Of a DNA stretch of 64,000 nucleotides, positions 1 to 64,000 are shown in pieces (within the stretch, counting starts at the first letter, position 1; every line of letters starts with the position of its first letter). The position numbers were made by a program, and so were the translations under genes. The DNA lies in the NCBI GenBank assembly GCA_019636755.1, contig JAHBWZ010000003.1:310001-374000 (forward strand). Direction: 5' to 3'. The notes under the pieces are model-generated. The model was not told where the DNA came from, did not search any database, and worked only from the letters and a program-made list of their open reading frames with translations. Origin of the DNA: Phycisphaeraceae bacterium. GTDB lineage: Bacteria; Planctomycetota; Phycisphaerae; Phycisphaerales; SM1A02.

Positions 1-2109
1 ACGATGTCCGAGCATCGGGTTGAGTTCGTGCAGCATCGCCACGCGCTGCTGGATCTTCTTCACCGGGACACCCAGTTCCGCCGCCAGTTCCTTCTGCTGG
101 GCAGGCTCGTTGGGCAGGAACTCGTGCAGCGGCGGATCGAGCAGGCGCACCGTGACCGGCAGCCCGTTCATGGCCGTGAAGATGCCGATGAAGTCCTTCC
201 GCTGGTAGGGAAGCAGGGACTTCAGGGCGACGCGGCGATCGTGCTCGGACTCCGCCAGGATCATCTTCCGCATCGCCTTGATGCGATCGCCCTCGAAGAA
301 CATGTGCTCGGTCCGCGTGAGACCGATGCCTTCCGCGCCGAACTCCCGGGCGCGCTTCGCGTCCGCGGGCGTATCGGCATTCGTCCGGACGCCGAGCTTC
401 CGGTACCTGTCCGCCCACTTCATGATGGTCTGGAAGTCGCCGGTGAGTTTCGGCGTCGTCTTCTCGATCGCGCCGACCATGATCTCCCCGGTCGAACCGT
501 CGATCGAAAGCACCGCGTCGGGCCCGAACGTCTTCCCTCCCACCGACAGGCGCCGCGCCTTGACGTCGATCTGGAGTTCGCCCGCGCCGACGACACAGCA
601 CTTGCCCCAGCCGCGCGCCACGACCGCCGCGTGACTGGTCATGCCGCCGGTCGACGTCAGGATGCCGACGGCCAGATGCATGCCCTCCACGTCCTCCGGG
701 CTCGTCTCCTTGCGGACCAGGAGGACCTTCTCCCCGGCGCGAGCACGCTCGACGGCATCCTCCGCGGTGAACGCGAGCGTTCCGGTCGCGGCGCCGGGCG
801 ATGCCGGCAGGCCGCGGGCGATCACCTTCGCGCCCTTCTTGGCCGCGGGCGAGAAACTGGGCAGCAGCAGCTGCGTGAGGTCCTCGGCCGGAATGCGCCT
901 GAGCGCCCGCTCCTCGGTGACGAGTCCCTCCTTCACCATGTCCACCGCGATGCGCACGGCGGCGGCGCCGGTGCGCTTGCCGTTCCGCGTCTGGAGCATG
1001 TACAGCGTGCCGCGCTCGATGGTGAACTCGATGTCCTGCATGTCCAGGTAGTGGCGCTCAAGGATGTCCTTGATCTCCAGCAGCCGCGCATGGACCTTCG
1101 CGTTCCACTTCTTCATCTCCACGACCGGCCGGGGCGTGCGGATGCCGGCCACCACGTCCTCGCCCTGGGCGTTGATGAGGAACTCGCCGTAGAACTCGTT
1201 CTGGCCCGTGGAGGGATTCCGGGTGAACGCCACGCCCGTGCCGCTGTCCTCGCCCATGTTGCCGAAGACCATCGCCTGCACGTTGACCGCGGTTCCGATC
1301 AGGCCGGTGATCTCGTTGATCCGGCGGTAGACGATCGCGCGATCGCTGTTCCAGCTCCGGAAGACCGCTTCGATCGCCAGTTCGAGCTGGCGCATCGGGT
1401 CCTGCGGGAAGTCCTCGCCCACGAATTTCCGGTACACCCGGCGATAGGACTCGCAGAGACGGATCAGCCCCTCGGTCGGGACATCGGTATCCGCCTTCGC
1501 GTGGAACTGCCGCTTGATCCGGTCGAACTCCGCCTCGAACACCTCGTGGGAGACGTCCATCACGACGCCGCCGAACATGTTGATGAGCCGGCGATACGCG
1601 TCGTAGGCGAATCGATCATTGCCGGTGCGCCGCGCGAGCGCGAGGACCGTCTCGTCGGTCAGCCCGAGATTCAGCACCGTGTCCATCATGCCCGGCATCG
1701 ACACGGCCGCGCCGGACCGCACCGAGACGAGCAGCGGATCATCCCCCGATCCGAATCGCTTGCCGGTCTCCGCTTCCAGCCGGCGCATCGCCCGCGCAAC
1801 AGCTTCCATGAGACCGTCCGGCATCACGTCCCCGCCGCGCGTGTACGCGTCGCACATCTCGGTCGTGATCGTGAAGCCGGGCGGAACGGGCAGACCGATC
1901 GAACACATGTCGGCGAGATTCGCGCCCTTGCCGCCGAGGAGCAGTTTCTGATCGGCGCGGCCCTCGGAGCCGGACGGTCCGAATGAATAGACCATCCGGC
2001 CGCCGGCACCCGCGGGGCTGTCTGCCTTCGGCTCACCGGAGGCACTCGATCGGACGGAGGATCCCTTTCGTCCGCTCGAACGGACGCGCTGGGCAGGTGT
2101 GGCGGTCAT
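1..2109 (-). CDS. ppdK: Pyruvate, phosphate dikinase (C-terminus beyond left edge)
   Basis: Interconverts pyruvate, ATP and phosphate with phosphoenolpyruvate, AMP and pyrophosphate in central carbon metabolism. 703 codons are present; family members have roughly 880-950 residues, so the end of the PEP/pyruvate barrel is off the window. ATG 2109 is preceded by AAGGGAG at a 9-nt spacing. After about 38 poorly conserved residues come MVYSFG and GGKGANLADM of the ATP-grasp part. The phosphohistidine swivel motif GGMTSHAAVVARG lies near residue 490 (catalytic His about 493), and GIGLTRTEHMF, the beginning of the barrel, near residue 598. It diverges from pabB. The 703 codons read without interruption, and the family call is secure. 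Confidence 0.96.
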   Translation of the reverse strand, partial: MTATPAQRVRSSGRKGSSVRSSASGEPKADSPAGAGGRMVYSFGPSGSEGRADQKLLLGGKGANLADMCSIGLPVPPGFTITTEMCDAYTRGGDVMPDGLMEAVARAMRRLEAETGKRFGSGDDPLLVSVRSGAAVSMPGMMDTVLNLGLTDETVLALARRTGNDRFAYDAYRRLINMFGGVVMDVSHEVFEAEFDRIKRQFHAKADTDVPTEGLIRLCESYRRVYRKFVGEDFPQDPMRQLELAIEAVFRSWNSDRAIVYRRINEITGLIGTAVNVQAMVFGNMGEDSGTGVAFTRNPSTGQNEFYGEFLINAQGEDVVAGIRTPRPVVEMKKWNAKVHARLLEIKDILERHYLDMQDIEFTIERGTLYMLQTRNGKRTGAAAVRIAVDMVKEGLVTEERALRRIPAEDLTQLLLPSFSPAAKKGAKVIARGLPASPGAATGTLAFTAEDAVERARAGEKVLLVRKETSPEDVEGMHLAVGILTSTGGMTSHAAVVARGWGKCCVVGAGELQIDVKARRLSVGGKTFGPDAVLSIDGSTGEIMVGAIEKTTPKLTGDFQTIMKWADRYRKLGVRTNADTPADAKRAREFGAEGIGLTRTEHMFFEGDRIKAMRKMILAESEHDRRVALKSLLPYQRKDFIGIFTAMNGLPVTVRLLDPPLHEFLPNEPAQQKELAAELGVPVKKIQQRVAMLHELNPMLGHR

Positions 2110-2278
2110 CGGCGCAATCTCCCTTGCGTGCCGTCTCTGCGCGGCCGCAGGCATGGTGTCGATCGGTGTATCGGTCGTGGGGGCGTTCCGGCTGCTGTCG
2201 ATGATCCGGACCCTCCGGCCGCGCATCGCCGGAGCGGACGCGGCCGGCGACCGGGGACCGATCAGCGCCGAAGCGGCG

Positions 2279-2305
2279 ATTGTAGCGAGCCGACGGTGCC
2301 TGTCC
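2279..2305 (-). promoter_or_regulatory. Possible ppdK promoter overlapping a repeat-motif copy
   Basis: On the minus strand TACAAT (2284-2279) is a good -10 hexamer. GGGACA (2305-2300) is a weak -35 at a short 15-nt spacing. The implied leader to ATG 2109 is about 160 nt. The GGGACA belongs to a copy of the GTGCCTGTCCC motif also found in the repeat arrays near 8-10 kb. This is inference from consensus only. Confidence 0.35.
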
Positions 2306-2327
2306 CGTGCCCGCACCTGTCCCGTGC
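2296..2327 (+). repeat. Two tandem copies of the GTGCCTGTCCC-type repeat motif
   Basis: GTGCCTGTCCCGTGC at 2296-2310 is followed after 2 nt by GCACCTGTCCCGTGC at 2313-2327. The core GTGCCTGTCCC is the same as in the arrays flanking the RAYT gene. These copies sit in the 315-bp gap between the divergent ppdK and pabB genes; nothing else in that gap was recognised apart from promoter-like hexamers. Confidence 0.6.
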
Positions 2328-2424
2328 CGGGAGCCGATGCGCGGCCGCCGGATCCGGCAGGACCGCGGGAGACGGAGCCGGGTCGACGCGCGTCGACCCG
2401 TGTTCGGCTACGCTCGACCCTCCG

Positions 2425-3924
2425 ATGTGCCCGCATGGTGCCGACGTCCTTCGACCGCCGCCGGAACCGGTCGGCCGGATCGAACATCCCCCGCGCCCGG
2501 CATCGCCGCCGTCGCTCGCCGATCTCATCCGGCGATGGCCGAGGAACCGGCCCCTGCTCTGCGCCCGGTGGCTCTCCTCCACGGACACGCCCGTCGAGGC
2601 GCTCGGCGTGACGCCCGGCCAGGTCATCACGGTCCGGTCCGGCGATCCGGATCCCCTCGCGGCGCTCCGCCCGGTCTTCACGCGGGAGGTCGGCCGGCAC
2701 GCCGCCGTCGGGCCACCCGGGGAGACCGCCCGGATCGCATCGGGACACACGGCCGGTCCGCGACGGTCGACCGGCGACCGCGCTCGCATCCCGGAGCCGG
2801 TCGGCGCGTGGTTCGGAGGCCTGTCGTACGAACTGGGGCGGATGCTCGAGCCGGCCGCGGCACACCGCGGCGCTCAGGCGACGGACCGCCCCACGGCGAG
2901 CGCCGACCCGGTTGCGGTCTGGATCCGATGCCGGGAACTGCTCATCCGCCACGGAGACGGGCCCTGGTGCGCCACCGGCGATGAGAGCACGGCCGTTCTC
3001 CGCGCGGTGAGCACGACACCGGCACCGGCGCGCACGGCATGGCGCTGGCGCGCCGAGGGCCCGGAGACATGCACGCCGGATCGCCCGACCTACCTCGACG
3101 CGGCGCACTCGATCCTCGGCCTGATTCGCGCGGGTGACGTCTACCAGGTGAACCTGACCAGGCGCGTCACGATTCCCTTCTCCGGCTCCACCCGCGGATT
3201 CGCCGCGGCGGCGTTCGATGTCGCCGACCCGCGTCACGGTGCGGTCCTCGAACTGCCCGACGGGCGCGTGGTCGTCTCGCTGAGCCCGGAACTCTTCCTT
3301 GACCTGGATCCGGAGTCGCGCCGTGTGCGCACGCGACCGATCAAGGGAACCCGCCCGGCGGCGGCTCGCGCCGAGGATCGCGATGCCGGCGAGCGCGACC
3401 TGCGTCACTCCGACAAGGATGCCGCGGAACTCACGATGATCGTCGACCTGATGCGCAATGATCTTGCACGCGTCTGCGCTCCCGGATCCGTGCGGGTCTC
3501 GCGGGAACGCTTCATCGAGACGCACCCGACCGTGCATCATGCCGCGGCCGAGATCGAGGGCCGGCTCCGCCCTGACGCCGACGCCGCGGACCTGCTCCGT
3601 GCAACGTTTCCGGCCGGATCGATCACAGGCGCGCCGAAGATCCGCGCCATGCAGGTGATCGAGTCGATGGAACCGACACCGCGCGGGCTCTACTGCGGCG
3701 CGATCGGCGTGGTGACCGACGACGGCGGCGTCCATCTCAATGTCGCCATCCGGACGGCGGTTCTGTCCGGGACGCGCACGCGCGGGGCGCCTGGCGGGTT
3801 CAGGGGTGCCCTGGTGTACGGGACGGGTGGCGGCATCGTCGCGGATTCTGAACCCGCGGCGGAGTTCCTCGAAACAGAGCACAAGCGACGTGTCCTGGAC
3901 CTGGCGCTCGGCGCCGGCGCCTGA
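2425..3924 (+). CDS. pabB: Aminodeoxychorismate synthase component I
   Basis: Makes 4-amino-4-deoxychorismate from chorismate for folate synthesis, normally with a PabA glutaminase, which is not seen in this window. The protein has 499 residues. The C-terminal chorismate-binding domain begins around YLDAAHSILGLIRAGDVYQVNLTRR. It contains TRPIKGTRPAA with Lys about 307: PIKGT is the signature that separates PabB, which uses this Lys, from anthranilate synthase TrpE (PIAGT). Later motifs SITGAPKIRAMQVIE and GALVYGTGGGIVADSEP complete the active site. ATG 2425 was chosen because coding character begins there; TACGCT lies 10 nt upstream, so the leader would be only a few nucleotides. The upstream in-frame extension lacks conserved residues. 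Confidence 0.9.
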   Translation: MCPHGADVLRPPPEPVGRIEHPPRPASPPSLADLIRRWPRNRPLLCARWLSSTDTPVEALGVTPGQVITVRSGDPDPLAALRPVFTREVGRHAAVGPPGETARIASGHTAGPRRSTGDRARIPEPVGAWFGGLSYELGRMLEPAAAHRGAQATDRPTASADPVAVWIRCRELLIRHGDGPWCATGDESTAVLRAVSTTPAPARTAWRWRAEGPETCTPDRPTYLDAAHSILGLIRAGDVYQVNLTRRVTIPFSGSTRGFAAAAFDVADPRHGAVLELPDGRVVVSLSPELFLDLDPESRRVRTRPIKGTRPAAARAEDRDAGERDLRHSDKDAAELTMIVDLMRNDLARVCAPGSVRVSRERFIETHPTVHHAAAEIEGRLRPDADAADLLRATFPAGSITGAPKIRAMQVIESMEPTPRGLYCGAIGVVTDDGGVHLNVAIRTAVLSGTRTRGAPGGFRGALVYGTGGGIVADSEPAAEFLETEHKRRVLDLALGAGA

Positions 3925-4220
3925 GTCGCAGGACCCAGCCTCCGGCGACATGCGTGCATCGCGCGGATCATGTCGGCGGCACGCGGTCGCGCCTGCGCTG
4001 TCCATACGTCACGGTCCGTCCACCGCCGTGACGGGATGTCGCGGGCGGATGCATCGCATCCGCGACGATTTTCCCGCATCGATGGCTGGCCCCCGACCGG
4101 CAGGGTGGTACCTTGGGGGGGCATGGCCCGGCCGACCGTCGGGTCGCCGACGCGGGGCGGACCCACGGGTCACGGTCCGCATTCCAGATCCGTTCACGAG
4201 TCCAGGCGGAGGTCTGATCC

Positions 4221-6827
4221 ATGCGACCGACGATCTCGAACCGTCACCGACGGTGTTCAGCCGCAGCAGCCGCGGTGTGCGCGCTCGCCGTGGTCCCATG
4301 CATGCAAGGCCTGAACGCCCGGTCCGCCGCTGCCGAGCGCCCGGTGGCGGACGGTCGATCGGACCGGGCGCCTGGTCCGGTCGCGCCGGCGGGCGATGCT
4401 GCGGCGCAGGATCATCGGGCCGCGGGGACATGCACGCCGCAGTGGGTGCCGACCTTCGGGCACGGGCCGGGGATCGATGTCGACATCAACGCGTTTGCCG
4501 TCTTCGATGATGGATCCGGTGCGCGGCTCTTCGCCGCGGGCGACTCCTGGCTGGGTGTCGTGGTGTGGGACGGTGCATCGTGGTCGTCCATCGGCAGCGG
4601 CATTCTGGATCCGGTGCATGCGCTCGCCGTCTTCGACGACGGCACGGGTCCGGCCCTGTACGTCGGCGGCGAATTCAAGTCTGCTGCTGGCGAGTCCTGG
4701 CCGTATCTCGTCAAGTGGGATGGTTCGACGTGGTCGCCGGTCGGCGGTGGGACAGACGGCCCGGTGCACGCGCTCACCGTTTTTGACGACTTCATGGGCG
4801 GCGGCCCCAGGCTCTATGCGGGTGGGATCTTCCACACCGCCGGTGGAGTGCCGGCGGCGTACCTGGCGCGGTGGGATGGCACATCCTGGTCGCCCGTGGG
4901 CGGCGGGGCCGACGGACCGGTCTTTGCTCTCAAGGCGTTCATGGACCCGTTCTTCGGACCGGGGCTGGTCGTGGGCGGCGCATTCCAGCAGGCGGGCGGC
5001 GTCCTGGCGAACGCCATCGCGCGATGGAACGGTACGGCGTGGTCGGCGTTCCACACCGGGATGAACATGGCGGTACGCGTGCTGGAGGTGTTCGACGATG
5101 GCGCGGGCCATGGTCCTGCGCTGTATGCCGGTGGAGAGTTCACAACGGCAAGCGGCAGCGTCGCTGCGACCCACATTGCACGGTGGGGTGGTCACGGCGG
5201 TCTGAATCAGTGGTTCCCGATGGGCAACCCGATGAGTGGCTGGGGCATGAACAACGTGGTGCGTGCACTGGCGGTGTACGACGACGGCACTGGACCGGCG
5301 CTGTATGCGGGCGGCAGGTTCACGATTGCCGGAGGCGTGGCAGTCTCACGTGTGGCGCGGTGGAGCGGTACACATTTCTCGGGAACGTGGTCGTCCGTCG
5401 GCGGCGGCGTCGGTGACGGGAGTCAGCAGAGGGTCGGTGCGCTGGTCCCGTTCAGCGGCCCCGATGGGACGGTGCTCTATGCCGGAGGGTATTTCACGGT
5501 GGCGGGAGGCCATCCGGCGCAGAACGTCGCCACATGGGACGGTTCCGCGTGGGATGGGCTGGGTTCGGGTCTCGACTCGACGGTGCTGGCCCTGACCGTC
5601 TTCGACGATGGAGCAGGCGGTGGTCCAGCGCTCTGCGCCGGTGGATCCTTCCTGGGTGCGGATGGTGTCCTCCTCAACCGCATCGGGCGATGGGACGGCG
5701 CGGCGTGGTCGCCGCTGGGCAGTGGCATGAACCTCAGTGTCTTCGCACTGGTGGCCGTCTCGGAGAACGAACCCGGCGGCCCCGCGCTCGTTGCCGGTGG
5801 CAGTTTCACGAACGCGGGAGGCGTTCCGGCGAATCGGATCGCGCGGTGGGACGGATCCGCATGGTCGGCGCTGGGCAGCGGCATGACCGGGGCGGTGCTG
5901 GCACTCGCGATGTTCGACGATGGCTCGGGCGCAGGCCCGCAACTCTACGCCGCCGGGTCGTTCGCCAATGCGGGCGGCGTGCCCGCGAATCGGATCGCAC
6001 GATGGGACGGGAGCGCGTGGTCGCCGGTCGGCGGCGGAATCACCTCAGCGGCCGCGTTCGTGTACGCGCTCACCGTTCATGACGACGGGAGCGGCGGTGG
6101 TCCGGCGCTGTATGCAGGCGGGTGGTTCACGAGCGCCGCAGGCAGCCCGGCGAACTTCGTGGCGAAGTGGGACGGCGTTCAGTGGTCGCCGCTGGGGAGC
6201 GGCGTCAACAGCGCGGTGAGTGCGATGCACAGCGCGGGAGGCGCGCTGTATGTGGCCGGGAGCTTCACGACCGCGGGCGGAGCGCCGGCGCTGCGTGTCG
6301 CGCGGTGGGAAGACGGTCAGTGGTTCCCCGTCGGCGGCGGCATGCCGGAGGGCTTCCAGACCGTCCAGGCACTCGCGCGCTTCAACGACGGCACCGGGGA
6401 CGGCCCGGCGCTGTACGCGGGCGGCACGTTCACGATGACCGGCGATGGGCCCGCGTCGCGGATCGCGCGCTGGGACGGCTCGACATGGTCGTCGCTGGGC
6501 GACGGCGTGGACGACGACGTCTTCGCGCTGACCGTCTTCGATGACGGGCTGGAAGACGCGCCGTCGCTCTTCGTCGGCGGGGCATTCACCGGCGAGTACG
6601 CGGGAGACAGTTTCCTGGCGAAGTGGTCAGGCTGTGCACTCCCGGTGATCGAGTGCCTGGCGGATCTTGACGGGTCGGGCACCGTCGACTTCAACGATCT
6701 CCTGGTGCTTCTGGGCGCCTGGGGTCCGTGCAAGGCGCCGTGTCCCCAGGACCTGGACGGCTCCGGCGTGGTCGACTTCAATGACCTGCTGGAACTCCTG
6801 GGCGCGTGGGGGTCGTGCGAGGAGTGA
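4221..6827 (+). CDS. Secreted 14-repeat protein with C-terminal dockerin-like repeats
   Basis: ATG 4221 follows GGAGG at an 8-nt spacing. Residues 1-30 look like a signal peptide (basic start, then an Ala/Val-rich stretch). About 14 repeats of 45-55 residues follow (roughly residues 85-800), each with the pattern LYAGGxFTxAGG...IARWDGSxWSPLGSGM, usually preceded by LTVFDDGxGxGPA. Such WDG-x-W repeats suggest a beta-propeller-like surface protein, but the fold is inferred. The C-terminus has two Cys-bounded DLDGSGxVDFNDLLxLLGAWG repeats (about 809-866), the short 'GC-type' dockerin-like anchor common in Phycisphaerae exported proteins; the DxDGSG loops resemble calcium-binding EF-hand loops. 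No enzyme motif is visible. It stands alone between pabB and a convergent gene. Confidence 0.85.
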   Translation: MRPTISNRHRRCSAAAAAVCALAVVPCMQGLNARSAAAERPVADGRSDRAPGPVAPAGDAAAQDHRAAGTCTPQWVPTFGHGPGIDVDINAFAVFDDGSGARLFAAGDSWLGVVVWDGASWSSIGSGILDPVHALAVFDDGTGPALYVGGEFKSAAGESWPYLVKWDGSTWSPVGGGTDGPVHALTVFDDFMGGGPRLYAGGIFHTAGGVPAAYLARWDGTSWSPVGGGADGPVFALKAFMDPFFGPGLVVGGAFQQAGGVLANAIARWNGTAWSAFHTGMNMAVRVLEVFDDGAGHGPALYAGGEFTTASGSVAATHIARWGGHGGLNQWFPMGNPMSGWGMNNVVRALAVYDDGTGPALYAGGRFTIAGGVAVSRVARWSGTHFSGTWSSVGGGVGDGSQQRVGALVPFSGPDGTVLYAGGYFTVAGGHPAQNVATWDGSAWDGLGSGLDSTVLALTVFDDGAGGGPALCAGGSFLGADGVLLNRIGRWDGAAWSPLGSGMNLSVFALVAVSENEPGGPALVAGGSFTNAGGVPANRIARWDGSAWSALGSGMTGAVLALAMFDDGSGAGPQLYAAGSFANAGGVPANRIARWDGSAWSPVGGGITSAAAFVYALTVHDDGSGGGPALYAGGWFTSAAGSPANFVAKWDGVQWSPLGSGVNSAVSAMHSAGGALYVAGSFTTAGGAPALRVARWEDGQWFPVGGGMPEGFQTVQALARFNDGTGDGPALYAGGTFTMTGDGPASRIARWDGSTWSSLGDGVDDDVFALTVFDDGLEDAPSLFVGGAFTGEYAGDSFLAKWSGCALPVIECLADLDGSGTVDFNDLLVLLGAWGPCKAPCPQDLDGSGVVDFNDLLELLGAWGSCEE

Positions 6828-6846
6828 CCGCGCGGAGTGCGCGCGG
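6828..6846. terminator. Hairpin between convergent genes
   Basis: CCGCGCG (6828-6834) pairs perfectly with CGCGCGG (6840-6846) around a 5-nt loop, directly after the stop codon of the 14-repeat protein. There is no T-run, so intrinsic termination is uncertain. Confidence 0.4.
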
Positions 6847-6894
6847 TGACGTGCGTGCGCCGGGATCTGCGTGACGGTGCACGCTGCGCCGTGA

Positions 6895-7293
6895 TCACGC
6901 CCGCGACCGGAAGGGCCGGCGAAGATCAGCACGTCGGACGGCAAGGCGACGGGCGAGCGAGCGCGCCTGCTGCATGAGGCGTCCGGCGGTCGCCGGGTCG
7001 GCGTAGCCCAGGTCCTGCGCCAGTTCGAGGAGTGACTCGGTCTCCGCGGCGCTTCCGCAGGCGATGTCGATAAAGCGAGCCTGGTCGACCGGGAGGGAGC
7101 GCCCGGTTGCCTCGGCGATGTTCGCGGCGATCGAGATCGACGCCTTCCGCAACTGGAGCGCGAGCGCGAAGCGTTCGTCGGGCGGGAACGTCGGGAGCGG
7201 ACGGCGCGCGGCGAGCAGGGCGTAGACGCCGGCGATGAGGGACCGGGCACGCTGGTACTCGTCGCAGGAGCGGAAGTCCTCTGTGAGCGTCAT
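6895..7293 (-). CDS. Four-helix bundle protein (S23-like family)
   Basis: 132 residues. The pattern FRSCDEYQRARSLIAGVYAL ... LALQLRKASISIAANIAEATGR ... FIDIACGSAAETESLLELAQDLGY matches the small four-helix-bundle family first seen as intervening-sequence-encoded proteins in 23S rRNA genes; its molecular role is unknown. ATG 7293 was preferred to a start 24 codons upstream because the family match begins there and TACCCT lies 7 nt upstream, the leaderless arrangement seen elsewhere in this window. It borders an IS3 remnant, consistent with accessory DNA. Confidence 0.85.
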   Translation of the reverse strand: MTLTEDFRSCDEYQRARSLIAGVYALLAARRPLPTFPPDERFALALQLRKASISIAANIAEATGRSLPVDQARFIDIACGSAAETESLLELAQDLGYADPATAGRLMQQARSLARRLAVRRADLRRPFRSRA

Positions 7294-7300
7294 CGCGTGC

Positions 7301-7306
7301 AGGGTA
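7301..7306 (-). promoter_or_regulatory. -10 hexamer 7 nt before the four-helix-bundle start
   Basis: TACCCT fits TANNNT and ends 7 nt before ATG 7293, so transcription would begin at or next to the start codon. No clear -35 is visible. Confidence 0.35.
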
Positions 7307-7417
7307 TGTGCCCCGCGTCGTCCGACGGGATCCTGTGGCGGAATGGCGCACGGTCCGGCGCACAACTCGACGGCCAGCCGGTCGCGTGGGGTGCCTGTGT
7401 GTCGGGGAAGCCACTGT

Positions 7418-7454
7418 TCGCGCGGGGCATGTGAGGAGGCGGTGATGAAGGTGC
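7418..7454. repeat. Left copy of a 37-bp imperfect direct repeat
   Basis: Matches 9451-9487 at 30 of 37 positions in the same orientation, with no gaps; shared blocks include TCGCGC and GGTGATGAA. It lies just 3' of the IS3 remnant. A REP-like GTGCCTGTGTGTC precedes it at 7391. Confidence 0.6.
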
Positions 7455-7777
7455 AGCGCGGTGGGTGTGAGGGAGCCGAGCGCCAGGTGCATGTGCCGGC
7501 GGTTGGCGCAGAACTTGATGTATCTGCATGTGCTCTGCCGGACCGACTCCACGTCGGCGAAGCGGCGGTGCCGGATCCATTCGTTCTTGTACGAGCCGAA
7601 GAAGCGTTCCGCGCAGCCGTTGTCCCAGCAGTTGCCCAGGCGGCTCATGCTGTACTCGATCCCGGCGGCCTCGAGCCGAAGCCGATGGACCGTGGCTGTA
7701 CAGGTCGAGCCACGTTCAGGGTGGTACAGCAGCCCCGGCAACCTCTGAGTGCGTTCCATCGAGGGCAGCGCCCTCAC
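7442..7777 (-). pseudogene. IS3-family transposase OrfB, C-terminal remnant
   Basis: About 112 residues of the rve/DDE integrase core survive: LLYHPERGSTCTATVHRL, SMSRLGNCWDNGCAERFFGSYKNEW, and the closing ALGSLTPTAL. Intact OrfB has about 270-300 residues, so roughly the first 60% is missing. The usual HSDRGS catalytic motif reads HPERGS (Asp to Glu), while the final catalytic Glu (CAERFF) is kept. The open frame continues leftward without a natural end, overlapping the four-helix-bundle gene, which also points to decay. The homology stops near 7.78 kb, next to the left repeat array, so the element may have been broken there. Confidence 0.75.
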
Positions 7778-7841
7778 TTGAATCCCCTTGAGTACTGAGC
7801 AAGCAGGAGTCCCCGGCCACAGGCGGCGCGACGCGGCTGGA

Positions 7842-8005
7842 GGTGTAGGACAGGGGCAGAGGCGTAACAGAGGCGTAGCACAGAGGCGTAGGACGGAGGC
7901 GTGGCGTAGGGCGTGGCGTAGGACACGTGGCGTAGGACAGGCACTCGCCTCGGCGTAGCCCCGGCGTAGCCCGGCGTAGGACGGCGTAGGACAGGCACTC
8001 GCCCG
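7842..8005. repeat. Left REP-like array (GGCGTAGGAC units)
   Basis: About ten irregular copies of GGCGTAGNNC, including two full GTAGGACAGGCACTCGC units at 7932-7948 and 7986-8002 and an outlying GTGTAGGACAGGGGC near 7842. Read on the minus strand the unit is GCGAGTGCCTGTCCTAC, almost identical to the unit of the right array, so the two arrays face each other around the RAYT gene. The 5' GTAG tetranucleotide is the hallmark of REP sequences used by RAYT enzymes. The array is not CRISPR-like: spacing is irregular and there are no unique spacers of fixed length. Confidence 0.75.
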
Positions 8006-8257
8006 GGCGTGGCGCCCCGATGTGGTCGTTCTGCTGGTCGTTCTGCGGCTCCCGTGCCCCTCGTGGCACCATCAGCACGCCTGGCTGAGCGCGCGCCATC
8101 GCCGCATCGCGGCGCATACGCCGCGAGTCCGGCGGTGGATCAGTTGCATGTGACCGCGCGCCTGCGCTCGGCGCGCATGGATCGCCCCGCGGCGCTTCGC
8201 CGCGGAGGTCGCGGTGATCCCGAGGTGTCCGGATTGTCCGGCGTACCGTCGACGCGG
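8006..8257. other. Non-coding stretch between left array and RAYT gene
   Basis: Contains a perfect tandem duplication of the 12-mer TGGTCGTTCTGC at 8023-8046 and a hairpin-forming CCGCGGC-GCTTC-GCCGCGG segment near 8192-8210. The segment directly after it shares a stretch with 44150-44172. No convincing gene was seen. Confidence 0.4.
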
Positions 8258-9352
8258 TCAGCGTGCTGCGGCCGTGCTGTCGCCTGTCTGTCCGGGTGCC
8301 GCCTGGTCGAGATCCAGGGTCGAGACCAGCCACTTCCGTCTGACACGCTGCGATTCTTCAGCGCACGACGCCGCCTTCCCGACGACGCTGCCGATCCACG
8401 TCGCCGTTGACGTCATCTGCGAGAGGAACGGCGCCTCGTCCAGCTCGATCCGACTGAGGATCGGCGCCAGGTCGTGCGGGATCGCGCCACGCGGGCCCTG
8501 CGGGCTCTGCGGGACCTTCCGTCCGATCCGGTCGACCACCACCAGGTACTCGTCCAGCGTCAGGTTCGTGAAGAGGCCCCGGCGATCCGGTGTGTGGGTG
8601 ATCGGGGTCAGGAATGCCGGTGCCGGCTCCTGCGCGAACGCGATGCGCCCCGGTTGCTCTTCCGGAAGGCACTTCGCACGCGTCCCGACGCGACCGTGTT
8701 CGTGTGAGGCGAGTTCAAGCAGGGCGTCGTTCCGCGCGCCGATCCGGTGCTGCACACCGGTGAACGTACTCTGCTCGGGTGTCTGGACCAGCCCGGCGCG
8801 AACGGGATTGAGATCGACGTACGCGATGGTCGAGAGCAGCGCCGCGGGATCAAGCACGCGTCGTGACTTGTACCTGCCTTCCCAGAAGTGTCCAGTGATC
8901 TTCTCCTCGCGATTCGCCAGCCTGGCAAGTGGCTCCTTGACCGCCTTGTGGAACTCGCCGAGCTGGCAGAGCCGGAGCCGGCAACTGGCCACCCTGGCGG
9001 AGTCACGCACCAGCGACTGGATGTCCTCCAGGGTGGCTTCACGCTCAACACCGCGCTTCTTCGGCGGGAGATACCTGAGCCATCGCTCGGCGACCTCCTC
9101 GTCCGACCATTCCTTGACGATGTCGGGCCGGATGGTGAGGACGAGGTGGAGGTGGTTGTCCATGATGCAGAAGGTGTCCAGTTCGATCGCGAAGATCGAG
9201 ACCAGGTGCCTGAGTCGCGCTTCGATCCACGGCTTGCGGGCGAGGAGGCCATCCTCGGTCGCGGCCAGGAGCGAGGCACGCCTGACGCAGCGTGAGGTGC
9301 AGTGGTAGGTGCTGACGACGGAGTGGTCGACCTGATCTCGTCGCGGTCGCAT
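8258..9352 (-). CDS. REP-associated tyrosine transposase (RAYT, IS200/Y1-like)
   Basis: 364 residues. Members of this HUH/Y1 family cut and join single-stranded REP sequences. The N-terminus has the TYHCTSRCVRR strand, followed by MDNHLHLVL (residues 64-72, HxH metal ligands His67 and His69). FWEGRYKSR lies at about 156-164, and AYVDLNPVRAGLV carries the presumed catalytic Tyr178. Most RAYTs have about 150-250 residues, so the C-terminal ~150 residues are an extension with no recognised motif. ATG 9352 follows GGGGGAC at a 5-nt spacing; an open frame runs further upstream through the repeat array but is low-complexity and was not used. The flanking inverted GTRG-type arrays support function as a REP mobiliser or the relic of one. 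All key residues are intact. Confidence 0.88.
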   Translation of the reverse strand: MRPRRDQVDHSVVSTYHCTSRCVRRASLLAATEDGLLARKPWIEARLRHLVSIFAIELDTFCIMDNHLHLVLTIRPDIVKEWSDEEVAERWLRYLPPKKRGVEREATLEDIQSLVRDSARVASCRLRLCQLGEFHKAVKEPLARLANREEKITGHFWEGRYKSRRVLDPAALLSTIAYVDLNPVRAGLVQTPEQSTFTGVQHRIGARNDALLELASHEHGRVGTRAKCLPEEQPGRIAFAQEPAPAFLTPITHTPDRRGLFTNLTLDEYLVVVDRIGRKVPQSPQGPRGAIPHDLAPILSRIELDEAPFLSQMTSTATWIGSVVGKAASCAEESQRVRRKWLVSTLDLDQAAPGQTGDSTAAAR

Positions 9353-9450
9353 GAAGAGTCCCCCAGGGTTCGAACCGGATGCGCGTGCGCGACGGCGCGC
9401 GGCCCACAGCCGCGCGAGGCCCGGCGCCCGCACGCCGGCGAATCTACCGC

Positions 9451-9487
9451 TCGCGCAGGGCGTGTCCGGAAGAGGTGATGAAAGTGC
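9451..9487. repeat. Right copy of the 37-bp imperfect direct repeat
   Basis: Partner of 7418-7454 (30 of 37 identical, same orientation). The pair brackets the IS3 remnant, the left array and the RAYT gene, but not the right array. Confidence 0.6.
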
Positions 9488-9586
9488 CGGGAGGCGACGT
9501 GGCGCAGTGCGGCGCTCAACGCGGACGGCGATCGCGAACCGGTCCCGTGCCGCGGCTGGGCAGTCACGGCTCTGGTGCCGCCCGGG

Positions 9587-10079
9587 GCGAGTGCCTGTCC
9601 CTCGTCCGCAGGTGCGCCCGGTGCGAGTGCATGGCCCACGCACGGGCGAGCGCCGGGCAAGTGCCGGTTCCCGGGCGAGTGCCCCGCCCCGGGCGAGTGC
9701 CTGTCCCACAGTCGGCCCCATGCCGCGGCGAGCGCGAGCCGGTCCGGTGCATCGGCCGGGCTCGAACGGCGCGGTGCCGTCCGGCGCGAGTGCATGTCCT
9801 TCGGTCCCTTCGGTCCGCCGCGGCGCGAGTGCATGTCCCTCGTCCGCAGGTGCCGTCCGGTGCGAGTGCCCGTCCCCCGTCGCCCCGGTGCCGTCCGGCG
9901 CGAGTGCCCGTCCCCCGTCGCCCCGAGTGCCCGTCCCCCGTCGCCCCCGTCGCCCCCCGTCGCCCCGCGGCGCGAGTGCCTGACCCACGTTCCCCCCTGA
10001 CCCACGTTCCCGCGCCGGTCCCCCTCGCCGCCGGTCCCCTCGCCGGTCCGGCGCTGCTGGCGCGAGTGCCTGTCCCACA
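9587..10079. repeat. Right REP-like array (GCGAGTGCCTGTCCC units)
   Basis: About eleven copies of GCGAGTGC(C/A)(T/C)GTCCC start near 9587, 9623, 9675, 9693, 9786, 9825, 9862, 9900, 9923, 9972 and 10062, with irregular spacing of 18-93 bp. Several are preceded by GGTGCCGTCCGG. The blocks 9587-9637 and 9825-9875 are near-identical, showing internal duplication. On the RAYT coding strand the unit reads GTGGGACAGGCACTCGC, so it is the inverted partner of the left array. Low-complexity GTCGCCCC runs fill 9870-9970. The 629-codon open frame through this array on the minus strand is a composition effect. Confidence 0.78.
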
Positions 10080-10088
10080 CACGGGCCC

Positions 10089-10472
10089 GTCAAGCGTGGG
10101 CTCGACGAGAAGCTGGCGGCCGAAGTGGCGACGCAACTCATGGCCAAGGACGCCCTCGCGGCTCACGCCCGCGACGAACTGGGGATTACAGACGAGCTGG
10201 CGGCAAGGCCGGTGCAGGCGGCGTTCGCGTCGGCGGGCACATTCACCGTTGGTGCCGCTCTGCCGCTGGTCCTCGTGCTCGTGTTGCCCAAGGAGTGGGT
10301 CGTGTGGGGCGTCTCGATCGCTTCGCTGGGCTTTCTCGCGCTGCTCGGCTCCGTCGCCGCGCGAGCCGGCGGCTCTCTCGTGTTCAAGTCGGCCGTCCGA
10401 GTCACGTTCTGGGGTGCGCTGGCGATGGGACTCACCGCGGGCGTCGGCGCACTCTTCGGCGCGCGGTTCTGA
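10089..10472 (+). pseudogene. VIT/CCC1-family iron transporter, C-terminal half only
   Basis: VKRGLDEKLAAEVATQLMAKDALAAHARDELGI followed by two hydrophobic segments (FTVGAALPLVLVLVL and the FLALLGSVAAR region) and GALAMGLTAGVGALFGARF matches the second half of vacuolar-iron-transporter (VIT1/CCC1, nodulin-21-like) membrane proteins. Intact members have about 230 residues and five membrane segments; here the N-terminal half is missing. Recognisable homology begins at 10089, within 10 bp of the last array unit, so the array junction appears to have replaced the 5' half. A GTG at 10125 could start a 115-residue product, but a working transporter is unlikely. Confidence 0.72.
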
Positions 10473-10524
10473 GGGCTGTTGCAGCCGATGTCTGCAGCGA
10501 TGAACCGACACGTCGCAGCCCGCG

Positions 10525-11259
10525 TCAGTCGTCGTCATCGTGCCGCTGTCGCTGACCACGGTCGCTGCCTTCACCGCCTCCGTTCTCGCCGAGTTGCAGC
10601 GAGGTGCCGATGAGCGGGAGTGTCGTGGTCTGCGTCGCGGGGTTGTAGTTCCGAAAGAGACCAGCTGCCCACCCCCCGGCGATGATGAGAAAGAGCACAG
10701 CCGCAATCGGCCTGGCTGAGCTGATCGCATCCGATGCATCGGCACGCTTCTTGCCGTGGAACATGCTCGCCGTGATGTTCTCGCGGTGGCGGATGGTGTG
10801 GAACGCCACGCCCAGCACATGCACGACCACGACGCTCACGGTGGTCCACGCGAGGATCTCGTGGACGTCCTTGAGCGCCTCATTACCCTGGCCCATCATG
10901 AACCCGGTGACGGTCAGCGCGAGCAGGAGGGCGAGCAGCGCGAAGATGGCGACCGCCGAGCCCGGGTTGTGCCCGAGGTGGCGCTTACCGCCACCGATCA
11001 GCGCTCCCTTCATGTACTCGACGACCGCGCCTGGTCCGAAGATGAACGAGCCGAACCGCGCATAGCGCGTCCCGACGATGCCCCAGACGATGCGGAGGAC
11101 GACCATCAGGGCAATCGTCAGGCCGATGATCGCATGGTATGGGAACAGCGGACTGTGCTCGCCCATGGCCAGCGCGATGACCGCGGCGGCGATGAATCCG
11201 GCCGAGAGCAGCCAGTGGAAGAGGCGGGTGGGCAAGTCCCAGATGAGGACCGGGTTCAT
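10525..11259 (-). CDS. Cytochrome b561-type membrane protein
   Basis: 244 residues, with about four to five membrane helices in the first 180 residues and a final one near 205-220 (IAAVLFLIIAGGWAAGLF). The opening WDLPTRLFHWLL (His15), PYHAIIG (His42), KDVHEILAW and VVHVLGVAFHTIRHRENI supply the heme-ligand histidines of the bacterial b561/Ni-Fe-hydrogenase cytochrome b family. It would move electrons between quinol or a periplasmic donor and a partner, which is not nearby. The tail is hydrophilic and Asp-rich. ATG 11259 follows GGAGAG at a 6-nt spacing; an upstream in-frame ATG (11319) has no such support. It is convergent with the truncated VIT gene. Confidence 0.88.
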   Translation of the reverse strand: MNPVLIWDLPTRLFHWLLSAGFIAAAVIALAMGEHSPLFPYHAIIGLTIALMVVLRIVWGIVGTRYARFGSFIFGPGAVVEYMKGALIGGGKRHLGHNPGSAVAIFALLALLLALTVTGFMMGQGNEALKDVHEILAWTTVSVVVVHVLGVAFHTIRHRENITASMFHGKKRADASDAISSARPIAAVLFLIIAGGWAAGLFRNYNPATQTTTLPLIGTSLQLGENGGGEGSDRGQRQRHDDDD

Positions 11260-11346
11260 GTCGACTCTCCGTGGTGCGGGAGCGGGCGTGAGGCACCCGA
11301 TGCCGAACGTCCCGGACACGACGATATTCCGGAGTCAGATCTCCCG

Positions 11347-11374
11347 ATTGTATCGCGGCAGGCCCAGGTGTCCG
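11347..11374 (-). promoter_or_regulatory. Probable cytochrome b561 promoter
   Basis: CGGACA (11374-11369), 16-nt spacer, TACAAT (11352-11347), giving a leader of roughly 80 nt to ATG 11259. The -10 matches consensus at 5 of 6 positions. Confidence 0.45.
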
Positions 11375-11454
11375 TGTTGGGGGGTCTCCGACCAGCGCCG
11401 CGATCTGCCGGTCGTCTACGCGTCTACGCAGACAGAACCCGCGATCAAGGATCG

Positions 11455-11676
11455 CTCTTGGGCGATCTCATACCCAGGTTCATTCCCGGGCTGCGCCTCT
11501 TCACGATTCCATCCGCCGTCACCATGCTCGCGTACGCCGGATTGATCCCTGCCGTGCCGAGGATTCCGCATTGGATCGTCAGGCGCCAACGGCGACAGGA
11601 GGGTAGATGCAGCAACTGCGGCTACGACCGTCGGAAGCTGCCCTGCTGTCCGGAGTGTGGTGAGGACGCGGCCTGA
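11455..11676 (+). pseudogene. Zinc-ribbon membrane protein, C-terminal fragment
   Basis: A hydrophobic stretch (FTIPSAVTMLAYAGLIPAV) leads into basic WIVRRQRRQEGR and a CSNCGYDRRKLPCCPECG zinc ribbon. Planctomycete membrane proteins often end in this arrangement, so this looks like the tail of a larger gene whose 5' part is lost; the sequence further upstream overlaps the opposite-strand cytochrome promoter region. If translated as is, ATG 11524 would give 50 residues. Function unknown. Confidence 0.4.
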
Positions 11677-12226
11677 ACGACACTGCCACCACCTCACCTC
11701 GGTGCCAGGTGAACGGGACAGACTCCACTCGGGTAGTGCTCGACCCGTCGAGCGCAGCGCCGCGAAATCGAGACCAGCTGCCGCGGGCGTGACTCGATCC
11801 TCGGTTCGGGGGCGAAGAGACCCTCCCCGGTCCTGGACAGGCGTGCGGCACGTCGGTCGAAGCGTGACGTACGGATGCCGGTCCGGCAGGGCTCGAGGCA
11901 TGTGCCTGTCTCCCGTCGTGTGCCCGCCGTATGGACGTCAGGCGCACGGTAAAGGAGACACCGGCCGTGCACGGCACCGGGGCGTCCGCGGGCCCGGGTG
12001 CGGCCGGCAGCCCCGTCCCGCGCGGGCCGCGGGCAGCGGCCGGGGCCTCGGTGACGGGCGACCGCCTGACTCCACGCTCGAACCTGGCCGTTCGGAAGGA
12101 ACCGGGCACCTGGTGCCGGGGCCCGCCGGACGTTCCGCGCAGGCGCGGGTCCCGATGAAGGCGCTTGATGAATCGCCCCCGGTGGCGTCTTCTGTACGTG
12201 GCCACGCCATGAGGACCGCCTTGCCC
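11677..12226. other. 550-bp gap with REP-like traces
   Basis: No convincing gene. A GCATGTGCCTGTCTCCCG motif at 11898-11915 and a degenerate opposite-strand CTGTCCC near 11718-11730 resemble the repeat of the RAYT arrays. A short open frame (ATG 11931 to 12158) has AAAGGAG at 11951-11957 followed by GTG 11967, but its Pro/Ala/Gly/Arg-rich product shows no recognisable feature. The region probably includes the promoter of the sigma-factor operon. Confidence 0.3.
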
Positions 12227-12754
12227 ATGTCGCATCCGCCGGACACCCAGGCTGCCGCGTCCCTTCCGGGTGATTGGACGCTCCTCCGCCGGCGCCTGCT
12301 CGTCACCGCCACGTCCCTGACGGGCCGGGCGGAGGAGGCGGATGAACTCGTGCAGGAGGCGCTCACCCGGATTCTCGTGCATCGCCCGGAGGCGGCGTAC
12401 CACGCGGGGTATGCCCGGCAGGTGCTGACGCGCTGCTGGCTGGACCGCCAGCGATCGATGCGCCGACGGGCGGCGCGGCTCCTTCGCATGGCCCACGGGT
12501 TCATCGATCGCCGCGGCGCGGCAGGTGCACCTCAATCCAGCGCGCTCGCCGAGGACACGCAGGCGCTGATCCGCGCCGCCGTCGACCGCCTGCCGCCCCG
12601 GCAGCGCGCGGTGCTGGTTCTTCGCCTGGTCGAGGACCTCCCGTACCCCGCCATCGCCGAGGCCCTGGATACCACCGTCGCATCGGTGCGTGCCAGCCTG
12701 CACCTGGCGCGCGCGGCAATGCGCGCCTCCCTGCCCGAGGACTCAGCGCCATGA
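12227..12754 (+). CDS. RNA polymerase ECF-type sigma factor
   Basis: About 175 residues, with sigma region 2 (LTGRAEEADELVQEALTRILVHRPEAAY...YARQVLTRCWLDRQRSMRRR) and a region 4 helix-turn-helix (AAVDRLPPRQRAVLVLRLVEDLPYPAIAEALDTTVASVRASLHLARAAMR). It directs RNA polymerase to a dedicated regulon. ATG 12227 has GAGGA 11 nt upstream; in-frame ATGs at 12209 and 12155 are possible. Its stop overlaps the next start as ATGA (12751-12754), so translation is coupled to the presumed anti-sigma factor. Autoregulation is typical but no matching promoter was identified. Confidence 0.85.
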   Translation: MSHPPDTQAAASLPGDWTLLRRRLLVTATSLTGRAEEADELVQEALTRILVHRPEAAYHAGYARQVLTRCWLDRQRSMRRRAARLLRMAHGFIDRRGAAGAPQSSALAEDTQALIRAAVDRLPPRQRAVLVLRLVEDLPYPAIAEALDTTVASVRASLHLARAAMRASLPEDSAP

Positions 12755-13608
12755 CCGGCCGTGTCGGGAGATCATCGTGGCAGCGCGCCGACCTCGAGCG
12801 ATTCCTGGATGGCGACCTCTCGACCGAGGCTTCGGCGGCACTGGCCATGGCGCTGCGCGCGGACCCGGCGCTGCGCGACCGGCTCGGACAGGTGCGTGCC
12901 CTTGACCGCGCCGTGGCGCAGGCGCTTCGCGGCGAGCAGGCGACCCCCCCGCGACGCGCGTCGACCGGTGATCGGAACCCGCGGCATCGCGGAGGAATCG
13001 CCTGGCCGCGGGCCGCGGGACTGCTCATCGCCGCGATCGTGACGGCGCGGATGATCTCTCCGGCGCCGCAGCCCGCGCCCCGGATCGATGCGGAGCAGTC
13101 GTCGGGCGCGCGGCACCTCCCGGTTCCCGGCGTACGTGTGGCGGATGCGACCGATGCATCCGGAGTCGCGCCTGCCCGTCGCCTTGCGCTCGAGTCGCAG
13201 GTGCTCACCCGCCGCATCGCGCACGGCGCGCTGCGGACCGGGGCGAGCGCGTCTGCGAGTCGCCATCGCGGCGCCCCACCGCTCCGGCTGGCCGACCAGG
13301 TCGCGTCGAGCCGCGCCGCTGCACGGACCTCGCCCGGCTCGGCGCCGCCGGCTGCCGCCCTGGGTGGTCGGTCGATCGAGCTCGCGTACGCACGACTCAG
13401 CGGGCTCGATCACCAGGCGCTTGTCATCGCGATCGATGAGATGCTTGCAGACGCGTCCATGCGCGCGGTCGTGTTCGAGCACATCGCCCTGCTCTGCGCG
13501 GAGCCCGGGCGGACGGATGAACTCACTCGACTCGTGGCACGTGTCGACGGCGATCCGTCGCTGCGCCCGTGGGCGATCGGATACGGACTGCACGAGCCCG
13601 GGCGATAG
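12751..13608 (+). CDS. Putative membrane anti-sigma factor
   Basis: 285 residues. Residues 10-60 (DLERFLDGDLSTEASAALAMALRADPALRDRLGQVRALDRAV) have the composition of the cytoplasmic anti-sigma helical domain, with 'FLDGDLS' typical of zinc-less planctomycete anti-sigma proteins. A single membrane segment (WPRAAGLLIAAIVTARMI, about 88-105) follows, then an Ala/Arg/Ser-rich periplasmic part and a helical C-terminal region. It is coupled to the sigma gene by an ATGA overlap, the main reason for the call. There is no HxxxCxxC zinc motif. The partner relationship is inferred from position. Confidence 0.6.
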   Translation: MTGRVGRSSWQRADLERFLDGDLSTEASAALAMALRADPALRDRLGQVRALDRAVAQALRGEQATPPRRASTGDRNPRHRGGIAWPRAAGLLIAAIVTARMISPAPQPAPRIDAEQSSGARHLPVPGVRVADATDASGVAPARRLALESQVLTRRIAHGALRTGASASASRHRGAPPLRLADQVASSRAAARTSPGSAPPAAALGGRSIELAYARLSGLDHQALVIAIDEMLADASMRAVVFEHIALLCAEPGRTDELTRLVARVDGDPSLRPWAIGYGLHEPGR

Positions 13609-13706
13609 CGGGGCGCCCCGGCGTCTCGAGCCGCCCACCGCGCCCGTGGACTGCGCTGACCACGAACCTCCTGCCCGACGGATCCCCTCACATCGGAGAC
13701 CTGACC

Positions 13707-14351
13707 ATGCTCACCACTCTGTCCCGCGCACTTGTCATCGCCCTCCTGGGAACCGCCGCGTCCACGGCCGTGACGCCCCTGCCCGCCACGGGCACGATGC
13801 AGCAGGAGAACGGTGCCGTCTTCGAGATCGAGGTCGTCGTCGCCCCGGTCGACCCCGCCGCGCTGCCGCGCATCGGGCAGCAGATGGATCCGCCGGTGAA
13901 GCCCGTCTTCGTCGCCCGAGGCACCTGCACGATGGACGGCTCCGCACAGATCAGTGCGCTCCATGAGCGCCAGTACCTTGCCGGCTGGCAGCCGATCGTC
14001 GGGCACACCGTGGTCGGGTACCTGCCCCTCGTCGATCTGCGACACGAGGGCGTCGAGTTCGCCGCCACGCTGAGCGAGTCTTCCACGCCGGGCGCGCCGC
14101 GGGCACCCGCGCGCGTGCGACTGGAGATGACGGGTGCAGTGTCACGCGTCACGCTGCGCACCTTCGAGACCGAGGGCGTCCCTGCCATGGAACTGCCCAG
14201 CACGTTCACGCTGCCGGTCACCGCCGTCCTCGACATGCCCCTCGGCTCAGGGAGCCCAGGCGGTGATCGTCTCACCGTCGTGGCCGCCATCGCCATCGCG
14301 ACGGACGGCGCGTGGTGGGTCGGGGCACGCATCGTGCGTGTGGACCGCTGA
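13707..14351 (+). CDS. Exported protein of unknown function
   Basis: 214 residues. ATG 13707 follows GGAG at an 8-nt spacing. Residues 1-30 (LSRALVIALLGTAASTAVTPLPATG) look like a signal peptide. The mature part is rich in beta-type strands (FEIEVVVAPV, VRLEMTGAVSRVTLRTFE, FTLPVTAVLDMPL, LTVVAAIAIATDGAWWVGARIVRV) and contains one Cys. No family is recognised. It lies 98 bp after the anti-sigma gene, so it may belong to the same transcription unit and be a target of that envelope-stress pair. Confidence 0.65.
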   Translation: MLTTLSRALVIALLGTAASTAVTPLPATGTMQQENGAVFEIEVVVAPVDPAALPRIGQQMDPPVKPVFVARGTCTMDGSAQISALHERQYLAGWQPIVGHTVVGYLPLVDLRHEGVEFAATLSESSTPGAPRAPARVRLEMTGAVSRVTLRTFETEGVPAMELPSTFTLPVTAVLDMPLGSGSPGGDRLTVVAAIAIATDGAWWVGARIVRVDR

Positions 14352-14562
14352 CGACGGAGCATCGGGGCCGGCTCGCGACCGGATCGTGAGCGGTCACGGC
14401 GGTGCAGGGACCGCGCCATGCGCGCCGGGCGGGGGCCCGCGCTGAACAGCCGACGCCGGGGGCCGCGGGAACGCCCGGGCACCCCGCGGCCCCGGACCGG
14501 CGTGCGGGTCAGCGCCGCCGTGCGCGCGAGCCCGCCGCCCCGTCGGACCGCGCCGGGTTCGC

Positions 14563-14568
14563 TATCGT
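14563..14568 (+). promoter_or_regulatory. -10 hexamer 6 nt before the FHA-SpoIIE start
   Basis: TATCGT ends 6 nt before ATG 14575, implying a leaderless message. No Shine-Dalgarno sequence is present in the short space. The 210 bp upstream show no gene. Confidence 0.45.
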
Positions 14569-14574
14569 GCCGTG

Positions 14575-16224
14575 ATGAACGCGGAAAGCGGCGGCCCGAA
14601 GCTTCGCCTGGCGGCGATCAGCGGCCCGCCCGTCCAACCCTTCGAGATCGCCCCGACCGACGAAGCGATCATCGGCCGCGGCAATGAAGCATCGGTCTTC
14701 CTCGCCGATCCGACGATCTCGCGTCTCCATGCCTCGGTCGTCTGCCGGAATCGGCGCTGGCTGCTCATCGATCGCGGCTCGCGGCACGGCACGAGTCTGA
14801 ACGACGTCCGACTGACGCCCGGGATCCAGACGCCGCTGGCCGACGGTGACCTTCTTCGACTCGGTCCATGGGTTCTCCGTGTCGGGATCGGCGCGTCTGC
14901 GGAGTCGTGGTCGACCTCCGGAACGCTGCTTGCGACCGTGGACGACACCGCCGACTCGTCGAGTCGCGTGCGCACGGCGCCGGAGCGGACACTCCCGATG
15001 CCGGAGCATCAGCTTCGGCTCCTGCTGGAGTTCGCGGCATCGCTGGCCGGTATTCCCGATGAACCCGCCGCCGCCGGGATCACCGTCCGCGTGGCACGCG
15101 AGGGCAGCGGATTCGCGCGCGCCGCACTCCTCCGCCTGACGGGCGGCGACGCCGTCGATCTCATCGCACTCGATCCACCGCTGGATCCGTCCGAGGGTAC
15201 CGAGGCTCCCCGGTTCAGCCGGACGCTCGTGCGCGCCGCCTCGGAAGGCCGGACGGCGGAACTGACTGCCTCCGCGGAGCCCGACATCCGTGCCGCGCAC
15301 AGCATCGCCGAGCTCGGCCTCACCGCGGCGATGTGCATTCCCGTCGCCGCCCGGGACTCTGTCGGGTCGCTCCTGTACCTCGACCAGGCAGGCGGCCGCG
15401 AGATCGCGGCAGGCGCCCACGGCTTCTGCACGGCCGTTGCACGACTGCACGCGCTCTGCGTCATGAATCTGCGCCGTGCGGACCTGGAGCGGCGGAGCAG
15501 CCGGATCGAGGCGGAACTCAGCGCAGCGCGCGGCGCGCAGCAGATGCTCATGCCGGAGAGCGGCGGGCGCCGTGGTCGCGTCCGCTGGGCCGTCGGTGCC
15601 CAGCCCGGTCGATTCGTCGCCGGCGATCTCTTCGATGTGCTGCCGCTGCCCGACGGTTCGGTCGCCGTCGTCATCGGCGACGTCACCGGCGAGGGCGTCG
15701 AGGCAGGCGTGCTCATGGCCGCGACGCAGTCACACCTGCACGCCCTGCTGGCGCATCACGATCTCGCCGACGCCGTCGGCCAGGTCAATCGATACCTGGC
15801 GCACCGCTCGAGCGCCAATCGCTTCGTGACCCTGTGGGTCGGCGTGATCTCCACCGACGGATCGATCCGCGCCATCGACGCCGGCCACGGTCACTGCGTC
15901 CGGAGACAGGTGGATGGCACACTCGAACGCATCACGCTGCGCGGCGGCATCCCGATCGGGATCGACCCGTCGTTCACTTATGTCGCGGAGACCTGTTCGA
16001 TTCAGCCGGGCGAACGGCTGATCCTGTACACGGACGGCCTGGTGGAGCAGACCGACGCGCATGGCGAAGAGTTCGGGCTCGAACGCGTTGCCCGGGTCCT
16101 CCGGTCGACGGCGACGCCGGACGAGGATCTCGGCGCGGTCCTTCTCGCCCTTCGGCAGTTCTCCGGCGATGTGCCCTGGACCGACGACGTGACGGTCGCG
16201 TCCATTGCGCTGGAGTCCGCGTGA
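14575..16224 (+). CDS. FHA domain - SpoIIE/PP2C-type serine phosphatase
   Basis: 549 residues in three parts. An N-terminal FHA phosphopeptide-binding domain covers about 20-110 (IIGRGNEASVFL, ISRLHASVV, RGSRHGTSLNDVRL). A GAF-like sensory region covers about 140-290 (AHSIAELGLTAAMCIPV, SVGSLLYLD), ending in a short helix (RRADLERRSSRIEAELSAARGAQ). A SpoIIE/RsbU phosphatase domain covers about 320-545, with GDLFDVLPL, VIGDVTGEGVEAGVLMA, LYTDGLVEQ and TDDVTVASIAL holding the metal-binding Asp residues. Such proteins dephosphorylate anti-sigma-factor antagonists or other Ser-phosphoproteins in the cytoplasm. No anti-anti-sigma partner is adjacent. GTG 14572 is an alternative start one codon earlier. 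Confidence 0.92.
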   Translation: MNAESGGPKLRLAAISGPPVQPFEIAPTDEAIIGRGNEASVFLADPTISRLHASVVCRNRRWLLIDRGSRHGTSLNDVRLTPGIQTPLADGDLLRLGPWVLRVGIGASAESWSTSGTLLATVDDTADSSSRVRTAPERTLPMPEHQLRLLLEFAASLAGIPDEPAAAGITVRVAREGSGFARAALLRLTGGDAVDLIALDPPLDPSEGTEAPRFSRTLVRAASEGRTAELTASAEPDIRAAHSIAELGLTAAMCIPVAARDSVGSLLYLDQAGGREIAAGAHGFCTAVARLHALCVMNLRRADLERRSSRIEAELSAARGAQQMLMPESGGRRGRVRWAVGAQPGRFVAGDLFDVLPLPDGSVAVVIGDVTGEGVEAGVLMAATQSHLHALLAHHDLADAVGQVNRYLAHRSSANRFVTLWVGVISTDGSIRAIDAGHGHCVRRQVDGTLERITLRGGIPIGIDPSFTYVAETCSIQPGERLILYTDGLVEQTDAHGEEFGLERVARVLRSTATPDEDLGAVLLALRQFSGDVPWTDDVTVASIALESA

Positions 16225-16302
16225 GGCGCCGGCCGCCCCGCGTTTCGAGTCCGCGCAGGCAACGACACCGGTGACGGCCGGGTAGCCGCCGCGGCGGACG
16301 GG

Positions 16303-16319
16303 GGCGCACGCGGTGCGCC
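16303..16319. terminator. Hairpin between convergent genes
   Basis: GGCGCAC (16303-16309), loop GCG, GTGCGCC (16313-16319): a perfect 7-bp stem in the 139-bp gap between the convergent phosphatase and PilZ genes. There is no T-run. Confidence 0.35.
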
Positions 16320-16363
16320 GGGTCATCGCGCGGGGATCATCGCGCCGGATCGGGTCCGGCCGG

Positions 16364-17311
16364 TCAGGCCGACTGGCGGACAGGGGCCGGTCCGCCTCGC
16401 ATCGCGTGATTCGCCCGCTGCTGCAGCGCGATGAAGCGGCAGATCTGCTCAGACACGAACCGCTGGTGCACCGGGTTGTGTGCAAACTCGAAGGCCATGC
16501 CCGCGTACACCGTGTTCCCGCCCTCCAGGTGCGTGTGCACGACGCGCGCCGTCGCGCAGAACGGCGTCCGGATCTCGGGTGCGAGCGACAGGCTCGTCCA
16601 GAAGAAGCGGGTCCGGGAGAGGATCTGGGCGTGCTCCTGCGGCACGCCGACGCCGATCCCGCCGCCGCCGACGTTGAGAAGCGTCACCCGGATCGGCGGC
16701 CCGACCTCCGGCCGGATGTCGGATCCGGCTGGAACCGCAGGCATGCCGTCGCCCGATCGCTCCAGTTCGATGGCGAGTTCGTTGGCGCGCTCCGCCAGCA
16801 CCACGGACTGCAGATCCAGCAGCGGCCACAGGTCGACGTCGGGCAGGCTCAGGTGCGCGGTGTTCATCCGGTAGTAGTCGCGCCGCTGGCATCGATCGAC
16901 GCGGTCAGGCATGGCCAGCCGGAGGATCGCGACCTCTCGACCGCGCCCGTCGCAGAGCGCACCCCGGCCGACGACGCGCGTCCGGAAGCTCCAGCGGTTC
17001 TGACCGATCGCGAAGATCGCCACGAGTTCGGCGGCATCCTCGAACGGCAGATGACGTCCGAGCGCGACCGGATGTTCAACGACGATCTCCGACTCGCCGA
17101 TCTGCCGCAACGGGACGCGGAAGATCAGGTGGGCGCCGGCCTCCGCGTCGTCGTAGTCGCGGGCGACCGCCATCTCGAGCGACCCGGCGCGCTCCTGGAT
17201 CTCCTCGAGGGACCGCCGCCACTGCAGGGTTCTGAGTCGTCGGGCCGGCACTCCATGCACTCCGGGTCGAGCGGCCGCCGCCGGATGCGGGGCGCCTCGA
17301 TCCGGTTCCAT
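16364..17311 (-). CDS. PilZ-domain, YcgR-like c-di-GMP effector
   Basis: 315 residues. Residues ~30-140 form a YcgR-N-like beta domain (IFRVPLRQIGESEIVVEHPVALGRHLPF, LVAIFAIGQNRWSFRTRVVGRG). Next is RCQRRDYYR, the RxxxR-type c-di-GMP-binding motif at the PilZ boundary, then LLNVGGGGIGVGVP in place of the usual D/NxSxxG, and FWTSLSLAPEIRTPFCATARVVHTH. The protein probably slows motility or changes surface behaviour on binding c-di-GMP; no flagellar gene is nearby. ATG 17311 is the longest credible start, but GTG codons near 17260 are alternatives. It is divergent from the thioredoxin-like gene. Confidence 0.72.
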   Translation of the reverse strand: MEPDRGAPHPAAAARPGVHGVPARRLRTLQWRRSLEEIQERAGSLEMAVARDYDDAEAGAHLIFRVPLRQIGESEIVVEHPVALGRHLPFEDAAELVAIFAIGQNRWSFRTRVVGRGALCDGRGREVAILRLAMPDRVDRCQRRDYYRMNTAHLSLPDVDLWPLLDLQSVVLAERANELAIELERSGDGMPAVPAGSDIRPEVGPPIRVTLLNVGGGGIGVGVPQEHAQILSRTRFFWTSLSLAPEIRTPFCATARVVHTHLEGGNTVYAGMAFEFAHNPVHQRFVSEQICRFIALQQRANHAMRGGPAPVRQSA

Positions 17312-17502
17312 CGGCAGACGAGGACCGCCGGGTTCGGCTCTGCGCGAAGGACGGTCAGAGCGGATCGGCACGACCCGCACCGGTCGCCCAGCCTCCCCTC
17401 CGATAAGAGTGTGACCCGCCTGCCGGCGCAGAACAAGGCATCCCGGGGACGCACCCGGGACGTCGGTCAGGATTCCGTGGAATTCCCGGGGGCGCGCGAC
17501 GG

Positions 17503-17508
17503 TACGAT
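17503..17508 (+). promoter_or_regulatory. Possible -10 hexamer of the thioredoxin-like gene
   Basis: TACGAT, 58 nt before ATG 17567, the same hexamer seen before other genes here. No good -35. Confidence 0.35.
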
Positions 17509-17566
17509 GCATCCTGTCGGCCCGCGCCGCCTCGTCCGGGCGGCACTCCGACAGGGAGTTCCCGCC

Positions 17567-18376
17567 ATGCGCCTGCAGCCTTCGACCACGGTCCTGTGTG
17601 TTCTCGCCTGTTCCGCCGCGGCGCTCGCCGCGGTCATCCAGTCCGGCAGCATCACCGAACGGGATCGAACCCGTCTCGCCGCCGCCCGGCAGACGCACGG
17701 CGCCGAGGTCGAGCGTGCGACGAATGCGTGGCGCGTGAACGTCGATCGTGCCAACCGCGCGCTGGAGCGTGCCTACGCGGACCTCATCGAGCGCTGCGAG
17801 CGCCGGGGCGACACCGAGACGGCCGAGTCGCTCCGCACCGAGTTGCGCGACGCGATCGCCTCGACCGCGGCCCCCGGTCCGGACGCTGCGCAGGCCGCCG
17901 CACCCGCCAGTCCGCCTCCGGCGCCCGCCGGGTTCGTCGAGCTTCGCCGGATGATCGGCGACACGCTCGTCGACGCGCGCGGCAGCACGGTGCCCGCCGA
18001 TCGGATCGCCGGAAACCGGTACGTCCTCCTGTACTTCTCGGCAGGCTGGTGCGGACCCTGCAAGGCGTTCACGCCGCAGCTCGCGCAGTTCTACACCGAG
18101 CGTGGCGCCAAGGCGGGTGTCGAAGTCATCTTCATCTCGTCCGACCGAAGCGCCGACGACATGGCGCAGTACATGCAGGGATCCGGCATGCCGTGGCTTG
18201 CCGTGCCGTATGCCCGCGTCCCGGAGACCGGCATCAAGGCGAAATGGGCGGCTCGGGGAATTCCCCACGCGGTCCTGCTCGGGCCGGATGGGAAGGTCCT
18301 CTCGGCGTCGCAGCAGCCCGACAGCAACAAGCACGCCTCGGATGTCCTCCAGGATCTCCGGAAGCTGGTCGGCTGA
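17567..18376 (+). CDS. Exported thioredoxin-fold protein (TlpA/nucleoredoxin-like)
   Basis: 269 residues. ATG 17567 follows AGGGAG at an 8-nt spacing. Residues 1-25 form a signal peptide or membrane anchor. A helical coiled segment (about 30-90) and a Pro/Ala-rich linker precede the thioredoxin fold (about 125-269). The active site SAGWCGPCKAFTPQL has Cys162 and Cys165; EVIFISSDRS and IPHAVLLGPDGKVL (cis-Pro) complete the fold. It likely reduces or isomerises envelope disulfides. The AhpC-TSA/nucleoredoxin flavour is suggested by FISSDRSADDM. It is monocistronic and convergent with the methyltransferase. Confidence 0.87.
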   Translation: MRLQPSTTVLCVLACSAAALAAVIQSGSITERDRTRLAAARQTHGAEVERATNAWRVNVDRANRALERAYADLIERCERRGDTETAESLRTELRDAIASTAAPGPDAAQAAAPASPPPAPAGFVELRRMIGDTLVDARGSTVPADRIAGNRYVLLYFSAGWCGPCKAFTPQLAQFYTERGAKAGVEVIFISSDRSADDMAQYMQGSGMPWLAVPYARVPETGIKAKWAARGIPHAVLLGPDGKVLSASQQPDSNKHASDVLQDLRKLVG

Positions 18377-18418
18377 GACGGCCCGGCGCGTCTGCCCACG
18401 GCGCCGCCCCGCGTGCAC

Positions 18419-19117
18419 TCAGGCAGGCAGGCGTGTCCACCACAGCAGGTTCGACCTGGCATCCCGCTGCGGCGGACCGAACGGGAGTCCGTCCACGAGG
18501 AGTCGCAGCGATCCGTCCGTCCAGAGACGGAAGAGCCGTTCGCCGGGCCCCGGATGCGGGCGCGCAGGATCGACCTCCGCGCCGGACCGGAGCGTGAACG
18601 TCTCATCGGTGGCCGACCAGGCCATCTGCACCTCACCGCGTCCGTCGATCCCGGCGCACCAGTCACCGCTCGCGACGAGCGGCCAGAAGGACGAGGGGAG
18701 ATCGTCGATCACCAGCCGCCCGCCCGGCACGAGTCGCGCGCAGGCACGGCGCACCAGTCGCCGTGCCTCGCCGGGTTCCGCGAATTCCATGAGCGTGTTC
18801 CCGAGCAGGAGGACGGCGTCGAACCGGATGCCGTGGAGACCGCGCCAGGGCGAACGCACGTCCTGCTGAGCGACGACGATCGGCGGCGACCCCGGCGACG
18901 GCGCGGCGCAGCGAGCCAGGCGGCTCGCGTCCCGGTCGATACCGTGGCAGCGGTGGCCGGCCGCAGCGACGGCGCGCAGCACGCGGCCCGCGCCGCATCC
19001 GAGTTCCAGGACGCGCCGCCGGCGTGAACCGAGCAGCCGCAGGACACCCGCCACCTGGCGCCGGCTCTCTGCGGCGGTGAACGGTCGATCCTCGCTGAGC
19101 AGGTTCCCTTCCGTCAT
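18419..19117 (-). CDS. Class I SAM-dependent methyltransferase
   Basis: 232 residues with a Rossmann methyltransferase core: motif I VLELGCGAGRVLRAV (about 35-50), acidic HGIDRDASRL after strand 2, IVVAQQDVRS, FDAVLLLGNTLMEF (motif IV region) and LVPGGRLVIDDLP. The substrate cannot be told; the C-terminal part (GERLFRLWTDGSLRLLVDG) may form the substrate lid. ATG 19117 has no clear Shine-Dalgarno sequence. It starts 66 nt after the transglutaminase gene in the same direction, so it may be the last gene of the scpB operon. Confidence 0.83.
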   Translation of the reverse strand: MTEGNLLSEDRPFTAAESRRQVAGVLRLLGSRRRRVLELGCGAGRVLRAVAAAGHRCHGIDRDASRLARCAAPSPGSPPIVVAQQDVRSPWRGLHGIRFDAVLLLGNTLMEFAEPGEARRLVRRACARLVPGGRLVIDDLPSSFWPLVASGDWCAGIDGRGEVQMAWSATDETFTLRSGAEVDPARPHPGPGERLFRLWTDGSLRLLVDGLPFGPPQRDARSNLLWWTRLPA

Positions 19118-19183
19118 GCATGGTTCCGGCGATGCTTCCCGAGGGGCGCGGCCCGGCGCACGACCGCGTGGTCGAGGTGACGG

Positions 19184-21469
19184 CTACCGGGGGGGACGGG
19201 CGGACCTGAACCGGCTGATCAGCTGGAGGAGTTCCTCGACGCGCATCCGATCCTCGTCGGTCAGCGAACGGCCGCCGAATCGTGCGGCGTAGTACACCGC
19301 GACGATCTCGCGGACCGGCGCCGCGAGCCCCGGATCCGTGACGGCCAGTCGTTCCGCGAACGCGTCCGGCGGCATCCACGGCGGCTTCGGACGTCCGATG
19401 CGCGCCAGCTGGTGCAGGACGCGCGGATAGAACGCGAGTTCGGCAAGCCGGCGCCGCGCATGGCGCAGCGGCAGACGACCCAGGCCGAAGAGCTGCGAGA
19501 GCGACCGCAGGCGCAGGCTCCAGCGCACCAGGATGACCAGCGAGGTCACCACCACCAGCGAGACGACGGCCATCCAGATGTATCCGACGTTCCCGAAATG
19601 GAACGCCCGGTTGATGCGGTCCAGTCGTTCCCGCAGGACCTCGATCGCGCCCGCCAGCACGCCCCGGCCGGGGCGCGGTTCGATGACCTCGAAGAGCCGG
19701 GCCTGGGCGGCGCGGTCGTAGCCGACGAAGTGCTGCTGCCAGGCGCCCTCGAGGACGGAGTAGAACCGGCCGAATCGATCCGCGATCGTCGGATCGGGCG
19801 TTCCGGCCGGAAGGATGGCGCCGGGCGGCGTCGGATCGACCTCGATCCAGACGCCATCGGCCGCACGGAACTCCGCCCACGCATGTGCCGCCGACTGATC
19901 GACGAAGTACGCGTCCGCGACGGGATCGAACCGATGGGCGACCCATCCCGTGACGACCCGCGCATCGATGCCGGCGACGCGGCACAGCGCGGCGAACGCG
20001 GACGCGAAGTATTCGCAGTGCCCGGCGCGCGTCTCCAGGACGAACTGAACGACCGGATCGATCCCGGGCCGGATCGCGGTTCCGCTGAGATCGAGCGTGT
20101 ACCGGAATCGACCGCTCTGAAGCCACCATCCGATGGCATGCGCGGCATACTCGGTCCACTCCGGTTCATCACCGGTCGGCGCCGGCGGCACGCCGCTGTC
20201 GCGCAGGATCTCTTCAACGACCGGGCGCAGCGCCTGGTACTCGTCGCGGGAGGGATCGGCGAACACGCTCGCGGCCGATGCCGGCGCCGGCGGGAACCGG
20301 CGGGCGCGATCGGCCAGCAGCGGACGGGGGACATCGATCCACGCGTCGATCTCGATCGTCGGTATCCAGCGACTCCGCCGCGGGAACCGGAGGACCCCGG
20401 ACTCCTCGGCGAACCGGACGGTCCTCGGTGTCTCCGACCGCAGCGCGACAGGATGGGCGATGGAGAAGAGGTTCGGCGTCGGGCGTTCGAACCTGAACTC
20501 CTGCCGGATGACCTGTCCGCCCGAGGACGCGGCGGCGAGCTCACCGATCGGCAGAACGAGCCCTGCCGGCGTCTGGAGTTCCTCGTGCGGCACGCTGCGC
20601 GCCCGCCAGATGCCGCGTTCGTAGACCTCCAGCACGGCGCCGCGGAAGTAGATCGGCGTCGGCAGCCGGACCGGGCGACCGTCCGGTTCCCTCAGGCGCA
20701 CCGAGAACACCGGGCGCCTGGAGACCGACAGCCGGGAACTGCTGAGAAGCCTGACATCCTCGCTGAAGCCCGTCACCTGCTGTCGATCGGAGCCGCGATC
20801 GAGTCCCGGGATCCCGATCGCCACGCCGCGCGGCACCGACAGGAACACGATCAGACTGATGAGGAGGCCGACGCCCGTGATGCCCACGGAGAGCCCGCGG
20901 AACTGCGCCTGGAACCGACGGCCGGTCGTGGGCTGCACGGATCCGACAGTGATCGCCTGGGCGCCGTCATCCAGCCCCGTGCGCCGGCGCACGAGCACGA
21001 GATCCTCGTGATCCCGATGCAGCTGATACAGCAGCGCGGCCTGCACGAACAGGATCGCGTAGACAAGCAGGAGGAAGCCGAGCAGCAGGCCGGGCGAGAA
21101 CGTCATGCAGGACGCAAGGACCAGCACGAGGCTCAGGCTGAGCAGGTGCGCGTGGTCGCGGGCACAGCGGCGGTCATACAGCTTGATCACGATCAGCCAG
21201 AGGCAGAACTGGCCGAGAAGGTCCGGCAGGTGGCGGCGTGCCGAAAGGAACTCCGCGAACATCATGCCGGTCACCGCGATGACGAGCAGGTTGGATACCC
21301 AGTGCGGGAGCGTGCGCCCGCGCGGGCCCTCGGTGATGAACCAGGAGAGGATGGCCAGCACACCCGCGACGAGCACCGCGCCGGGATCGCTGCGCGTCAT
21401 GGCGAACGTCGCGATCGCCGCGATGACCGTCAGCAGACAGAGCAGCGTGAATCGGCGGATGAGAATCAC
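19184..21469 (-). CDS. TgpA-like membrane transglutaminase (DUF3488)
   Basis: 761 residues. The first ~220 residues hold six to seven membrane helices (DUF3488 type). A periplasmic segment contains the transglutaminase core: RAGHCEYFASAFAALCRVAGI with catalytic Cys about 485, SAAHAWAEF with the His, and WIEVDPTPPG with the Asp. One more helix (GYIWMAVVSLVVVTSLVILVRW, about 630) precedes a cytoplasmic DUF4129-like tail. Its ATG overlaps the DUF58 stop as ATGA, showing coupled translation. DUF58-transglutaminase pairs usually act with a MoxR ATPase, which is absent here. The biological substrate is unknown. Confidence 0.9.
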   Translation of the reverse strand: MILIRRFTLLCLLTVIAAIATFAMTRSDPGAVLVAGVLAILSWFITEGPRGRTLPHWVSNLLVIAVTGMMFAEFLSARRHLPDLLGQFCLWLIVIKLYDRRCARDHAHLLSLSLVLVLASCMTFSPGLLLGFLLLVYAILFVQAALLYQLHRDHEDLVLVRRRTGLDDGAQAITVGSVQPTTGRRFQAQFRGLSVGITGVGLLISLIVFLSVPRGVAIGIPGLDRGSDRQQVTGFSEDVRLLSSSRLSVSRRPVFSVRLREPDGRPVRLPTPIYFRGAVLEVYERGIWRARSVPHEELQTPAGLVLPIGELAAASSGGQVIRQEFRFERPTPNLFSIAHPVALRSETPRTVRFAEESGVLRFPRRSRWIPTIEIDAWIDVPRPLLADRARRFPPAPASAASVFADPSRDEYQALRPVVEEILRDSGVPPAPTGDEPEWTEYAAHAIGWWLQSGRFRYTLDLSGTAIRPGIDPVVQFVLETRAGHCEYFASAFAALCRVAGIDARVVTGWVAHRFDPVADAYFVDQSAAHAWAEFRAADGVWIEVDPTPPGAILPAGTPDPTIADRFGRFYSVLEGAWQQHFVGYDRAAQARLFEVIEPRPGRGVLAGAIEVLRERLDRINRAFHFGNVGYIWMAVVSLVVVTSLVILVRWSLRLRSLSQLFGLGRLPLRHARRRLAELAFYPRVLHQLARIGRPKPPWMPPDAFAERLAVTDPGLAAPVREIVAVYYAARFGGRSLTDEDRMRVEELLQLISRFRSARPPR

Positions 21470-22728
21470 CGCGGCGCCCCCGGGGGTCGGGCCGCGCCGG
21501 CGGGCGTTCGGCGGAGCAGGCGCTGGATCAGCACCGAGGCCCGCAGTCCGCCGGGCGGCACCGATGCGCGCAGGCCGTCACCCGCGGGCTCCGCGCGGAG
21601 GGGATCGCTTCCCGCGTAGATCCGCTCGGTGGACGCCGAGGAGAGATGAATGGCGTCCTCCGGGACCACCGTCGGATCAATTGTTCCCGGATGCACCACC
21701 ACGATGCCGGCGGATTCGCGCTGATCCTGGCGTACCTGCTCGGTCGCGCGGACCCGCGGGGATTCGAGGTCGATCGCCGCGAGTGCGGACATGATCCGCG
21801 CGCAGTGTCGTGCGCCGCGGCGCAGCGGCACCGGCTGCTCGTTGAATCCGAGGATCGTCAGTCCGACTTCGAATCCGTCGGCATCCGCCGCCGCCGCGAG
21901 CGAGGCGGCCAGGGAGATCGCGGCCTCCTCCGCGTCCGATCCGGCGGCACGCGCCCCCTGCGCATCAACCAGCCGAAGGACCAGCCTGAGCCGCGGCGGC
22001 GCCGGCGGCGACCGGTCGATGACGAGCATCGGATCGCGATGCGCGGTCCGCTTCCACGCCACGTGACGGAGTTCATCTCCCGGTCGATACTCGCGCAGTC
22101 CGAAGAAGTCCTCACCGCGTCCCGCGCGCCGCGCCGCGCGCATGCCGGTCGGCCCGGCCGCAATCAGCCGCGTCAGGAATCCACGGCGGATCGCCCGGAC
22201 CTGCGGCCATACGCGGAGCCGTTGCGACTGCAGGGAGATCCCGCGGAACCGCAGGAGACCGAACGGAAAGTCCGTGCTCAGCCGCATGCGCTCGAAACGG
22301 AAGTCGCCGCGTCGAGCCGGCACGAAGATCGCTTCGCCGTGGACCTCCTCGCCCGGGCCGACATGCATGACCCACGCCGGTGCGGCCTTCAGGGACCGCT
22401 CCCACCCGTCGGGCATGCCCGTGGGCAGTTCCTCGATCCGGAGCCCGAACACGGGAATGAACCGCCCGTGATGGCGCACGGCGTAGCGCACGATGAACGG
22501 CTCGCCCACCACCGCGTGATCGCCGGGAATCCGATGCGCGGAGACGATCCGCAGGGACACCGCCGGCACCGCCCATGAGAGGATGAGCGCCGCGGACATC
22601 GCGCCGAACACCCAGAAGAGCAGGTTGAGACCGGTGAGCATGGCGGCGATGCAGACCGCCGCCGCCAGCAGCAGAAAGATCCAGAACACGAGTCCGACGC
22701 GCAGGCTCCGACGCATGGCTGGCTTCAC
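21466..22728 (-). CDS. DUF58-domain membrane protein
   Basis: 420 residues. Two N-terminal membrane segments (VGLVFWIFLLLAAAVCIAAML and LLFWVFGAMSAALILSWAV) are followed by a beta-rich region. The DUF58 core is GRGEDFFGLREYRPGDELRHVAWKRTAHRDPMLVIDR (about 205-240), and a vWA-like C-terminal half starts with LRLVLRLVD. DUF58 proteins are partners of MoxR ATPases and TgpA-like transglutaminases in envelope maintenance. The gene overlaps both neighbours by ATGA (22725-22728 and 21466-21469), so the trio is translated as a unit. Confidence 0.88.
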   Translation of the reverse strand: MKPAMRRSLRVGLVFWIFLLLAAAVCIAAMLTGLNLLFWVFGAMSAALILSWAVPAVSLRIVSAHRIPGDHAVVGEPFIVRYAVRHHGRFIPVFGLRIEELPTGMPDGWERSLKAAPAWVMHVGPGEEVHGEAIFVPARRGDFRFERMRLSTDFPFGLLRFRGISLQSQRLRVWPQVRAIRRGFLTRLIAAGPTGMRAARRAGRGEDFFGLREYRPGDELRHVAWKRTAHRDPMLVIDRSPPAPPRLRLVLRLVDAQGARAAGSDAEEAAISLAASLAAAADADGFEVGLTILGFNEQPVPLRRGARHCARIMSALAAIDLESPRVRATEQVRQDQRESAGIVVVHPGTIDPTVVPEDAIHLSSASTERIYAGSDPLRAEPAGDGLRASVPPGGLRASVLIQRLLRRTPAGAARPPGAPR

Positions 22729-23189
22729 CGATGCCGCTCGAACTGCTCGCGGAGCGGATCAAGCGTCTGGAGTTCCGTCGACTCGCCGTCGCGCATGACG
22801 ATCACCACCCGCTTCCGCCCGGAAGGAAACGCGACGATCTGTTCGACCGTCTCGTAGCCGGCGCGGGAGGCCTGGACAAGCCAGAGTTCCTGCATCCACC
22901 CGGCGCCGAACTCCCCGATCGGGATCGAGAGATCTCCCGAAGGGCCGCTGCGCCCGCCGGCAGCCACTTTCCTGCTCAGGCGATCGGGATCCCGGATCAC
23001 GCGGATGGCGACGCCCGGGATTCCGGGTGCCTCGGCGTATGGATCCCGGCCCGGATCAACGAACAGCACGTCACCGAAGTCGCCACGGACGACGCGCCCT
23101 TCCAGCGTGTACGAGGCGCACCCGCCGGGCAGGGTCGTGAGCAGGATGCAGAGGGCGATCGCAGAAGCGCTGGTGTGCGGTCGTGGCAT
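22725..23189 (-). CDS. Small putative lipoprotein in the DUF58 operon
   Basis: 154 residues. A signal sequence ends in the lipobox-like LPGGC (Cys about 24), so the protein is probably lipid-anchored. The mature part (SYTLEGRVVRGDFGDVLFVD ... GIPGVAIRVIRDP ... SRAGYETVEQIVAFPSGRKRVVIVM) resembles a carboxypeptidase-regulatory-like beta-sandwich, by pattern only. It starts 24 nt after scpB and overlaps the DUF58 gene by ATGA. No specific function is recognised. Confidence 0.7.
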   Translation of the reverse strand: MPRPHTSASAIALCILLTTLPGGCASYTLEGRVVRGDFGDVLFVDPGRDPYAEAPGIPGVAIRVIRDPDRLSRKVAAGGRSGPSGDLSIPIGEFGAGWMQELWLVQASRAGYETVEQIVAFPSGRKRVVIVMRDGESTELQTLDPLREQFERHR

Positions 23190-23213
23190 GCGATTCGATC
23201 CGGTCTCGCGGCG

Positions 23214-24203
23214 TCAGTCCGCGGACTCCGCGACGGCATCCGCAGGCGCGGCCGATCCGGTTGCACGCGGCTCGGCGCGCGACACTTCGAGGAGCGGCGG
23301 ATCCGGGCGGGCCGTCGCCGCGGCGCCGGCGTCCGCCGTCGCGGGCAGGACGCGCGGTCGATCGGCCGGCGCTCCTGCGACCACCGGCAGGTCATCCAGG
23401 GACGCCAGTCCGAAGACCTTCAGAAATTCCCGCGTGGTGCCATACAGCATCGGGCGCCCGAGTTCCTCGGCGCGACCGGCGATCCGGATCAGTCGCCGTT
23501 CCATGAGCCCCCGGAGCACTTCGCCGCAGGCGACACCGCGGATCGCCTCGATCTCCGCCCGGAGGACCGGCTGCCGATACGCGATGATCGCCAGGGTCTC
23601 GATCGCGGAGTTCGACAGCCGCGACTGCTGGCGGTCTCGCTGCTGGCGCAGGTGCAGCGGGCCGAACTCGGGGCGCGTCAGCATGCGCCACCCGCCCGCG
23701 AGGCGCTCGATGCGGAAGGCACGACCGGTGTCGTCCGCGCTGCGGTTGATCGCCTCGACCGCGTCCCGAAGCCGCCCGGGCGCCCCCTTGCCGTGCAGGC
23801 CCAGCAGCGCCGCGAGCCGACCATCGGAGAGCGGACGATCCGCGGTGAGCAGCACCGCTTCGACGCGGGCGGTCAGCGGCAGGTGCGGAAGGAGTTCCTC
23901 GGGTGTCACGCCATCCGCATCAGTGGACGGATCCGCATGATCCGTGGCAGGGATCGGCGCGGGACCGGGCCCAGGCGCTCCGTCCGTCGACGCGGCGGAC
24001 TCCCCAGACGCACGACCGGCGCGCCGGCGCGGGGCGCGCGGACGAGCGCCAGTGCCTGTGTCGGAGCCTGAGTCGGAGCCCGAGTCGGACGGCCCATCGG
24101 GACGCCGGACATCGTCCGATCCGGGGCGCTCGGCGTCGGACTGCTCCGGCGCGGTCATCCCGGGAGCGATGCGGGCGCGTGCGGCGTCTGGACGGGCAGG
24201 CAT
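23214..24203 (-). CDS. scpB: Segregation and condensation protein B
   Basis: 329 residues. ScpB binds the kleisin ScpA and SMC in chromosome condensation. Residues 1-95 are an acidic, Ser/Gly/Asp-rich extension, including an SDSGSDSGSD run made by a short nucleotide repeat. The two winged-helix domains follow: LLPHLPLTARVEAVLLTADRPLSDGRLAALLG and SNSAIETLAIIAYRQPVLRAEIEAIRGV...LMERRLIRIAGRAEELGRPMLYGTTREFLKVFGL, the latter being the family signature. A second low-complexity tail closes the protein. ATG 24203 is supported by TACGCT exactly 6 nt upstream (leaderless); ATG 24158 is the alternative. scpA and smc are not in the window. Confidence 0.9.
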   Translation of the reverse strand: MPARPDAARARIAPGMTAPEQSDAERPGSDDVRRPDGPSDSGSDSGSDTGTGARPRAPRRRAGRASGESAASTDGAPGPGPAPIPATDHADPSTDADGVTPEELLPHLPLTARVEAVLLTADRPLSDGRLAALLGLHGKGAPGRLRDAVEAINRSADDTGRAFRIERLAGGWRMLTRPEFGPLHLRQQRDRQQSRLSNSAIETLAIIAYRQPVLRAEIEAIRGVACGEVLRGLMERRLIRIAGRAEELGRPMLYGTTREFLKVFGLASLDDLPVVAGAPADRPRVLPATADAGAAATARPDPPLLEVSRAEPRATGSAAPADAVAESAD

Positions 24204-24209
24204 GGTGAC

Positions 24210-24215
24210 AGCGTA
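24210..24215 (-). promoter_or_regulatory. -10 hexamer 6 nt before scpB
   Basis: TACGCT followed by 6 nt and ATG 24203; fits TANNNT and predicts a leaderless transcript for the scpB-lipoprotein-DUF58-transglutaminase operon. Confidence 0.45.
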
Positions 24216-24308
24216 TCACGGCCGGGCGCCGCCGCGCCGCGGGGCGTTCGTCTCCACGGCGCGCCTGCGCTCCGTGACGATGCCGATGCACCGTTCGAGC
24301 CTTGACGC

Positions 24309-24707
24309 TCAGGCGTGCTGCAGCAACTGCAGGTGACTGCGTGCCCGGGCCTGTCCGGCCTCTGCCTCGCTCCGGTCGATGCCGCCCTCCAGCGCCCGCG
24401 CATTCGCCGCCTCCAGCGCCTGGTTCGCAGTGGCCCGGTCGACCCGGTCCGGCGGGAGTGCCCGTTCAGTCAGGATCGTCAGGCCGCCGGCATCGATCTG
24501 GGCGAACCCACCGTCGACCGCCATCCATTGCGACCCGCCGCCCGGGAGGTCCAGCCGGAGCAGCCCGATCCCGAGCCGGGCCAGGAGCGGCGAGCGACCC
24601 TGCATCACGCCGAGCTGTCCGTCCCAGGAGGGGATCGACGCGTAGGTCACCTCGGCGTCGAAGACCGACTCTGACGGGGTGACGACCATGCAGCGGAACG
24701 TGCTCAC
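24309..24707 (-). CDS. atpC: F1Fo ATP synthase epsilon subunit
   Basis: 132 residues, the usual length. STFRCMVVTPSESVFDAEVTYASIPSWDGQLGVMQGRSPLLARLG is the typical N-terminal beta-sandwich, and a C-terminal helical hairpin rich in Ala/Arg/Glu follows (DRATANQALEAANARALEGGIDRSEAEAGQARARSHLQLL). It regulates F1 rotation and ATP hydrolysis. GTG 24707 has GGAG 10 nt upstream and gives the expected N-terminus; ATG 24690 is an alternative. It stands alone between fabF and scpB: no atpD or other ATP synthase gene is in the window, although atpC normally follows atpD. Confidence 0.88.
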   Translation of the reverse strand: MSTFRCMVVTPSESVFDAEVTYASIPSWDGQLGVMQGRSPLLARLGIGLLRLDLPGGGSQWMAVDGGFAQIDAGGLTILTERALPPDRVDRATANQALEAANARALEGGIDRSEAEAGQARARSHLQLLQHA

Positions 24708-24820
24708 GACTGACGAGCTCCGACGGGAGGGGTGGGACCGGGGCGGGTCGGCGAGTGTACCGCCCGTGATCGCGCGCGGCAACGGCGCCCCGGCTCGATG
24801 CCGGCACCCGACGACCCGGC

Positions 24821-26074
24821 TCAGCGGAGCGGCCCGAAGACGATGCTGACGTTGTGTCCGCCGAACCCGAACGAGTTGTTGATCGCCGCGCGCAGCGCCC
24901 TGGGCCGGGCCTCGTTTGCCACGAAGTCGAGGTCGAATCCGTCGTCCGGATCCTCGAGGTTGATCGTCGGCGGAAGCACGCCTTCGTGAACGGCGAGGAT
25001 CGTGATGATCGACTCGATGCCCCCAGCCGCGCCCAGCGCGTGACCGGTCATGGACTTCGTCGACGACACGGCCAGTGATCGCGCATGGTCTCCGAACACG
25101 CGCTTGACCGCGTTGACTTCAGCGGCATCACCCAGCGGGGTCGAGGTTCCGTGGGCGTTGATGTAGCCGACCTCGTCCGGGGAGATGCCCGCGTCCGCCA
25201 GCGCGACCCGCATCGACGCCTGGGCCCCCGTTCCCTCCTCGTCCGGCGCGGCGATGTGCGTCGCATCGCCGGACGATCCGTACCCGAGGACCTCGGCATA
25301 GATCCGGGCGCCCCGTGCCCTGGCGTGCTCCAGTTCCTCCAGCACGACGATCCCGGCGCCCTCCGAGAGGACGAAGCCGTCCCGCCCGCGGTCGAAGGGC
25401 CGGGATGCTCGCTCCGGCTCATCGTTCCGCGTCGAGAGCGCCCGCATCGCGGCGAAGCTGGCGATGCAGAGCGGGCTGACCGCGGCCTCGCTCCCGCCGG
25501 CAAGGATGACTTCGGCGTCACCGCGCTGGATCATCTGGAACGCCGTCCCGAGCGCGTGCCCGCCGGTCGCACACGCCGTCGCAACGGCCGAGTTCGCGCC
25601 GCGCAGCGAGTGCCGGATCGAGACGTTGCCCGCGAGGGCATTCACCATCAGTTTGGGCACGATGAATGGACTGAGCTTGCGCGGCCCGTGCGCGATGAGC
25701 TTCGTGTGCCACTCCTCGATCGTCAGGATCCCGCCGATGCCGGATCCGATCACCACCCCGCGGCGACCCGGGTCACCGCTGGTGAAATCGATCCCGCTGT
25801 CGCGCGCCGCCTCGTCCGCAGCGCAGACGCCCAGGAGGCAGAAGCGGTCCATGCGCTTCACCTCCCGCTCGTCGACGATCGGGGTCGGCTCCCATCCACG
25901 GATCTCGCCGGCGATCCGGACCGACCATCGGTCGTCCTGCGGGAAGACGGTGATCTGCGAGATCCCGGAACGCCCGGCAAGGATCGATGACCACATGTCC
26001 CGGACCGTGAGGCCGACATTGGTCACCGCGCCGAGACCGGTGACGACGACGCGCCTTTGGCAGCTCCGTTTCAT
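24821..26074 (-). CDS. fabF: 3-oxoacyl-ACP synthase II (KAS II)
   Basis: 417 residues. Condenses malonyl-ACP with acyl-ACP during fatty-acid elongation. RVVVTGLGAVTNVG is the N-terminal signature. The Cys-His-His active site is ATACATGGHA (Cys168), INAHGTSTPLGD and KSMTGHALGAAGG. The C-terminal NNSFGFGGHNVSIVF is the KAS gatekeeper segment. It is the last gene of the leftward fab cluster, 90 nt after acpP, a frequent acpP-fabF pair. No strong Shine-Dalgarno sequence precedes ATG 26074. Confidence 0.96.
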   Translation of the reverse strand: MKRSCQRRVVVTGLGAVTNVGLTVRDMWSSILAGRSGISQITVFPQDDRWSVRIAGEIRGWEPTPIVDEREVKRMDRFCLLGVCAADEAARDSGIDFTSGDPGRRGVVIGSGIGGILTIEEWHTKLIAHGPRKLSPFIVPKLMVNALAGNVSIRHSLRGANSAVATACATGGHALGTAFQMIQRGDAEVILAGGSEAAVSPLCIASFAAMRALSTRNDEPERASRPFDRGRDGFVLSEGAGIVVLEELEHARARGARIYAEVLGYGSSGDATHIAAPDEEGTGAQASMRVALADAGISPDEVGYINAHGTSTPLGDAAEVNAVKRVFGDHARSLAVSSTKSMTGHALGAAGGIESIITILAVHEGVLPPTINLEDPDDGFDLDFVANEARPRALRAAINNSFGFGGHNVSIVFGPLR

Positions 26075-26164
26075 GACGGCACGGGAAGAGTGGCCGGCGC
26101 TCGACCGATGCCGTACGCCGGACCGCAGCCGGCCCCGCGGACGGCAGGCATGGACGGGCTCACA

Positions 26165-26410
26165 TCAGGCGTTCCGATGGGTAATGATGTAGTCGATCGC
26201 CTGGCCGACCGTCTGGATTCGCTCCGCATCGGTGTCCGGGATCTCGGTATCGAACGCGTCCTCGAACTCCATGACCAGCTCGACCGTGTCGAGGCTGTCC
26301 GCCTGCAGGTCGGTCGTGAAGTTCGTCTCGCGAGTGATCTGCGCCTTGTCCACCTTCATGTGGTGGGCGACGATCTCAACCACCTTGGTTTCGATCTCGG
26401 CATCGGTCAC
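26165..26410 (-). CDS. acpP: Acyl carrier protein
   Basis: 81 residues. The acidic helical protein carries growing fatty acids on 4'-phosphopantetheine attached to Ser39 in QADSLDTVELVMEFED, the standard motif. The start is GTG 26410 with AGGAG at an 8-nt spacing. It lies between fabG and fabF, 90 nt from fabF, and has its own promoter-like sequence in the 146-nt gap to fabG, as expected for a protein needed in large amounts. Confidence 0.96.
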   Translation of the reverse strand: MTDAEIETKVVEIVAHHMKVDKAQITRETNFTTDLQADSLDTVELVMEFEDAFDTEIPDTDAERIQTVGQAIDYIITHRNA

Positions 26411-26481
26411 GGTGAGGTCTCCTGGGAATGGTGGCCGCCCGCATCGCCGACGGCTGCGACCCGTCGCCCGGGCGGCGACGC

Positions 26482-26509
26482 ACTATATCGGGAATCGAAG
26501 ACTCTGCAA
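26482..26509 (-). promoter_or_regulatory. Probable internal promoter of acpP-fabF
   Basis: TTGCAG (26509-26504), 16-nt spacer, TATAGT (26487-26482; 5 of 6 to consensus). The leader would be about 65 nt. The surrounding sequence is locally A/T-richer than the window average. Confidence 0.55.
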
Positions 26510-26556
26510 CGGCCCCGCCGGCCGCCGCGGGCCGCGCCGTCCGGCCCTCACAGGGG

Positions 26557-27348
26557 TCAGCCGTCGAGGAGACCGCCGTCCACGACGAGGACCTGGCCCG
26601 TGATGTAGGCCGCTTCATCACTCGCGAGGAACGCCACGGCGTGCGCGATCTCCTCCGGACGCCCGAATCGTCGCACGGGAATGTGCTTCACCGCCTCTTC
26701 GCGGAGCGGCGCCGGGAGCGCCTCGGTCATGTCGGTCTCGACGAAGCCCGGCGCCACCACATTCGCGGTGATCCCCTTCGATCCGAACTCGCGTGCCACC
26801 GTCTTCGTCAGGCCGATGAGCCCGGCCTTCGCCGCCGCGTAGTTCGCCTGTCCGGCGTTGCCCATGATGCCGGTCACCGACCCGATGTTGATGATCCGGC
26901 CGAAGCGGCCTCGCATCATCGGTCGTACCGCCGCACGGCACGCGATGAACGCGGAGCGGAGGTTCACCCGGATCACGTCATCGAAATCCTCATCACGCAT
27001 CCGGAGCAGGAGGCCGTCGCGCGTGATCCCGGCATTGTTCACCAGGATGTCGAGCTGTCCCGCCCTCTCCGCCGTCGAATCGATGACCTGCGCAAGCGCC
27101 GCGCCGTCGCCGATGTCGCAGGGACACACCTCCGCGGACCCGCCGGCCGCCGCGATCGAATCACGGACCTCCGCCAGTCCTGCTTCCGAGCGCGCGACCA
27201 GGACGACGTGGCACCCGCGGGCAGCGAGCCGTTCCGCAATCGCGCGGCCGATCCCGCGGCTCGCACCGGTGACGATGGCAATCCTCTGGCTGATGACGCA
27301 CCTGCCTTCCCGCGCCCGATGCCGCACGGCTCCGGGATGCGCTGACAT
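26557..27348 (-). CDS. fabG: 3-oxoacyl-ACP reductase
   Basis: About 263 residues, short-chain dehydrogenase family, NADPH-dependent reduction of 3-oxoacyl-ACP. RIAIVTGASRGIGRAIAERLA is the dinucleotide-binding motif; LDILVNNAGITRD, INIGSVTGIMGNAGQANYAAAKAGLIGLTK (Ser-Tyr-Lys catalytic set) and APGFVETDMTEALP are all present. The start is uncertain. Homology begins about 18 residues after ATG 27348, no ideal Shine-Dalgarno sequence is seen, and GTG 27366 and GTG 27327 are alternatives. A terminator-like hairpin and a TACGAT hexamer lie directly upstream, so it may be transcribed separately from fabD. Confidence 0.93.
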   Translation of the reverse strand: MSAHPGAVRHRAREGRCVISQRIAIVTGASRGIGRAIAERLAARGCHVVLVARSEAGLAEVRDSIAAAGGSAEVCPCDIGDGAALAQVIDSTAERAGQLDILVNNAGITRDGLLLRMRDEDFDDVIRVNLRSAFIACRAAVRPMMRGRFGRIINIGSVTGIMGNAGQANYAAAKAGLIGLTKTVAREFGSKGITANVVAPGFVETDMTEALPAPLREEAVKHIPVRRFGRPEEIAHAVAFLASDEAAYITGQVLVVDGGLLDG

Positions 27349-27356
27349 TCCTGCAT

Positions 27357-27382
27357 GAAAACGCACCCGCCGGAGCGGGTGC
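27357..27382 (-). terminator. Intrinsic terminator between lipoprotein gene and fabG
   Basis: On the minus strand GCACCCGC-TCCG-GCGGGTGC (8-bp perfect stem, 4-nt loop) is followed by GTTTTC. It lies 65 nt after the lipoprotein stop. A TACGAT hexamer at 27391-27386, just before the stem, could restart transcription for fabG. Confidence 0.6.
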
Positions 27383-27447
27383 GGGATCGTACCGGATGTT
27401 CATGTCGGGTCGCACCGGCGGATGCCGATGTCCCCGGCAGCGGGCGA

Positions 27448-28371
27448 TCAGAGGCCGCCCGAGGGGCGCGGTGCAGCCGGACCCGGCGGCGCGCGCGGTG
27501 GCGGCACCGGCCGCCTCCCACCCGGACCGCCGGGCGAGGGCGCTCCCGCCGGGGTGGAGCCGCCCGAGCCGAACGACCCGTCGTCGGACTCCGAGGAAAG
27601 GTCGACCTGCCGGATCGTCACATCCTCATCGGGAAGCGACGCAAGCATGCGCTCCTCATCGATCAGTTTGTGCCAGAGCGTGATGAGGTCCTCGCCGTAG
27701 AGCTTCTTCATCAGGCCGGGCGGACAGGCGACCGACTCGAATTCGGGTACGCCGCCCTCGACGGAGTAGTACCACAGTTGAGGCTGATCGACGCCGTCCA
27801 CCAGGAAGATCGCCAGCACACAGCTCTGCCCGTCCGGGCCGGCGCCGGTCCGGAGTTCGATGAGTTCGATCTTCGAGGTCGACGCGGCCCAGACGCCGCT
27901 TTCGACCATCGAGCGGAGTTCCTGCTCGTCGAGCGGCGTCAGCATCTCGGCGAGACCGCGGTCGTCGCTCCGCGCGAACGCGTCGAAGAACTCCAGGATC
28001 GCGACCCGCTCCGCGGTCGAGGCCGGGGCATGCTCATCCGCAAGGACCAGCTTGTCGCTCAGTCCGCGCTGCCGGATGATCGAGTCGACCGACTCGACAG
28101 TCGGCGGCGGCGGCGCCTCCTCCCGCTGCGGTCGCACCGGGGGCGGCGGCGGCGGCTCCGGCTCGCTGCCACACCCCGCGAGCACGATGGCCGCCGTGCC
28201 CGCCAGCATCAGCGAGGAAAGCACGCCGGCGGATGTGCCCAGGACCGAAAGCCCCAGGATGGCGGTGAGACGACAACGGGAGGCCGCGGCTGACGGCCTC
28301 CCGACGCACGGCCCCGGGTCCTCAGGAGGTCCCTGATCCGGCTGGCTCGGCAGATTCGGCTGGCTGGTCAT
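27448..28371 (-). CDS. Proline-rich putative lipoprotein within the fab cluster
   Basis: 307 residues. Residues 32-65 are hydrophobic and end in the lipobox VLAGC (Cys about 67), so export and lipid anchoring are likely, although the ~30 residues before the hydrophobic core are unusually long. A Pro/Glu linker (EPEPPPPPPVRPQREEAPPPP) is followed by a conserved-looking helical region (about 95-270) and a Gly/Pro-rich tail. No family is recognised. ATG 28371 places the start 50 nt inside the end of fabD. Its position between fabD and fabG is unusual for this operon. Confidence 0.65.
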   Translation of the reverse strand: MTSQPNLPSQPDQGPPEDPGPCVGRPSAAASRCRLTAILGLSVLGTSAGVLSSLMLAGTAAIVLAGCGSEPEPPPPPPVRPQREEAPPPPTVESVDSIIRQRGLSDKLVLADEHAPASTAERVAILEFFDAFARSDDRGLAEMLTPLDEQELRSMVESGVWAASTSKIELIELRTGAGPDGQSCVLAIFLVDGVDQPQLWYYSVEGGVPEFESVACPPGLMKKLYGEDLITLWHKLIDEERMLASLPDEDVTIRQVDLSSESDDGSFGSGGSTPAGAPSPGGPGGRRPVPPPRAPPGPAAPRPSGGL

Positions 28372-29290
28372 GGCTGGTCACCTTCCGTTCCCGGTCGATT
28401 CTCCGCATGAGACCGCGAAGCGTCGATCCGGGCGCAAGTTCATGGTACTCGACCGACCCGGCTGGCGGCATCAGGGCGCACCCCTGCGACCAGCGGACCG
28501 GCTGAACGATCTGTTCGACGAGTCTCCGGCGCATGAGTTCCCCATCTCCGCAGTCGTGTGGACGACCGAGGACGTTGGACCAGACCGGCACCGTCGGCCG
28601 GGCGAACTCGACGTCCGCCAGCACCGCGGCCATCCGGTCCGCCGCCGGCTGCATCAGCGCCGAATGGAAAGCCCCCGCGACGGCCAGGCGCGTCGCGCGG
28701 AGCCCCCGCGCCTCCGCCAGCGCCACGGCCCGGTCGCACGCCGCGGCGGCTCCGGAGAGAACGACCTGTCCCGGCGCGTTGTAGTTCGCGCAGACGAGGA
28801 CCTCGGACTCCGCCGCGTCGCGCGCGAGCGCCTCCGCCGCGGCATCGTCTCCACCGATGATCGCCACCATGCCGCCGCGGGACTGTTCCGCGGCTTCCTG
28901 CATCAGCCGGCCGCGCGCCGCGACCATGCGAAGGCCGGCGGCGAACTCGAACACGCCCGCGATGCACAGCGCCGTGTACTCGCCGAGCGACAGGCCCGCG
29001 GCACCCGCGAGACTGCCCGGCTTCGCAAACTCCGGATACCGCGCACGGAGCCCCTGCCAGCATGCGATCGAACACGCGAAGATCGCCGGCTGACTCACGT
29101 CGGTCCGGTTGAGGCGTTCCGGCGGCCCTTCGAACATGATCGCACTCAGCGGTTCCCCGAGCTCGCCCTCGAGCAGCCTGTCCGCCTCGTTCATGACGGC
29201 ACGCGCGGCATCGGAGTGCGCCACCCACGCGCGGCCCATGCCGAGCGCCTGGGCGCCCTGTCCCGGTCCGAGCACGAAGATCCGATTCAT
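28322..29290 (-). CDS. fabD: Malonyl-CoA:ACP transacylase
   Basis: 322 residues. Transfers malonyl from CoA to ACP. N-terminal IFVLGPGQGAQALGMG forms the oxyanion region. The nucleophile motif reads GLSLGEYTALC with Ser101, where most FabD proteins have GHSLGE; the His-to-Leu change precedes the Ser and is a variation, not loss of the nucleophile. The catalytic His is in VAGAFHSALM, and QIVQPVRWSQ is the conserved C-terminal element. It follows fabH by 47 nt in the same direction and overlaps the lipoprotein start. Confidence 0.94.
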   Translation of the reverse strand: MNRIFVLGPGQGAQALGMGRAWVAHSDAARAVMNEADRLLEGELGEPLSAIMFEGPPERLNRTDVSQPAIFACSIACWQGLRARYPEFAKPGSLAGAAGLSLGEYTALCIAGVFEFAAGLRMVAARGRLMQEAAEQSRGGMVAIIGGDDAAAEALARDAAESEVLVCANYNAPGQVVLSGAAAACDRAVALAEARGLRATRLAVAGAFHSALMQPAADRMAAVLADVEFARPTVPVWSNVLGRPHDCGDGELMRRRLVEQIVQPVRWSQGCALMPPAGSVEYHELAPGSTLRGLMRRIDRERKVTSHDQPAESAEPAGSGTS

Positions 29291-29337
29291 GCGTCTCCGC
29301 GCGAGTGCACCGCGCGCCTCACTTCCGCCGGCGGGCG

Positions 29338-30339
29338 TCAGAGCCGCCAGACGCTGCTTGCCCAGGTCAGTCCGCCGCCGAACGCCACGATGATCACGAT
29401 GTCGCCCTCGCGCAGGGCGCCGTCTCCCCGCAGTTCGTCGAGTACCACGCCCACGGATCCCGCCGACGTATTGCCGTACCGGTCGATGTTGATCCGCACG
29501 CGGTCGCGCGGCAGCCCGATGCGTTCGATGGCCGCGTCGATGATCCGGACGTTCATCTGGTGGCAGACGAACTGGGACACATCGTCGACCTTCAGCCCCG
29601 TCTTCTCCAGCGCGTCCTCGATCACCTCGCGGAACTTGTTGACCGCGAACTTGTAGACCTCGCGGCCGTGCATGCGCAGGCAGCCGATCCGGATCGGGTT
29701 GTCCGCGTCCTCCGGCGGGATCTCCCGCGCACGCCGCGGCAGGTAGAGCGAATGCCAGCCTCGCCCGTCGGCGCCCATCGCCTGGTACAGGCAGCCCCGC
29801 TGCGTGTCCGGGTCACGCCGGAGAATCACGCTCCCCGCCGCGTCTCCGAAGAGAATCGAGACACTGCGGTCCTCGTAGTCGACCACCTGCGTCATGAGGT
29901 CGCAGCCGATCACACCGACCGTCCGGAACCGCCCCGACCGGACCAGACTCTCACCGACATTGATCCCGTAAACGAACCCGGAGCACGCCGCGACCAGGTC
30001 GAACGCGGGAACCGGCGTCGCCCCGATCTCCGCGGCGATCCGGCACGCATTCGACGGGCAGGTCATCTCCGCCGTGACCGTGCAGTTGATGATGAGGTCG
30101 AGGTCCGATGGCTTCAGCCCGGCGCGGTCGAGCGATGTGCGCAGCGATCGCATCGCGAGCGAGGCCTGGGATTCGCGTTCTCCGTCCACGACCCGGCGCT
30201 CCACGATGCCGGTGCGCTGCCGGATCCACTCATCGCTCGTATCGAGAATCCGCTCGAGATCGGCATTCGTGAGCACGCGATCGGGGACGGCCGAAGCGAT
30301 CCCGCTCATCCGCACGCCGAAGGCCGTGGACAGGCTCAT
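29338..30339 (-). CDS. fabH: 3-oxoacyl-ACP synthase III
   Basis: 333 residues. Starts fatty-acid synthesis by condensing acetyl-CoA with malonyl-ACP. The catalytic triad is visible: FDLVAACSGFVYG (Cys119), VCHQMNVRII (His) and RYGNTSAGSVGVVLDEL (Asn). SDEWIRQRTGIVERR is the conserved CoA-binding N-terminal region. ATG 30339 overlaps the plsX stop as ATGA, so the two are translationally coupled. Confidence 0.96.
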   Translation of the reverse strand: MSLSTAFGVRMSGIASAVPDRVLTNADLERILDTSDEWIRQRTGIVERRVVDGERESQASLAMRSLRTSLDRAGLKPSDLDLIINCTVTAEMTCPSNACRIAAEIGATPVPAFDLVAACSGFVYGINVGESLVRSGRFRTVGVIGCDLMTQVVDYEDRSVSILFGDAAGSVILRRDPDTQRGCLYQAMGADGRGWHSLYLPRRAREIPPEDADNPIRIGCLRMHGREVYKFAVNKFREVIEDALEKTGLKVDDVSQFVCHQMNVRIIDAAIERIGLPRDRVRINIDRYGNTSAGSVGVVLDELRGDGALREGDIVIIVAFGGGLTWASSVWRL

Positions 30340-31367
30340 GCGACCGCTTCTTCCATCGCTCCCAGTCGCTCGACGATCGACTCGTTCACGCGCGACTCCA
30401 CGAACACCCGCGAGCGGAGAATCGCGCTGGCGATCGCCTTCGGTCCGCTCGACCCGTGGGCGATCAGCGAGAGTCCGCCGACACCGAGCAGCGGCGCCCC
30501 GCCGTACTCCTCGTAATCGTGCTGCGCATAGATCCGCTTCACGACCGCCCCGAACCGCTGCGCCAGTTCCGGGTCCGCGGACTTCACCTCGCGCCCGATG
30601 GCACGGAAGATGCCCGCGGAGAGTCCTTCGGCGAGCTTGATCATGACGTTGCCGACCACGCCCTCGGTGACCACGACGTCCGCTTCACCGTCGAAGACAC
30701 CGCGTCCTTCCACGTACCCGATGAACTCGAGTCCGGCTGCGTTCCGCAGCAGATCCCGGGCCTGCTTCATGTCGCTGGTGCCCTTCTGCTCCTCGCCGCC
30801 GACGTTCATCAGCGCGACGCGCGGGCGCTCGATGCCGAGGACCTTCCGGGCGTAGACATCGCCCATGACGCCGTACTGCGCCAGGTGATGCGGTTTCGGC
30901 TCTATGTTCGCCCCCACGTCGATCAGCACGACCGGTCCGGCGAACGTCGGCACCGTGACCGCGATCCCCGGCCGATGGACATGAGGCAGGCGCCGCATGT
31001 GCATCTGCGCAGCGGCGACGCACGCCCCGGTGTTGCCCGCAGAAATCACCGCGTCAAGGGGCGTCCGGCCGCGCGCCTCGGCGCGCCGCGCGCTGCCGGC
31101 CTCGTGCATCATGACGATGGAACTCCCCGGCTTCGACCGGACCGCCTCGACCGGGGACTCGGCCATGCCGATCGTCTGCGGGCAGTCGACGACCTCGATG
31201 CGGGGATCGGCGATGCCGCGCGCGGCAAGGCCCTCGTCGATCACCGGTCGCACGCCGAACAGGATCAGCGCATCATCCGGTGCAAGATGGCCGATGGCCT
31301 GCGCAACGCCCTCGAGATTGGACTCGGGGGCGTGGTCGCCGCCCATCACGTCGAGGCCGATCCGCAT
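30336..31367 (-). CDS. plsX: Phosphate acyltransferase
   Basis: 343 residues. Converts acyl-ACP to acyl-phosphate, the donor for PlsY in phospholipid synthesis, at the inner face of the membrane. MRIGLDVMGGDHAPESNLEG, DAVISAGNTGACVAAA, VLIDVGANIEPKPHHLAQYG, MNVGGEEQKGTS and FIGYVEGRGVFDGEADVVV are standard family motifs. It starts 3 nt after rpmF and overlaps fabH by 4 nt: the conserved rpmF-plsX-fabH order. Confidence 0.97.
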   Translation of the reverse strand: MRIGLDVMGGDHAPESNLEGVAQAIGHLAPDDALILFGVRPVIDEGLAARGIADPRIEVVDCPQTIGMAESPVEAVRSKPGSSIVMMHEAGSARRAEARGRTPLDAVISAGNTGACVAAAQMHMRRLPHVHRPGIAVTVPTFAGPVVLIDVGANIEPKPHHLAQYGVMGDVYARKVLGIERPRVALMNVGGEEQKGTSDMKQARDLLRNAAGLEFIGYVEGRGVFDGEADVVVTEGVVGNVMIKLAEGLSAGIFRAIGREVKSADPELAQRFGAVVKRIYAQHDYEEYGGAPLLGVGGLSLIAHGSSGPKAIASAILRSRVFVESRVNESIVERLGAMEEAVA

Positions 31368-31370
31368 GGA

Positions 31371-31559
31371 TCACTCGTCCCGCGTGCCCTTGGTCAGCTG
31401 CAGGCCGGGCCGCACGTAGCCGCATGAACGGCAGGCGGCATGCGGCAGCTTCGGATTGCCGCAGTTCGGGCAGACGACCGCACGGGTGGCGCTGATGGCG
31501 TGATGCGATCGTCGCTTTCCCTGGCGGCTTCGGGACTGTCGAAATGCAGGAACGGGCAT
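31371..31559 (-). CDS. rpmF: 50S ribosomal protein L32
   Basis: 62 residues. MPVPAFRQSRSRQGKRRSHH is the basic N-terminus. Four cysteines, Cys30 and Cys33 (VVCPNCG) and Cys43 and Cys46 (ACRSCGY), form the zinc ribbon of the C+ form of L32. ATG 31559 follows AAGGA. It heads the fatty-acid operon behind a roughly 215-nt leader with a strong hairpin. Confidence 0.96.
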   Translation of the reverse strand: MPVPAFRQSRSRQGKRRSHHAISATRAVVCPNCGNPKLPHAACRSCGYVRPGLQLTKGTRDE

Positions 31560-31624
31560 GGGAGGGAATCCTTCGATCGCGCCGGGCGGCGCGGCTCGAG
31601 TGCGGGAGGGCAGCGGGTGTCGCT

Positions 31625-31669
31625 GGACGGACCGGCTCCCGGATCACACGTCGTGATCCGTGTCCGTCC
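31625..31669 (-). ncRNA. Nested hairpin in the rpmF leader
   Basis: On the minus strand GGACGGAC (31669-31662) pairs with GTCCGTCC (31632-31625), and inside it CGGATCAC (31660-31653) pairs with GTGATCCG (31647-31640) around a GACGT loop. Both stems are perfect 8-mers, separated by a 1-nt bulge on one side and a 7-nt internal loop on the other. It lies about 65 nt before the rpmF start and about 105 nt into the predicted transcript. A cis-acting regulatory element, such as a ribosomal-protein leader, is a reasonable inference; no known riboswitch was matched. Confidence 0.6.
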
Positions 31670-31780
31670 CGGGCGGCGAACGGATCCGGTCCGGCCGCCG
31701 GGCAGCCGCGACCGACCCTGCGGACGGCCGTCTGAGGCGCAGCCACCCCGCGGCGGTGTCCACGCTCAGTCGAGTCGGCC

Positions 31781-31809
31781 AATGTACGGCCCCCCCTGCG
31801 CACTGTCAA
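31781..31809 (-). promoter_or_regulatory. Promoter of the rpmF-plsX-fab operon
   Basis: TTGACA (31809-31804), exactly 17 nt, then TACATT (31786-31781): perfect -35 and 4-5 of 6 for the -10, the best sigma70-type promoter seen in the window. Transcription would start near 31774, giving a leader of about 215 nt to rpmF. The rest of the 524-bp rpmF-thiS gap (31810-32083) shows nothing clear; no TPP-riboswitch core (CTGAGA) is found before thiS. Confidence 0.75.
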
Positions 31810-32083
31810 CGTCACATCCGCCCCGGGGATGACCACCTGACCGGCGGGCACGCGCGGCGCCCGGTTCGACCATCGGACGCGGGGCGCGTGTCCACGAGGT
31901 CGCGCCGGACCCGCCGTATCATCCGGACTCGCATGAACGCGTGCGCTCGCCGCCGGTCCACGCGTTCCATCGCCGTCCACTCGATCCGCCCCGTTCCGTT
32001 CCGGCCGATGCCGATCCGCCCGATGCCAGGTCGGTCCCGGCGACGCCCCGAGACGGAGATCCGGCATTCCCCTGACACCCCCG

Positions 32084-32383
32084 ATGACGCCCGACGCCCA
32101 GAGCCCGACCAGCCCCCCCACGTCAGACCCCTCGATGCGCCGTCCGCCGGGAGGCACCATCGAGACCTCCGGGGACGCGCCTGCCTCGGTCCGGCTCAAT
32201 GGCTCCACGCATCGCATCACGCCCGGTCTGACGGTCGCGGCACTGCTTGACCGGCTCGGTCAGGCCGGTCGCCCCTGCGCGGTGGAAGTCAACGGAAGCC
32301 TGGTTCCGTTCAGGCACAGGCAGGAACGCATCCTCCTGGATGGCGATCGAATCGAGATTGTGACGCTCGTGGGCGGCGGCTGA
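32084..32383 (+). CDS. thiS: Sulfur carrier protein ThiS
   Basis: Up to 99 residues. The last ~66 residues ([25 protein letters not shown] ... [35 protein letters not shown]) form the ubiquitin-like sulfur carrier with the obligatory C-terminal Gly-Gly, which is thiocarboxylated and donates sulfur to the thiazole of thiamine. The first ~33 residues are Pro/Ser/Thr-rich and atypical; ATG 32135 would give an 82-residue protein. thiG follows, supporting the call. Confidence 0.88.
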
Positions 32384-32427
32384 TCATCGACCGGCATCCA
32401 CAGATGGCCAGTTCAGGACCTCCAGCC

Positions 32428-33318
32428 ATGCAGATTCCAGCGCTTCACCCGACCAGCCCGGATCGCCCGGCGACCCTCGAGACCGGCAATGCCCCGTTGC
32501 GGATCGGCCGGATCACCACCCACAGCCGGCTCTTCGTGGGCACCGGAAAGTACCGGGACGCGGAGACGATGCGGGCCGCGATCGAGGCCTCCGGCGCCGA
32601 GATCGTGACGGTCGCGGTCCGTCGCGAGAGGCTGCTGGACGCCGAAGGGCGCTCGCTGCTGGACGAACTGGATCTCACGCGCCTGACGGTGCTGCCGAAC
32701 ACCGCCGGCTGCTTTTCCGCTTCGGATGCCGTCCGCGTGGCGCGGCTGGGTCGTGACCTGCTGGAGCAGCTCGGCAACGCCGGCGCGCACTGGGTCAAAC
32801 TGGAGGTCCTGGGAGATCGCCGGACGCTGCTTCCGGACCCGGTCGGCACGCTCGAGGCCGTTGGAGAACTGGTCGCGGACGGCTTCGATGTCCTGGCGTA
32901 CTCGAGCGATGATCCGATCATGGCGCTGCGCCTGCGGGACGCGGGCGCGACCAGCGTCATGCCGGCCGGATCGCCGATCGGATCAGGCCGGGGGATCGCG
33001 AATCCGGCGGCGATCCGGATCATCCTGGAACTGCTCCAGTCGAAGGATGCCGGCGGCGATCCGGAGTACCCGGTCATCGTCGATGCCGGCGTCGGCGCGC
33101 CCAGCGACGTGATCGCCGCGATGGAACTTGGCGCCGACGGCGTCCTGCTCAACACGGGCATCGCCCATGCGGCGGACCCCGTCCGCATGGCGCGGGCGAT
33201 GCGACTCGCCTGCGAGGCCGGGTACCTGGGCGCTCGCGCGGGCCGGATTCCCGCGCGCCTGTACGCATCGGCATCCAGTCCGTGGGAAGGCCGGGTCGCC
33301 ACCATTCCAGGCGAGTAA
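32428..33318 (+). CDS. thiG: Thiazole synthase
   Basis: 296 residues from ATG 32428, which has AGGA at a 9-nt spacing; ATG 32404 would add eight residues but lacks a ribosome site. ThiG forms the thiazole phosphate ring from deoxyxylulose phosphate, dehydroglycine and ThiS-thiocarboxylate. [18 protein letters not shown] opens the TIM barrel, [10 protein letters not shown] carries the Schiff-base Lys124, and [47 protein letters not shown] and [14 protein letters not shown] are signatures. It pairs with thiS; thiF, thiH/O and thiE are not in the window. Confidence 0.95.
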
Positions 33319-33423
33319 GTCCGACCCGTTCACCGGCGTTGCCGTCAGAGGTCCGCCGGCAGCGCATCCCTGCCGGCCGTACCTGGACCGAGCCACTCAA
33401 CGAGCCCCACGGAGTTGCACCCG

Positions 33424-35463
33424 ATGACGCACATGACACGCCTGCCCGCGACGATCGCTCCGGCCGGGAAGGCCGCCTCTCTCCGGCCCGCAGTGTGCAC
33501 CGCCCTCGCCCTCCCGTGGGTGCTCCCGTTCGCCATTGCCGGCGCCCAGGCACCGGCGGCCGCACCCGCGCCCCCGCCGCCGCCGGCCGTGTCGGGGCAG
33601 AGCATGATCGCCGTCCCCTCCGACGGCGGCGTCTCCATCGAGTGGAGCGGCCCGGGCATGATGTTCACCGGCACCGACGGGGAGGACATGGGGTTCTTCC
33701 CGGCCTCGGCCATCGGCGACGCCATGCCATTCGGGCCCGGATCGCGCCGCATGCCTGAACTGCTTCGGCCGGACTTCCAGCGCCGGGATCTCCAGCGGCT
33801 CTCCTCGACGCTGGGCATGGACCAGGCGCAGGCAACGGTGATCGAACTCCTCCTGGAGGACTACCGGACCGCGTTCGACGCCGCGTCGGCGGACCTGCGC
33901 GATGCGCTCCAGCGACTTCGCCGGCGTGGTGGTGATCCCTTCACCGGCCACCTGGGGATGCTGGAGAACGCGGATTTCCTGCAGGTTCTCGGCGGCGACG
34001 GAGACGCGCCGCCGATGGTCATCGCGCGGGGACTGCCGATGGGCGCCGATGGTGAAGTCGGCGCCATCGCGATGGCGATCAGCCCCGCGCTCGACGCGGC
34101 CGGCGGTGCAGGGGAGGCCCAGGGCGCGGCCGTCAGCGTCGACATCGCGGTCGCCGCGCCGGCGTCGGGCGGCCCGGGCGCGCCCGCCGGGCAGCGGATG
34201 ACGTTCGCGGTGGAGCAGGACGGGGAGTCGATTGCCATCAGCGTGACCGACGGCAACGGCAACAGCCTGCTCGATCCGGAGGATGCGGCGCGCATGATCG
34301 ATGACATCCGGGAGCGCACGCGCCGCATCCGCGAGCGACTGCTGGCGCGACTCCAGAGGGAGTCCGAGGATCCGGCAACGCCGGAGGAGGTCGTCGAACT
34401 CGCGCGAGCCCTTCGCACCGAGAAGGCGCGACTCGCCGACCGCTTCCAGGGAGACGTCCGCCTGATCCTGGCAGAATCGCAGAGGCCCGACCTCGAGCGC
34501 GCGTTCCGCGCCGTCCGCCGGGACCGCAATCTGCCGGCCGGCGCGATCTCCGGCGAGCGGACCGACATCGACGCGCTGGCCCGTGCGCTGGAGACGCCGT
34601 GGCTCGACGAGGTCGCGGCCGAGGAGGCGCTCGCGGACTGGGAGACACGGCTGGATGCGCTGCTGCACCAGCGCACCGCCATGCTCGTGGACAGCGAGAT
34701 CGCGCGGATCGAGCAGATGGAGTCCCCCGACGAGGACGACGCCCTGGCCCGCGCGAAGCGACTTGCCGAGGTGCGCCGCGCCATACGGGACCTCAACGAC
34801 GGCGCCGCGGACGCGCTCACGCACCTGCTGCCGGCGCCGCAGAACGACGCGCTTCGCGCCGAGGCGCTGCGCCGCGGCTACCCGCAGATCTTCCGGGAGT
34901 CCCAGGTCATCAGGCTGCACGACCAGGCCCTCGCGCTTCCGGATCTTGACGATGACCTGCGCAGCGCCATCGTGGCACGCCGTGACGAATACGCAGCGCG
35001 ACTGGACGACTCGAACGACGCGCTTCTTCGCATCACCCGCGAGCACGAGCCGCTGGCCCAGGTGCGCATGATGGAGCAGATGGCGACCGTCCGGGCGCAC
35101 ATGCGGGACGCCGCCCGGCGCGCCCGTGAAGCCGCTGAGAAGATCGCGGCAGGCATCCAGGCCGATGAAGAGGTGATCATCGGCCCCCGGATCCGGACGG
35201 CCGTGCCGGGCGCGGCCTCGTTCATGGAGTCGCTGCCGCCGCTGCCGGGGCTGGAGGACAGCGATCCGATGATCGCCGCGCTGCACGCGCGATCCGCGAT
35301 GGCCATGGAGTATCGCCGCGGGCTGGAGAACCTGATCGGCAGCGATCGTTTCGCCTCCCTGCCCGGTGCGTCGGGCATGCGCCGGGCTCCCCAGGCGCCC
35401 GGCACGGCGGGTGCCGCCGCGCCGGGCCGCGCCCCGGTGATCATCCGCCGCCGGATCGACTGA
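33424..35463 (+). CDS. Large exported helical protein, unknown
   Basis: 679 residues. ATG 33424 has GGAG 9 nt upstream. A hydrophobic segment (AVCTALALPWVLPFAIAGAQA, about residues 25-45) and a Pro/Ala linker suggest export. Residues ~95-640 are strongly charged, Arg/Glu/Ala-rich helices likely to form coiled coils (e.g. ARMIDDIRERTRRIRERLLARLQRE, RMMEQMATVRAHMRDAARRAREAAEKIAAG), and an Ala/Gly/Pro-rich tail ends in RRRID. The spacing DFQRRDLQRLSSTLGMDQAQ...LLEDYRTAF resembles Spy/CpxP-like periplasmic helical sensors, but that is only a resemblance. It lies after thiG in the same direction (105-nt gap) and is convergent with the phosphomannomutase gene. Confidence 0.65.
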   Translation: MTHMTRLPATIAPAGKAASLRPAVCTALALPWVLPFAIAGAQAPAAAPAPPPPPAVSGQSMIAVPSDGGVSIEWSGPGMMFTGTDGEDMGFFPASAIGDAMPFGPGSRRMPELLRPDFQRRDLQRLSSTLGMDQAQATVIELLLEDYRTAFDAASADLRDALQRLRRRGGDPFTGHLGMLENADFLQVLGGDGDAPPMVIARGLPMGADGEVGAIAMAISPALDAAGGAGEAQGAAVSVDIAVAAPASGGPGAPAGQRMTFAVEQDGESIAISVTDGNGNSLLDPEDAARMIDDIRERTRRIRERLLARLQRESEDPATPEEVVELARALRTEKARLADRFQGDVRLILAESQRPDLERAFRAVRRDRNLPAGAISGERTDIDALARALETPWLDEVAAEEALADWETRLDALLHQRTAMLVDSEIARIEQMESPDEDDALARAKRLAEVRRAIRDLNDGAADALTHLLPAPQNDALRAEALRRGYPQIFRESQVIRLHDQALALPDLDDDLRSAIVARRDEYAARLDDSNDALLRITREHEPLAQVRMMEQMATVRAHMRDAARRAREAAEKIAAGIQADEEVIIGPRIRTAVPGAASFMESLPPLPGLEDSDPMIAALHARSAMAMEYRRGLENLIGSDRFASLPGASGMRRAPQAPGTAGAAAPGRAPVIIRRRID

Positions 35464-35520
35464 CCGATCCGGCGACCGGCGCCTGCAAAGGCGGGATCGG
35501 GCGCGCCCGTCGGCCGGCGT

Positions 35521-36915
35521 TCAGTGGCGTACGCGCCTGCCCAGGAACGTCGAGACCTCTCCCACCAGCCGGGTCACCTGTTCCGCGGTGCGTGCCTCCA
35601 GGTTGAGGCGCAGCAGCGGCTCCGTGTTGCTGGGTCGGACATTGCACCACCAGTCCCGGAGCGACAGCGTGATACCGTCCAGCGTCTCCACCTCGGCATC
35701 GGGATATGCCGCGCGGAGCGCGGCCAGCGCGGCCTCCTTGTTCTCGGTCTCGAAGTTGATCTCCCCCGACTGCGCATACCGTCGCAGGCTGGCGATCCGC
35801 GCCGAGAGCGGTCCCTCGCCCGCCGCATGGACGCCGAGAACCGTGGCGAAGGCGATGGCGCCTGAATCCGCGAACCAGTTCTCCTGGAAGTAGAAGTGCC
35901 CGGAGAGTTCGCCTCCGAAGAGGGCGTTGTGCTCCCGCATCACCTGCTTCATGAAGACGTGGCCGACGCGACTGCGGATCGGGGCGCCGCCCGATTCCGT
36001 CACGATCTCACCGAGTGCGCGCGAGGATCGCAGGTCATACACGATCGCGCCGTGCTCGCGTGCAAGCAGGTGCCGGGCGATCCACGCCGTCAGGATGTCG
36101 CAGCCGATCGTGGCCCCGGACTCATCCACGACCACGCAGCGGTCCGCATCACCGTCGAAGCAGACACCCAGGTGTGCGTTCTTCGCGACGACGGCCTCGC
36201 GCAGGTCCTTCAGGTTCTCCTCGACGAGCGGATTCGGCTCATGGCGGAACTCGCCCTTCGAGTTGTCGAAGTTGAGTTCCACCAGGTCCAGCCCCTTCAC
36301 CCCCTTGAAGACCTTCGGCATCATCGTTCCGGCCATGCCGTTGGAGGCGTCGACGGCGACGCGGACCCGGCGCTCGCCGGAGAGAATCGCCGGATCCAGG
36401 AAGGCCAGCACGTGCTCGCGATAGGGCGCCCAGAGATCGCGCGCTTCGTCACGGCCGCCGCCCTTGTGCATCTTCTCGGCACCCGTCATCGCGGCGTGAC
36501 GCCGGATGTCCGCGAGGCCCGTCGACTCGCCGACGGGCCTGGCGCCGATCCCGGAGATCTTGAAGCCGTTGTAGTTGGCCGGATTGTGGGACGCAGTCGT
36601 CTGCACGCCGCCGCAGCAGCCCAGGTGATTGATGGCAAACGTGATGAAGGGCGTGTCGACCAGCCCGACGTCGATGACGCTCGCCCCGCAGTCGCGCATG
36701 CCCCGCTTGAGGGCGTCGCAGAGCTCCGGCGAACTCTTCCGCATGTCCCGGCCGACGACGATGTGGCGCATCATCGGGTCGTCGAAGCCGGCCTCCTCCG
36801 CCCGCTCGAGCAGGTGCCGCGCGGTGCCGTATCCGATCTGCCACGCCAGCTTCGTCGTGAGCGGCTTCGGGTACGTGGCACGGATGTCATACGCCTTGAA
36901 GACCTTGCCGAGCAT
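35521..36915 (-). CDS. manB: Phosphomannomutase/phosphoglucomutase
   Basis: 464 residues, alpha-D-phosphohexomutase family. Interconverts hexose 1- and 6-phosphates for sugar-nucleotide synthesis. FKAYDIRATYPKPL is the N-terminal signature; the phosphoserine loop is TTASHNPANYNGFKISG; the Mg site is CFDGDADRCVVVDE; GGELSGHFYF is the sugar-binding loop; RPSNTEPLLRLNLEA binds phosphate at the C-terminus. ATG 36915 is preceded by AGGGAAGGA. TATCAT at 36983-36978 may be its -10 with a leader of about 55 nt. Whether mannose or glucose phosphate is preferred cannot be told. Confidence 0.93.
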   Translation of the reverse strand: MLGKVFKAYDIRATYPKPLTTKLAWQIGYGTARHLLERAEEAGFDDPMMRHIVVGRDMRKSSPELCDALKRGMRDCGASVIDVGLVDTPFITFAINHLGCCGGVQTTASHNPANYNGFKISGIGARPVGESTGLADIRRHAAMTGAEKMHKGGGRDEARDLWAPYREHVLAFLDPAILSGERRVRVAVDASNGMAGTMMPKVFKGVKGLDLVELNFDNSKGEFRHEPNPLVEENLKDLREAVVAKNAHLGVCFDGDADRCVVVDESGATIGCDILTAWIARHLLAREHGAIVYDLRSSRALGEIVTESGGAPIRSRVGHVFMKQVMREHNALFGGELSGHFYFQENWFADSGAIAFATVLGVHAAGEGPLSARIASLRRYAQSGEINFETENKEAALAALRAAYPDAEVETLDGITLSLRDWWCNVRPSNTEPLLRLNLEARTAEQVTRLVGEVSTFLGRRVRH

Positions 36916-36977
36916 GAAGTCCTTCCCTGGTGCCGCCCGTCCGGGTGCGTCGCGGTGTCTCTCACGGACCGGGTGCG

Positions 36978-36983
36978 ATGATA
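36978..36983 (-). promoter_or_regulatory. Possible manB -10 hexamer
   Basis: TATCAT on the minus strand in the 99-nt gap between the helicase gene and manB; no clear -35. Confidence 0.35.
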
Positions 36984-37014
36984 CCGCGCCGGTGCGCCGG
37001 AACGTCCGCTCGTG

Positions 37015-39080
37015 TCAGTCCTCCGGCGCATCCATCCGGATGATCCGGACATCCTCCGGCCAGGCGCGCCGGAAGAGTCGGCCGTACGGCCGCGTCACGA
37101 TGCGCGGGTCGAGCACGCACACGACGCCGCGATCGGTCGATGACCTGATGAGGCGTCCTACGCCCTGCCGGAACCGGACGAGCGCGCGCGGCAGCTGATC
37201 GGCGTGAAACGGCGCCTGTCCGGCGGCGCGAAGTCGCTCGTGGCGCGCCTCGACGATCGGTCGGTCCGGGACATCGAACGGCAGCCGCGTGATGATCACG
37301 TTGCGCAGTCCGTCGCCACGGACATCGACACCCTGCCAGAAACCGGCGCTCCCGAAGAGCACGGAGCGTGTGTCGTCGCGGAACCTGGCGAGCAGCAGCG
37401 ATGGCGGACCGTCGCGACCGTGGACGAGGACGGGGTGCCCGCGGTCGCGCAGCGCCGGCTCGGCGGCGGCGACCGCCTCGCGCAGCAGGGCATAGGACGT
37501 GAAGAGCACGAACGCCCCGCCATCGGTGCGCGCCACGGCCCGGACCACCCGGTCGGCGAGGGCGGCCGCGTAGGACGGACTCCCCGGCTCCGGCATGGAT
37601 GGATCGACCAGCACCTGCATCTGGCGGACGAGATCGAACGGACTCTCCAGCGCCAGCGTTCCGGCCGATTCGCACCCGAGCTGGCGCTGCAGTGCCGCGA
37701 AGTCACCGGGCTGCGTCGTCAGCGTGGCGCTGGTCAGCACGACGGAGGTCTTCCCGCCGAAGAGCAGGTCCCGAAGGTGCGGCGCCGCCTCGACCGCGGC
37801 GGAGCGCAACGTGAGGCGAGGACGGCCGCGCCGGCTGTCGGCGGCACCCGACTCGACGAAGTACACGCAGCCGGCCTGCCGCTGCTCCAGCAGCATGTCC
37901 GACTGCTCGGCAATCGACTGCGCCCGGCCGATGAATGACGTCAGTTCGAAGCGGTCGTCCTCGCGCGTCGTACTGTCCCGGAGCAGCGACAACCGGCCGG
38001 CGAGGTGCGCGAAGGCCGGCGCCAGGTCGTTCTCCACCGGACCGGGTTCCCGGATCCGCGCGGTCGCGGGCCCGGCGCCGTCCGGTGACCAGCGCTCACC
38101 CGCGCCGGTCCCGCCGGCACCGCGCGTGCCCTGGTCGTGCAGCCAGTCATGCAGGCGCAGAAAGAAGCTCCGGGCCGCGTGCTCCGCTTCCATCACGGCC
38201 TCGATCGCGCCGCCCAGCGCATGTTCGCCGCCGGTGCCCAGGCCGCGCCCGTCGACGAACGCGCCGGCCAGGTATCCGCGTCGTCGCCGGACCTCGTACA
38301 GCGTCCGGAGCAGGTGCATCACGCGCGACTCCGGAAGCGAGAGCCCGAAGTGATCGCACGCGACTTCCTCGACCGTGTGCGCCTCATCCAGGATGACGTG
38401 CTGGTACTCCGGCAGGAATCCTCGCCCGGCGGATCTCAGTGCGAGGTCTGAGAAGAAGAGCGCGTGATTGCACACCAGCAGGTCGGCGTGTTCCATCCGG
38501 CGGCGCGATCGCTGGTAGAAGCAGTCCCGGTACTGCGGGCACTTGCGGCCCATGCAGTTGTTCGCGTCGCTCTGCACGTGATCCCAGACCAGCGGCGACG
38601 GAATCTGCGGCAGCGACGAGATCGTTCCGTCCGCGGTCCCGTACGCCCAGTCCTCCACGAGATGCAGCGCGTGCTTGACCTCCTCGTCCGGGAAGAGTCG
38701 ATCCTGTCGTTCGCTCGCCAGGCGGAGGCGGCGCAGCGAGAGATAGTTGCCGCGCCCCTTCACGAGGACCGCCGAGAACTCGTCCGGGATGACCGCGTTG
38801 AGCAGCGGGATGTCCCGCTCGATGAGCTGCTCCTGGAGGCTGATCGTGTGCGTGGAGATGACCACCCGTTCCCGCTTCGCGACGATGCGCTGGATGGCGG
38901 GGATCAGGTAGGCGAAGGACTTCCCGACGCCCGTCGGTGCTTCCACCAGCAGCGTCCGTCCCGCATCCATCGCCTGCGCCACCGCCGCCGCCATCTCGGC
39001 CTGCGCCGGGCGCACCTCGAACCCGGTGAGGCGGCGCGCCACCGGTCCCTCGGGCGACAGCAGGGACGGTGCGTCGACGT

Positions 39081-39084
<4 letters not shown>
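37015..39084 (-). CDS. DinG/XPD-type ATP-dependent DNA helicase
   Basis: 689 residues, superfamily 2. Walker A is VEAPTGVGKSFAYLIPAI (about 46-64), motif II is VILDEAHTVEEVACDHFG, motif III SVVLTSATLT, and motifs V-VI FGSAGFWQGVDVRGDGLRNVIITRLPF and QGVGRLIRSSTDRGVV. Between them ANNCMGRKCPQYRDCFYQRSRRR gives cysteines spaced as in the 4Fe-4S domain of DinG/XPD helicases. It probably unwinds damaged or structured DNA (R-loops, G4). ATG 39084 overlaps the adenine deaminase stop (ATGA), so the two are co-transcribed despite unrelated functions. Confidence 0.93.
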
Positions 39085-40895
<1,811 letters not shown>

Positions 40896-40902
40896 CGCGC
40901 GC

Positions 40903-40950
40903 AGTGTAGCAGCCGCGCCGGTTGACCCTGACCGCGGCTCCCCGGACCAT
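40903..40950. promoter_or_regulatory. Divergent, apparently leaderless promoters of ade and the FAD oxidoreductase
   Basis: Leftward, TACACT (40908-40903) ends 7 nt before ade ATG 40895. Rightward, TTGACC (40922-40927), 17-nt spacer, GACCAT (40945-40950) ends 6 nt before ATG 40957. Both predict transcripts starting at the start codon, within a 61-bp divergent gap. Confidence 0.5.
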
Positions 40951-40956
40951 GGCGAC

Positions 40957-42210
40957 ATGATCGGCGGTCACTTCCCGGAACGGGTTGCGTGCGAGGTCCT
41001 GGTGATCGGCGGCGGCGTGGCCGGCCTCATGACACTCGCGCAGCTCCGCGCCGCAGGCGTCGACGCGCTCCTGGTCGAACACCGGGCGCTCGGCGCCGGC
41101 CAGACGATCTGTGCGCAGGGCATCGTCCACGGCGGCCTGAAGTACGCGCTCGACGGCGCGGTCACCGCATCGGCCCGGGCGATCCGTGACATGCCGGGTC
41201 GATGGAACGCGATGCTCGCGGGCACCGCGGCGCCCCGGCTCCGGCCGGCGTCACTGCGGAGTGCATCGTGCGTGCTCTGGCGGACGCGGACACTGCGGGG
41301 AAGACTCGGCATCACCGCCGCACGCTCCGCGCTGCGCACGAAGGCGATCGCACTGTCCGCGTCCGAGCGACCGGCCGCCCTCGCGTCCGTCGCCGGTGAC
41401 TGCTACCGGGTCGACGAGCCGGTCTTCGACCCCGCCGCCGTCCTGGAGGATCTCGCGGCGCCGGTCCGGGACTCGGTACTGCATGCCCTGGTCGACGCGG
41501 AGCCGGGCGCGATCCACGTGGACGACCGGGGGGTGACGGTCGGAGTGCGCGCACCGGACGGCGCTCGCGCGGCGCGCTGCACGACGCGCTGGCTCATCCT
41601 CGCCGCCGGCGCGGGCAACGAGGCCCTTCGGACCGCGGCGGGACTCCCCGCGGGTCGCATGCAGCGCCGGCCCCTCCACATGGTGATGATCCGCGGCCCG
41701 CTGCCCCCGCTGTTCGGTCACTGCATCGACGGCATGGCGACGCGCGCCACGATCACGTCGTCGACCGACCGCACCGGGCAGTGCGTCTGGCAGATCGGCG
41801 GCCGCGTGGCCGAGGCCGGGGTCGGGCTCGAGCCCGCCGGGGTCATCGCCCTCGCGCGGATGGAACTGGCGTCCATCCTCCCCGGCGTCGATCTCGGCGC
41901 GTGCGCGTTCGGTGCCTATCGCGTGGATCGTGCCGAAGCGGCCCGTCCCGGCGGGCGCCGACCGGACGAAGCGGCGCTGCTGCGCGAGGGTCCGTGCCTG
42001 ACGCTCTGGCCGACGAAGATGGCCCTTGCGCCGCGTCTCGCCGATGATGTCGTCCGGGTGATCACGCAGAGGAGCGCTCCCGCCGGCCGGACCGGGACCC
42101 ACGGCACCGGCGCGCCGCCGGCCTGGCCGACACCCCCGATCGCCGCCCCCCCCTGGGAGGACATGACCGCATGGAACATCGATCGCTCGGGCGCTGCGGT
42201 CTCGACGTGA
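40957..42210 (+). CDS. FAD-dependent oxidoreductase (DAO family)
   Basis: 417 residues. ACEVLVIGGGVAGLMTLAQLRAAGVDALLVEH is a GxGxxG FAD-binding motif, and GAGQTICAQGIVHGGLKYAL is like the glycerol-3-phosphate dehydrogenase/D-amino-acid oxidase family. WLILAAGAGNEALR and a late FAD/substrate half (HMVMIRGPLPPLFGH, WQIGGRVAEAGV, LTLWPTKMALAPRLAD) follow. A substrate such as a hydroxy or amino acid is likely but not determinable. The gene overlaps the aldo/keto reductase start by 40 nt, which implies a joint pathway. ATG 40957 is supported by the -35/-10 placed 6 nt upstream. Confidence 0.78.
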   Translation: MIGGHFPERVACEVLVIGGGVAGLMTLAQLRAAGVDALLVEHRALGAGQTICAQGIVHGGLKYALDGAVTASARAIRDMPGRWNAMLAGTAAPRLRPASLRSASCVLWRTRTLRGRLGITAARSALRTKAIALSASERPAALASVAGDCYRVDEPVFDPAAVLEDLAAPVRDSVLHALVDAEPGAIHVDDRGVTVGVRAPDGARAARCTTRWLILAAGAGNEALRTAAGLPAGRMQRRPLHMVMIRGPLPPLFGHCIDGMATRATITSSTDRTGQCVWQIGGRVAEAGVGLEPAGVIALARMELASILPGVDLGACAFGAYRVDRAEAARPGGRRPDEAALLREGPCLTLWPTKMALAPRLADDVVRVITQRSAPAGRTGTHGTGAPPAWPTPPIAAPPWEDMTAWNIDRSGAAVST

Positions 42211-42932
42211 GCGTGCTCGGCTTCGGCGCCTTCAAGATCGGCCGGAACCAGGGGATCAGATACGAGCGCGGCTACGACCTGCCGGATGATGCGGAGGCCT
42301 CGCGCCTGCTTCATGCCGTGCTCGACCTCGGCATCACGCTCATCGACACGGCGCCCGCCTACGGACTCGCCGAGGAGCGCATCGGGCACGCACTGGCATC
42401 ACGGCGCGGCGAGTTCCGTCTCTGCACGAAGGCGGGCGAGACGTTCCAGGACGGGCGGTCCTGCTACGACTTCTCCGGCGACGCGATCCGCCGCTCCGTG
42501 CGCGAGAGCCTGCGACGCCTGCGGACGGATCACGTGGACCTGCTGCTCCTGCACTCCGACGGGCGCGATGCATGGATCCAGGCGGAGACGGATGCGGTCA
42601 CGGCCCTGCACGATCTTCGGGACGCCGGGTTCACGCGGGCAATCGGCTTCTCCGGCAAGACCGTCGAGGGCGCCGACGCGGCGCTCACCTGGGCGGATGT
42701 GCTCATGGTGGAGTACCACCCCGCCGACGCCTCGCACGCCGATGTGATCCGCCGGGCCGCGCACGCCGGCGTCGGCATCCTCGTCAAGAAGCCATTGGCG
42801 GCCGGCCGGATCCCGCCGTCCGAAGCACTCCCCTTCCTGCTCCGGACGCGCGGCGTGGGGTCCATCATCTTCGGCGGACTGAACGCCGCCCATGTCCGTG
42901 AGAACGTGGCGATCGCGGCCCGGTGCGTGTGA
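42171..42932 (+). CDS. Aldo/keto reductase
   Basis: 253 residues, NADPH-dependent AKR barrel. MEHRSLGRCGLDVSVLGFGAFKIGRNQG is the N-terminus; ITLIDTAPAYGLAEERIG has the Asp and Tyr of the tetrad, FRLCTKAGE the Lys, and VDLLLLHSDG the His. C-terminal GVGILVKKPLAAG and IIFGGLNAAHVRENVAIAA are typical of the small bacterial AKRs. It begins 40 nt inside the FAD oxidoreductase gene, so the pair is translated together, perhaps to process one carbonyl/hydroxy compound in two steps. Confidence 0.88.
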   Translation: MEHRSLGRCGLDVSVLGFGAFKIGRNQGIRYERGYDLPDDAEASRLLHAVLDLGITLIDTAPAYGLAEERIGHALASRRGEFRLCTKAGETFQDGRSCYDFSGDAIRRSVRESLRRLRTDHVDLLLLHSDGRDAWIQAETDAVTALHDLRDAGFTRAIGFSGKTVEGADAALTWADVLMVEYHPADASHADVIRRAAHAGVGILVKKPLAAGRIPPSEALPFLLRTRGVGSIIFGGLNAAHVRENVAIAARCV

Positions 42933-42955
42933 CCGCGCCGCGCTCCGCTGCGTCG

Positions 42956-44002
42956 TCAGCGATCCGCCTGTGGAATGGTGAGCGCCATGCCCACCTCCAG
43001 CCGGCCGGGATCGGCGCCGATGAGACGTCGGTTCGCGTCGTAGATCGCGCGCCAGCGCGTGGCGTCACCGAACCATGTCCTGGCGATCGAGGAAAGCGTC
43101 TCCCCCGATCGGACGACATGGGTCCGGATCGATCGCGCCTGCGTCGACGTGTCGCCGGACGCGGACGCCGACGCGGCGGACTTCGGCGGAAGCACGAGTC
43201 GCTGCCCGATGCCGAGTCGATCGGGATCGATGCCGGGGTTGGCCTGGGCGATGAGCGACCAGTGGCGTCCGTCGCCGAACCAGGCCGCGGCGATGGATGT
43301 CAGCGTCTCGCCCGCGCCCACCACGTGGCTCGCACCGCCCGACCGCGCGGGATCGCGCCCGCTCGACGGTGCGGTGGGCCGCCGTGTGGCGTCTTCCACG
43401 CGTGCAGGGACGTTGGCGCGGGGGTGGACCGCGGGCTCAGAGGGAACCGATCCGGGCTCGTCCCGCTCGTCGAGCGGCGGGGCCGCGGGGGTGCGAGACG
43501 CCTCCGGGATGCGCGGGGCGCCGTCGACCCGCTGATCGCCGGGCACGGGCGTGCCGTCGCCGGCGCCGCCGCCAGCCTGCATCGCGACCTGGCGGGACTC
43601 CGGCGCTTCGCGCGCCGGAATCGGCCGCGGGGAGACGTCGCCTCCCGCCGTCGGATCGCCGACCGGTCCTGGCGTCAGGATCCTGCCGCCTGCCCGCCAG
43701 GGATCGGCGAAGGGCGACGGTGCACGGTCGCCTGAAGCCTCCGCATCGAGGCCAGGGCCGACCGGCACCTGGTCGTCGGCCCGCCCCAGCGCCGGCGTCA
43801 CCGCCGGGCGAATCCGTCCAGGGGCGGACTCCGGGACGGGCGGCGGTGCGGTGCCGTCGATCGCCTGGCCGGCGGGCTGCGGTTCCGGTACGCCGGGATC
43901 GCCGGTGAAGGTCACCGGGCCCGAGAGCACACCGTAGTAGACGACGATCGCGCCGACCAGAAGGCCGGCCGCGGCAAGCAGAACCCGGGTGCCTCGCTGC
44001 AT
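42956..44002 (-). CDS. Membrane-anchored protein with two LysM domains
   Basis: 348 residues. A single N-terminal membrane segment (VLLAAAGLLVGAIVVYYGVLSG, about 7-28) anchors it. A 190-residue Pro/Gly/Asp-rich, low-complexity region leads to two LysM-like domains: SHVVGAGETLTSIAAAWFGDGRHWSLIAQANPGIDPDRLGIGQRLVLP (about 230-277) and THVVRSGETLSSIARTWFGDATRWRAIYDANRRL...LEVGMALTIP (about 295-345). LysM binds N-acetylglucosamine polymers, so peptidoglycan binding in the periplasm is expected. No enzyme domain is present. It lies 206 nt beyond secDF and is convergent with the aldo/keto reductase gene; TACGAT at 44124-44119 may be its -10. Confidence 0.87.
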   Translation of the reverse strand: MQRGTRVLLAAAGLLVGAIVVYYGVLSGPVTFTGDPGVPEPQPAGQAIDGTAPPPVPESAPGRIRPAVTPALGRADDQVPVGPGLDAEASGDRAPSPFADPWRAGGRILTPGPVGDPTAGGDVSPRPIPAREAPESRQVAMQAGGGAGDGTPVPGDQRVDGAPRIPEASRTPAAPPLDERDEPGSVPSEPAVHPRANVPARVEDATRRPTAPSSGRDPARSGGASHVVGAGETLTSIAAAWFGDGRHWSLIAQANPGIDPDRLGIGQRLVLPPKSAASASASGDTSTQARSIRTHVVRSGETLSSIARTWFGDATRWRAIYDANRRLIGADPGRLEVGMALTIPQADR

Positions 44003-44208
44003 GACTGCTGGTCCTCCATGACCGCATGCACCTTGCCGGCCCGGCGACACCGTCACCCTGGCCGGTCGTCCGGCGCGCCCGCGTCCATTGACACGGCGCC
44101 GGCACCGACGATGGCGGGATCGTACACGCCCGACGGCCGCCGCGCCGCGCCGCGGAGGTCTCGCGGTGATCACCGACCGCGCGGGCCGTGACCGGCCGCG
44201 GGTGACCG

Positions 44209-47200
44209 TCAGGTCGCTTCCGGAAGCGACGCCGTGCCTCCCGATGCCGCGGATGCGGCAGGTCCTGCGCCCGGTCCTCGCCCGTGCACCAGCGGCGCTG
44301 CGATCGCGATCGAACTGTACGTGCCGACGATGATTCCGGTGAGCAGACAGAACGTGAACGGCCGGATGCCGCTGCCGCCTTCCGCGTACATGATCACGAC
44401 CGCGATGAGCGTGGTGCCGGACGTGAGCAGCGTGCGGCTGATCGTCTGGTTGATCGAGAGATTGACGACGCGCGTCGTGGCCAGCGGGAGCTTGCCGCGG
44501 TTCTCGCGGATGCGGTCCAGCACGACGATCGTGTCGTTGAGCGAGTACCCGATGATCGTCAGCAGCGCCGCGATCACGCCGAGTTCGATGCGGAACGGTT
44601 CGATGCCCAGGGCACGACCGATTCCCGTCTCCGCCAGCGTGCCCGTCCATGCCAGCAGCCCGAGTGCGATCACGACGTCGTGGCCCAGGGCCGCGACCGC
44701 CGCCAGCGAATAGCGGAGCGAGCCGAAGCGGACCCAGATGTAGATGAGAATGCCGAACAGCGAGAAGCTCACCGCGACGACCGCGTTCGCCTTCAGCGTC
44801 TGCGCGATGGCCGACGAGAACGTGCTCACCTGGTCCAGGCTCGACGGCTGCAGCAGCGCGCGGCGCGCCAGCCCCCATTCCGCGGTCGCGACTTCGCGCT
44901 GCCATACCTCCAGCGAGAGCGTCCCGGGCACATCGAGGTAGCTGCGCGACGCGTCGAGCACCAGCACGGCCAGTTCCGTGTAGCCCCTGCGCGGATCCTC
45001 CGGGTCGACCGCCGTCACGCCGACGACCTCGCATCGCCGGCCCGCGAGTCGCTGGAAATCAGGCTGGTTCCGCATCCGGTCGATCCGGCCCTGGACCTCG
45101 GCCGGCGATGCCGCCGGCTGCACGTCCTGCAGGAGCAGCGCCACGCCGCCGATGAACGGTGCGGTGCGCTGGCGCAGACCCGGACGGCCGATCACCTGCC
45201 CGAGTTCCGACTGCCCGGCCGAGATCGGATACACGCGCGTCGGCCCGCCGAACGGCGAGTCGCTCTCCGCGCCGGCAAACCGGATCGGCGGCACGACATC
45301 CAGGTCGCCGCCGAATGCCTCGATGATCGCCTCGACGACGACCGCCGCGTTCGTCGACTCATCGCCGATGCCCTCGGGGCTGGCGACCTTGATCTGGAAC
45401 GCCGACGCGCCGAGCGTGCCGTCGGGACCCGTCGCGGTGTCGCCGACCGTGTACACGGTGGCATTCGCCATCTCGCGCAGGATGAGGCGCCGGACGCGTT
45501 CCCGCTCATCCGTGGCCGCGGCCGGATCCGGCGCCTGGGCGCCGATGGCACGCACCCGGGAGAGTACGGAGCCGGTGCCGACATGGGGCAGTATGCGCCG
45601 CCCGTCCCCCTCCACCGCCGTACGCATCACCAGCGAGACGCCGCCACGGAACTCCGTGTCGAGCAGGTCCGCGCCACGGGACGTGATCGCGATGACGGAG
45701 AGCAGCATCGCCACGCCGCTGGCGACGAAGAACACCGGTCGCAGCCGGATCCAGTCGATCGCCGGCTCCAGCGCCCGGTGGAGCGACGGGATCGCGATGG
45801 GCAGCATCGAGAGCCGGCGGATCTTCAGACGGTCCACGTAGATATGGAAGACCTGCCGCGTCACGAAGAGGGCGGTGAAGAGCGTGGCCAGGATGCCGAT
45901 GGTCAGCGTGAGCGCGAAGCCCTTGACCTCGGTCGTCGCGGTCTGGAAGAGCGCGAAACACACGATCAGGTTCGTGATGTTCCCGTCCATGATCGTGCTG
46001 AGCGCCTTGGAGTAGCCCAGCCGGACGCTCGTGCGCAGATCCTCCCGGTTGTTGATGAGTTCCTCGCGGATGCGCTCGTAGATCAGCACGTTGGCGTCGA
46101 CGGCCATGCCGATGGTCAGCACGATCCCGGCGAGTCCCGGCAGCGTGAACGTGCCGTCGATCGCCATCATCACGCCGAAGATGATGATGCCGTTCAGCAC
46201 GAGCGCCAGGTTCGCGACGAGACCTGCCACGAAGTAGTACGCCGTCATGAACACCGCGACGGCGATGATCGCGAGGATGAACGCCTCCCGGCCTCGCTGC
46301 AGGTTGTCGGCACCGATCGACGGACCGAGCACGCTGGTGGAGATAGGGCTCTCCGAGAGACGCGCCGCAAGCGAACCCGCGCCGAGCACCTTGACGAGGT
46401 AATTGATGTCCGCCTGGGTGAACTTGCCGGTGATCTGGCCGCTGGAGGTGATCTGGCCCCGGATGGCCGGCGCCGAGTAGATCATGCCGTCGAGCAGGAT
46501 CGCCATCGGCCGGCCCATGTTGCCGCCCGTCAGGCGTCCCATCATGCCGGCGCCGGCGGCGTCGAAATTGAAGCCGACCGCCGGGCGACTGAGTTCGTCG
46601 ATCGTCCGGAAGGCCTGCGTGAGCGACCACTCGACCGCGCCGCCGTGCACCATCGACCGCGCGGGTGTGGTCCAGAGCAGCAGGTAGATCCCCCCGTCGT
46701 AGCGCTCGGCGATCAGGCCGTAACGGCTGGCGAAATACGATGCCGGATCCCGCTCCATCGTGGCGAGTTCAGCCGGCGTGTCGTACCACTGCTCCATCTG
46801 GTGAATCGGATACCAGCGGGCGGTGCCGGCGGGGACGTTCTCCGGACCACCCTCGAGGAGCCGCTCCCGGAGGCGCGCTGCGTCAACACCTTCCGTGTCC
46901 GCCGCCTGCACGGCGATCCGGAACTCCAGCACACCCGCACCGCGCAGGAGCCGCTCGAGATCCTGCGGATCATCCAGGCCGGTCCGGCGCGCTGCGTATG
47001 CGTCATGCGCGGTCACCAGTTCGCGCAGCGAATCGGCGAGATCCGGGTACTCCGAAAGCAGGACGGTGACGGCCTCCTCGCGGAGACTCTCGCGCATCAC
47101 GTACCGGCCGCGTTCATCGAGGACCGGCCGCCCGTCCGGATCCAGCGTCCGCTGGGGCGTCGTCGGCAGCGCGAGCGTCCGGCGGAGCCGTGCTTCCGGC

Positions 47201-47802
47201 AGGCTCACCAGCAGGACCGACTCGTACAGTTCCTGGTACTCGATCGTCGTCTCCGCGACGTCGAACTCGACGCTCCGCCGGATCTCCGGCGTCGCGTCCG
47301 CCGGAAGCGCGGCGAGCGAACGCCGGGCCGCCTCCCGCTCGTCGTACTTCCGCTGCAGCGACTCGATCGATGTGCGCCGGGCCGAGCCTTCGCGGCCGCC
47401 GAACCGCGCCACCGCGGTTCCCTCACGCAGCGCCTCGTCCAGTTCGCCCCGGGAGATCTCGGCCTCGATCACGACCGCGCGCAGCCGTCCCTCGAACGCG
47501 CGCTGGAGTTCGAGGACCTCCGGTGTCGGCAGCGGCATCACGACCTCGATGCGATCGCGCCCCAGCGGCTCCATCGAGATGTCGTAGACGCCGCGGGGGT
47601 TGACGCGATCCTTCAGGACCTCGATCACGCGCTGGAGCGTCGTCGACGGGTCCGGATCGTTCGCCGCGATGTCGACGGTATAGATCAGGCTGACGCCGCC
47701 GCGGAGGTCCTTGCCCAGGCGCAGATCGCGACCGAGGATCGCCGCGAGGCAGAGGCCGACGATCACGGCGATCAGCAGGAGCTTCTGAATCTGATTCTTC
47801 AT
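44209..47802 (-). CDS. secDF: Protein translocase SecDF, fused
   Basis: 1197 residues; SecD and SecF are joined in one chain. SecD: an N-terminal helix (QKLLLIAVIVGLCLAAILG), DLRLGKDLRGGVSLIYTVDI, GRDRIEVVMPLPTPE, FNFDAAGAGMMGRLTGGNMG, VLGPSIGADNLQRGREAFIL and GLAGIVLTIGMAVDANVLIYERIREEL. SecF begins near residue 690 with EFRGGVSLVMRT and continues with LRYSLAAVAALGHDVVIALGLL and IIGYSLNDTIVVLDRIRENR. It uses the proton-motive force to finish Sec-dependent export. It follows yajC by 92 nt, the standard order. An extra ~150-residue domain in each half suggests larger periplasmic parts than in E. coli. Confidence 0.95.
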   Translation of the reverse strand: MKNQIQKLLLIAVIVGLCLAAILGRDLRLGKDLRGGVSLIYTVDIAANDPDPSTTLQRVIEVLKDRVNPRGVYDISMEPLGRDRIEVVMPLPTPEVLELQRAFEGRLRAVVIEAEISRGELDEALREGTAVARFGGREGSARRTSIESLQRKYDEREAARRSLAALPADATPEIRRSVEFDVAETTIEYQELYESVLLVSLPEARLRRTLALPTTPQRTLDPDGRPVLDERGRYVMRESLREEAVTVLLSEYPDLADSLRELVTAHDAYAARRTGLDDPQDLERLLRGAGVLEFRIAVQAADTEGVDAARLRERLLEGGPENVPAGTARWYPIHQMEQWYDTPAELATMERDPASYFASRYGLIAERYDGGIYLLLWTTPARSMVHGGAVEWSLTQAFRTIDELSRPAVGFNFDAAGAGMMGRLTGGNMGRPMAILLDGMIYSAPAIRGQITSSGQITGKFTQADINYLVKVLGAGSLAARLSESPISTSVLGPSIGADNLQRGREAFILAIIAVAVFMTAYYFVAGLVANLALVLNGIIIFGVMMAIDGTFTLPGLAGIVLTIGMAVDANVLIYERIREELINNREDLRTSVRLGYSKALSTIMDGNITNLIVCFALFQTATTEVKGFALTLTIGILATLFTALFVTRQVFHIYVDRLKIRRLSMLPIAIPSLHRALEPAIDWIRLRPVFFVASGVAMLLSVIAITSRGADLLDTEFRGGVSLVMRTAVEGDGRRILPHVGTGSVLSRVRAIGAQAPDPAAATDERERVRRLILREMANATVYTVGDTATGPDGTLGASAFQIKVASPEGIGDESTNAAVVVEAIIEAFGGDLDVVPPIRFAGAESDSPFGGPTRVYPISAGQSELGQVIGRPGLRQRTAPFIGGVALLLQDVQPAASPAEVQGRIDRMRNQPDFQRLAGRRCEVVGVTAVDPEDPRRGYTELAVLVLDASRSYLDVPGTLSLEVWQREVATAEWGLARRALLQPSSLDQVSTFSSAIAQTLKANAVVAVSFSLFGILIYIWVRFGSLRYSLAAVAALGHDVVIALGLLAWTGTLAETGIGRALGIEPFRIELGVIAALLTIIGYSLNDTIVVLDRIRENRGKLPLATTRVVNLSINQTISRTLLTSGTTLIAVVIMYAEGGSGIRPFTFCLLTGIIVGTYSSIAIAAPLVHGRGPGAGPAASAASGGTASLPEAT

Positions 47803-47826
47803 CGTGGGAGACCGCCCTGAGGGGCT

Positions 47827-47852
47827 GCCGGCCCGTCACGTGGCGGGCCGGC
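47827..47852 (-). promoter_or_regulatory. Intercistronic hairpin between yajC and secDF
   Basis: GCCGGCCCG (47827-47835) and CGGGCCGGC (47844-47852) form a perfect 9-bp stem with an 8-nt loop, 25 nt before the secDF start. No T-run follows. It may slow or stabilise the message between the two genes. Confidence 0.45.
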
Positions 47853-47894
47853 GGCATGCAGATCGATGGAACGGTGCAGGAACGGACAAGGACG

Positions 47895-48341
47895 TCAGCG
47901 CTCGTCGACGGCGCCGGCCGGAACCTGCGCCGGCGCCGCATCGCGGGCATCCCGCGAGTCCCGCGTCTCGCGGGAGCCGATGACCTGCTGGATCGCGGAT
48001 CGTGCGAATGTCAGCCGCGTGTTGGACGACTCATCGACCTTCAGCACGATCGTGTCATCGCGCAGCTCCACGATCGATCCGATGATGCCGCCGATCGTCT
48101 GCACGCGATCGTGCTTCCGGAGCGACTGGAGCAGTGCCTCGCGGCGCTTCTTCTCGCGCCGCGGCCCGAGCATCGCGACGATCAGCATGAACGCCACGAA
48201 GGCGAACATGATGATGAAGAACGGGTCGAGGCCGCCCGAGGGACGCTGTCCCGCGGCGGGCGTGGAAGACCCGGCCGCATCCGGCAGGCCGGCCGCGCCG
48301 TCCTGGGCCAGCACGAGGAGGGACGAAAGGAATTCGGTCAT
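47895..48341 (-). CDS. yajC: Preprotein translocase subunit YajC
   Basis: 148 residues. A short periplasmic N-terminus, one membrane helix (PFFIIMFAFVAFMLIVAML, about 41-59), then PRREKKRREALLQSLRKHDRVQTIGGIIGSIVELRDDTIVLKVDESSNTRLTFARSAIQQV, the full YajC signature. It associates with SecDF and SecYEG. It is longer than the usual ~110 residues at both ends (Ala/Pro-rich). It sits between tgt and secDF, the widely conserved tgt-yajC-secDF order. Confidence 0.95.
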   Translation of the reverse strand: MTEFLSSLLVLAQDGAAGLPDAAGSSTPAAGQRPSGGLDPFFIIMFAFVAFMLIVAMLGPRREKKRREALLQSLRKHDRVQTIGGIIGSIVELRDDTIVLKVDESSNTRLTFARSAIQQVIGSRETRDSRDARDAAPAQVPAGAVDER

Positions 48342-48422
48342 GGGAGGTGTATTCGTGGGATCGATTCGTGGTTCCAGCCCGGCCGTGTTCCGCGCACGCG
48401 AACATCCGGCCGCCTGCTTCCC

Positions 48423-49709
48423 TCACGATGCCTCTGCCGCCGGCAGCCCGGCCACGGGCCACCTCCGGGCGAAGCAAGACCAGCCATCATCCCGGATCGC
48501 CCGTCGGATGTCCAGCATGAGGCGCTGGAAGTGCCGGACGTTGTGGATGCTGACGAGCGTGGGACCGAGCATCTCGTCGGCCTGGAAGAGGTGGCGCAGG
48601 TAGGCCCGTGAGAAGCCGCCGGCGCACGCCTCGCAGTCGCACCCGGACTCGATCGGGCGGTCGTCCTCGGCGTGGGCGGCGTTGCGCAGGTGCAGCCGGC
48701 CGGTCTGCGTAAACGCGTAGGCGTTTCTGCCGTTGCGCGTCGGCAGGACGCAGTCGAACATGTCCACGCCGGCCCGGACCGCCGCCACGATGTCGCGCTC
48801 GTACCCCACGCCCATCAGGTATCGCGGCCGATCGTCGGGCAGGCGCGGCGCGGTGAACGCGACGACGGACCGGATCTGCGCCGGCCCCTCGCCCACCGCA
48901 ACGCCACCGATGGCATATCCAGGGAGATCGAATCGAGTCGTGACCACGCTGGCCGCCTCCTCGCGGAGCGCGAGGTCGGTCCCGCCCTGCACGATCCCGA
49001 AGAGCGCCTGCCGATCGGCACTCCGGTGGGCGGCGACGCATCGCGCCAGCCACCGCACGGTGCGATCGTGGGCGTCGCGAAGCCGTTGTGCGTACTCAGC
49101 GCGATTCCGAGGTGCCCGGCCCCCGCGCCGCCCGCCCCTCCACCGCGGAGGCGTGCCGGCGCCGGTCAGCGGCGGGGCATCGCGGATCGACCCGACCGGG
49201 CGCCCGATGGACGCCATGGGGTCCGGATCCCCGTCTGCGGCGGCCGGCAGTGCGGGCGGGCAGTCATCAAAGGCCATGATGATGTCAGCGCCGAGATTCC
49301 GCTGGATCTCGATCGAGCGCTCCGGACTCAACCGGATGAGCGCCCCGTCCACGATGGAGCGGAAGAGGACGCCGTCCTCATCCAGCGTCGACCGGTCCGC
49401 GAGCGAGAACGCCTGGTACCCGCCGGAGTCCGTCAGGATCGGGCCGTCCCACCGCATGAAGGCGTGCGACCCGCCGCGCCGCGCAATGAGTCCGTCGCCC
49501 GGGCGCAGCAGCAGGTGCCATGCGTTGTTGAGCAGGATCTGCGTGCCGGTGCCCCGAACCTGCGCCGGCGTCAGCCCCTTGACGGACGCCTTGGTTCCGA
49601 CGGGCATGAAGGCCGGCGTATCGAAGGACCCGTGCAGCGTCTCCACCCGGCCGGCACGGGCACGGGAACTGCGGCAGCGGACCAGGATCTCGAATCGCAG
49701 CGCAGTCAT
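48423..49709 (-). CDS. tgt: tRNA-guanine transglycosylase
   Basis: 428 residues. Exchanges guanine-34 for preQ1 in queuosine tRNAs. FDTPAFMPVGTKASVKGLTPAQ, the catalytic LTDSGGYQAFSL (Asp), GADIIMAFDDCPP, QALFGIVQGGTDLALREEAA, GYAIGGVAVGE, PRYLMGVGYERDIVAAVRAGVDMFDCVLPTRNGRNAYAFT and zinc ligands SGCDCEAC...H are all present. The family has ~370-380 residues; the excess is an Arg/Gly/Pro-rich insertion of about 45 residues (PDPMASIGRPVGSIRDAPPL to GRRGGRAPRN) after the DDCPP motif. It starts 11 nt after rhomboid, in the same direction. Confidence 0.95.
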   Translation of the reverse strand: MTALRFEILVRCRSSRARAGRVETLHGSFDTPAFMPVGTKASVKGLTPAQVRGTGTQILLNNAWHLLLRPGDGLIARRGGSHAFMRWDGPILTDSGGYQAFSLADRSTLDEDGVLFRSIVDGALIRLSPERSIEIQRNLGADIIMAFDDCPPALPAAADGDPDPMASIGRPVGSIRDAPPLTGAGTPPRWRGGRRGGRAPRNRAEYAQRLRDAHDRTVRWLARCVAAHRSADRQALFGIVQGGTDLALREEAASVVTTRFDLPGYAIGGVAVGEGPAQIRSVVAFTAPRLPDDRPRYLMGVGYERDIVAAVRAGVDMFDCVLPTRNGRNAYAFTQTGRLHLRNAAHAEDDRPIESGCDCEACAGGFSRAYLRHLFQADEMLGPTLVSIHNVRHFQRLMLDIRRAIRDDGWSCFARRWPVAGLPAAEAS

Positions 49710-49720
49710 GCCCGTCTCTG

Positions 49721-50866
49721 TCAGCGACCACCGCCGCCGGACTCGGAGACGCGTCGAAGCGTCTCCCGCTCGCGCGGCGTCAGACTGGCGAGCCCCTGGG
49801 CATGCACCTTGTCGAGGATGCGGTCGATCTCCGCCTCCGGAACCGCCCGGTCACCGCGCGGAGCCGGCGCTCCGGCGCGCGCCGGACCGCCCGCCCGGCG
49901 CGCCCGGGCCGTCGGGTCGAACCGACCGAGGAAGTCGAAGAAGTCATGCAGCAGGTGCGGGTGCCGGATGAAGTACCACCCCGCGAGCGCCCCCCCGAGA
50001 TGTCCCGCCTCGCCGCCGGCGTTGCGCCCGCCGGTCAGGATCACCAGGAACGCAAGACCGACGATCACGTAGGCGAGCGTGCGGAGTTTCATCGGGATGA
50101 TGAACATCAGCAGCACGGTCGCGTTGGGCGCCAGGTAGGCCCCGGCCATGAGAACGCCGTAGACGCCCGCCGAGGCGCCGACCAGCGGCGTCATCGGGTT
50201 GTTGAACAGCAGCCCGGGGATCGGCGGCGCATCCGGGAACAGGATCTGCGCGACGTACCCCAGCACGTTCAGCAGCGTGTACAGGAGCGCGCCACAGATG
50301 CCGCAGAGCAGGTAGAACGCGAGATACCGCCGGCGACCGAGCCGTCGTTCGACCATCGGGCCGAAGAAGAACAGCCCCAGCATGTTCAGCAGGATGTGCC
50401 CGAGCATCTCCCGCGAGTGCAGGAACTGGAACCCGATGAGGCGCCAGACCTGGAGCCCGAAGAACCCGCGCTCGGTCGAGTAATGCAGGATGCTCTCGAG
50501 GAACGGCATCTCCCGATAGGTCACACGACCGACCTCGATCAGCGAGCCGTCCGCCGTCCGCCCGAGCAGCGGGCCCCGCTCAATTCCGGGTGACCGGCGA
50601 TCACCACCGACGACCGCCCGCGGTCCCTCCACGATGCTCGCCGGATCCACCGCCGCCGCTCGATCGGGGAAGTACAGGCGCTCCATGAGGAGCGTCCGAT
50701 GGGGCAGGAACGCATCGACCACGAACACGGCGACGCAGATCGCGATCAGCCACGTGTTGACCGACCAGAATCGGAATGCAGACCACGACCCGCCACCGGA
50801 CGGTGGTCGCCAGGCGCGCCCGTCGCCGCCGGACTCACGAAGATATGGACGGTCTGCCAGCCCCAT
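49721..50866 (-). CDS. Rhomboid-family intramembrane serine protease
   Basis: 381 residues. VNTWLIAICVAVFVVDAFL is the first helix. A ~100-residue loop follows, then WRLIGFQFLHSREMLGHILLNMLGLFFFG (HxxxN oxyanion region), TPLVGASAGVYGVLMAGAYLAP with the GxSx nucleophile Ser, and GEAGHLGGALAGWYF with the catalytic His. The cytoplasmic tail ends in AEIDRILDKVHAQGLASLTPRERETLRR, the short helical motif often seen at rhomboid C-termini. It begins 9 nt after the M50 gene. Substrates are unknown. Confidence 0.92.
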   Translation of the reverse strand: MGLADRPYLRESGGDGRAWRPPSGGGSWSAFRFWSVNTWLIAICVAVFVVDAFLPHRTLLMERLYFPDRAAAVDPASIVEGPRAVVGGDRRSPGIERGPLLGRTADGSLIEVGRVTYREMPFLESILHYSTERGFFGLQVWRLIGFQFLHSREMLGHILLNMLGLFFFGPMVERRLGRRRYLAFYLLCGICGALLYTLLNVLGYVAQILFPDAPPIPGLLFNNPMTPLVGASAGVYGVLMAGAYLAPNATVLLMFIIPMKLRTLAYVIVGLAFLVILTGGRNAGGEAGHLGGALAGWYFIRHPHLLHDFFDFLGRFDPTARARRAGGPARAGAPAPRGDRAVPEAEIDRILDKVHAQGLASLTPRERETLRRVSESGGGGR

Positions 50867-50875
50867 AAAGGTCGG

Positions 50876-52237
50876 TCATCCTTCGGCGGAATCATCCCTG
50901 CGCGGTGACTTTCCCGTGGGGCCGGACCGCGCCGCGTCATCGCGCCGGCGCTTGCGTTCGGTCTCGCGCGCCAGGAGCCCTCGCTCCGCCTCGGTCAGGC
51001 CGGCCAGGCCGACGGTGGAGATCCGGGCCAGGAGGTGGTCGAGCAGCGCGTCGTCGTCCGCCGTGTCGGCCCGCCCGACCGGGCGTGCGTCCGGCGGGCC
51101 GGGACCCTCGTCGGGCTCCGGCGCCTGCGGAGCGCGCCGTCCCGGATCACCACGGCGACCGGTCACCGCGCCGGCGTCCGCATGCCGCGCATCCTCCGCC
51201 ACGCCTGCGCGGCCACCGGTGCTTGGGGCGAGCGGGCGCCCCATGCCATCGAGCCGCCCCTCCATCCAGGCCTGGTGGCGCAGTCGCTGCCACCCGAGGG
51301 CGGCGCCGATCGCGCCGAGCGCGGTCAGTGTCCAGACCGAGAGCACGATGCCGGCGAGCGCGACCATCGGACCGAAGACGACCCCCACCTGACCGACCCG
51401 TCGCGCCGCGCCGTCGACATCGCCGCGTGATCCGGCCACGGCGCGCAGCAGTCGCGCCCCGTCGAGCGGTTCCATCGGGAGCAGGGTCAGCAGCATCACC
51501 GTGAAGTTGACGCGGTGAAATGTGGCGAGCAGCAGGAGCCACCACGGCTGACCGCCGTGCTCGCCCCGCAGTGCGAGGACACCGAACTCGGGCCGGGAGA
51601 GCGGCGACGGCAGGGCCACCGTCTCCACGACACCCGTCAGCAGGTAGAGCACGGGCGCGATGACAAGGAAGAGCGCGAAGTTCGCCAGCGGACCCGCGGC
51701 GGCCACGATGAACCGTGACCGCCAGTCGCGCGGCAGGAGATAGCCACCCAGGCCGCCCAGCGGCCAGAGGATGATCTCGCCCACCCGTCCCCCGAGTCGA
51801 CGACACGCCGAGAGATGACCGGCTTCGTGGATCGCGAGGGAGACCAGCAGGCACGCGAGCGACAGCCCGACCAGCCGGACGTCGATCGGATCAACGACGG
51901 ACGGATCCGGCGCGGGAATCGCGCGGGCGATCTCGATCAGGAGGAACAGGGGCAGCGCTGCATGCACCCGCAACCCGGCGCCGGCGCATGTGCCGAGCGG
52001 GAAGGACCATGACAGCGGGTTCTCCGCGACGGGGCGCACCGGGATCCAGCGTCCGCCCGCGTCGCCGTGCCCGCGCGCCGTCGCGGCGTCGCGCCGGGCA
52101 TCACTGCGACGGGTGCCCCGGGCCCCCGGCTCCGGGTCGGGCGTTCGATCATGCACCGCCCGCGCCCGTCCTGCTGCAGAAACCCCGATCGCGCCGCCCC
52201 ACGCCGTGGGCGCCTCGCGCCCGGCCATGCCGGGCAT
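50876..52237 (-). CDS. Site-2-type M50 membrane metalloprotease
   Basis: About 453 residues from ATG 52237, the least certain point: the first ~75 residues are Arg/Ala/Gly-rich and ATG 52228 is an alternative. Hydrophobic helices follow, with LVSLAIHEAGHLSACRRLGGRVGEIILWPLGGLGGYL containing the HEAGH zinc motif. MLLTLLPMEPLDGARLLRAVAG has the PxDG-type third ligand. FIVAAAGPLANFALFLVIAPVLYLL is a core helix. A ~170-residue polar tail ends in DALLDHLLARISTVGLAGLTEAERGLLARE, matching the tail of the neighbouring rhomboid. It probably cleaves membrane proteins in the bilayer. Confidence 0.9.
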   Translation of the reverse strand: MPGMAGREAPTAWGGAIGVSAAGRARAVHDRTPDPEPGARGTRRSDARRDAATARGHGDAGGRWIPVRPVAENPLSWSFPLGTCAGAGLRVHAALPLFLLIEIARAIPAPDPSVVDPIDVRLVGLSLACLLVSLAIHEAGHLSACRRLGGRVGEIILWPLGGLGGYLLPRDWRSRFIVAAAGPLANFALFLVIAPVLYLLTGVVETVALPSPLSRPEFGVLALRGEHGGQPWWLLLLATFHRVNFTVMLLTLLPMEPLDGARLLRAVAGSRGDVDGAARRVGQVGVVFGPMVALAGIVLSVWTLTALGAIGAALGWQRLRHQAWMEGRLDGMGRPLAPSTGGRAGVAEDARHADAGAVTGRRGDPGRRAPQAPEPDEGPGPPDARPVGRADTADDDALLDHLLARISTVGLAGLTEAERGLLARETERKRRRDDAARSGPTGKSPRRDDSAEG

Positions 52238-52279
52238 CGGGTTGGACGGGCGATCGCACGGCCGGGATGATAGCCACGC

Positions 52280-53119
52280 GTGGTTGCCGATCCCGTCGAA
52301 CTCACCCCCAGGGCGCACGACTGCATCGTCCGGTTCGTCGACGTACACCGGCGCTTCGGGTCGCGGCGCGTGCTCCAGGGACTCAGCCTGGATGTACCCA
52401 GGCGTCAGACGCTGGTCGTCCTCGGACCGAGCGGCTGTGGCAAGAGCGTGATGCTCCGGCACATCGTGGGCCTGGTCCGCCCCGACGCCGGCGAGGTCTT
52501 CGTGGACGGCGCCCCGGTGCATCGGCTGTCGGGCCGCGCCCTGGGCCCGATCCGCCGGCGGATCGGCTTCCTGTTCCAGGGCGGCGCACTCTTCGATTCG
52601 ATGACGATCGGCGAGAACGTGGAGTTCCCGCTCCGCGAACATGCGCGGATGGACCGCGCCGCACGGCGGGCGCGGGCGGACGACCTGCTCGACCTGGTCG
52701 GACTCGCCGACACGCGTGATCGAATGCCCGCCGACCTGTCGGGCGGACAGCGCAAGCGCGCCGCACTCGCGCGCGCCATCGCGCTGGATCCCCCGCTCGT
52801 GCTCTACGACGAACCCACGACCGGACTCGATCCGATCCGCGCCGAGGCGATCAACGAACTCATCCTGCATCTGCGCCGCACGCGCGGCGTCACCGGGATC
52901 GTCGTCACGCACGACATCGGAAGTGCGCTCAGGATCGCCGATGAGACCGTCCTGCTGCACGAGGGACGCGTCCGGTTCCGCGGCTCGCCGCAGGCGCTCC
53001 GGACCTCGTCGGATCCCGTCGTGCGCCGGTTCCTTGCCGGTGAGCCGGACTGGATCAGGCCCGATCCCCCCGCCGTCCCGAACGCGACGCGGGGCACGCC
53101 CGCGGGGGGTGCGCCGTGA
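52280..53119 (+). CDS. mlaF: ABC transporter ATPase, MlaF-like
   Basis: 279 residues. Walker A LGPSGCGKSVMLRHIVGL, Q-loop FLFQGGALFDSMTIGENVEFPL (the GGALFDS form is typical of MlaF/Mkl ATPases), signature LSGGQRKRAALARAIA, Walker B LVLYDEPTTGLDPIRA and switch VVTHDIGSAL. With MlaD- and MlaE-type partners it powers phospholipid movement between membranes. GTG 52280 was taken as the start. The adjacent gene is MCE/MlaD-like and overlaps by 4 nt, but no MlaE permease gene is in the window. It is divergent from the M50 protease gene with only 42 nt between them. Confidence 0.93.
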   Translation: MVADPVELTPRAHDCIVRFVDVHRRFGSRRVLQGLSLDVPRRQTLVVLGPSGCGKSVMLRHIVGLVRPDAGEVFVDGAPVHRLSGRALGPIRRRIGFLFQGGALFDSMTIGENVEFPLREHARMDRAARRARADDLLDLVGLADTRDRMPADLSGGQRKRAALARAIALDPPLVLYDEPTTGLDPIRAEAINELILHLRRTRGVTGIVVTHDIGSALRIADETVLLHEGRVRFRGSPQALRTSSDPVVRRFLAGEPDWIRPDPPAVPNATRGTPAGGAP

Positions 53120-54120
53120 GGGAAGCGGTCCGCGACACGCTGCTCGGCGCGACCGTCCTCGGGGCCCTGGCGGCGGGCACCTGGCTGCTCATCCGCTTCG
53201 GCGAGTCGACACTCCTGGCACCACCTCGCTACGAGATCCGCCTGGAGACCGACGGCGCCGCCGGGCTGCGCGTGGGAAGCGCGGTGGAGATGCACGGCAT
53301 CCCGATCGGGACGGTGCAGGCGATGCACCTGGTCGCCGATCGTCCCCGCCCCGTCGAGATCGTGCTGCACATCGACGATACCGTGCGGATTCCCGGGGAC
53401 GTCCGGCCCGCCGTCCGGGCCAACGTGCTCGGCGGCGCGGCGACGCTCGAACTGGACCCGAGCCCGACGGACGGGCCGCCGCTGGCCGTGGACGGCACCG
53501 CTCGGATCAGCGGGAGGATGCGGTCGCTCCTGCTCGAGGAGACGCTCGACCGGATCGACCGCCTGGGCGAGCCGCTCGCGGAGGCCGCACGGCGCTTCGC
53601 CGATCTGAGCACCACGTATCTCGAACTCGGTGATGAACTCGGGCAGCTCATCACCTCCGTGTCCCGGCCCGGCGATGTCCCGCTGGGCGACATGCTGGCG
53701 CGCCTCGATGCGACGATCACGGAGACCGGCCGGGCCGCGACCGCGATCCGCGGCTGGCTGGAAGATGCGTCGCTCCGCCGGTCGGTCGAGCAGACGATCG
53801 CGGATACGGGCAGCGCGGCTCGCCTCGTCGCCGAGGCCGCCGGCGACGCGAGCGACCTCGCGCGGGCGACGCAGGACCAGCTCGCCCGCCTGACGATGAG
53901 CATCGCGCAGGGGACGGACGCGCTGACGACGGTCATGGGCCGCGTCGACGGGATGATGCGCGACATGCGCGAGGGCACGGGCACGATGGCGCTGCTGCTC
54001 AACGACCCGACGCTCTATCTCTCGCTGGTGGACGCAAGCAGCCGGCTGGAGCTTGCGCTGCGCGAGGCGCGCCTGCTCATCGAGAAGCTGCGCGCCGAAG
54101 GGATCCGGGTCGGACTCTGA
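53116..54120 (+). CDS. mlaD: MCE/MlaD-family phospholipid-binding protein
   Basis: 334 residues. One N-terminal membrane helix (TLLGATVLGALAAGTWLLIRFG, about 8-29). The MCE domain is YEIRLETDGAAGLRVGSAVEMHGIPIGTVQAMHL through GDVRPAVRANVLGGAATLELD. The C-terminal half is a long helical part (about 140-334, many Ala/Asp/Thr) resembling the tube-forming segments of other MCE proteins. It binds lipids in the periplasm for an Mla-type system. GTG 53116 overlaps the mlaF stop (GTGA), so the two are coupled. Convergent with kbl. Confidence 0.9.
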   Translation: MREAVRDTLLGATVLGALAAGTWLLIRFGESTLLAPPRYEIRLETDGAAGLRVGSAVEMHGIPIGTVQAMHLVADRPRPVEIVLHIDDTVRIPGDVRPAVRANVLGGAATLELDPSPTDGPPLAVDGTARISGRMRSLLLEETLDRIDRLGEPLAEAARRFADLSTTYLELGDELGQLITSVSRPGDVPLGDMLARLDATITETGRAATAIRGWLEDASLRRSVEQTIADTGSAARLVAEAAGDASDLARATQDQLARLTMSIAQGTDALTTVMGRVDGMMRDMREGTGTMALLLNDPTLYLSLVDASSRLELALREARLLIEKLRAEGIRVGL

Positions 54121-54134
54121 CGGAACGCGGGCGC

Positions 54135-55382
54135 TCAGCCGAGCCCGCGCCGCAGCCGCGTCAGTCCGTCGACCAGCCGCTCGAGATGCTCGTCCGTGTG
54201 GGCGGCCGAGATCTGGACCCGCAGTCGCGCGGCACCCTCCGGAACCACCGGGTATCCGAACCCGATGACGAAGACTCCGTGTTCAAGGAGCCGATGGCTC
54301 AGCTCGATCGCCCGCGCGGTCTCACCGACGATGATCGGACAGATCGCCGTCGGTGACTCCATCACCTCGAATCCCGCGGCACGGATCCCGCGCCGCGCCA
54401 CGTCGACGTTCCGCTGAAGTCGGGAGACGCGATCCGGCTCCCGCATCAGCACCTCGATCGCCCGGTCCGCCGAGCAGGCGACGGTGCAGGGAAGCGCATT
54501 GGAGAAAAGCGTCGGCCGCGCCCGCTGGACCAGCATCTCGATGCCCAGCCGCGATCCCGCCACGTATCCCCCGGCCGCACCGCCGAGCGCCTTGCCGAGC
54601 GTGCCGGTGAAGAAGTCGATCGCATCACCGGGAAGGCCCTGGTGCTCGTGCGTGCCGCGCCCGGTCGCCCCGAGCACGCCCGTGCCGTGCGAGTCATCGA
54701 CGACGAGCATCGCGCCGAACTCGTCGCAGATCGCGCGGAGCGCGGGAAGATCGGCGACGCTGCCCTCCATGGAGAAGACGCCGTCCGTGATCACCCAGAT
54801 CACGCCGGTGACCTCCGGGTCATCCCGCAGGGTCGCAAGTCTTTCCCGCAGGTGCGCGAGATCGCGGTGGCGGTAGACCGTCCGGCGGACGTCCTTGTGA
54901 ATCGCCGTACAGAGCCGCATCGAGTCGATGATGCACGCGTGGTTGAGTTCGTCCGAGACGATGACGTCACCGCCCTGGCAGAGCGTCGGAAACAGCGCCT
55001 CCGTCGCATTCCAGCACGAGACGAACGTGTACGCCGCCTCGACCCCGAGGAACTCCGCGATTCGGCGCTCCAGCCGTTCGTGCGGCTCGAATGTCCCGCA
55101 GATGAACCGCACGGATGCGGTGCCCGCTCCGAAGGTGCGCAGACCCTCGACTCCCGCCTCGACGACCTCCGGATGGTTCGCCAGGCCGAGGTAGTTGTTC
55201 GAGCAGAAACACACGACCTCGCCGACTCCGCGCAGCCGCACGGTCGCGCCCATCGGACCCTCGATGGTCTGCAGCCGCTTGTACTGTCCCGTCTCCTCAA
55301 GCATGCGCACGAGGTCGCCGGCGCGGCGGGCGAACAGGGCCCGGCCCGCGGACTCATGATGGGAGATGCCCGTGATGCTCAT
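54135..55382 (-). CDS. kbl: Glycine C-acetyltransferase (2-amino-3-ketobutyrate CoA ligase)
   Basis: 415 residues, PLP enzyme of the alpha-oxoamine synthase family. Cleaves 2-amino-3-oxobutyrate with CoA to glycine and acetyl-CoA. CFCSNNYLGLANHPEVVEAG, GAGTASVRFICGTFEPHERLE, VVDDSHGTGVLGATGRG (PLP Asp/His) and DFFTGTLGKALGGAAGGYV (Schiff-base Lys) are visible. It overlaps the upstream SDR gene by ATGA. That neighbour resembles the epimerase-type L-threonine dehydrogenase, which makes this gene the second step of threonine degradation. Confidence 0.93.
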   Translation of the reverse strand: MSITGISHHESAGRALFARRAGDLVRMLEETGQYKRLQTIEGPMGATVRLRGVGEVVCFCSNNYLGLANHPEVVEAGVEGLRTFGAGTASVRFICGTFEPHERLERRIAEFLGVEAAYTFVSCWNATEALFPTLCQGGDVIVSDELNHACIIDSMRLCTAIHKDVRRTVYRHRDLAHLRERLATLRDDPEVTGVIWVITDGVFSMEGSVADLPALRAICDEFGAMLVVDDSHGTGVLGATGRGTHEHQGLPGDAIDFFTGTLGKALGGAAGGYVAGSRLGIEMLVQRARPTLFSNALPCTVACSADRAIEVLMREPDRVSRLQRNVDVARRGIRAAGFEVMESPTAICPIIVGETARAIELSHRLLEHGVFVIGFGYPVVPEGAARLRVQISAAHTDEHLERLVDGLTRLRRGLG

Positions 55383-56461
55383 GCCGGTACTCCGGAGCGG
55401 CCGGCGTGGAGCGCGCGGATCCGCGGAACAAGATACTCAGAGAATGCCTTATGGAAGCCGTGACGAGGTGCGAATCCCCAGTCGCGCCGCGCCGCATCAT
55501 CGTCGACGTCCTCCGGCCATGAGTCCACGATCGCCTCCCGCTGGCGGTCGGCTTCGAACGAGATGGACGCACCGGGGAAGAACGACCGGACGAGTTCGGC
55601 GATCCGGCCTGCGCTGGCGCTGAAGCCGCTGAGGTTGTACACGCGCCGCGTGAGGGACGCCTCCTCCGCGCGAGCCAGCTGGAGGGTCGCCTCGATCGCA
55701 TCCGGCATGGTCATGAACGGAATGGTCGCGCCCGGGGACACGAAGCAGCGGTACGGCGTCCCGGATGCGGCGGCGTGGAGCATCTCCGGCGCGAAGTCGC
55801 TGGTGCCGCCGGCCGGCAGCGTGTCCGCGCTGATCAGGCCCGGATACCGGAGGCAGCGGAAGTCGATGGCATCCGGCACGCGATCCAGCGCCAGTTGCCG
55901 ATAGTGCTTCGCGTAATAGCGTCCAAGGTGCTCGGCGTAGAGCTTGTTGCACCCGTACATCGTGATCGGCTGGAGGAACTCGTCCTCCCGGACACGCGGG
56001 TGCTGCCGCTTGGTCTGCAGGTCGCCCATGCCGTAGACCGCGATCGAACTCGGGAAGATGAACCGGACGCGGCGTCCGTGAGATCGCGCCTGTTCGGCCG
56101 CGAGGCGAAGGAGGTGCAGGGTTCCTCCCACGTTCACCTCGTGTGCCGTCTCCGGCGTGAACTCGCCGCGCGTACTCAGCAGCGCGGCGAGGTGGTAGAT
56201 CTCGGTGATCTCCCACGCCGCGAGCAGCCGCTCCAGCATCTGGACATCCCGGATGTCTCCGACCAGGCGTTCGCGGCACATCGACGCCACCTCGCCTTCC
56301 AGCGGCCGGACGTCGATCGCCACGACATCGCGGCGCCCTTCGGCGTGCAGCGCGGCGAGCAGGCCGTGTCCGACCTCGCCCCCCGCCCCGGTCACAAGGA
56401 CAGCGCCGGGTCGTCGACCCCCGAATACGGCAGGAACGGTGGCAGGATCGGTGCAGTTCAT
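55379..56461 (-). CDS. tdh: L-threonine 3-dehydrogenase, SDR/epimerase type
   Basis: 360 residues, extended SDR fold. GAVLVTGAGGEVGHGLLAAL is the NAD motif; VVAIDVRPLEGE, IYHLAALLSTRGEFTPETAHEVNVGGTLHLL, FIFPSSIAVYG, PITMYGCNKLYAEHLG (YxxxK) and DFRCLRYPGLISADTLPAGGTSDFAPEML follow. The last is the threonine-dehydrogenase pattern of this SDR branch, distinct from zinc-type Tdh. It oxidises threonine to 2-amino-3-oxobutyrate for Kbl, encoded directly downstream and overlapping. ATG 56461 was chosen because a TACGAT -10 (56502-56497) lies between it and the further ATG 56512. Confidence 0.88.
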   Translation of the reverse strand: MNCTDPATVPAVFGGRRPGAVLVTGAGGEVGHGLLAALHAEGRRDVVAIDVRPLEGEVASMCRERLVGDIRDVQMLERLLAAWEITEIYHLAALLSTRGEFTPETAHEVNVGGTLHLLRLAAEQARSHGRRVRFIFPSSIAVYGMGDLQTKRQHPRVREDEFLQPITMYGCNKLYAEHLGRYYAKHYRQLALDRVPDAIDFRCLRYPGLISADTLPAGGTSDFAPEMLHAAASGTPYRCFVSPGATIPFMTMPDAIEATLQLARAEEASLTRRVYNLSGFSASAGRIAELVRSFFPGASISFEADRQREAIVDSWPEDVDDDAARRDWGFAPRHGFHKAFSEYLVPRIRALHAGRSGVPA

Positions 56462-56496
56462 CGGCGCTCGGCTCGGGTGCTTCGGGCGAAGCCGCC

Positions 56497-56502
56497 ATCG
56501 TA
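56497..56502 (-). promoter_or_regulatory. Probable tdh-kbl -10 hexamer
   Basis: TACGAT, about 35 nt before ATG 56461; transcript start near 56490. It excludes the longer start at 56512. Confidence 0.4.
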
Positions 56503-56545
56503 TCGCGGCCACGCCCGTGCGCCGGATCCCCCCCTCCGGCAGCCG

Positions 56546-56908
56546 TCACGCGTGCGACTGCACCATCTGCCGCGGCTCCTCGACACCGCCGGGCAGGAAG
56601 CAGGTATCGCAGGACTCGCAGCGCCACCGCACCGCGAGGCCGGGATCACCCGGGATGCGCTGGCCGCACGCGGGACACCGACCGCCTCCCATCACCCCCC
56701 GCGCGGACGCATGCCGCGACCACCGGACGATCCGGCAGGAGAGCAGGAGCAGCGGAAGCAGTGCCAGGGCCGCGAAGAAGATCAGCAGGGCCACCGGCGG
56801 GAACACGAAGATGCTCGCGAATGCGAGCACGAAGAGCACGACATACAGCCAGAACACGGCGAGTACGCTGCACTCGTGCATGCCCCGCAGGATGCGGTAC
56901 AGGCGCAT
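56546..56908 (-). CDS. Small membrane protein with zinc-ribbon tail
   Basis: 120 residues. Two hydrophobic segments (ECSVLAVFWLYVVLFVLAFASIFVF and ALLIFFAALALLPLLLLSCRIV, about 12-60) are followed by GGRCPACGQRIPGDPGLAVRWRCESCDTCFLPGG, a CxxC...CxxCxxC zinc ribbon. No further family is recognised. ATG 56908 is supported by TACGAT 6 nt upstream (leaderless). It lies next to, but is divergent from, greA. Confidence 0.75.
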   Translation of the reverse strand: MRLYRILRGMHECSVLAVFWLYVVLFVLAFASIFVFPPVALLIFFAALALLPLLLLSCRIVRWSRHASARGVMGGGRCPACGQRIPGDPGLAVRWRCESCDTCFLPGGVEEPRQMVQSHA

Positions 56909-56914
56909 GGCCCC

Positions 56915-56920
56915 ATCGTA
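56915..56920 (-). promoter_or_regulatory. -10 hexamer 6 nt before the zinc-ribbon gene
   Basis: TACGAT, six nt, then ATG 56908; leaderless arrangement. The rest of the 301-nt gap to greA includes TAGGCT near 57076, a possible greA -10. Confidence 0.45.
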
Positions 56921-57209
56921 GCAGCCCGCGCCGCTCGGATTCCCCGCGATCGGGGTCCTCCGCAGGGCGCGTTCCGTCGGAGCCCGCGCTCCGGTGCCTG
57001 CGGCCCGGGAACCGGTCTGTGCGCCCCTGTCCTCCGCGCCGGCCCGCGGGATGCACCCGCCGCGCGCGAGGTGGTAGGCTATCTGCGATCGACCGCGTAG
57101 AGACCGGCCGGGACCCGGCCGGAGGCCGGCCCTCCGGCCCGATCGTGGACCGTTCCGGAAAGTGCGCCGGACCGGGGTGACAGCGCCGCGCCATCGACCA
57201 GGAGATGCC

Positions 57210-57680
57210 ATGGACTACATCACGGCAGACGACAAGGTGCGCCTCGAAGCGGAACTCCGGACGCGACTGGACCAGAGACGCGCGATCACGCTGCGGATCG
57301 AGGAGGCCCGCGCCCTGGGCGATCTGAAGGAGAACGCGGAGTACCACGCCGCCCGGGAGGACCAGGGGATGAACGAGGCGCGGATCCGTGACCTGGAGTC
57401 CCGCCTCGCGAACGCGATCGTGGCCGACGCGTCGGAACTCCCGGAAGGGATGGTGTTTCTCGGTGCCACCGTCCGGGTCCGCGACGTGGAAAACGGCGAT
57501 GAGGAGTCGTACCGGCTTGTCGGGGAGTTGAGCGGCCCGATGGGGGCGGATGAGATCATCGAGGTCACCCCGGGGTCGCCGCTGGGTGCCGCCCTCATGA
57601 AGGCGCGGATCGGCGAGGTGGTCCGCGTCGACCTGCGGCGCGGGGCGCGGCGGTTCGAGATCGTGGAAGTCGTCATCTGA
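57210..57680 (+). CDS. greA: Transcription elongation factor GreA
   Basis: 156 residues. [69 protein letters not shown] is the N-terminal coiled coil with the acidic tip ([11 protein letters not shown]). The C-terminal FKBP-like domain is [21 protein letters not shown]...[20 protein letters not shown] in pattern. It rescues backtracked RNA polymerase by transcript cleavage. ATG 57210 follows AGGAG at a 5-nt spacing; the nearby ATG 57205 is out of frame. It is single, with a GC palindrome (57712-57725) downstream. Confidence 0.96.
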
Positions 57681-58016
57681 CCGACGTCGCGGAAGGGCCC
57701 GGCGATCCCGGTCCCCCCGGGGGGAGACACGCCTCCACCGCGCCTTCCGCGGAACGTGCTTGCACGAACGACCGGACCGCGTCAGGATGTGGTCGTGGCC
57801 CGGCGGCTGCGGGGCGGATACCACCCGCCGTCGCGGAGGCCGTCACGTCGACGCCGCATTCCAGGCACATCCGCGGCACCGACTCATGTCTCCAGGGAGG
57901 CGCATGGCTGATGAGCCCCTGAGTCCGCCGAATTGCCCGGAACATTCCGGGGCTCCCGGCTGACACGCGCCGCCGCGTTGCTCGCCGCAGGTCTGCGAGC
58001 GGAAAGGAACGTGCCG
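57681..58016. other. Gap between greA and first pilin-like gene
   Basis: Holds the perfect palindrome TCCCCCCGGGGGGA at 57712-57725. Two mutually exclusive helices follow: GAGCCCC (57913-57919) with GGGGCTC (57949-57955), or CCCGGAA (57936-57942) with TTCCGGG (57945-57951). No convincing gene on either strand. Confidence 0.4.
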
Positions 58017-59183
58017 ATGTCACGCAATGCATCCCGATCCGCCCGGTCGACCGGGCGCCCACGCACCGCGTTCACCATCATCGAACTGCTGGTGGTCGTG
58101 TCGATCATCGCGCTCCTGATCGCGATCCTGCTGCCCGCCATCGGCAAGGCGCGTGACCAGGCGAAGCTCACACAATCGCTCGGGAATCTGCGCAACCTCG
58201 CCACCGCGCACGGAAACTACGCCGCGCAGTGGAACGATCGGCAGTTCACGCTGATCGATGATCACTTCGCGCGATACGGCACCGGCGTGAGTTCGGCCGT
58301 ACCCGAGTTCTTCAACCAGAACGGCACGTACCATCCGCCGGTCGTACTCGGCTGGGGCTATGGATACAACAGCCCGAACGTCTACGGATACTGGCGTTAC
58401 CCGATGTCATGGGTTCCCAACGCCACACTGCTGCAGCCGATCGTCTTCACCGGGCAGGGCGGCATCCGGTTCTTCGGTTCATTCCGGCTCTGCAATGTCA
58501 AGCAGTTCAACACCTACGTGAACGGGAAGTTCTATGACAAGGTGTTCTTCGCGCCCAAGGACACCGTCGCATGGAACGCCGTGGAGATTCCTGGTCTCGG
58601 GTACTCCTGTTTCGATGACCCGGGCGAATTCTGTGACCGGCCGCCGGTCACCGGGCAGGGAGATGTGCCGGTCTGGATGAGTTACGTCATGAGCCCTGCC
58701 GCGATGTTCAACCCGGACATCATGCGGAACGTCGCCGGACTGCCGAATCAGGGCTGGAAGAACCCGTGGCTGACCCAGGCCGGCTTCAAGTCGCCCGCGA
58801 TGGGACAGGCGCGGTATCCCACGCTCAAGACCCACATGATCGAGCACCACTGGCTGCAGAACCGCCGCGCGGACTGCAACCCGGCGTTCCAGGGCCCCAC
58901 GCCCTACGGCTACGGTTGCGAGCCGTACTACTTCAATCACGGCTGGGAATCGTCTCCCGCGGCGCTCTTCTATGACGGCAGCGTCCGACAGGTCGGCGTC
59001 CGCGAGGCCGAACTGGCCGACGGGCGTGCCCGCCAGCAGAACAACCAGATCGGCCTCTGGCACCGCGGCACCCCCTTCGGCACCAACGGCTACTTCATTG
59101 ATGCCTCCTACGACTTCTCCAACACCAGCTTCCATGTGCTGACCGCGAACGGCATCCTCGGTCGCGACTTCGTCTCGCAGTGA
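58017..59183 (+). CDS. Pilin-like exported protein, paralogue 1
   Basis: 388 residues. ATG 58017 follows AAGGA. An 18-residue basic leader ends at ...PRTA|FTIIELLVVVSIIALLIAILLPAI, a prepilin-type N-terminus with Glu at mature position 5; the residue before the cut is Ala where Gly is usual. A helix (KARDQAKLTQSLGNLRNLATAHGNYAAQWNDRQFTL) leads to a large C-terminal domain with SCFDDPGEFC, HMIEHHWLQNRRADCNPAF, YFNHGWESSPAALFYDGSVRQVGV and a GILGRDF end. The late His...DGSV segment recalls the H-X9-DG element of planctomycete pilin-like proteins. It is probably processed by a prepilin peptidase and assembled or secreted through a type II/IV machinery not seen here. Two paralogues follow. Confidence 0.85.
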   Translation: MSRNASRSARSTGRPRTAFTIIELLVVVSIIALLIAILLPAIGKARDQAKLTQSLGNLRNLATAHGNYAAQWNDRQFTLIDDHFARYGTGVSSAVPEFFNQNGTYHPPVVLGWGYGYNSPNVYGYWRYPMSWVPNATLLQPIVFTGQGGIRFFGSFRLCNVKQFNTYVNGKFYDKVFFAPKDTVAWNAVEIPGLGYSCFDDPGEFCDRPPVTGQGDVPVWMSYVMSPAAMFNPDIMRNVAGLPNQGWKNPWLTQAGFKSPAMGQARYPTLKTHMIEHHWLQNRRADCNPAFQGPTPYGYGCEPYYFNHGWESSPAALFYDGSVRQVGVREAELADGRARQQNNQIGLWHRGTPFGTNGYFIDASYDFSNTSFHVLTANGILGRDFVSQ

Positions 59184-59225
59184 TCTGGCGCCGGAGCCCG
59201 GCTCCGGATTCGTATCGATTCTTCC

Positions 59226-59260
59226 GCACGGGCGGCCTTCGGGCCGCCCGTGCTGTTTCT
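59226..59260 (+). terminator. Terminator of pilin-like gene 1
   Basis: GCACGGGCGGCC (59226-59237), loop TTCG, GGCCGCCCGTGC (59242-59253): a perfect 12-bp stem with the very stable TTCG loop, followed by TGTTTCTGT. It is the strongest terminator-like hairpin seen in the window, 42 nt after the stop. Confidence 0.8.
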
Positions 59261-59718
59261 GTCGTTCGTCTCACCGGCGGTCTCTGCGACTCATCTGAAG
59301 CGCACGGTCACGCGCCGGCTCAGGGATGCACCGACTTCTCGGACGTAGCGCCGACGCACAGGCCACCGCGCGCGCCCGCGCACGCGCGGCCGCGATGAAG
59401 TCTGCGGGAATTCTCCATCTTCTCCCGGTTCTCAACTGGACTTCCGTGCTGCCTTTCGTACAGTGGCAGTTGCGTCGAAGTGTTCGTTCCGGGTGGAGCA
59501 CCGTACACGGATGGGGTTCGCTCCGAGGACCGCAGGGATGCGGAACACTTCGCGTCTGAACTGAACCCCCCCAGACAGAGCATCTCAGCAGTCGGCGTCG
59601 ACGGACTCTGCGCGGCACGCGCGCCGTTCCTCGAAAGAGCCACGCCCCGGCGCAACCCGGGCGCGTGTTCACGCGGGAGTCGTTCCGATCGTCCGCCGGC
59701 ACCAGGGAGAGACCCGCC
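59261..59718. other. Gap before second pilin-like gene
   Basis: No convincing gene. A possible promoter is TGGACT (59437-59442), 16 nt, TACAGT (59459-59464), in a locally A/T-richer stretch; it would give a leader of about 250 nt. Confidence 0.35.
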
Positions 59719-60873
59719 ATGATCCGGGCAACCACGTCCCCGTCGCGCCGCGCCTTCACGGTGATCGAACTCCTCGTCGTGATCTCGGTGATCGTCCTGC
59801 TGCTCGCCATGCTGCTCCCGGCGGTCGGGCATGCGCGAAGTCAGGCCAAACTCACGCAGTCACTCGCGAACCTGCGGAGCCTCGGCGTCGCCCATGCCGC
59901 GTACGCCGCCCAATGGAACGATCGCCAGTTCACGCTGGTGAACGACAACATTCAGCAGTACGGCACGACCGCGTCGGCGGCGGTGCTGGAGTTCCTGAAC
60001 AGGACCGGCCATGCACACCCCCCGATCCGCCTGGGCTGGGGATACCAGTACAACAACCCGTCGGTGTATGTCCGGTGGGCATTCCTGATGGAACCGGGGC
60101 AGGCGATCGCGAATGTCTCGCTGCTGCAGCCGATCGTCTTCGAAGAGGCGAACGGACGCCCCTACATCGGCTCGTTCCGCCTGTGCAACGCGCGACAGTT
60201 CACGTCCTACCTCAATGGACGGTTCTATGACCGCGTCTTCTACGCGCCGAAGGACACCGTGGCCTGGGACGCGGTCGCGAATCCGATGTCCGGGTATTCG
60301 TGCTTCGACGATCCCGGAGAGTACTGCGTACGTCCCACCGTCGCGGGAAGCGGCGACTTCCCGGTCTGGTCAAGCTACATCCTGAGCCCCGCCGCCATGT
60401 ACAGCCCGGCCGTCATGAAGCAGTCCGCCGGGGCACCGAACATGGGCTGGCGGAATCCGTGGTCGCTGCCCACCGGGTTCCGGTCGCCCTCGCTCGGCAA
60501 CGCCCGATACGCGAGCCAGAAGACCCAGATGATCGAGCACCACTGGCTCCAGAATCGCCGGGGCATCTGCAATCCGGCGTTCGAGGGCGGTACCCCGTAC
60601 GGTTTCGCGTGCGAGCCGTTCTACTTCAACCACGGATGGGAGTCGGCGCCGGCGGCGCTCATGTACGACGGCAGCGTCCGACAGGTCGGTGTCTCGGAGG
60701 CTGAACGGGCGGATGCCCGCGCCACCGCGCAGTCGGGCCTCGGACTCTGGCACCGCGGCACGCCGTTCGGGAGCAATGGCTACATGATCGACATCGGCTA
60801 CGACCTGGCCGCGACCAGCTTCCACATCCTGACCGCGGACGGCATTCTCGGCCGGGACGTCGACTCCCGGTGA
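59719..60873 (+). CDS. Pilin-like exported protein, paralogue 2
   Basis: 384 residues. ATG 59719 follows AGGGAGA. The leader MIRATTSPSRRA precedes FTVIELLVVISVIVLLLAMLLPAV. The body follows paralogue 1 almost segment by segment (AAQWNDRQFTL, NATLL/NVSLLQPIVF, FYAPKDTVAWDAV, SCFDDPGEYC, QMIEHHWLQNRRGICNPAF, FYFNHGWESAPAALMYDGSVRQVGV, GILGRDV). The conserved Cys positions suggest disulfides after export. It probably shares its substrate-binding or structural role with paralogue 1; function unknown. Confidence 0.85.
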   Translation: MIRATTSPSRRAFTVIELLVVISVIVLLLAMLLPAVGHARSQAKLTQSLANLRSLGVAHAAYAAQWNDRQFTLVNDNIQQYGTTASAAVLEFLNRTGHAHPPIRLGWGYQYNNPSVYVRWAFLMEPGQAIANVSLLQPIVFEEANGRPYIGSFRLCNARQFTSYLNGRFYDRVFYAPKDTVAWDAVANPMSGYSCFDDPGEYCVRPTVAGSGDFPVWSSYILSPAAMYSPAVMKQSAGAPNMGWRNPWSLPTGFRSPSLGNARYASQKTQMIEHHWLQNRRGICNPAFEGGTPYGFACEPFYFNHGWESAPAALMYDGSVRQVGVSEAERADARATAQSGLGLWHRGTPFGSNGYMIDIGYDLAATSFHILTADGILGRDVDSR

Positions 60874-60894
60874 TCTCCCCCGGCCCGCGGGCCG

Positions 60895-60900
60895 TATCAT
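60895..60900 (+). promoter_or_regulatory. -10 hexamer 6 nt before ruvB
   Basis: TATCAT followed by 6 nt and GTG 60907. It predicts a leaderless ruvB transcript, independent of the pilin-like gene 33 nt upstream. Confidence 0.5.
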
Positions 60901-60906
60901 GCCCGC

Positions 60907-61941
60907 GTGCCTCGCGAACGCATCCTCTCCGCCGACGCGCAGCCGCCGGACGATCCCGTCGTCACAGGCGCGCTCCGCCCTCGAAGGCTGGCGGATTTCG
61001 TCGGCCAGCGAGGTCTCATCGAGCGACTCGGCATCGCGATCGAAGCGGTCCGGGGCCGGGGCGAGTCCATGGAGCACCTGCTGCTTCACGGCCCGCCGGG
61101 CCTCGGGAAAACAACGGTGGCCCATCTCGTTGCTGCAGAGATGGGTACCCGCGCGTACATCACGTCAGGACCGGCCCTGACCAAGGGCGGCGATCTCGTC
61201 GGCACACTGACGAAAATGCAGGCGGGCGATGTCCTCTTCATCGATGAGATTCATCGACTGCCGATCGCCGTGGAGGAGTACGTCTACTCCGCGATGGAGG
61301 ACTTCCGGATCGACTTCACGCTGGACGGCGGACTGCATGCACGCGTCGTCACCTACCAGTTGCAGCCGTTCTGCCTGATCGGTGCCACGACGCGGGCCGG
61401 TCTTCTGACCGGTGCCCTGCGGAGCCGCTTCGGCATCGTGCACCACCTGGACTACTACGGGGCGGAGGACCTGGAGCGGATTCTTGCCGCGGCGGCCACC
61501 CGCCTGGCGCTCACGGTGGCGCCGAGCGCGCTGCGGACGCTCGCATCAAGGTCCCGCGGCACGCCCCGAATCGCCCTTCGACTGCTCAGGCGCGTGCGCG
61601 ACTTCGCGCAGGTGCGCGGCGACGGCGCGGTGGATGACGCCGCGGTCACCGCAGCGCTGGCGCTGGAGCAGGTGGACGAACACGGCCTGGATGCCCTGGA
61701 TCGAACGTACCTCGCGACGCTCGCGCGGACCTACGGTGGCGGCCCCGTCGGTCTCGAGACGCTCGCGGCGACCATCGGCGAGGACGCCAGGACGCTCGAG
61801 GATGTCGTCGAGCCGTACCTGCTCCAGCAGGGACTGCTCGCCCGGACGCGCCAGGGACGGTGCCTGACGCCGCGATCCACCGACCTCGGGTACCGCCCTT
61901 CGGAGGGTTCGCTTCTGCCGGCCACGGGCACCGGCGGCTGA
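60907..61941 (+). CDS. ruvB: Holliday junction branch-migration ATPase RuvB
   Basis: 344 residues. Hexameric AAA+ motor for Holliday-junction migration with RuvA. LRPRRLADFVGQRGLIERL, Walker A LLLHGPPGLGKTTVAHLVA (about 59-76), TSGPALTKGGDLVGTLT, Walker B VLFIDEIHRLPIAVEEYVYSAMEDF, sensor ATTRAGLLTGALRSRFG and the winged-helix end (GPVGLETLAATIGEDARTLEDVVEPYLLQQGLLARTRQGRCLT) match the family. The start is GTG 60907. ruvA and ruvC are not adjacent; it lies between two pilin-like paralogues. Confidence 0.96.
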   Translation: MPRERILSADAQPPDDPVVTGALRPRRLADFVGQRGLIERLGIAIEAVRGRGESMEHLLLHGPPGLGKTTVAHLVAAEMGTRAYITSGPALTKGGDLVGTLTKMQAGDVLFIDEIHRLPIAVEEYVYSAMEDFRIDFTLDGGLHARVVTYQLQPFCLIGATTRAGLLTGALRSRFGIVHHLDYYGAEDLERILAAAATRLALTVAPSALRTLASRSRGTPRIALRLLRRVRDFAQVRGDGAVDDAAVTAALALEQVDEHGLDALDRTYLATLARTYGGGPVGLETLAATIGEDARTLEDVVEPYLLQQGLLARTRQGRCLTPRSTDLGYRPSEGSLLPATGTGG

Positions 61942-62176
61942 CCCGGGAGGTTGCGTCCACGCCGCCCTATCCGACAGGACGACGTCCTGCCCGGCCCTTC
62001 ACCTGAATCCGGGACGAGCCGAGGGGCGTACGGGCAGAGGTGTCGCGCCATCGCGCCACAGCCGCAGCGGGCTCCGGTCACCGCCCCGGCGTTCCGGCGG
62101 ATCCGCGGCGTCGTACACTGCCGCTGTGCCGCGAACGCAGGCCACGCCGGCGGCGGCAGCCACCGAGGACCCCAGC

Positions 62177-63319
62177 ATGAAGAGTCGCCACGAACGCGGA
62201 TTCACGATCATCGAACTCCTGGTGGTCATCGGCGTGATCATGCTCCTGATCGGAATCCTGATTCCGGCGATCTCCCGGGCACGCGATACCGCGCGACAGA
62301 CGGTCTCCGCGGCCAACCTGCGGAATCTCGCCACGGCGCATGCGAACTACGCCAGCGCATGGAACGGCCGCCAGCTGACGTACGTGGACGACAACATGGT
62401 GTCGTACGGGCTGGGCTCGGGGCCGAATCCACCGCCCGCATCCCCGACCGCGTGCGTCTTCGGATACCAGCAGTCGAAGGGGCGGTTCCCGCCGCCGCTC
62501 GTGCTCGGGCGGTGGTCCGAAGGCCCTGACGCCGGGATCTGGTCGTACCGCTTCAGCCAGTTCTACCCGCAGAACCACCCGCTCCTGGCGCCGCTGGTGT
62601 TCTCGAATTCCGCCGGCGATCCGGAACTGCCCAGCCATCGAGGGTTCGGCTGGTTCCGTCTCTACAACGGCAAGGCGTTCTCCGAGTACCTGGGCGGTCG
62701 GTTCTATGACCCGGTCTTCTATGCGCCGAAGGACACGGTCGTCATGGACTATGTCCGCGCCGCACTGGACAGCCCGGCAGAGTACATGCCCGCCTATGTC
62801 CTGGCAGGACCGGATGGCCGCGTCGGACTGTCCTCGTATTCACTGAGCCCGGCGGCGCTCTTCTCGTCACAGGTCCTGGCGAATCCGGCCGCCGGCGGAT
62901 TCCGTGATCCGTGGTCGCTGCCCACCGGGCTCCGGACACCGACCATGGCGCAGATCGCGCATCCGGGACTCAAGACGCACATGATCGAACACCACTGGCT
63001 TCAGAACCGGCGGACGACGTGCAATCCGGCGTTCGACGGCTATTACGCCGACTGCCAGCCGTGGTTCTTCAACCACAGCTTCGAGTCCCAGCCGCAGACG
63101 CTCTTCTACGACGCAAGCGTGCGCTCCGTCGGCATCCGGGATGCGGAACGGGACGATGCGCGGAGCCAGGTGCAGTCGGGACACGGTCTCTGGAGCCGTG
63201 ATACGCCGTTCGGCACCGACGGCTACTACATCGGCGCGGGATACGACCAGGCGGCGACAAGCTTCCACATCCTGACGACGGACGGCGCCCGGGGTCGTGA
63301 TTTCACCGGCGGGAACTGA
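62177..63319 (+). CDS. Pilin-like exported protein, paralogue 3
   Basis: 380 residues from ATG 62177 (GAGGA 7 nt upstream). The leader MKSRHERG precedes FTIIELLVVIGVIMLLIGILIPAI, with the normal Gly at the cleavage site. GTG 62126 is an alternative start with TACACT exactly 6 nt upstream; it would give a 25-residue leader. The body is more divergent than paralogues 1-2: it keeps FYAPKDTVVMDYV, THMIEHHWLQNRRTTCNPAF, WFFNHSFESQPQTLFYDASVRSVGI and SFHILTTDGARGRDF, but lacks the SCFDDPGExC cysteine pair and changes DGSV to DASV. Function unknown. Confidence 0.84.
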   Translation: MKSRHERGFTIIELLVVIGVIMLLIGILIPAISRARDTARQTVSAANLRNLATAHANYASAWNGRQLTYVDDNMVSYGLGSGPNPPPASPTACVFGYQQSKGRFPPPLVLGRWSEGPDAGIWSYRFSQFYPQNHPLLAPLVFSNSAGDPELPSHRGFGWFRLYNGKAFSEYLGGRFYDPVFYAPKDTVVMDYVRAALDSPAEYMPAYVLAGPDGRVGLSSYSLSPAALFSSQVLANPAAGGFRDPWSLPTGLRTPTMAQIAHPGLKTHMIEHHWLQNRRTTCNPAFDGYYADCQPWFFNHSFESQPQTLFYDASVRSVGIRDAERDDARSQVQSGHGLWSRDTPFGTDGYYIGAGYDQAATSFHILTTDGARGRDFTGGN

Positions 63320-63326
63320 CCTCCTC

Positions 63327-64000
63327 ATGCAGAGCAACGCTTCCTCAGCTTCGGACACCGCATCCCCACACCGGTCGGCGGAACCCCCGGACGCGACGCC
63401 GTCCGTCTTCGGGTCCGTACTCGAGATGATCGGCAACACGCCGATGCTCGAGGCCCGGCGGCTCGAGACCGGGCCGTGTCGCCTGTTCCTGAAGCTCGAA
63501 TGCCAGAACCCGGGCAACTCCATCAAGGACCGGATCGCGCTCTCGATGATCGACGACGCGGAGCGCGCGGGACGCCTGCGGCCCGGCGGCCGGATCGTCG
63601 AGGGGACCGCGGGGAACACCGGCATCGCGCTCGCACTCGTCGCGCGACAGCGCGGCTATTCAGTCACCGTCGTCGTCCCGGACAAGATGAGCGAGGGGAA
63701 GATCTCCCACCTGCGCGCCATGGGCGCCGAGGTCATCCTGACGCGATCCGATGTCGAGAAGGGGCATCCCGAGTACTACCAGGACATGGCCGCGCGGATT
63801 GCCGCCGAGTCCGACAATGCCATCTACATCAACCAGTTCGCCAACCCCGCGAATCCGGACGCCCATGAGCGGACGACGGGCCCGGAGATCTGGAGCCAGC
63901 TGGCCGGTCGCGTTGACGCGTTCGTCGCCGGCGTGGGATCAGGCGGAACGATGTCCGGTGTCGGGCGATTCCTGCGCTCGCGCAACCCGGACGTGGAACT
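63327..64000 (+). CDS. Cysteine synthase / cystathionine beta-synthase family (truncated at right edge)
   Basis: 224 complete codons in the window; the C-terminus is beyond the edge. This PLP fold-type II enzyme has SVLEMIGNTPMLEARRL, the PLP-Lys motif ECQNPGNSIKDRIALSMI, the substrate loop VEGTAGNTGIALALVARQRGY, VVVPDKMSEGKISHLRAMGAEVI, NQFANPANPDAHERTTGPEIW and VAGVGSGGTMSGVGRFL (phosphate loop). Either O-acetylserine sulfhydrylase or cystathionine beta-synthase is possible; the missing C-terminus, which may or may not have CBS domains, would decide. ATG 63327 starts 7 nt after the pilin-like gene. Confidence 0.92.
   Translation, partial: MQSNASSASDTASPHRSAEPPDATPSVFGSVLEMIGNTPMLEARRLETGPCRLFLKLECQNPGNSIKDRIALSMIDDAERAGRLRPGGRIVEGTAGNTGIALALVARQRGYSVTVVVPDKMSEGKISHLRAMGAEVILTRSDVEKGHPEYYQDMAARIAAESDNAIYINQFANPANPDAHERTTGPEIWSQLAGRVDAFVAGVGSGGTMSGVGRFLRSRNPDVE

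Follow-up and report, generated by a model that had tools for sequence, protein, structure and literature searches.

Two intramembrane proteases of unrelated classes, a site-2 type (M50B) metalloprotease and a GlpG-type rhomboid encoded by adjacent genes, end in a common C-terminal segment in the 64,000-nucleotide stretch of a Phycisphaeraceae genome analysed here (the window), and profile comparisons show the two tails to be one homologous domain, Pfam DUF6576 (PF20216). The domain is strongly conserved, occupies the extreme C-terminus of both proteins and is restricted to these two genes in this genome. From such sequence features a shared docking role appears plausible, and about an even chance is given to the specific proposal that the DUF6576 hairpin is a cytoplasmic docking module which serves membrane-protein quality control by assembling the rhomboid and the site-2 protease (S2P), either at a common partner or with one another. 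One conserved handle on two unrelated protease classes constitutes a direct bait for a common partner in the recruitment of bacterial intramembrane proteases to their substrates, and an SRP-like third carrier of the tail suggests where to look for it. The component families are known, and it is the tail-sharing combination that is new: the literature searched yielded no paper naming DUF6576 or PF20216, no report of this domain on an S2P-type M50 or on a stand-alone SRP M-domain protein, no description of a rhomboid and a site-2 protease sharing a tail, and nothing relevant on intramembrane proteases of Planctomycetes or on rhomboids alongside yajC, secDF or tgt.

The two proteases and their locus

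The rhomboid (S54), a product of 381 residues, scores 82.1 bits against its Pfam family (cut-off 22.6) and carries the catalytic dyad, with the Ser (in GASAG) and the His both present in 89/89 aligned gene pairs, window included. Its AlphaFold2 (AF2) model (pLDDT 90.7) matches the GlpG structure 2irv in Foldseek with an E-value of 1.7e-4. Catalytic residues and fold thus place it with the GlpG-type rhomboids, from which it differs in having the DUF6576 hairpin and, in the model, a beta-rich insert that separates membrane helices one and two. The second protease reaches 50.2 bits against Peptidase_M50 (cut-off 27.2), and both the HExxH motif and the distal Asp (PLDG) are found in its translation. 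Among 89 aligned M50 proteins the first and second His are kept in 85 and 79, respectively, the Glu in 86 and the distal Asp in 87, with two gaps at HExxH. The AF2 model (pLDDT 82.1) has the S2P fold, its matches being 3b4r (E 6.8e-8) and SpoIVFB, 8vjm (E 8.3e-6); MjS2P and SpoIVFB (M50B) share the HExxH and PLDG motifs and rank first among solved structures in the sequence and fold comparisons alike, the difference being that the window protein ends in the DUF6576 hairpin. In SpoIVFB and many S2Ps it is a CBS domain that occupies the C-terminus. Judged from their sequences, both proteases look active. By analogy with their families, both proteins are expected to have a cytoplasmic C-terminus, with the rhomboid active site lying toward the outer side of the membrane and the S2P site toward the cytoplasm. 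No NCBIfam family was found above cut-off for the rhomboid, or at an E-value of 0.01 or better for the M50 protein.

The two genes precede tgt, yajC and a fused secDF on the same strand (Table 1), with 9 nt between the M50 and rhomboid genes and 11 nt between the rhomboid gene and tgt. Coordinates and Pfam assignments, all five families (Rhomboid, Peptidase_M50, TGT, YajC and SecD_SecF_C) being above cut-off, agree with the order and spacing that an earlier, sequence-only reading had described. The two tail strings quoted in that reading are also present in the translations, the first in the rhomboid and the second in the M50 protein.

Table 1. Features of the protease locus (positions in the window)
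Feature	Position	Strand	Basis
M50B (S2P) intramembrane protease gene	50876..52237	-	Peptidase_M50; HExxH + PLDG; MjS2P/SpoIVFB closest solved relatives; C-terminal DUF6576-type tail
M50 protein tail, predicted two-helix hairpin, DUF6576-like	50945..51055	-	M50-tail profile E 1.8e-9; rhomboid-tail HMM 21.8 bits; AF2 helices
GlpG-type rhomboid intramembrane serine protease gene, C-terminal DUF6576	49721..50866	-	Rhomboid 82.1 bits; DUF6576 38.7 bits; GlpG 2irv fold match
DUF6576 tail of rhomboid, predicted two-helix hairpin	49742..49852	-	PF20216 over cut-off; AF2 helices
tgt, queuine tRNA-ribosyltransferase	48423..49709	-	TGT 443.5 bits
yajC	47895..48341	-	YajC 63.6 bits
secDF, fused	44209..47802	-	SecD_SecF_C 205.6 bits, SecDF_P1_head 77.4 bits

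A scan of positions 47600 to 52700 found no terminator-like site on the coding strand and no promoter-like site between the two protease genes; a single promoter-like site, upstream of yajC, falls within tgt (48514-48486; 0.3 expected by chance). Where the genes are clustered, the protease pair is probably co-expressed with tgt-yajC-secDF. The M50 frame was read from an ATG at 52237 to a stop at 50876. This start is doubtful, because the matches of relatives mostly set in somewhere from residue 18 to residue 75 of the frame. The real start may be the GTG at 52039, since it lies near the point at which three M50 relatives have their initial Met, two residues ahead of a conserved WS. The position of the start has no bearing on the tail. 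On the divergent side, from 52280, the genes encode an ABC transporter ATPase and a protein with an MlaD domain.

A homologous domain at the end of both proteins

The rhomboid tail matches DUF6576, a Pfam family of uncharacterised function, with 38.7 bits (gathering cut-off 27.3). The M50 tail of the window falls short of the gathering score (13.2 bits, E 0.5), a threshold exceeded by many of the M50 tails in relatives, and it was missed by the Pfam scan because it has diverged too far for the DUF6576 model. A hidden Markov model (HMM) made from 75 rhomboid tails alone nevertheless matches 51/52 M50 proteins, the window's included, across 81 loci (80 from 79 relatives, plus the window). The window M50 tail obtains 21.8 bits and the remaining matched M50s at least 27.7, against a top score of 9.2 bits over 20 shuffles of M50 tails; the sole M50 without a match is that of genome G048. 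Six of the 81 rhomboids in these first loci have no match to the same HMM, three of them being frames that reach a contig end and the others (L108, L092 and L109) tailless.

For the reverse comparison, 42 M50 tails of other genomes (A3), without the window's tail, were made into a profile, which retrieved from the whole own genome the rhomboid tail (E 3.6e-14) and the window M50 tail (E 1.8e-9) with no further credible match, the next hit having an E-value of 0.22. All 42 A3 tails match DUF6576 individually, and a profile-profile comparison of M50 with rhomboid tails (hhalign) gives a probability of 99.6% (E 1.7e-24). The sub-threshold Pfam score of the window M50 tail is what could speak for a chance or low-complexity resemblance; with independent profiles agreeing both ways, the shuffles and the hhalign result, that explanation is ruled out for practical purposes. 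The common tail claimed in the sequence-only reading is thus borne out, as is its retention in orthologues, on which that reading had made the claim depend: besides the 51/52 M50 matches, six positions are near-invariant in 89 gene pairs. Gene conversion between the tails was also considered and is not supported, there being no identical tail common to both classes; for about 226/274 tails the nearest neighbour is of the same class.

The 89 non-redundant pairs, picked because both tails score above 12 bits, maintain the pattern L-x-K-x4-G-x3-L-x3-E-x3-L in M50 and rhomboid tails. The respective counts (M50/rhomboid, of 89) are 89/88 for the first Leu, 87/89 for Lys, 89/89 for Gly, 89/89 for the second Leu, 88/89 for Glu and 89/89 for the last Leu; the window M50 has Arg in place of the Lys. 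In the full alignments of 49 M50 proteins (A1) and 69 rhomboids (A2), these tail columns stand among the invariant or near-invariant ones beside the catalytic residues. The tail, about 35 residues long, is followed by a median of only 6 (rhomboid) and 7 (M50) residues after the matched part. The AF2 models place helices at 315-328 and 335-348 in the rhomboid tail and at 328-347 and 354-375 in the M50 tail (model numbering), each preceded by a low-confidence stretch, so that the tail is predicted to form a hairpin made up of two short helices and attached through a flexible linker. The invariant residues may serve the hairpin's own fold. A structure search with the tail returned no credible solved relative, its hits being two ubiquitin thioesterase chains (E 1.3 over 14 residues).

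A genome-wide profile search located the tail only on the window rhomboid and the window M50, and none was found on the second rhomboid (C2) or at the other M50 places (C1, C7 and C15) of the genome. Since these other family members lack it, the tail marks one rhomboid and one M50, encoded by neighbouring genes, rather than whole families.

Tails and gene order across Planctomycetota

DUF6576 was detected in 277/294 sampled genomes of the phylum. In other orders of the same class, each of ten genomes has one hit, its carrier class unassigned. A further sample comprised 23 genomes of 20 other families that were picked for having at least two DUF6576 hits, and which for that reason says nothing on frequency. 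Their 55 hits fall on rhomboids (27) and M50s (23) as assigned by HMMs, with five left over; in Pfam these five correspond to a rhomboid, a doubtful rhomboid below cut-off, a SpoIIM protein with weak DUF6576, an SRP_SPB protein and an unassigned one. The tail occurs on both a rhomboid and an M50 in 20 of the 23 genomes. A control genome, Bacteroides ihuae, has DUF6576 over cut-off.

A third carrier is found in family f22, where a stand-alone SRP M-domain protein without GTPase ends in the DUF6576 tail. Such proteins were found in 7/7 searched genomes of the family, six with 21.0-27.0 bits and one with 8.5 bits against the rhomboid-tail HMM; Pfam, run on six of the seven, assigned SRP_SPB in 6/6, while DUF6576 exceeds its cut-off in two of them and stays under it in the other four. 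Close to the M-domain carrier of genome G093 there is a full-length frame that we take to be ffh. In the class of f22, the remaining five genomes gave M-domain matches without tail, plus one tailed rhomboid. SRP M domains bind hydrophobic segments, and the third carrier therefore points to membrane-protein handling.

For the other families, the surroundings of the tailed genes were inspected in 41 loci from 22 genomes, with flanks of at most about 6 kb that in several cases stop at a contig boundary. Not one of these loci has a hit to tgt, yajC or secDF, or contains both tailed proteases; in one locus (L347) the rhomboid adjoins a short M50 frame without tail. Four non-protease clusters recur as neighbours, each in 4 to 7 of the 41 loci. 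As these families keep the tails with the genes unlinked, the shared tails extend more widely than the shared gene cluster.

Within the window's order the picture is one of frequent linkage. The arrangement M50-rhomboid-tgt-yajC-secDF occurs in 36/81 loci and its variant with the proteases reversed, rhomboid-M50-tgt-yajC-secDF, in 3/81. A further 23/81 show rhomboid-tgt-yajC-secDF and lack a tailed M50 in the stretch, although in G010 and G043, two of the genomes concerned, such an M50 is located on a different contig. The remaining 19/81 are incomplete, without linkage or truncated at a contig end. At the level of the 81 genomes, own included, both tailed proteases are present in 50, only the tailed rhomboid in 27, only the tailed M50 in 3, and neither in one, a genome 55% complete. 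Among the M50-only genomes, G052 is unambiguous, its tailed M50 being adjacent to a rhomboid that has no tail; G019 may have both, because one of its DUF6576 places (G019:C73) is unclassified, and the M50 of G075 lies at a contig start. From the 27 rhomboid-only genomes and G052 it follows that neither tail strictly needs the other.

A second set consisted of the best 80 of 376 M50 relatives in GTDB, 20 of which repeat earlier loci. The M50 tail exceeds 12 bits in 80/80 (lowest 12.4, next 23.5), a count that leans toward tailed M50s because the ranking query contained the tail. A tailed rhomboid is present in the stretch in 64 of these best 80, after the M50 in 54 and before it in 10. Of the 16 loci lacking one, 9 have a contig end near the M50, on one side or both, and the other 7 reach about 8 kb to either side of it. 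Most record titles of the 80 loci name Planctomycetes, some give no group, and a few read Limnohabitans or Verrucomicrobiia, which are presumed to be mislabelled bins. The gene-order survey that the sequence-only reading had proposed thus finds the two tailed proteases to be frequent neighbours in the window's order, even with their order flipped. Both sets of counts indicate that the M50-rhomboid pair is common without being obligatory, and that its place upstream of tgt is common without being needed.

That reading had also tied the proteases closely to SecDF and YajC, and here the survey is not in its favour. If the proteases belonged to the SecDF-YajC export machinery, with the tail docking on YajC or SecDF, linkage would be expected wherever tailed proteases occur. 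It is seen in most of the 81 loci, including the 36 with the full co-directional order and the 23 without a tailed M50 in the stretch, but it was not seen in any of the 41 other-family loci, some of them truncated by contig ends, or in 9 of the 64 GTDB pairs, which have no tgt in the stretch (in one of them, L191, the stretch ends 191 bases behind the pair), while in L175 tgt is oriented away from the pair. Moreover, tgt-yajC-secD-secF is an old and common bacterial cluster, so a position upstream of it is weak evidence for coupled export. A coupling of the proteases to SecDF or to export is therefore weakly supported, and docking on YajC or SecDF appears quite improbable.

Possible roles of the shared tail

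In the proposed docking mechanism, the cytoplasmic hairpin would bring the rhomboid and the S2P-type metalloprotease to the same partner, or together. With the rhomboid site directed toward the outer face and the S2P site toward the cytoplasmic face, the two enzymes could then cleave and remove faulty or left-over stretches of membrane protein at the sites of membrane-protein synthesis or dismantling. The adjacency of the two genes, which survives order flips (3/81 loci; 10/64 GTDB pairs), speaks for docking. The unlinked genes of the other families and the single DUF6576 hit, of unassigned carrier, in each of the ten genomes from other orders of the class weigh against it. Strict pairing is contradicted by the occurrence of either tail without the other and by the tails of one genome being barely more alike (45.5% identity) than those of the nearest other genomes (44.4%). 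Co-variation between the two tails is weak (partial Mantel r 0.16, a value reached by 0/2000 permutations, with phylogeny not fully controlled). A common third partner accordingly fits the unpaired tails and the weak same-genome similarity better than an obligate rhomboid-M50 dimer does, and the SRP M-domain carrier suggests that such a partner handles nascent or misplaced transmembrane segments. A more elaborate form of the docking proposal, to be held only tentatively, is that DUF6576 marks a planctomycete triage hub for membrane proteins. Through this hairpin a cytoplasmic receptor would recruit the rhomboid and the site-2 protease, joined in one family by an SRP M-domain paralogue holding transmembrane segments, and a segment could then be cut from both sides of the membrane and handed on.

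The same observations can be read without a third partner. The hairpins might self-associate, two tails forming a four-helix bundle that joins the rhomboid with the S2P or each enzyme with itself, as would suit the frequent adjacency of the genes in either order, the identical invariant residues of both tails and the fact that short amphipathic hairpins often need a partner for stability. The near absence of extra similarity between same-genome tails is at odds with this, and so is the persistence of either tail in genomes devoid of the other, although homodimers would explain the latter; on balance self-association seems rather doubtful. Slightly less probable still, and in our judgement unlikely, is that the tail acts solely on its own enzyme, through gating, membrane contact or stability, being a generic C-terminal hairpin that has spread with no shared partner. 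Its presence at the end of unrelated proteins, the SRP M-domain protein among them, and the lack of strict pairing are compatible with such a role, whereas its occurrence in the own genome on exactly two genes, which are neighbours, is not what a generic element would suggest, and the low-confidence linkers preceding it suit reaching for a partner better than gating.

For the docking proposal there is a partial precedent in Bacillus subtilis, where YqgP, a rhomboid, interacts with FtsH, for which it serves as substrate adaptor (PMC7231995). The likeness lies in a bacterial rhomboid working with another protease in membrane-protein quality control. The differences are that the partner is the AAA protease FtsH, that YqgP has an N-terminal metal-binding domain and a C-terminal extracellular TPR domain, and that the parts of that report consulted describe no tail shared with an S2P (PMC7231995). 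The YqgP-FtsH case shows that membrane proteins can be passed on to a second protease by a bacterial rhomboid (PMC7231995).

Tail carriers outside the two protease classes

The DUF6576 tail (Pfam PF20216), the predicted two-helix hairpin that ends the window's rhomboid and M50 protease, also terminates stand-alone SRP M-domain (SRP_SPB) proteins without the GTPase in the Planctomycetota family f22. In one relative's genome (G093), a full-length frame, which from its sequence we take to be ffh-like, lies close to the tailed SRP_SPB protein.

A SpoIIM-family membrane protein presents, close to its N-terminus, a weak DUF6576-like segment (15.5 bits, E 0.02) that may be distantly related to the tail.

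Unusual carriers among relatives' loci

At L092 (genome G052), a rhomboid without the tail is directly followed by an M50 protease with it, which is a clear case of the M50 tail being retained beside a tailless rhomboid. A short contig-end frame, with a tail score of 34.2 bits, matched neither the rhomboid nor the M50 HMM and may be the end of a rhomboid gene cut by the contig end.

Features in the window

In the AlphaFold2 model of the window rhomboid, a beta-rich insert separates predicted membrane helices 1 and 2. Immediately upstream of the M50 gene, and divergent from it, lies an ABC transporter ATPase/MlaD-domain gene pair (Mla-like lipid transport).

Positions of the features described
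Feature	Location	Strand	Remarks
SRP_SPB + DUF6576 tail protein	L289:8085-8726	-	GTPase absent; family f22
Further SRP_SPB + DUF6576 tail proteins	L300, L301, L302, L303, L304, L312		GTPase absent; family f22
SpoIIM-family protein	L248:631-1821	-	
Contig-end frame	L150:1-258	+	
Window rhomboid gene	window 49721-50866	-	
Beta-rich insert of window rhomboid	residues about 28-91 of model		confidence mostly high
ABC transporter ATPase + MlaD-domain protein genes	window 52280-54120	+	Pfam
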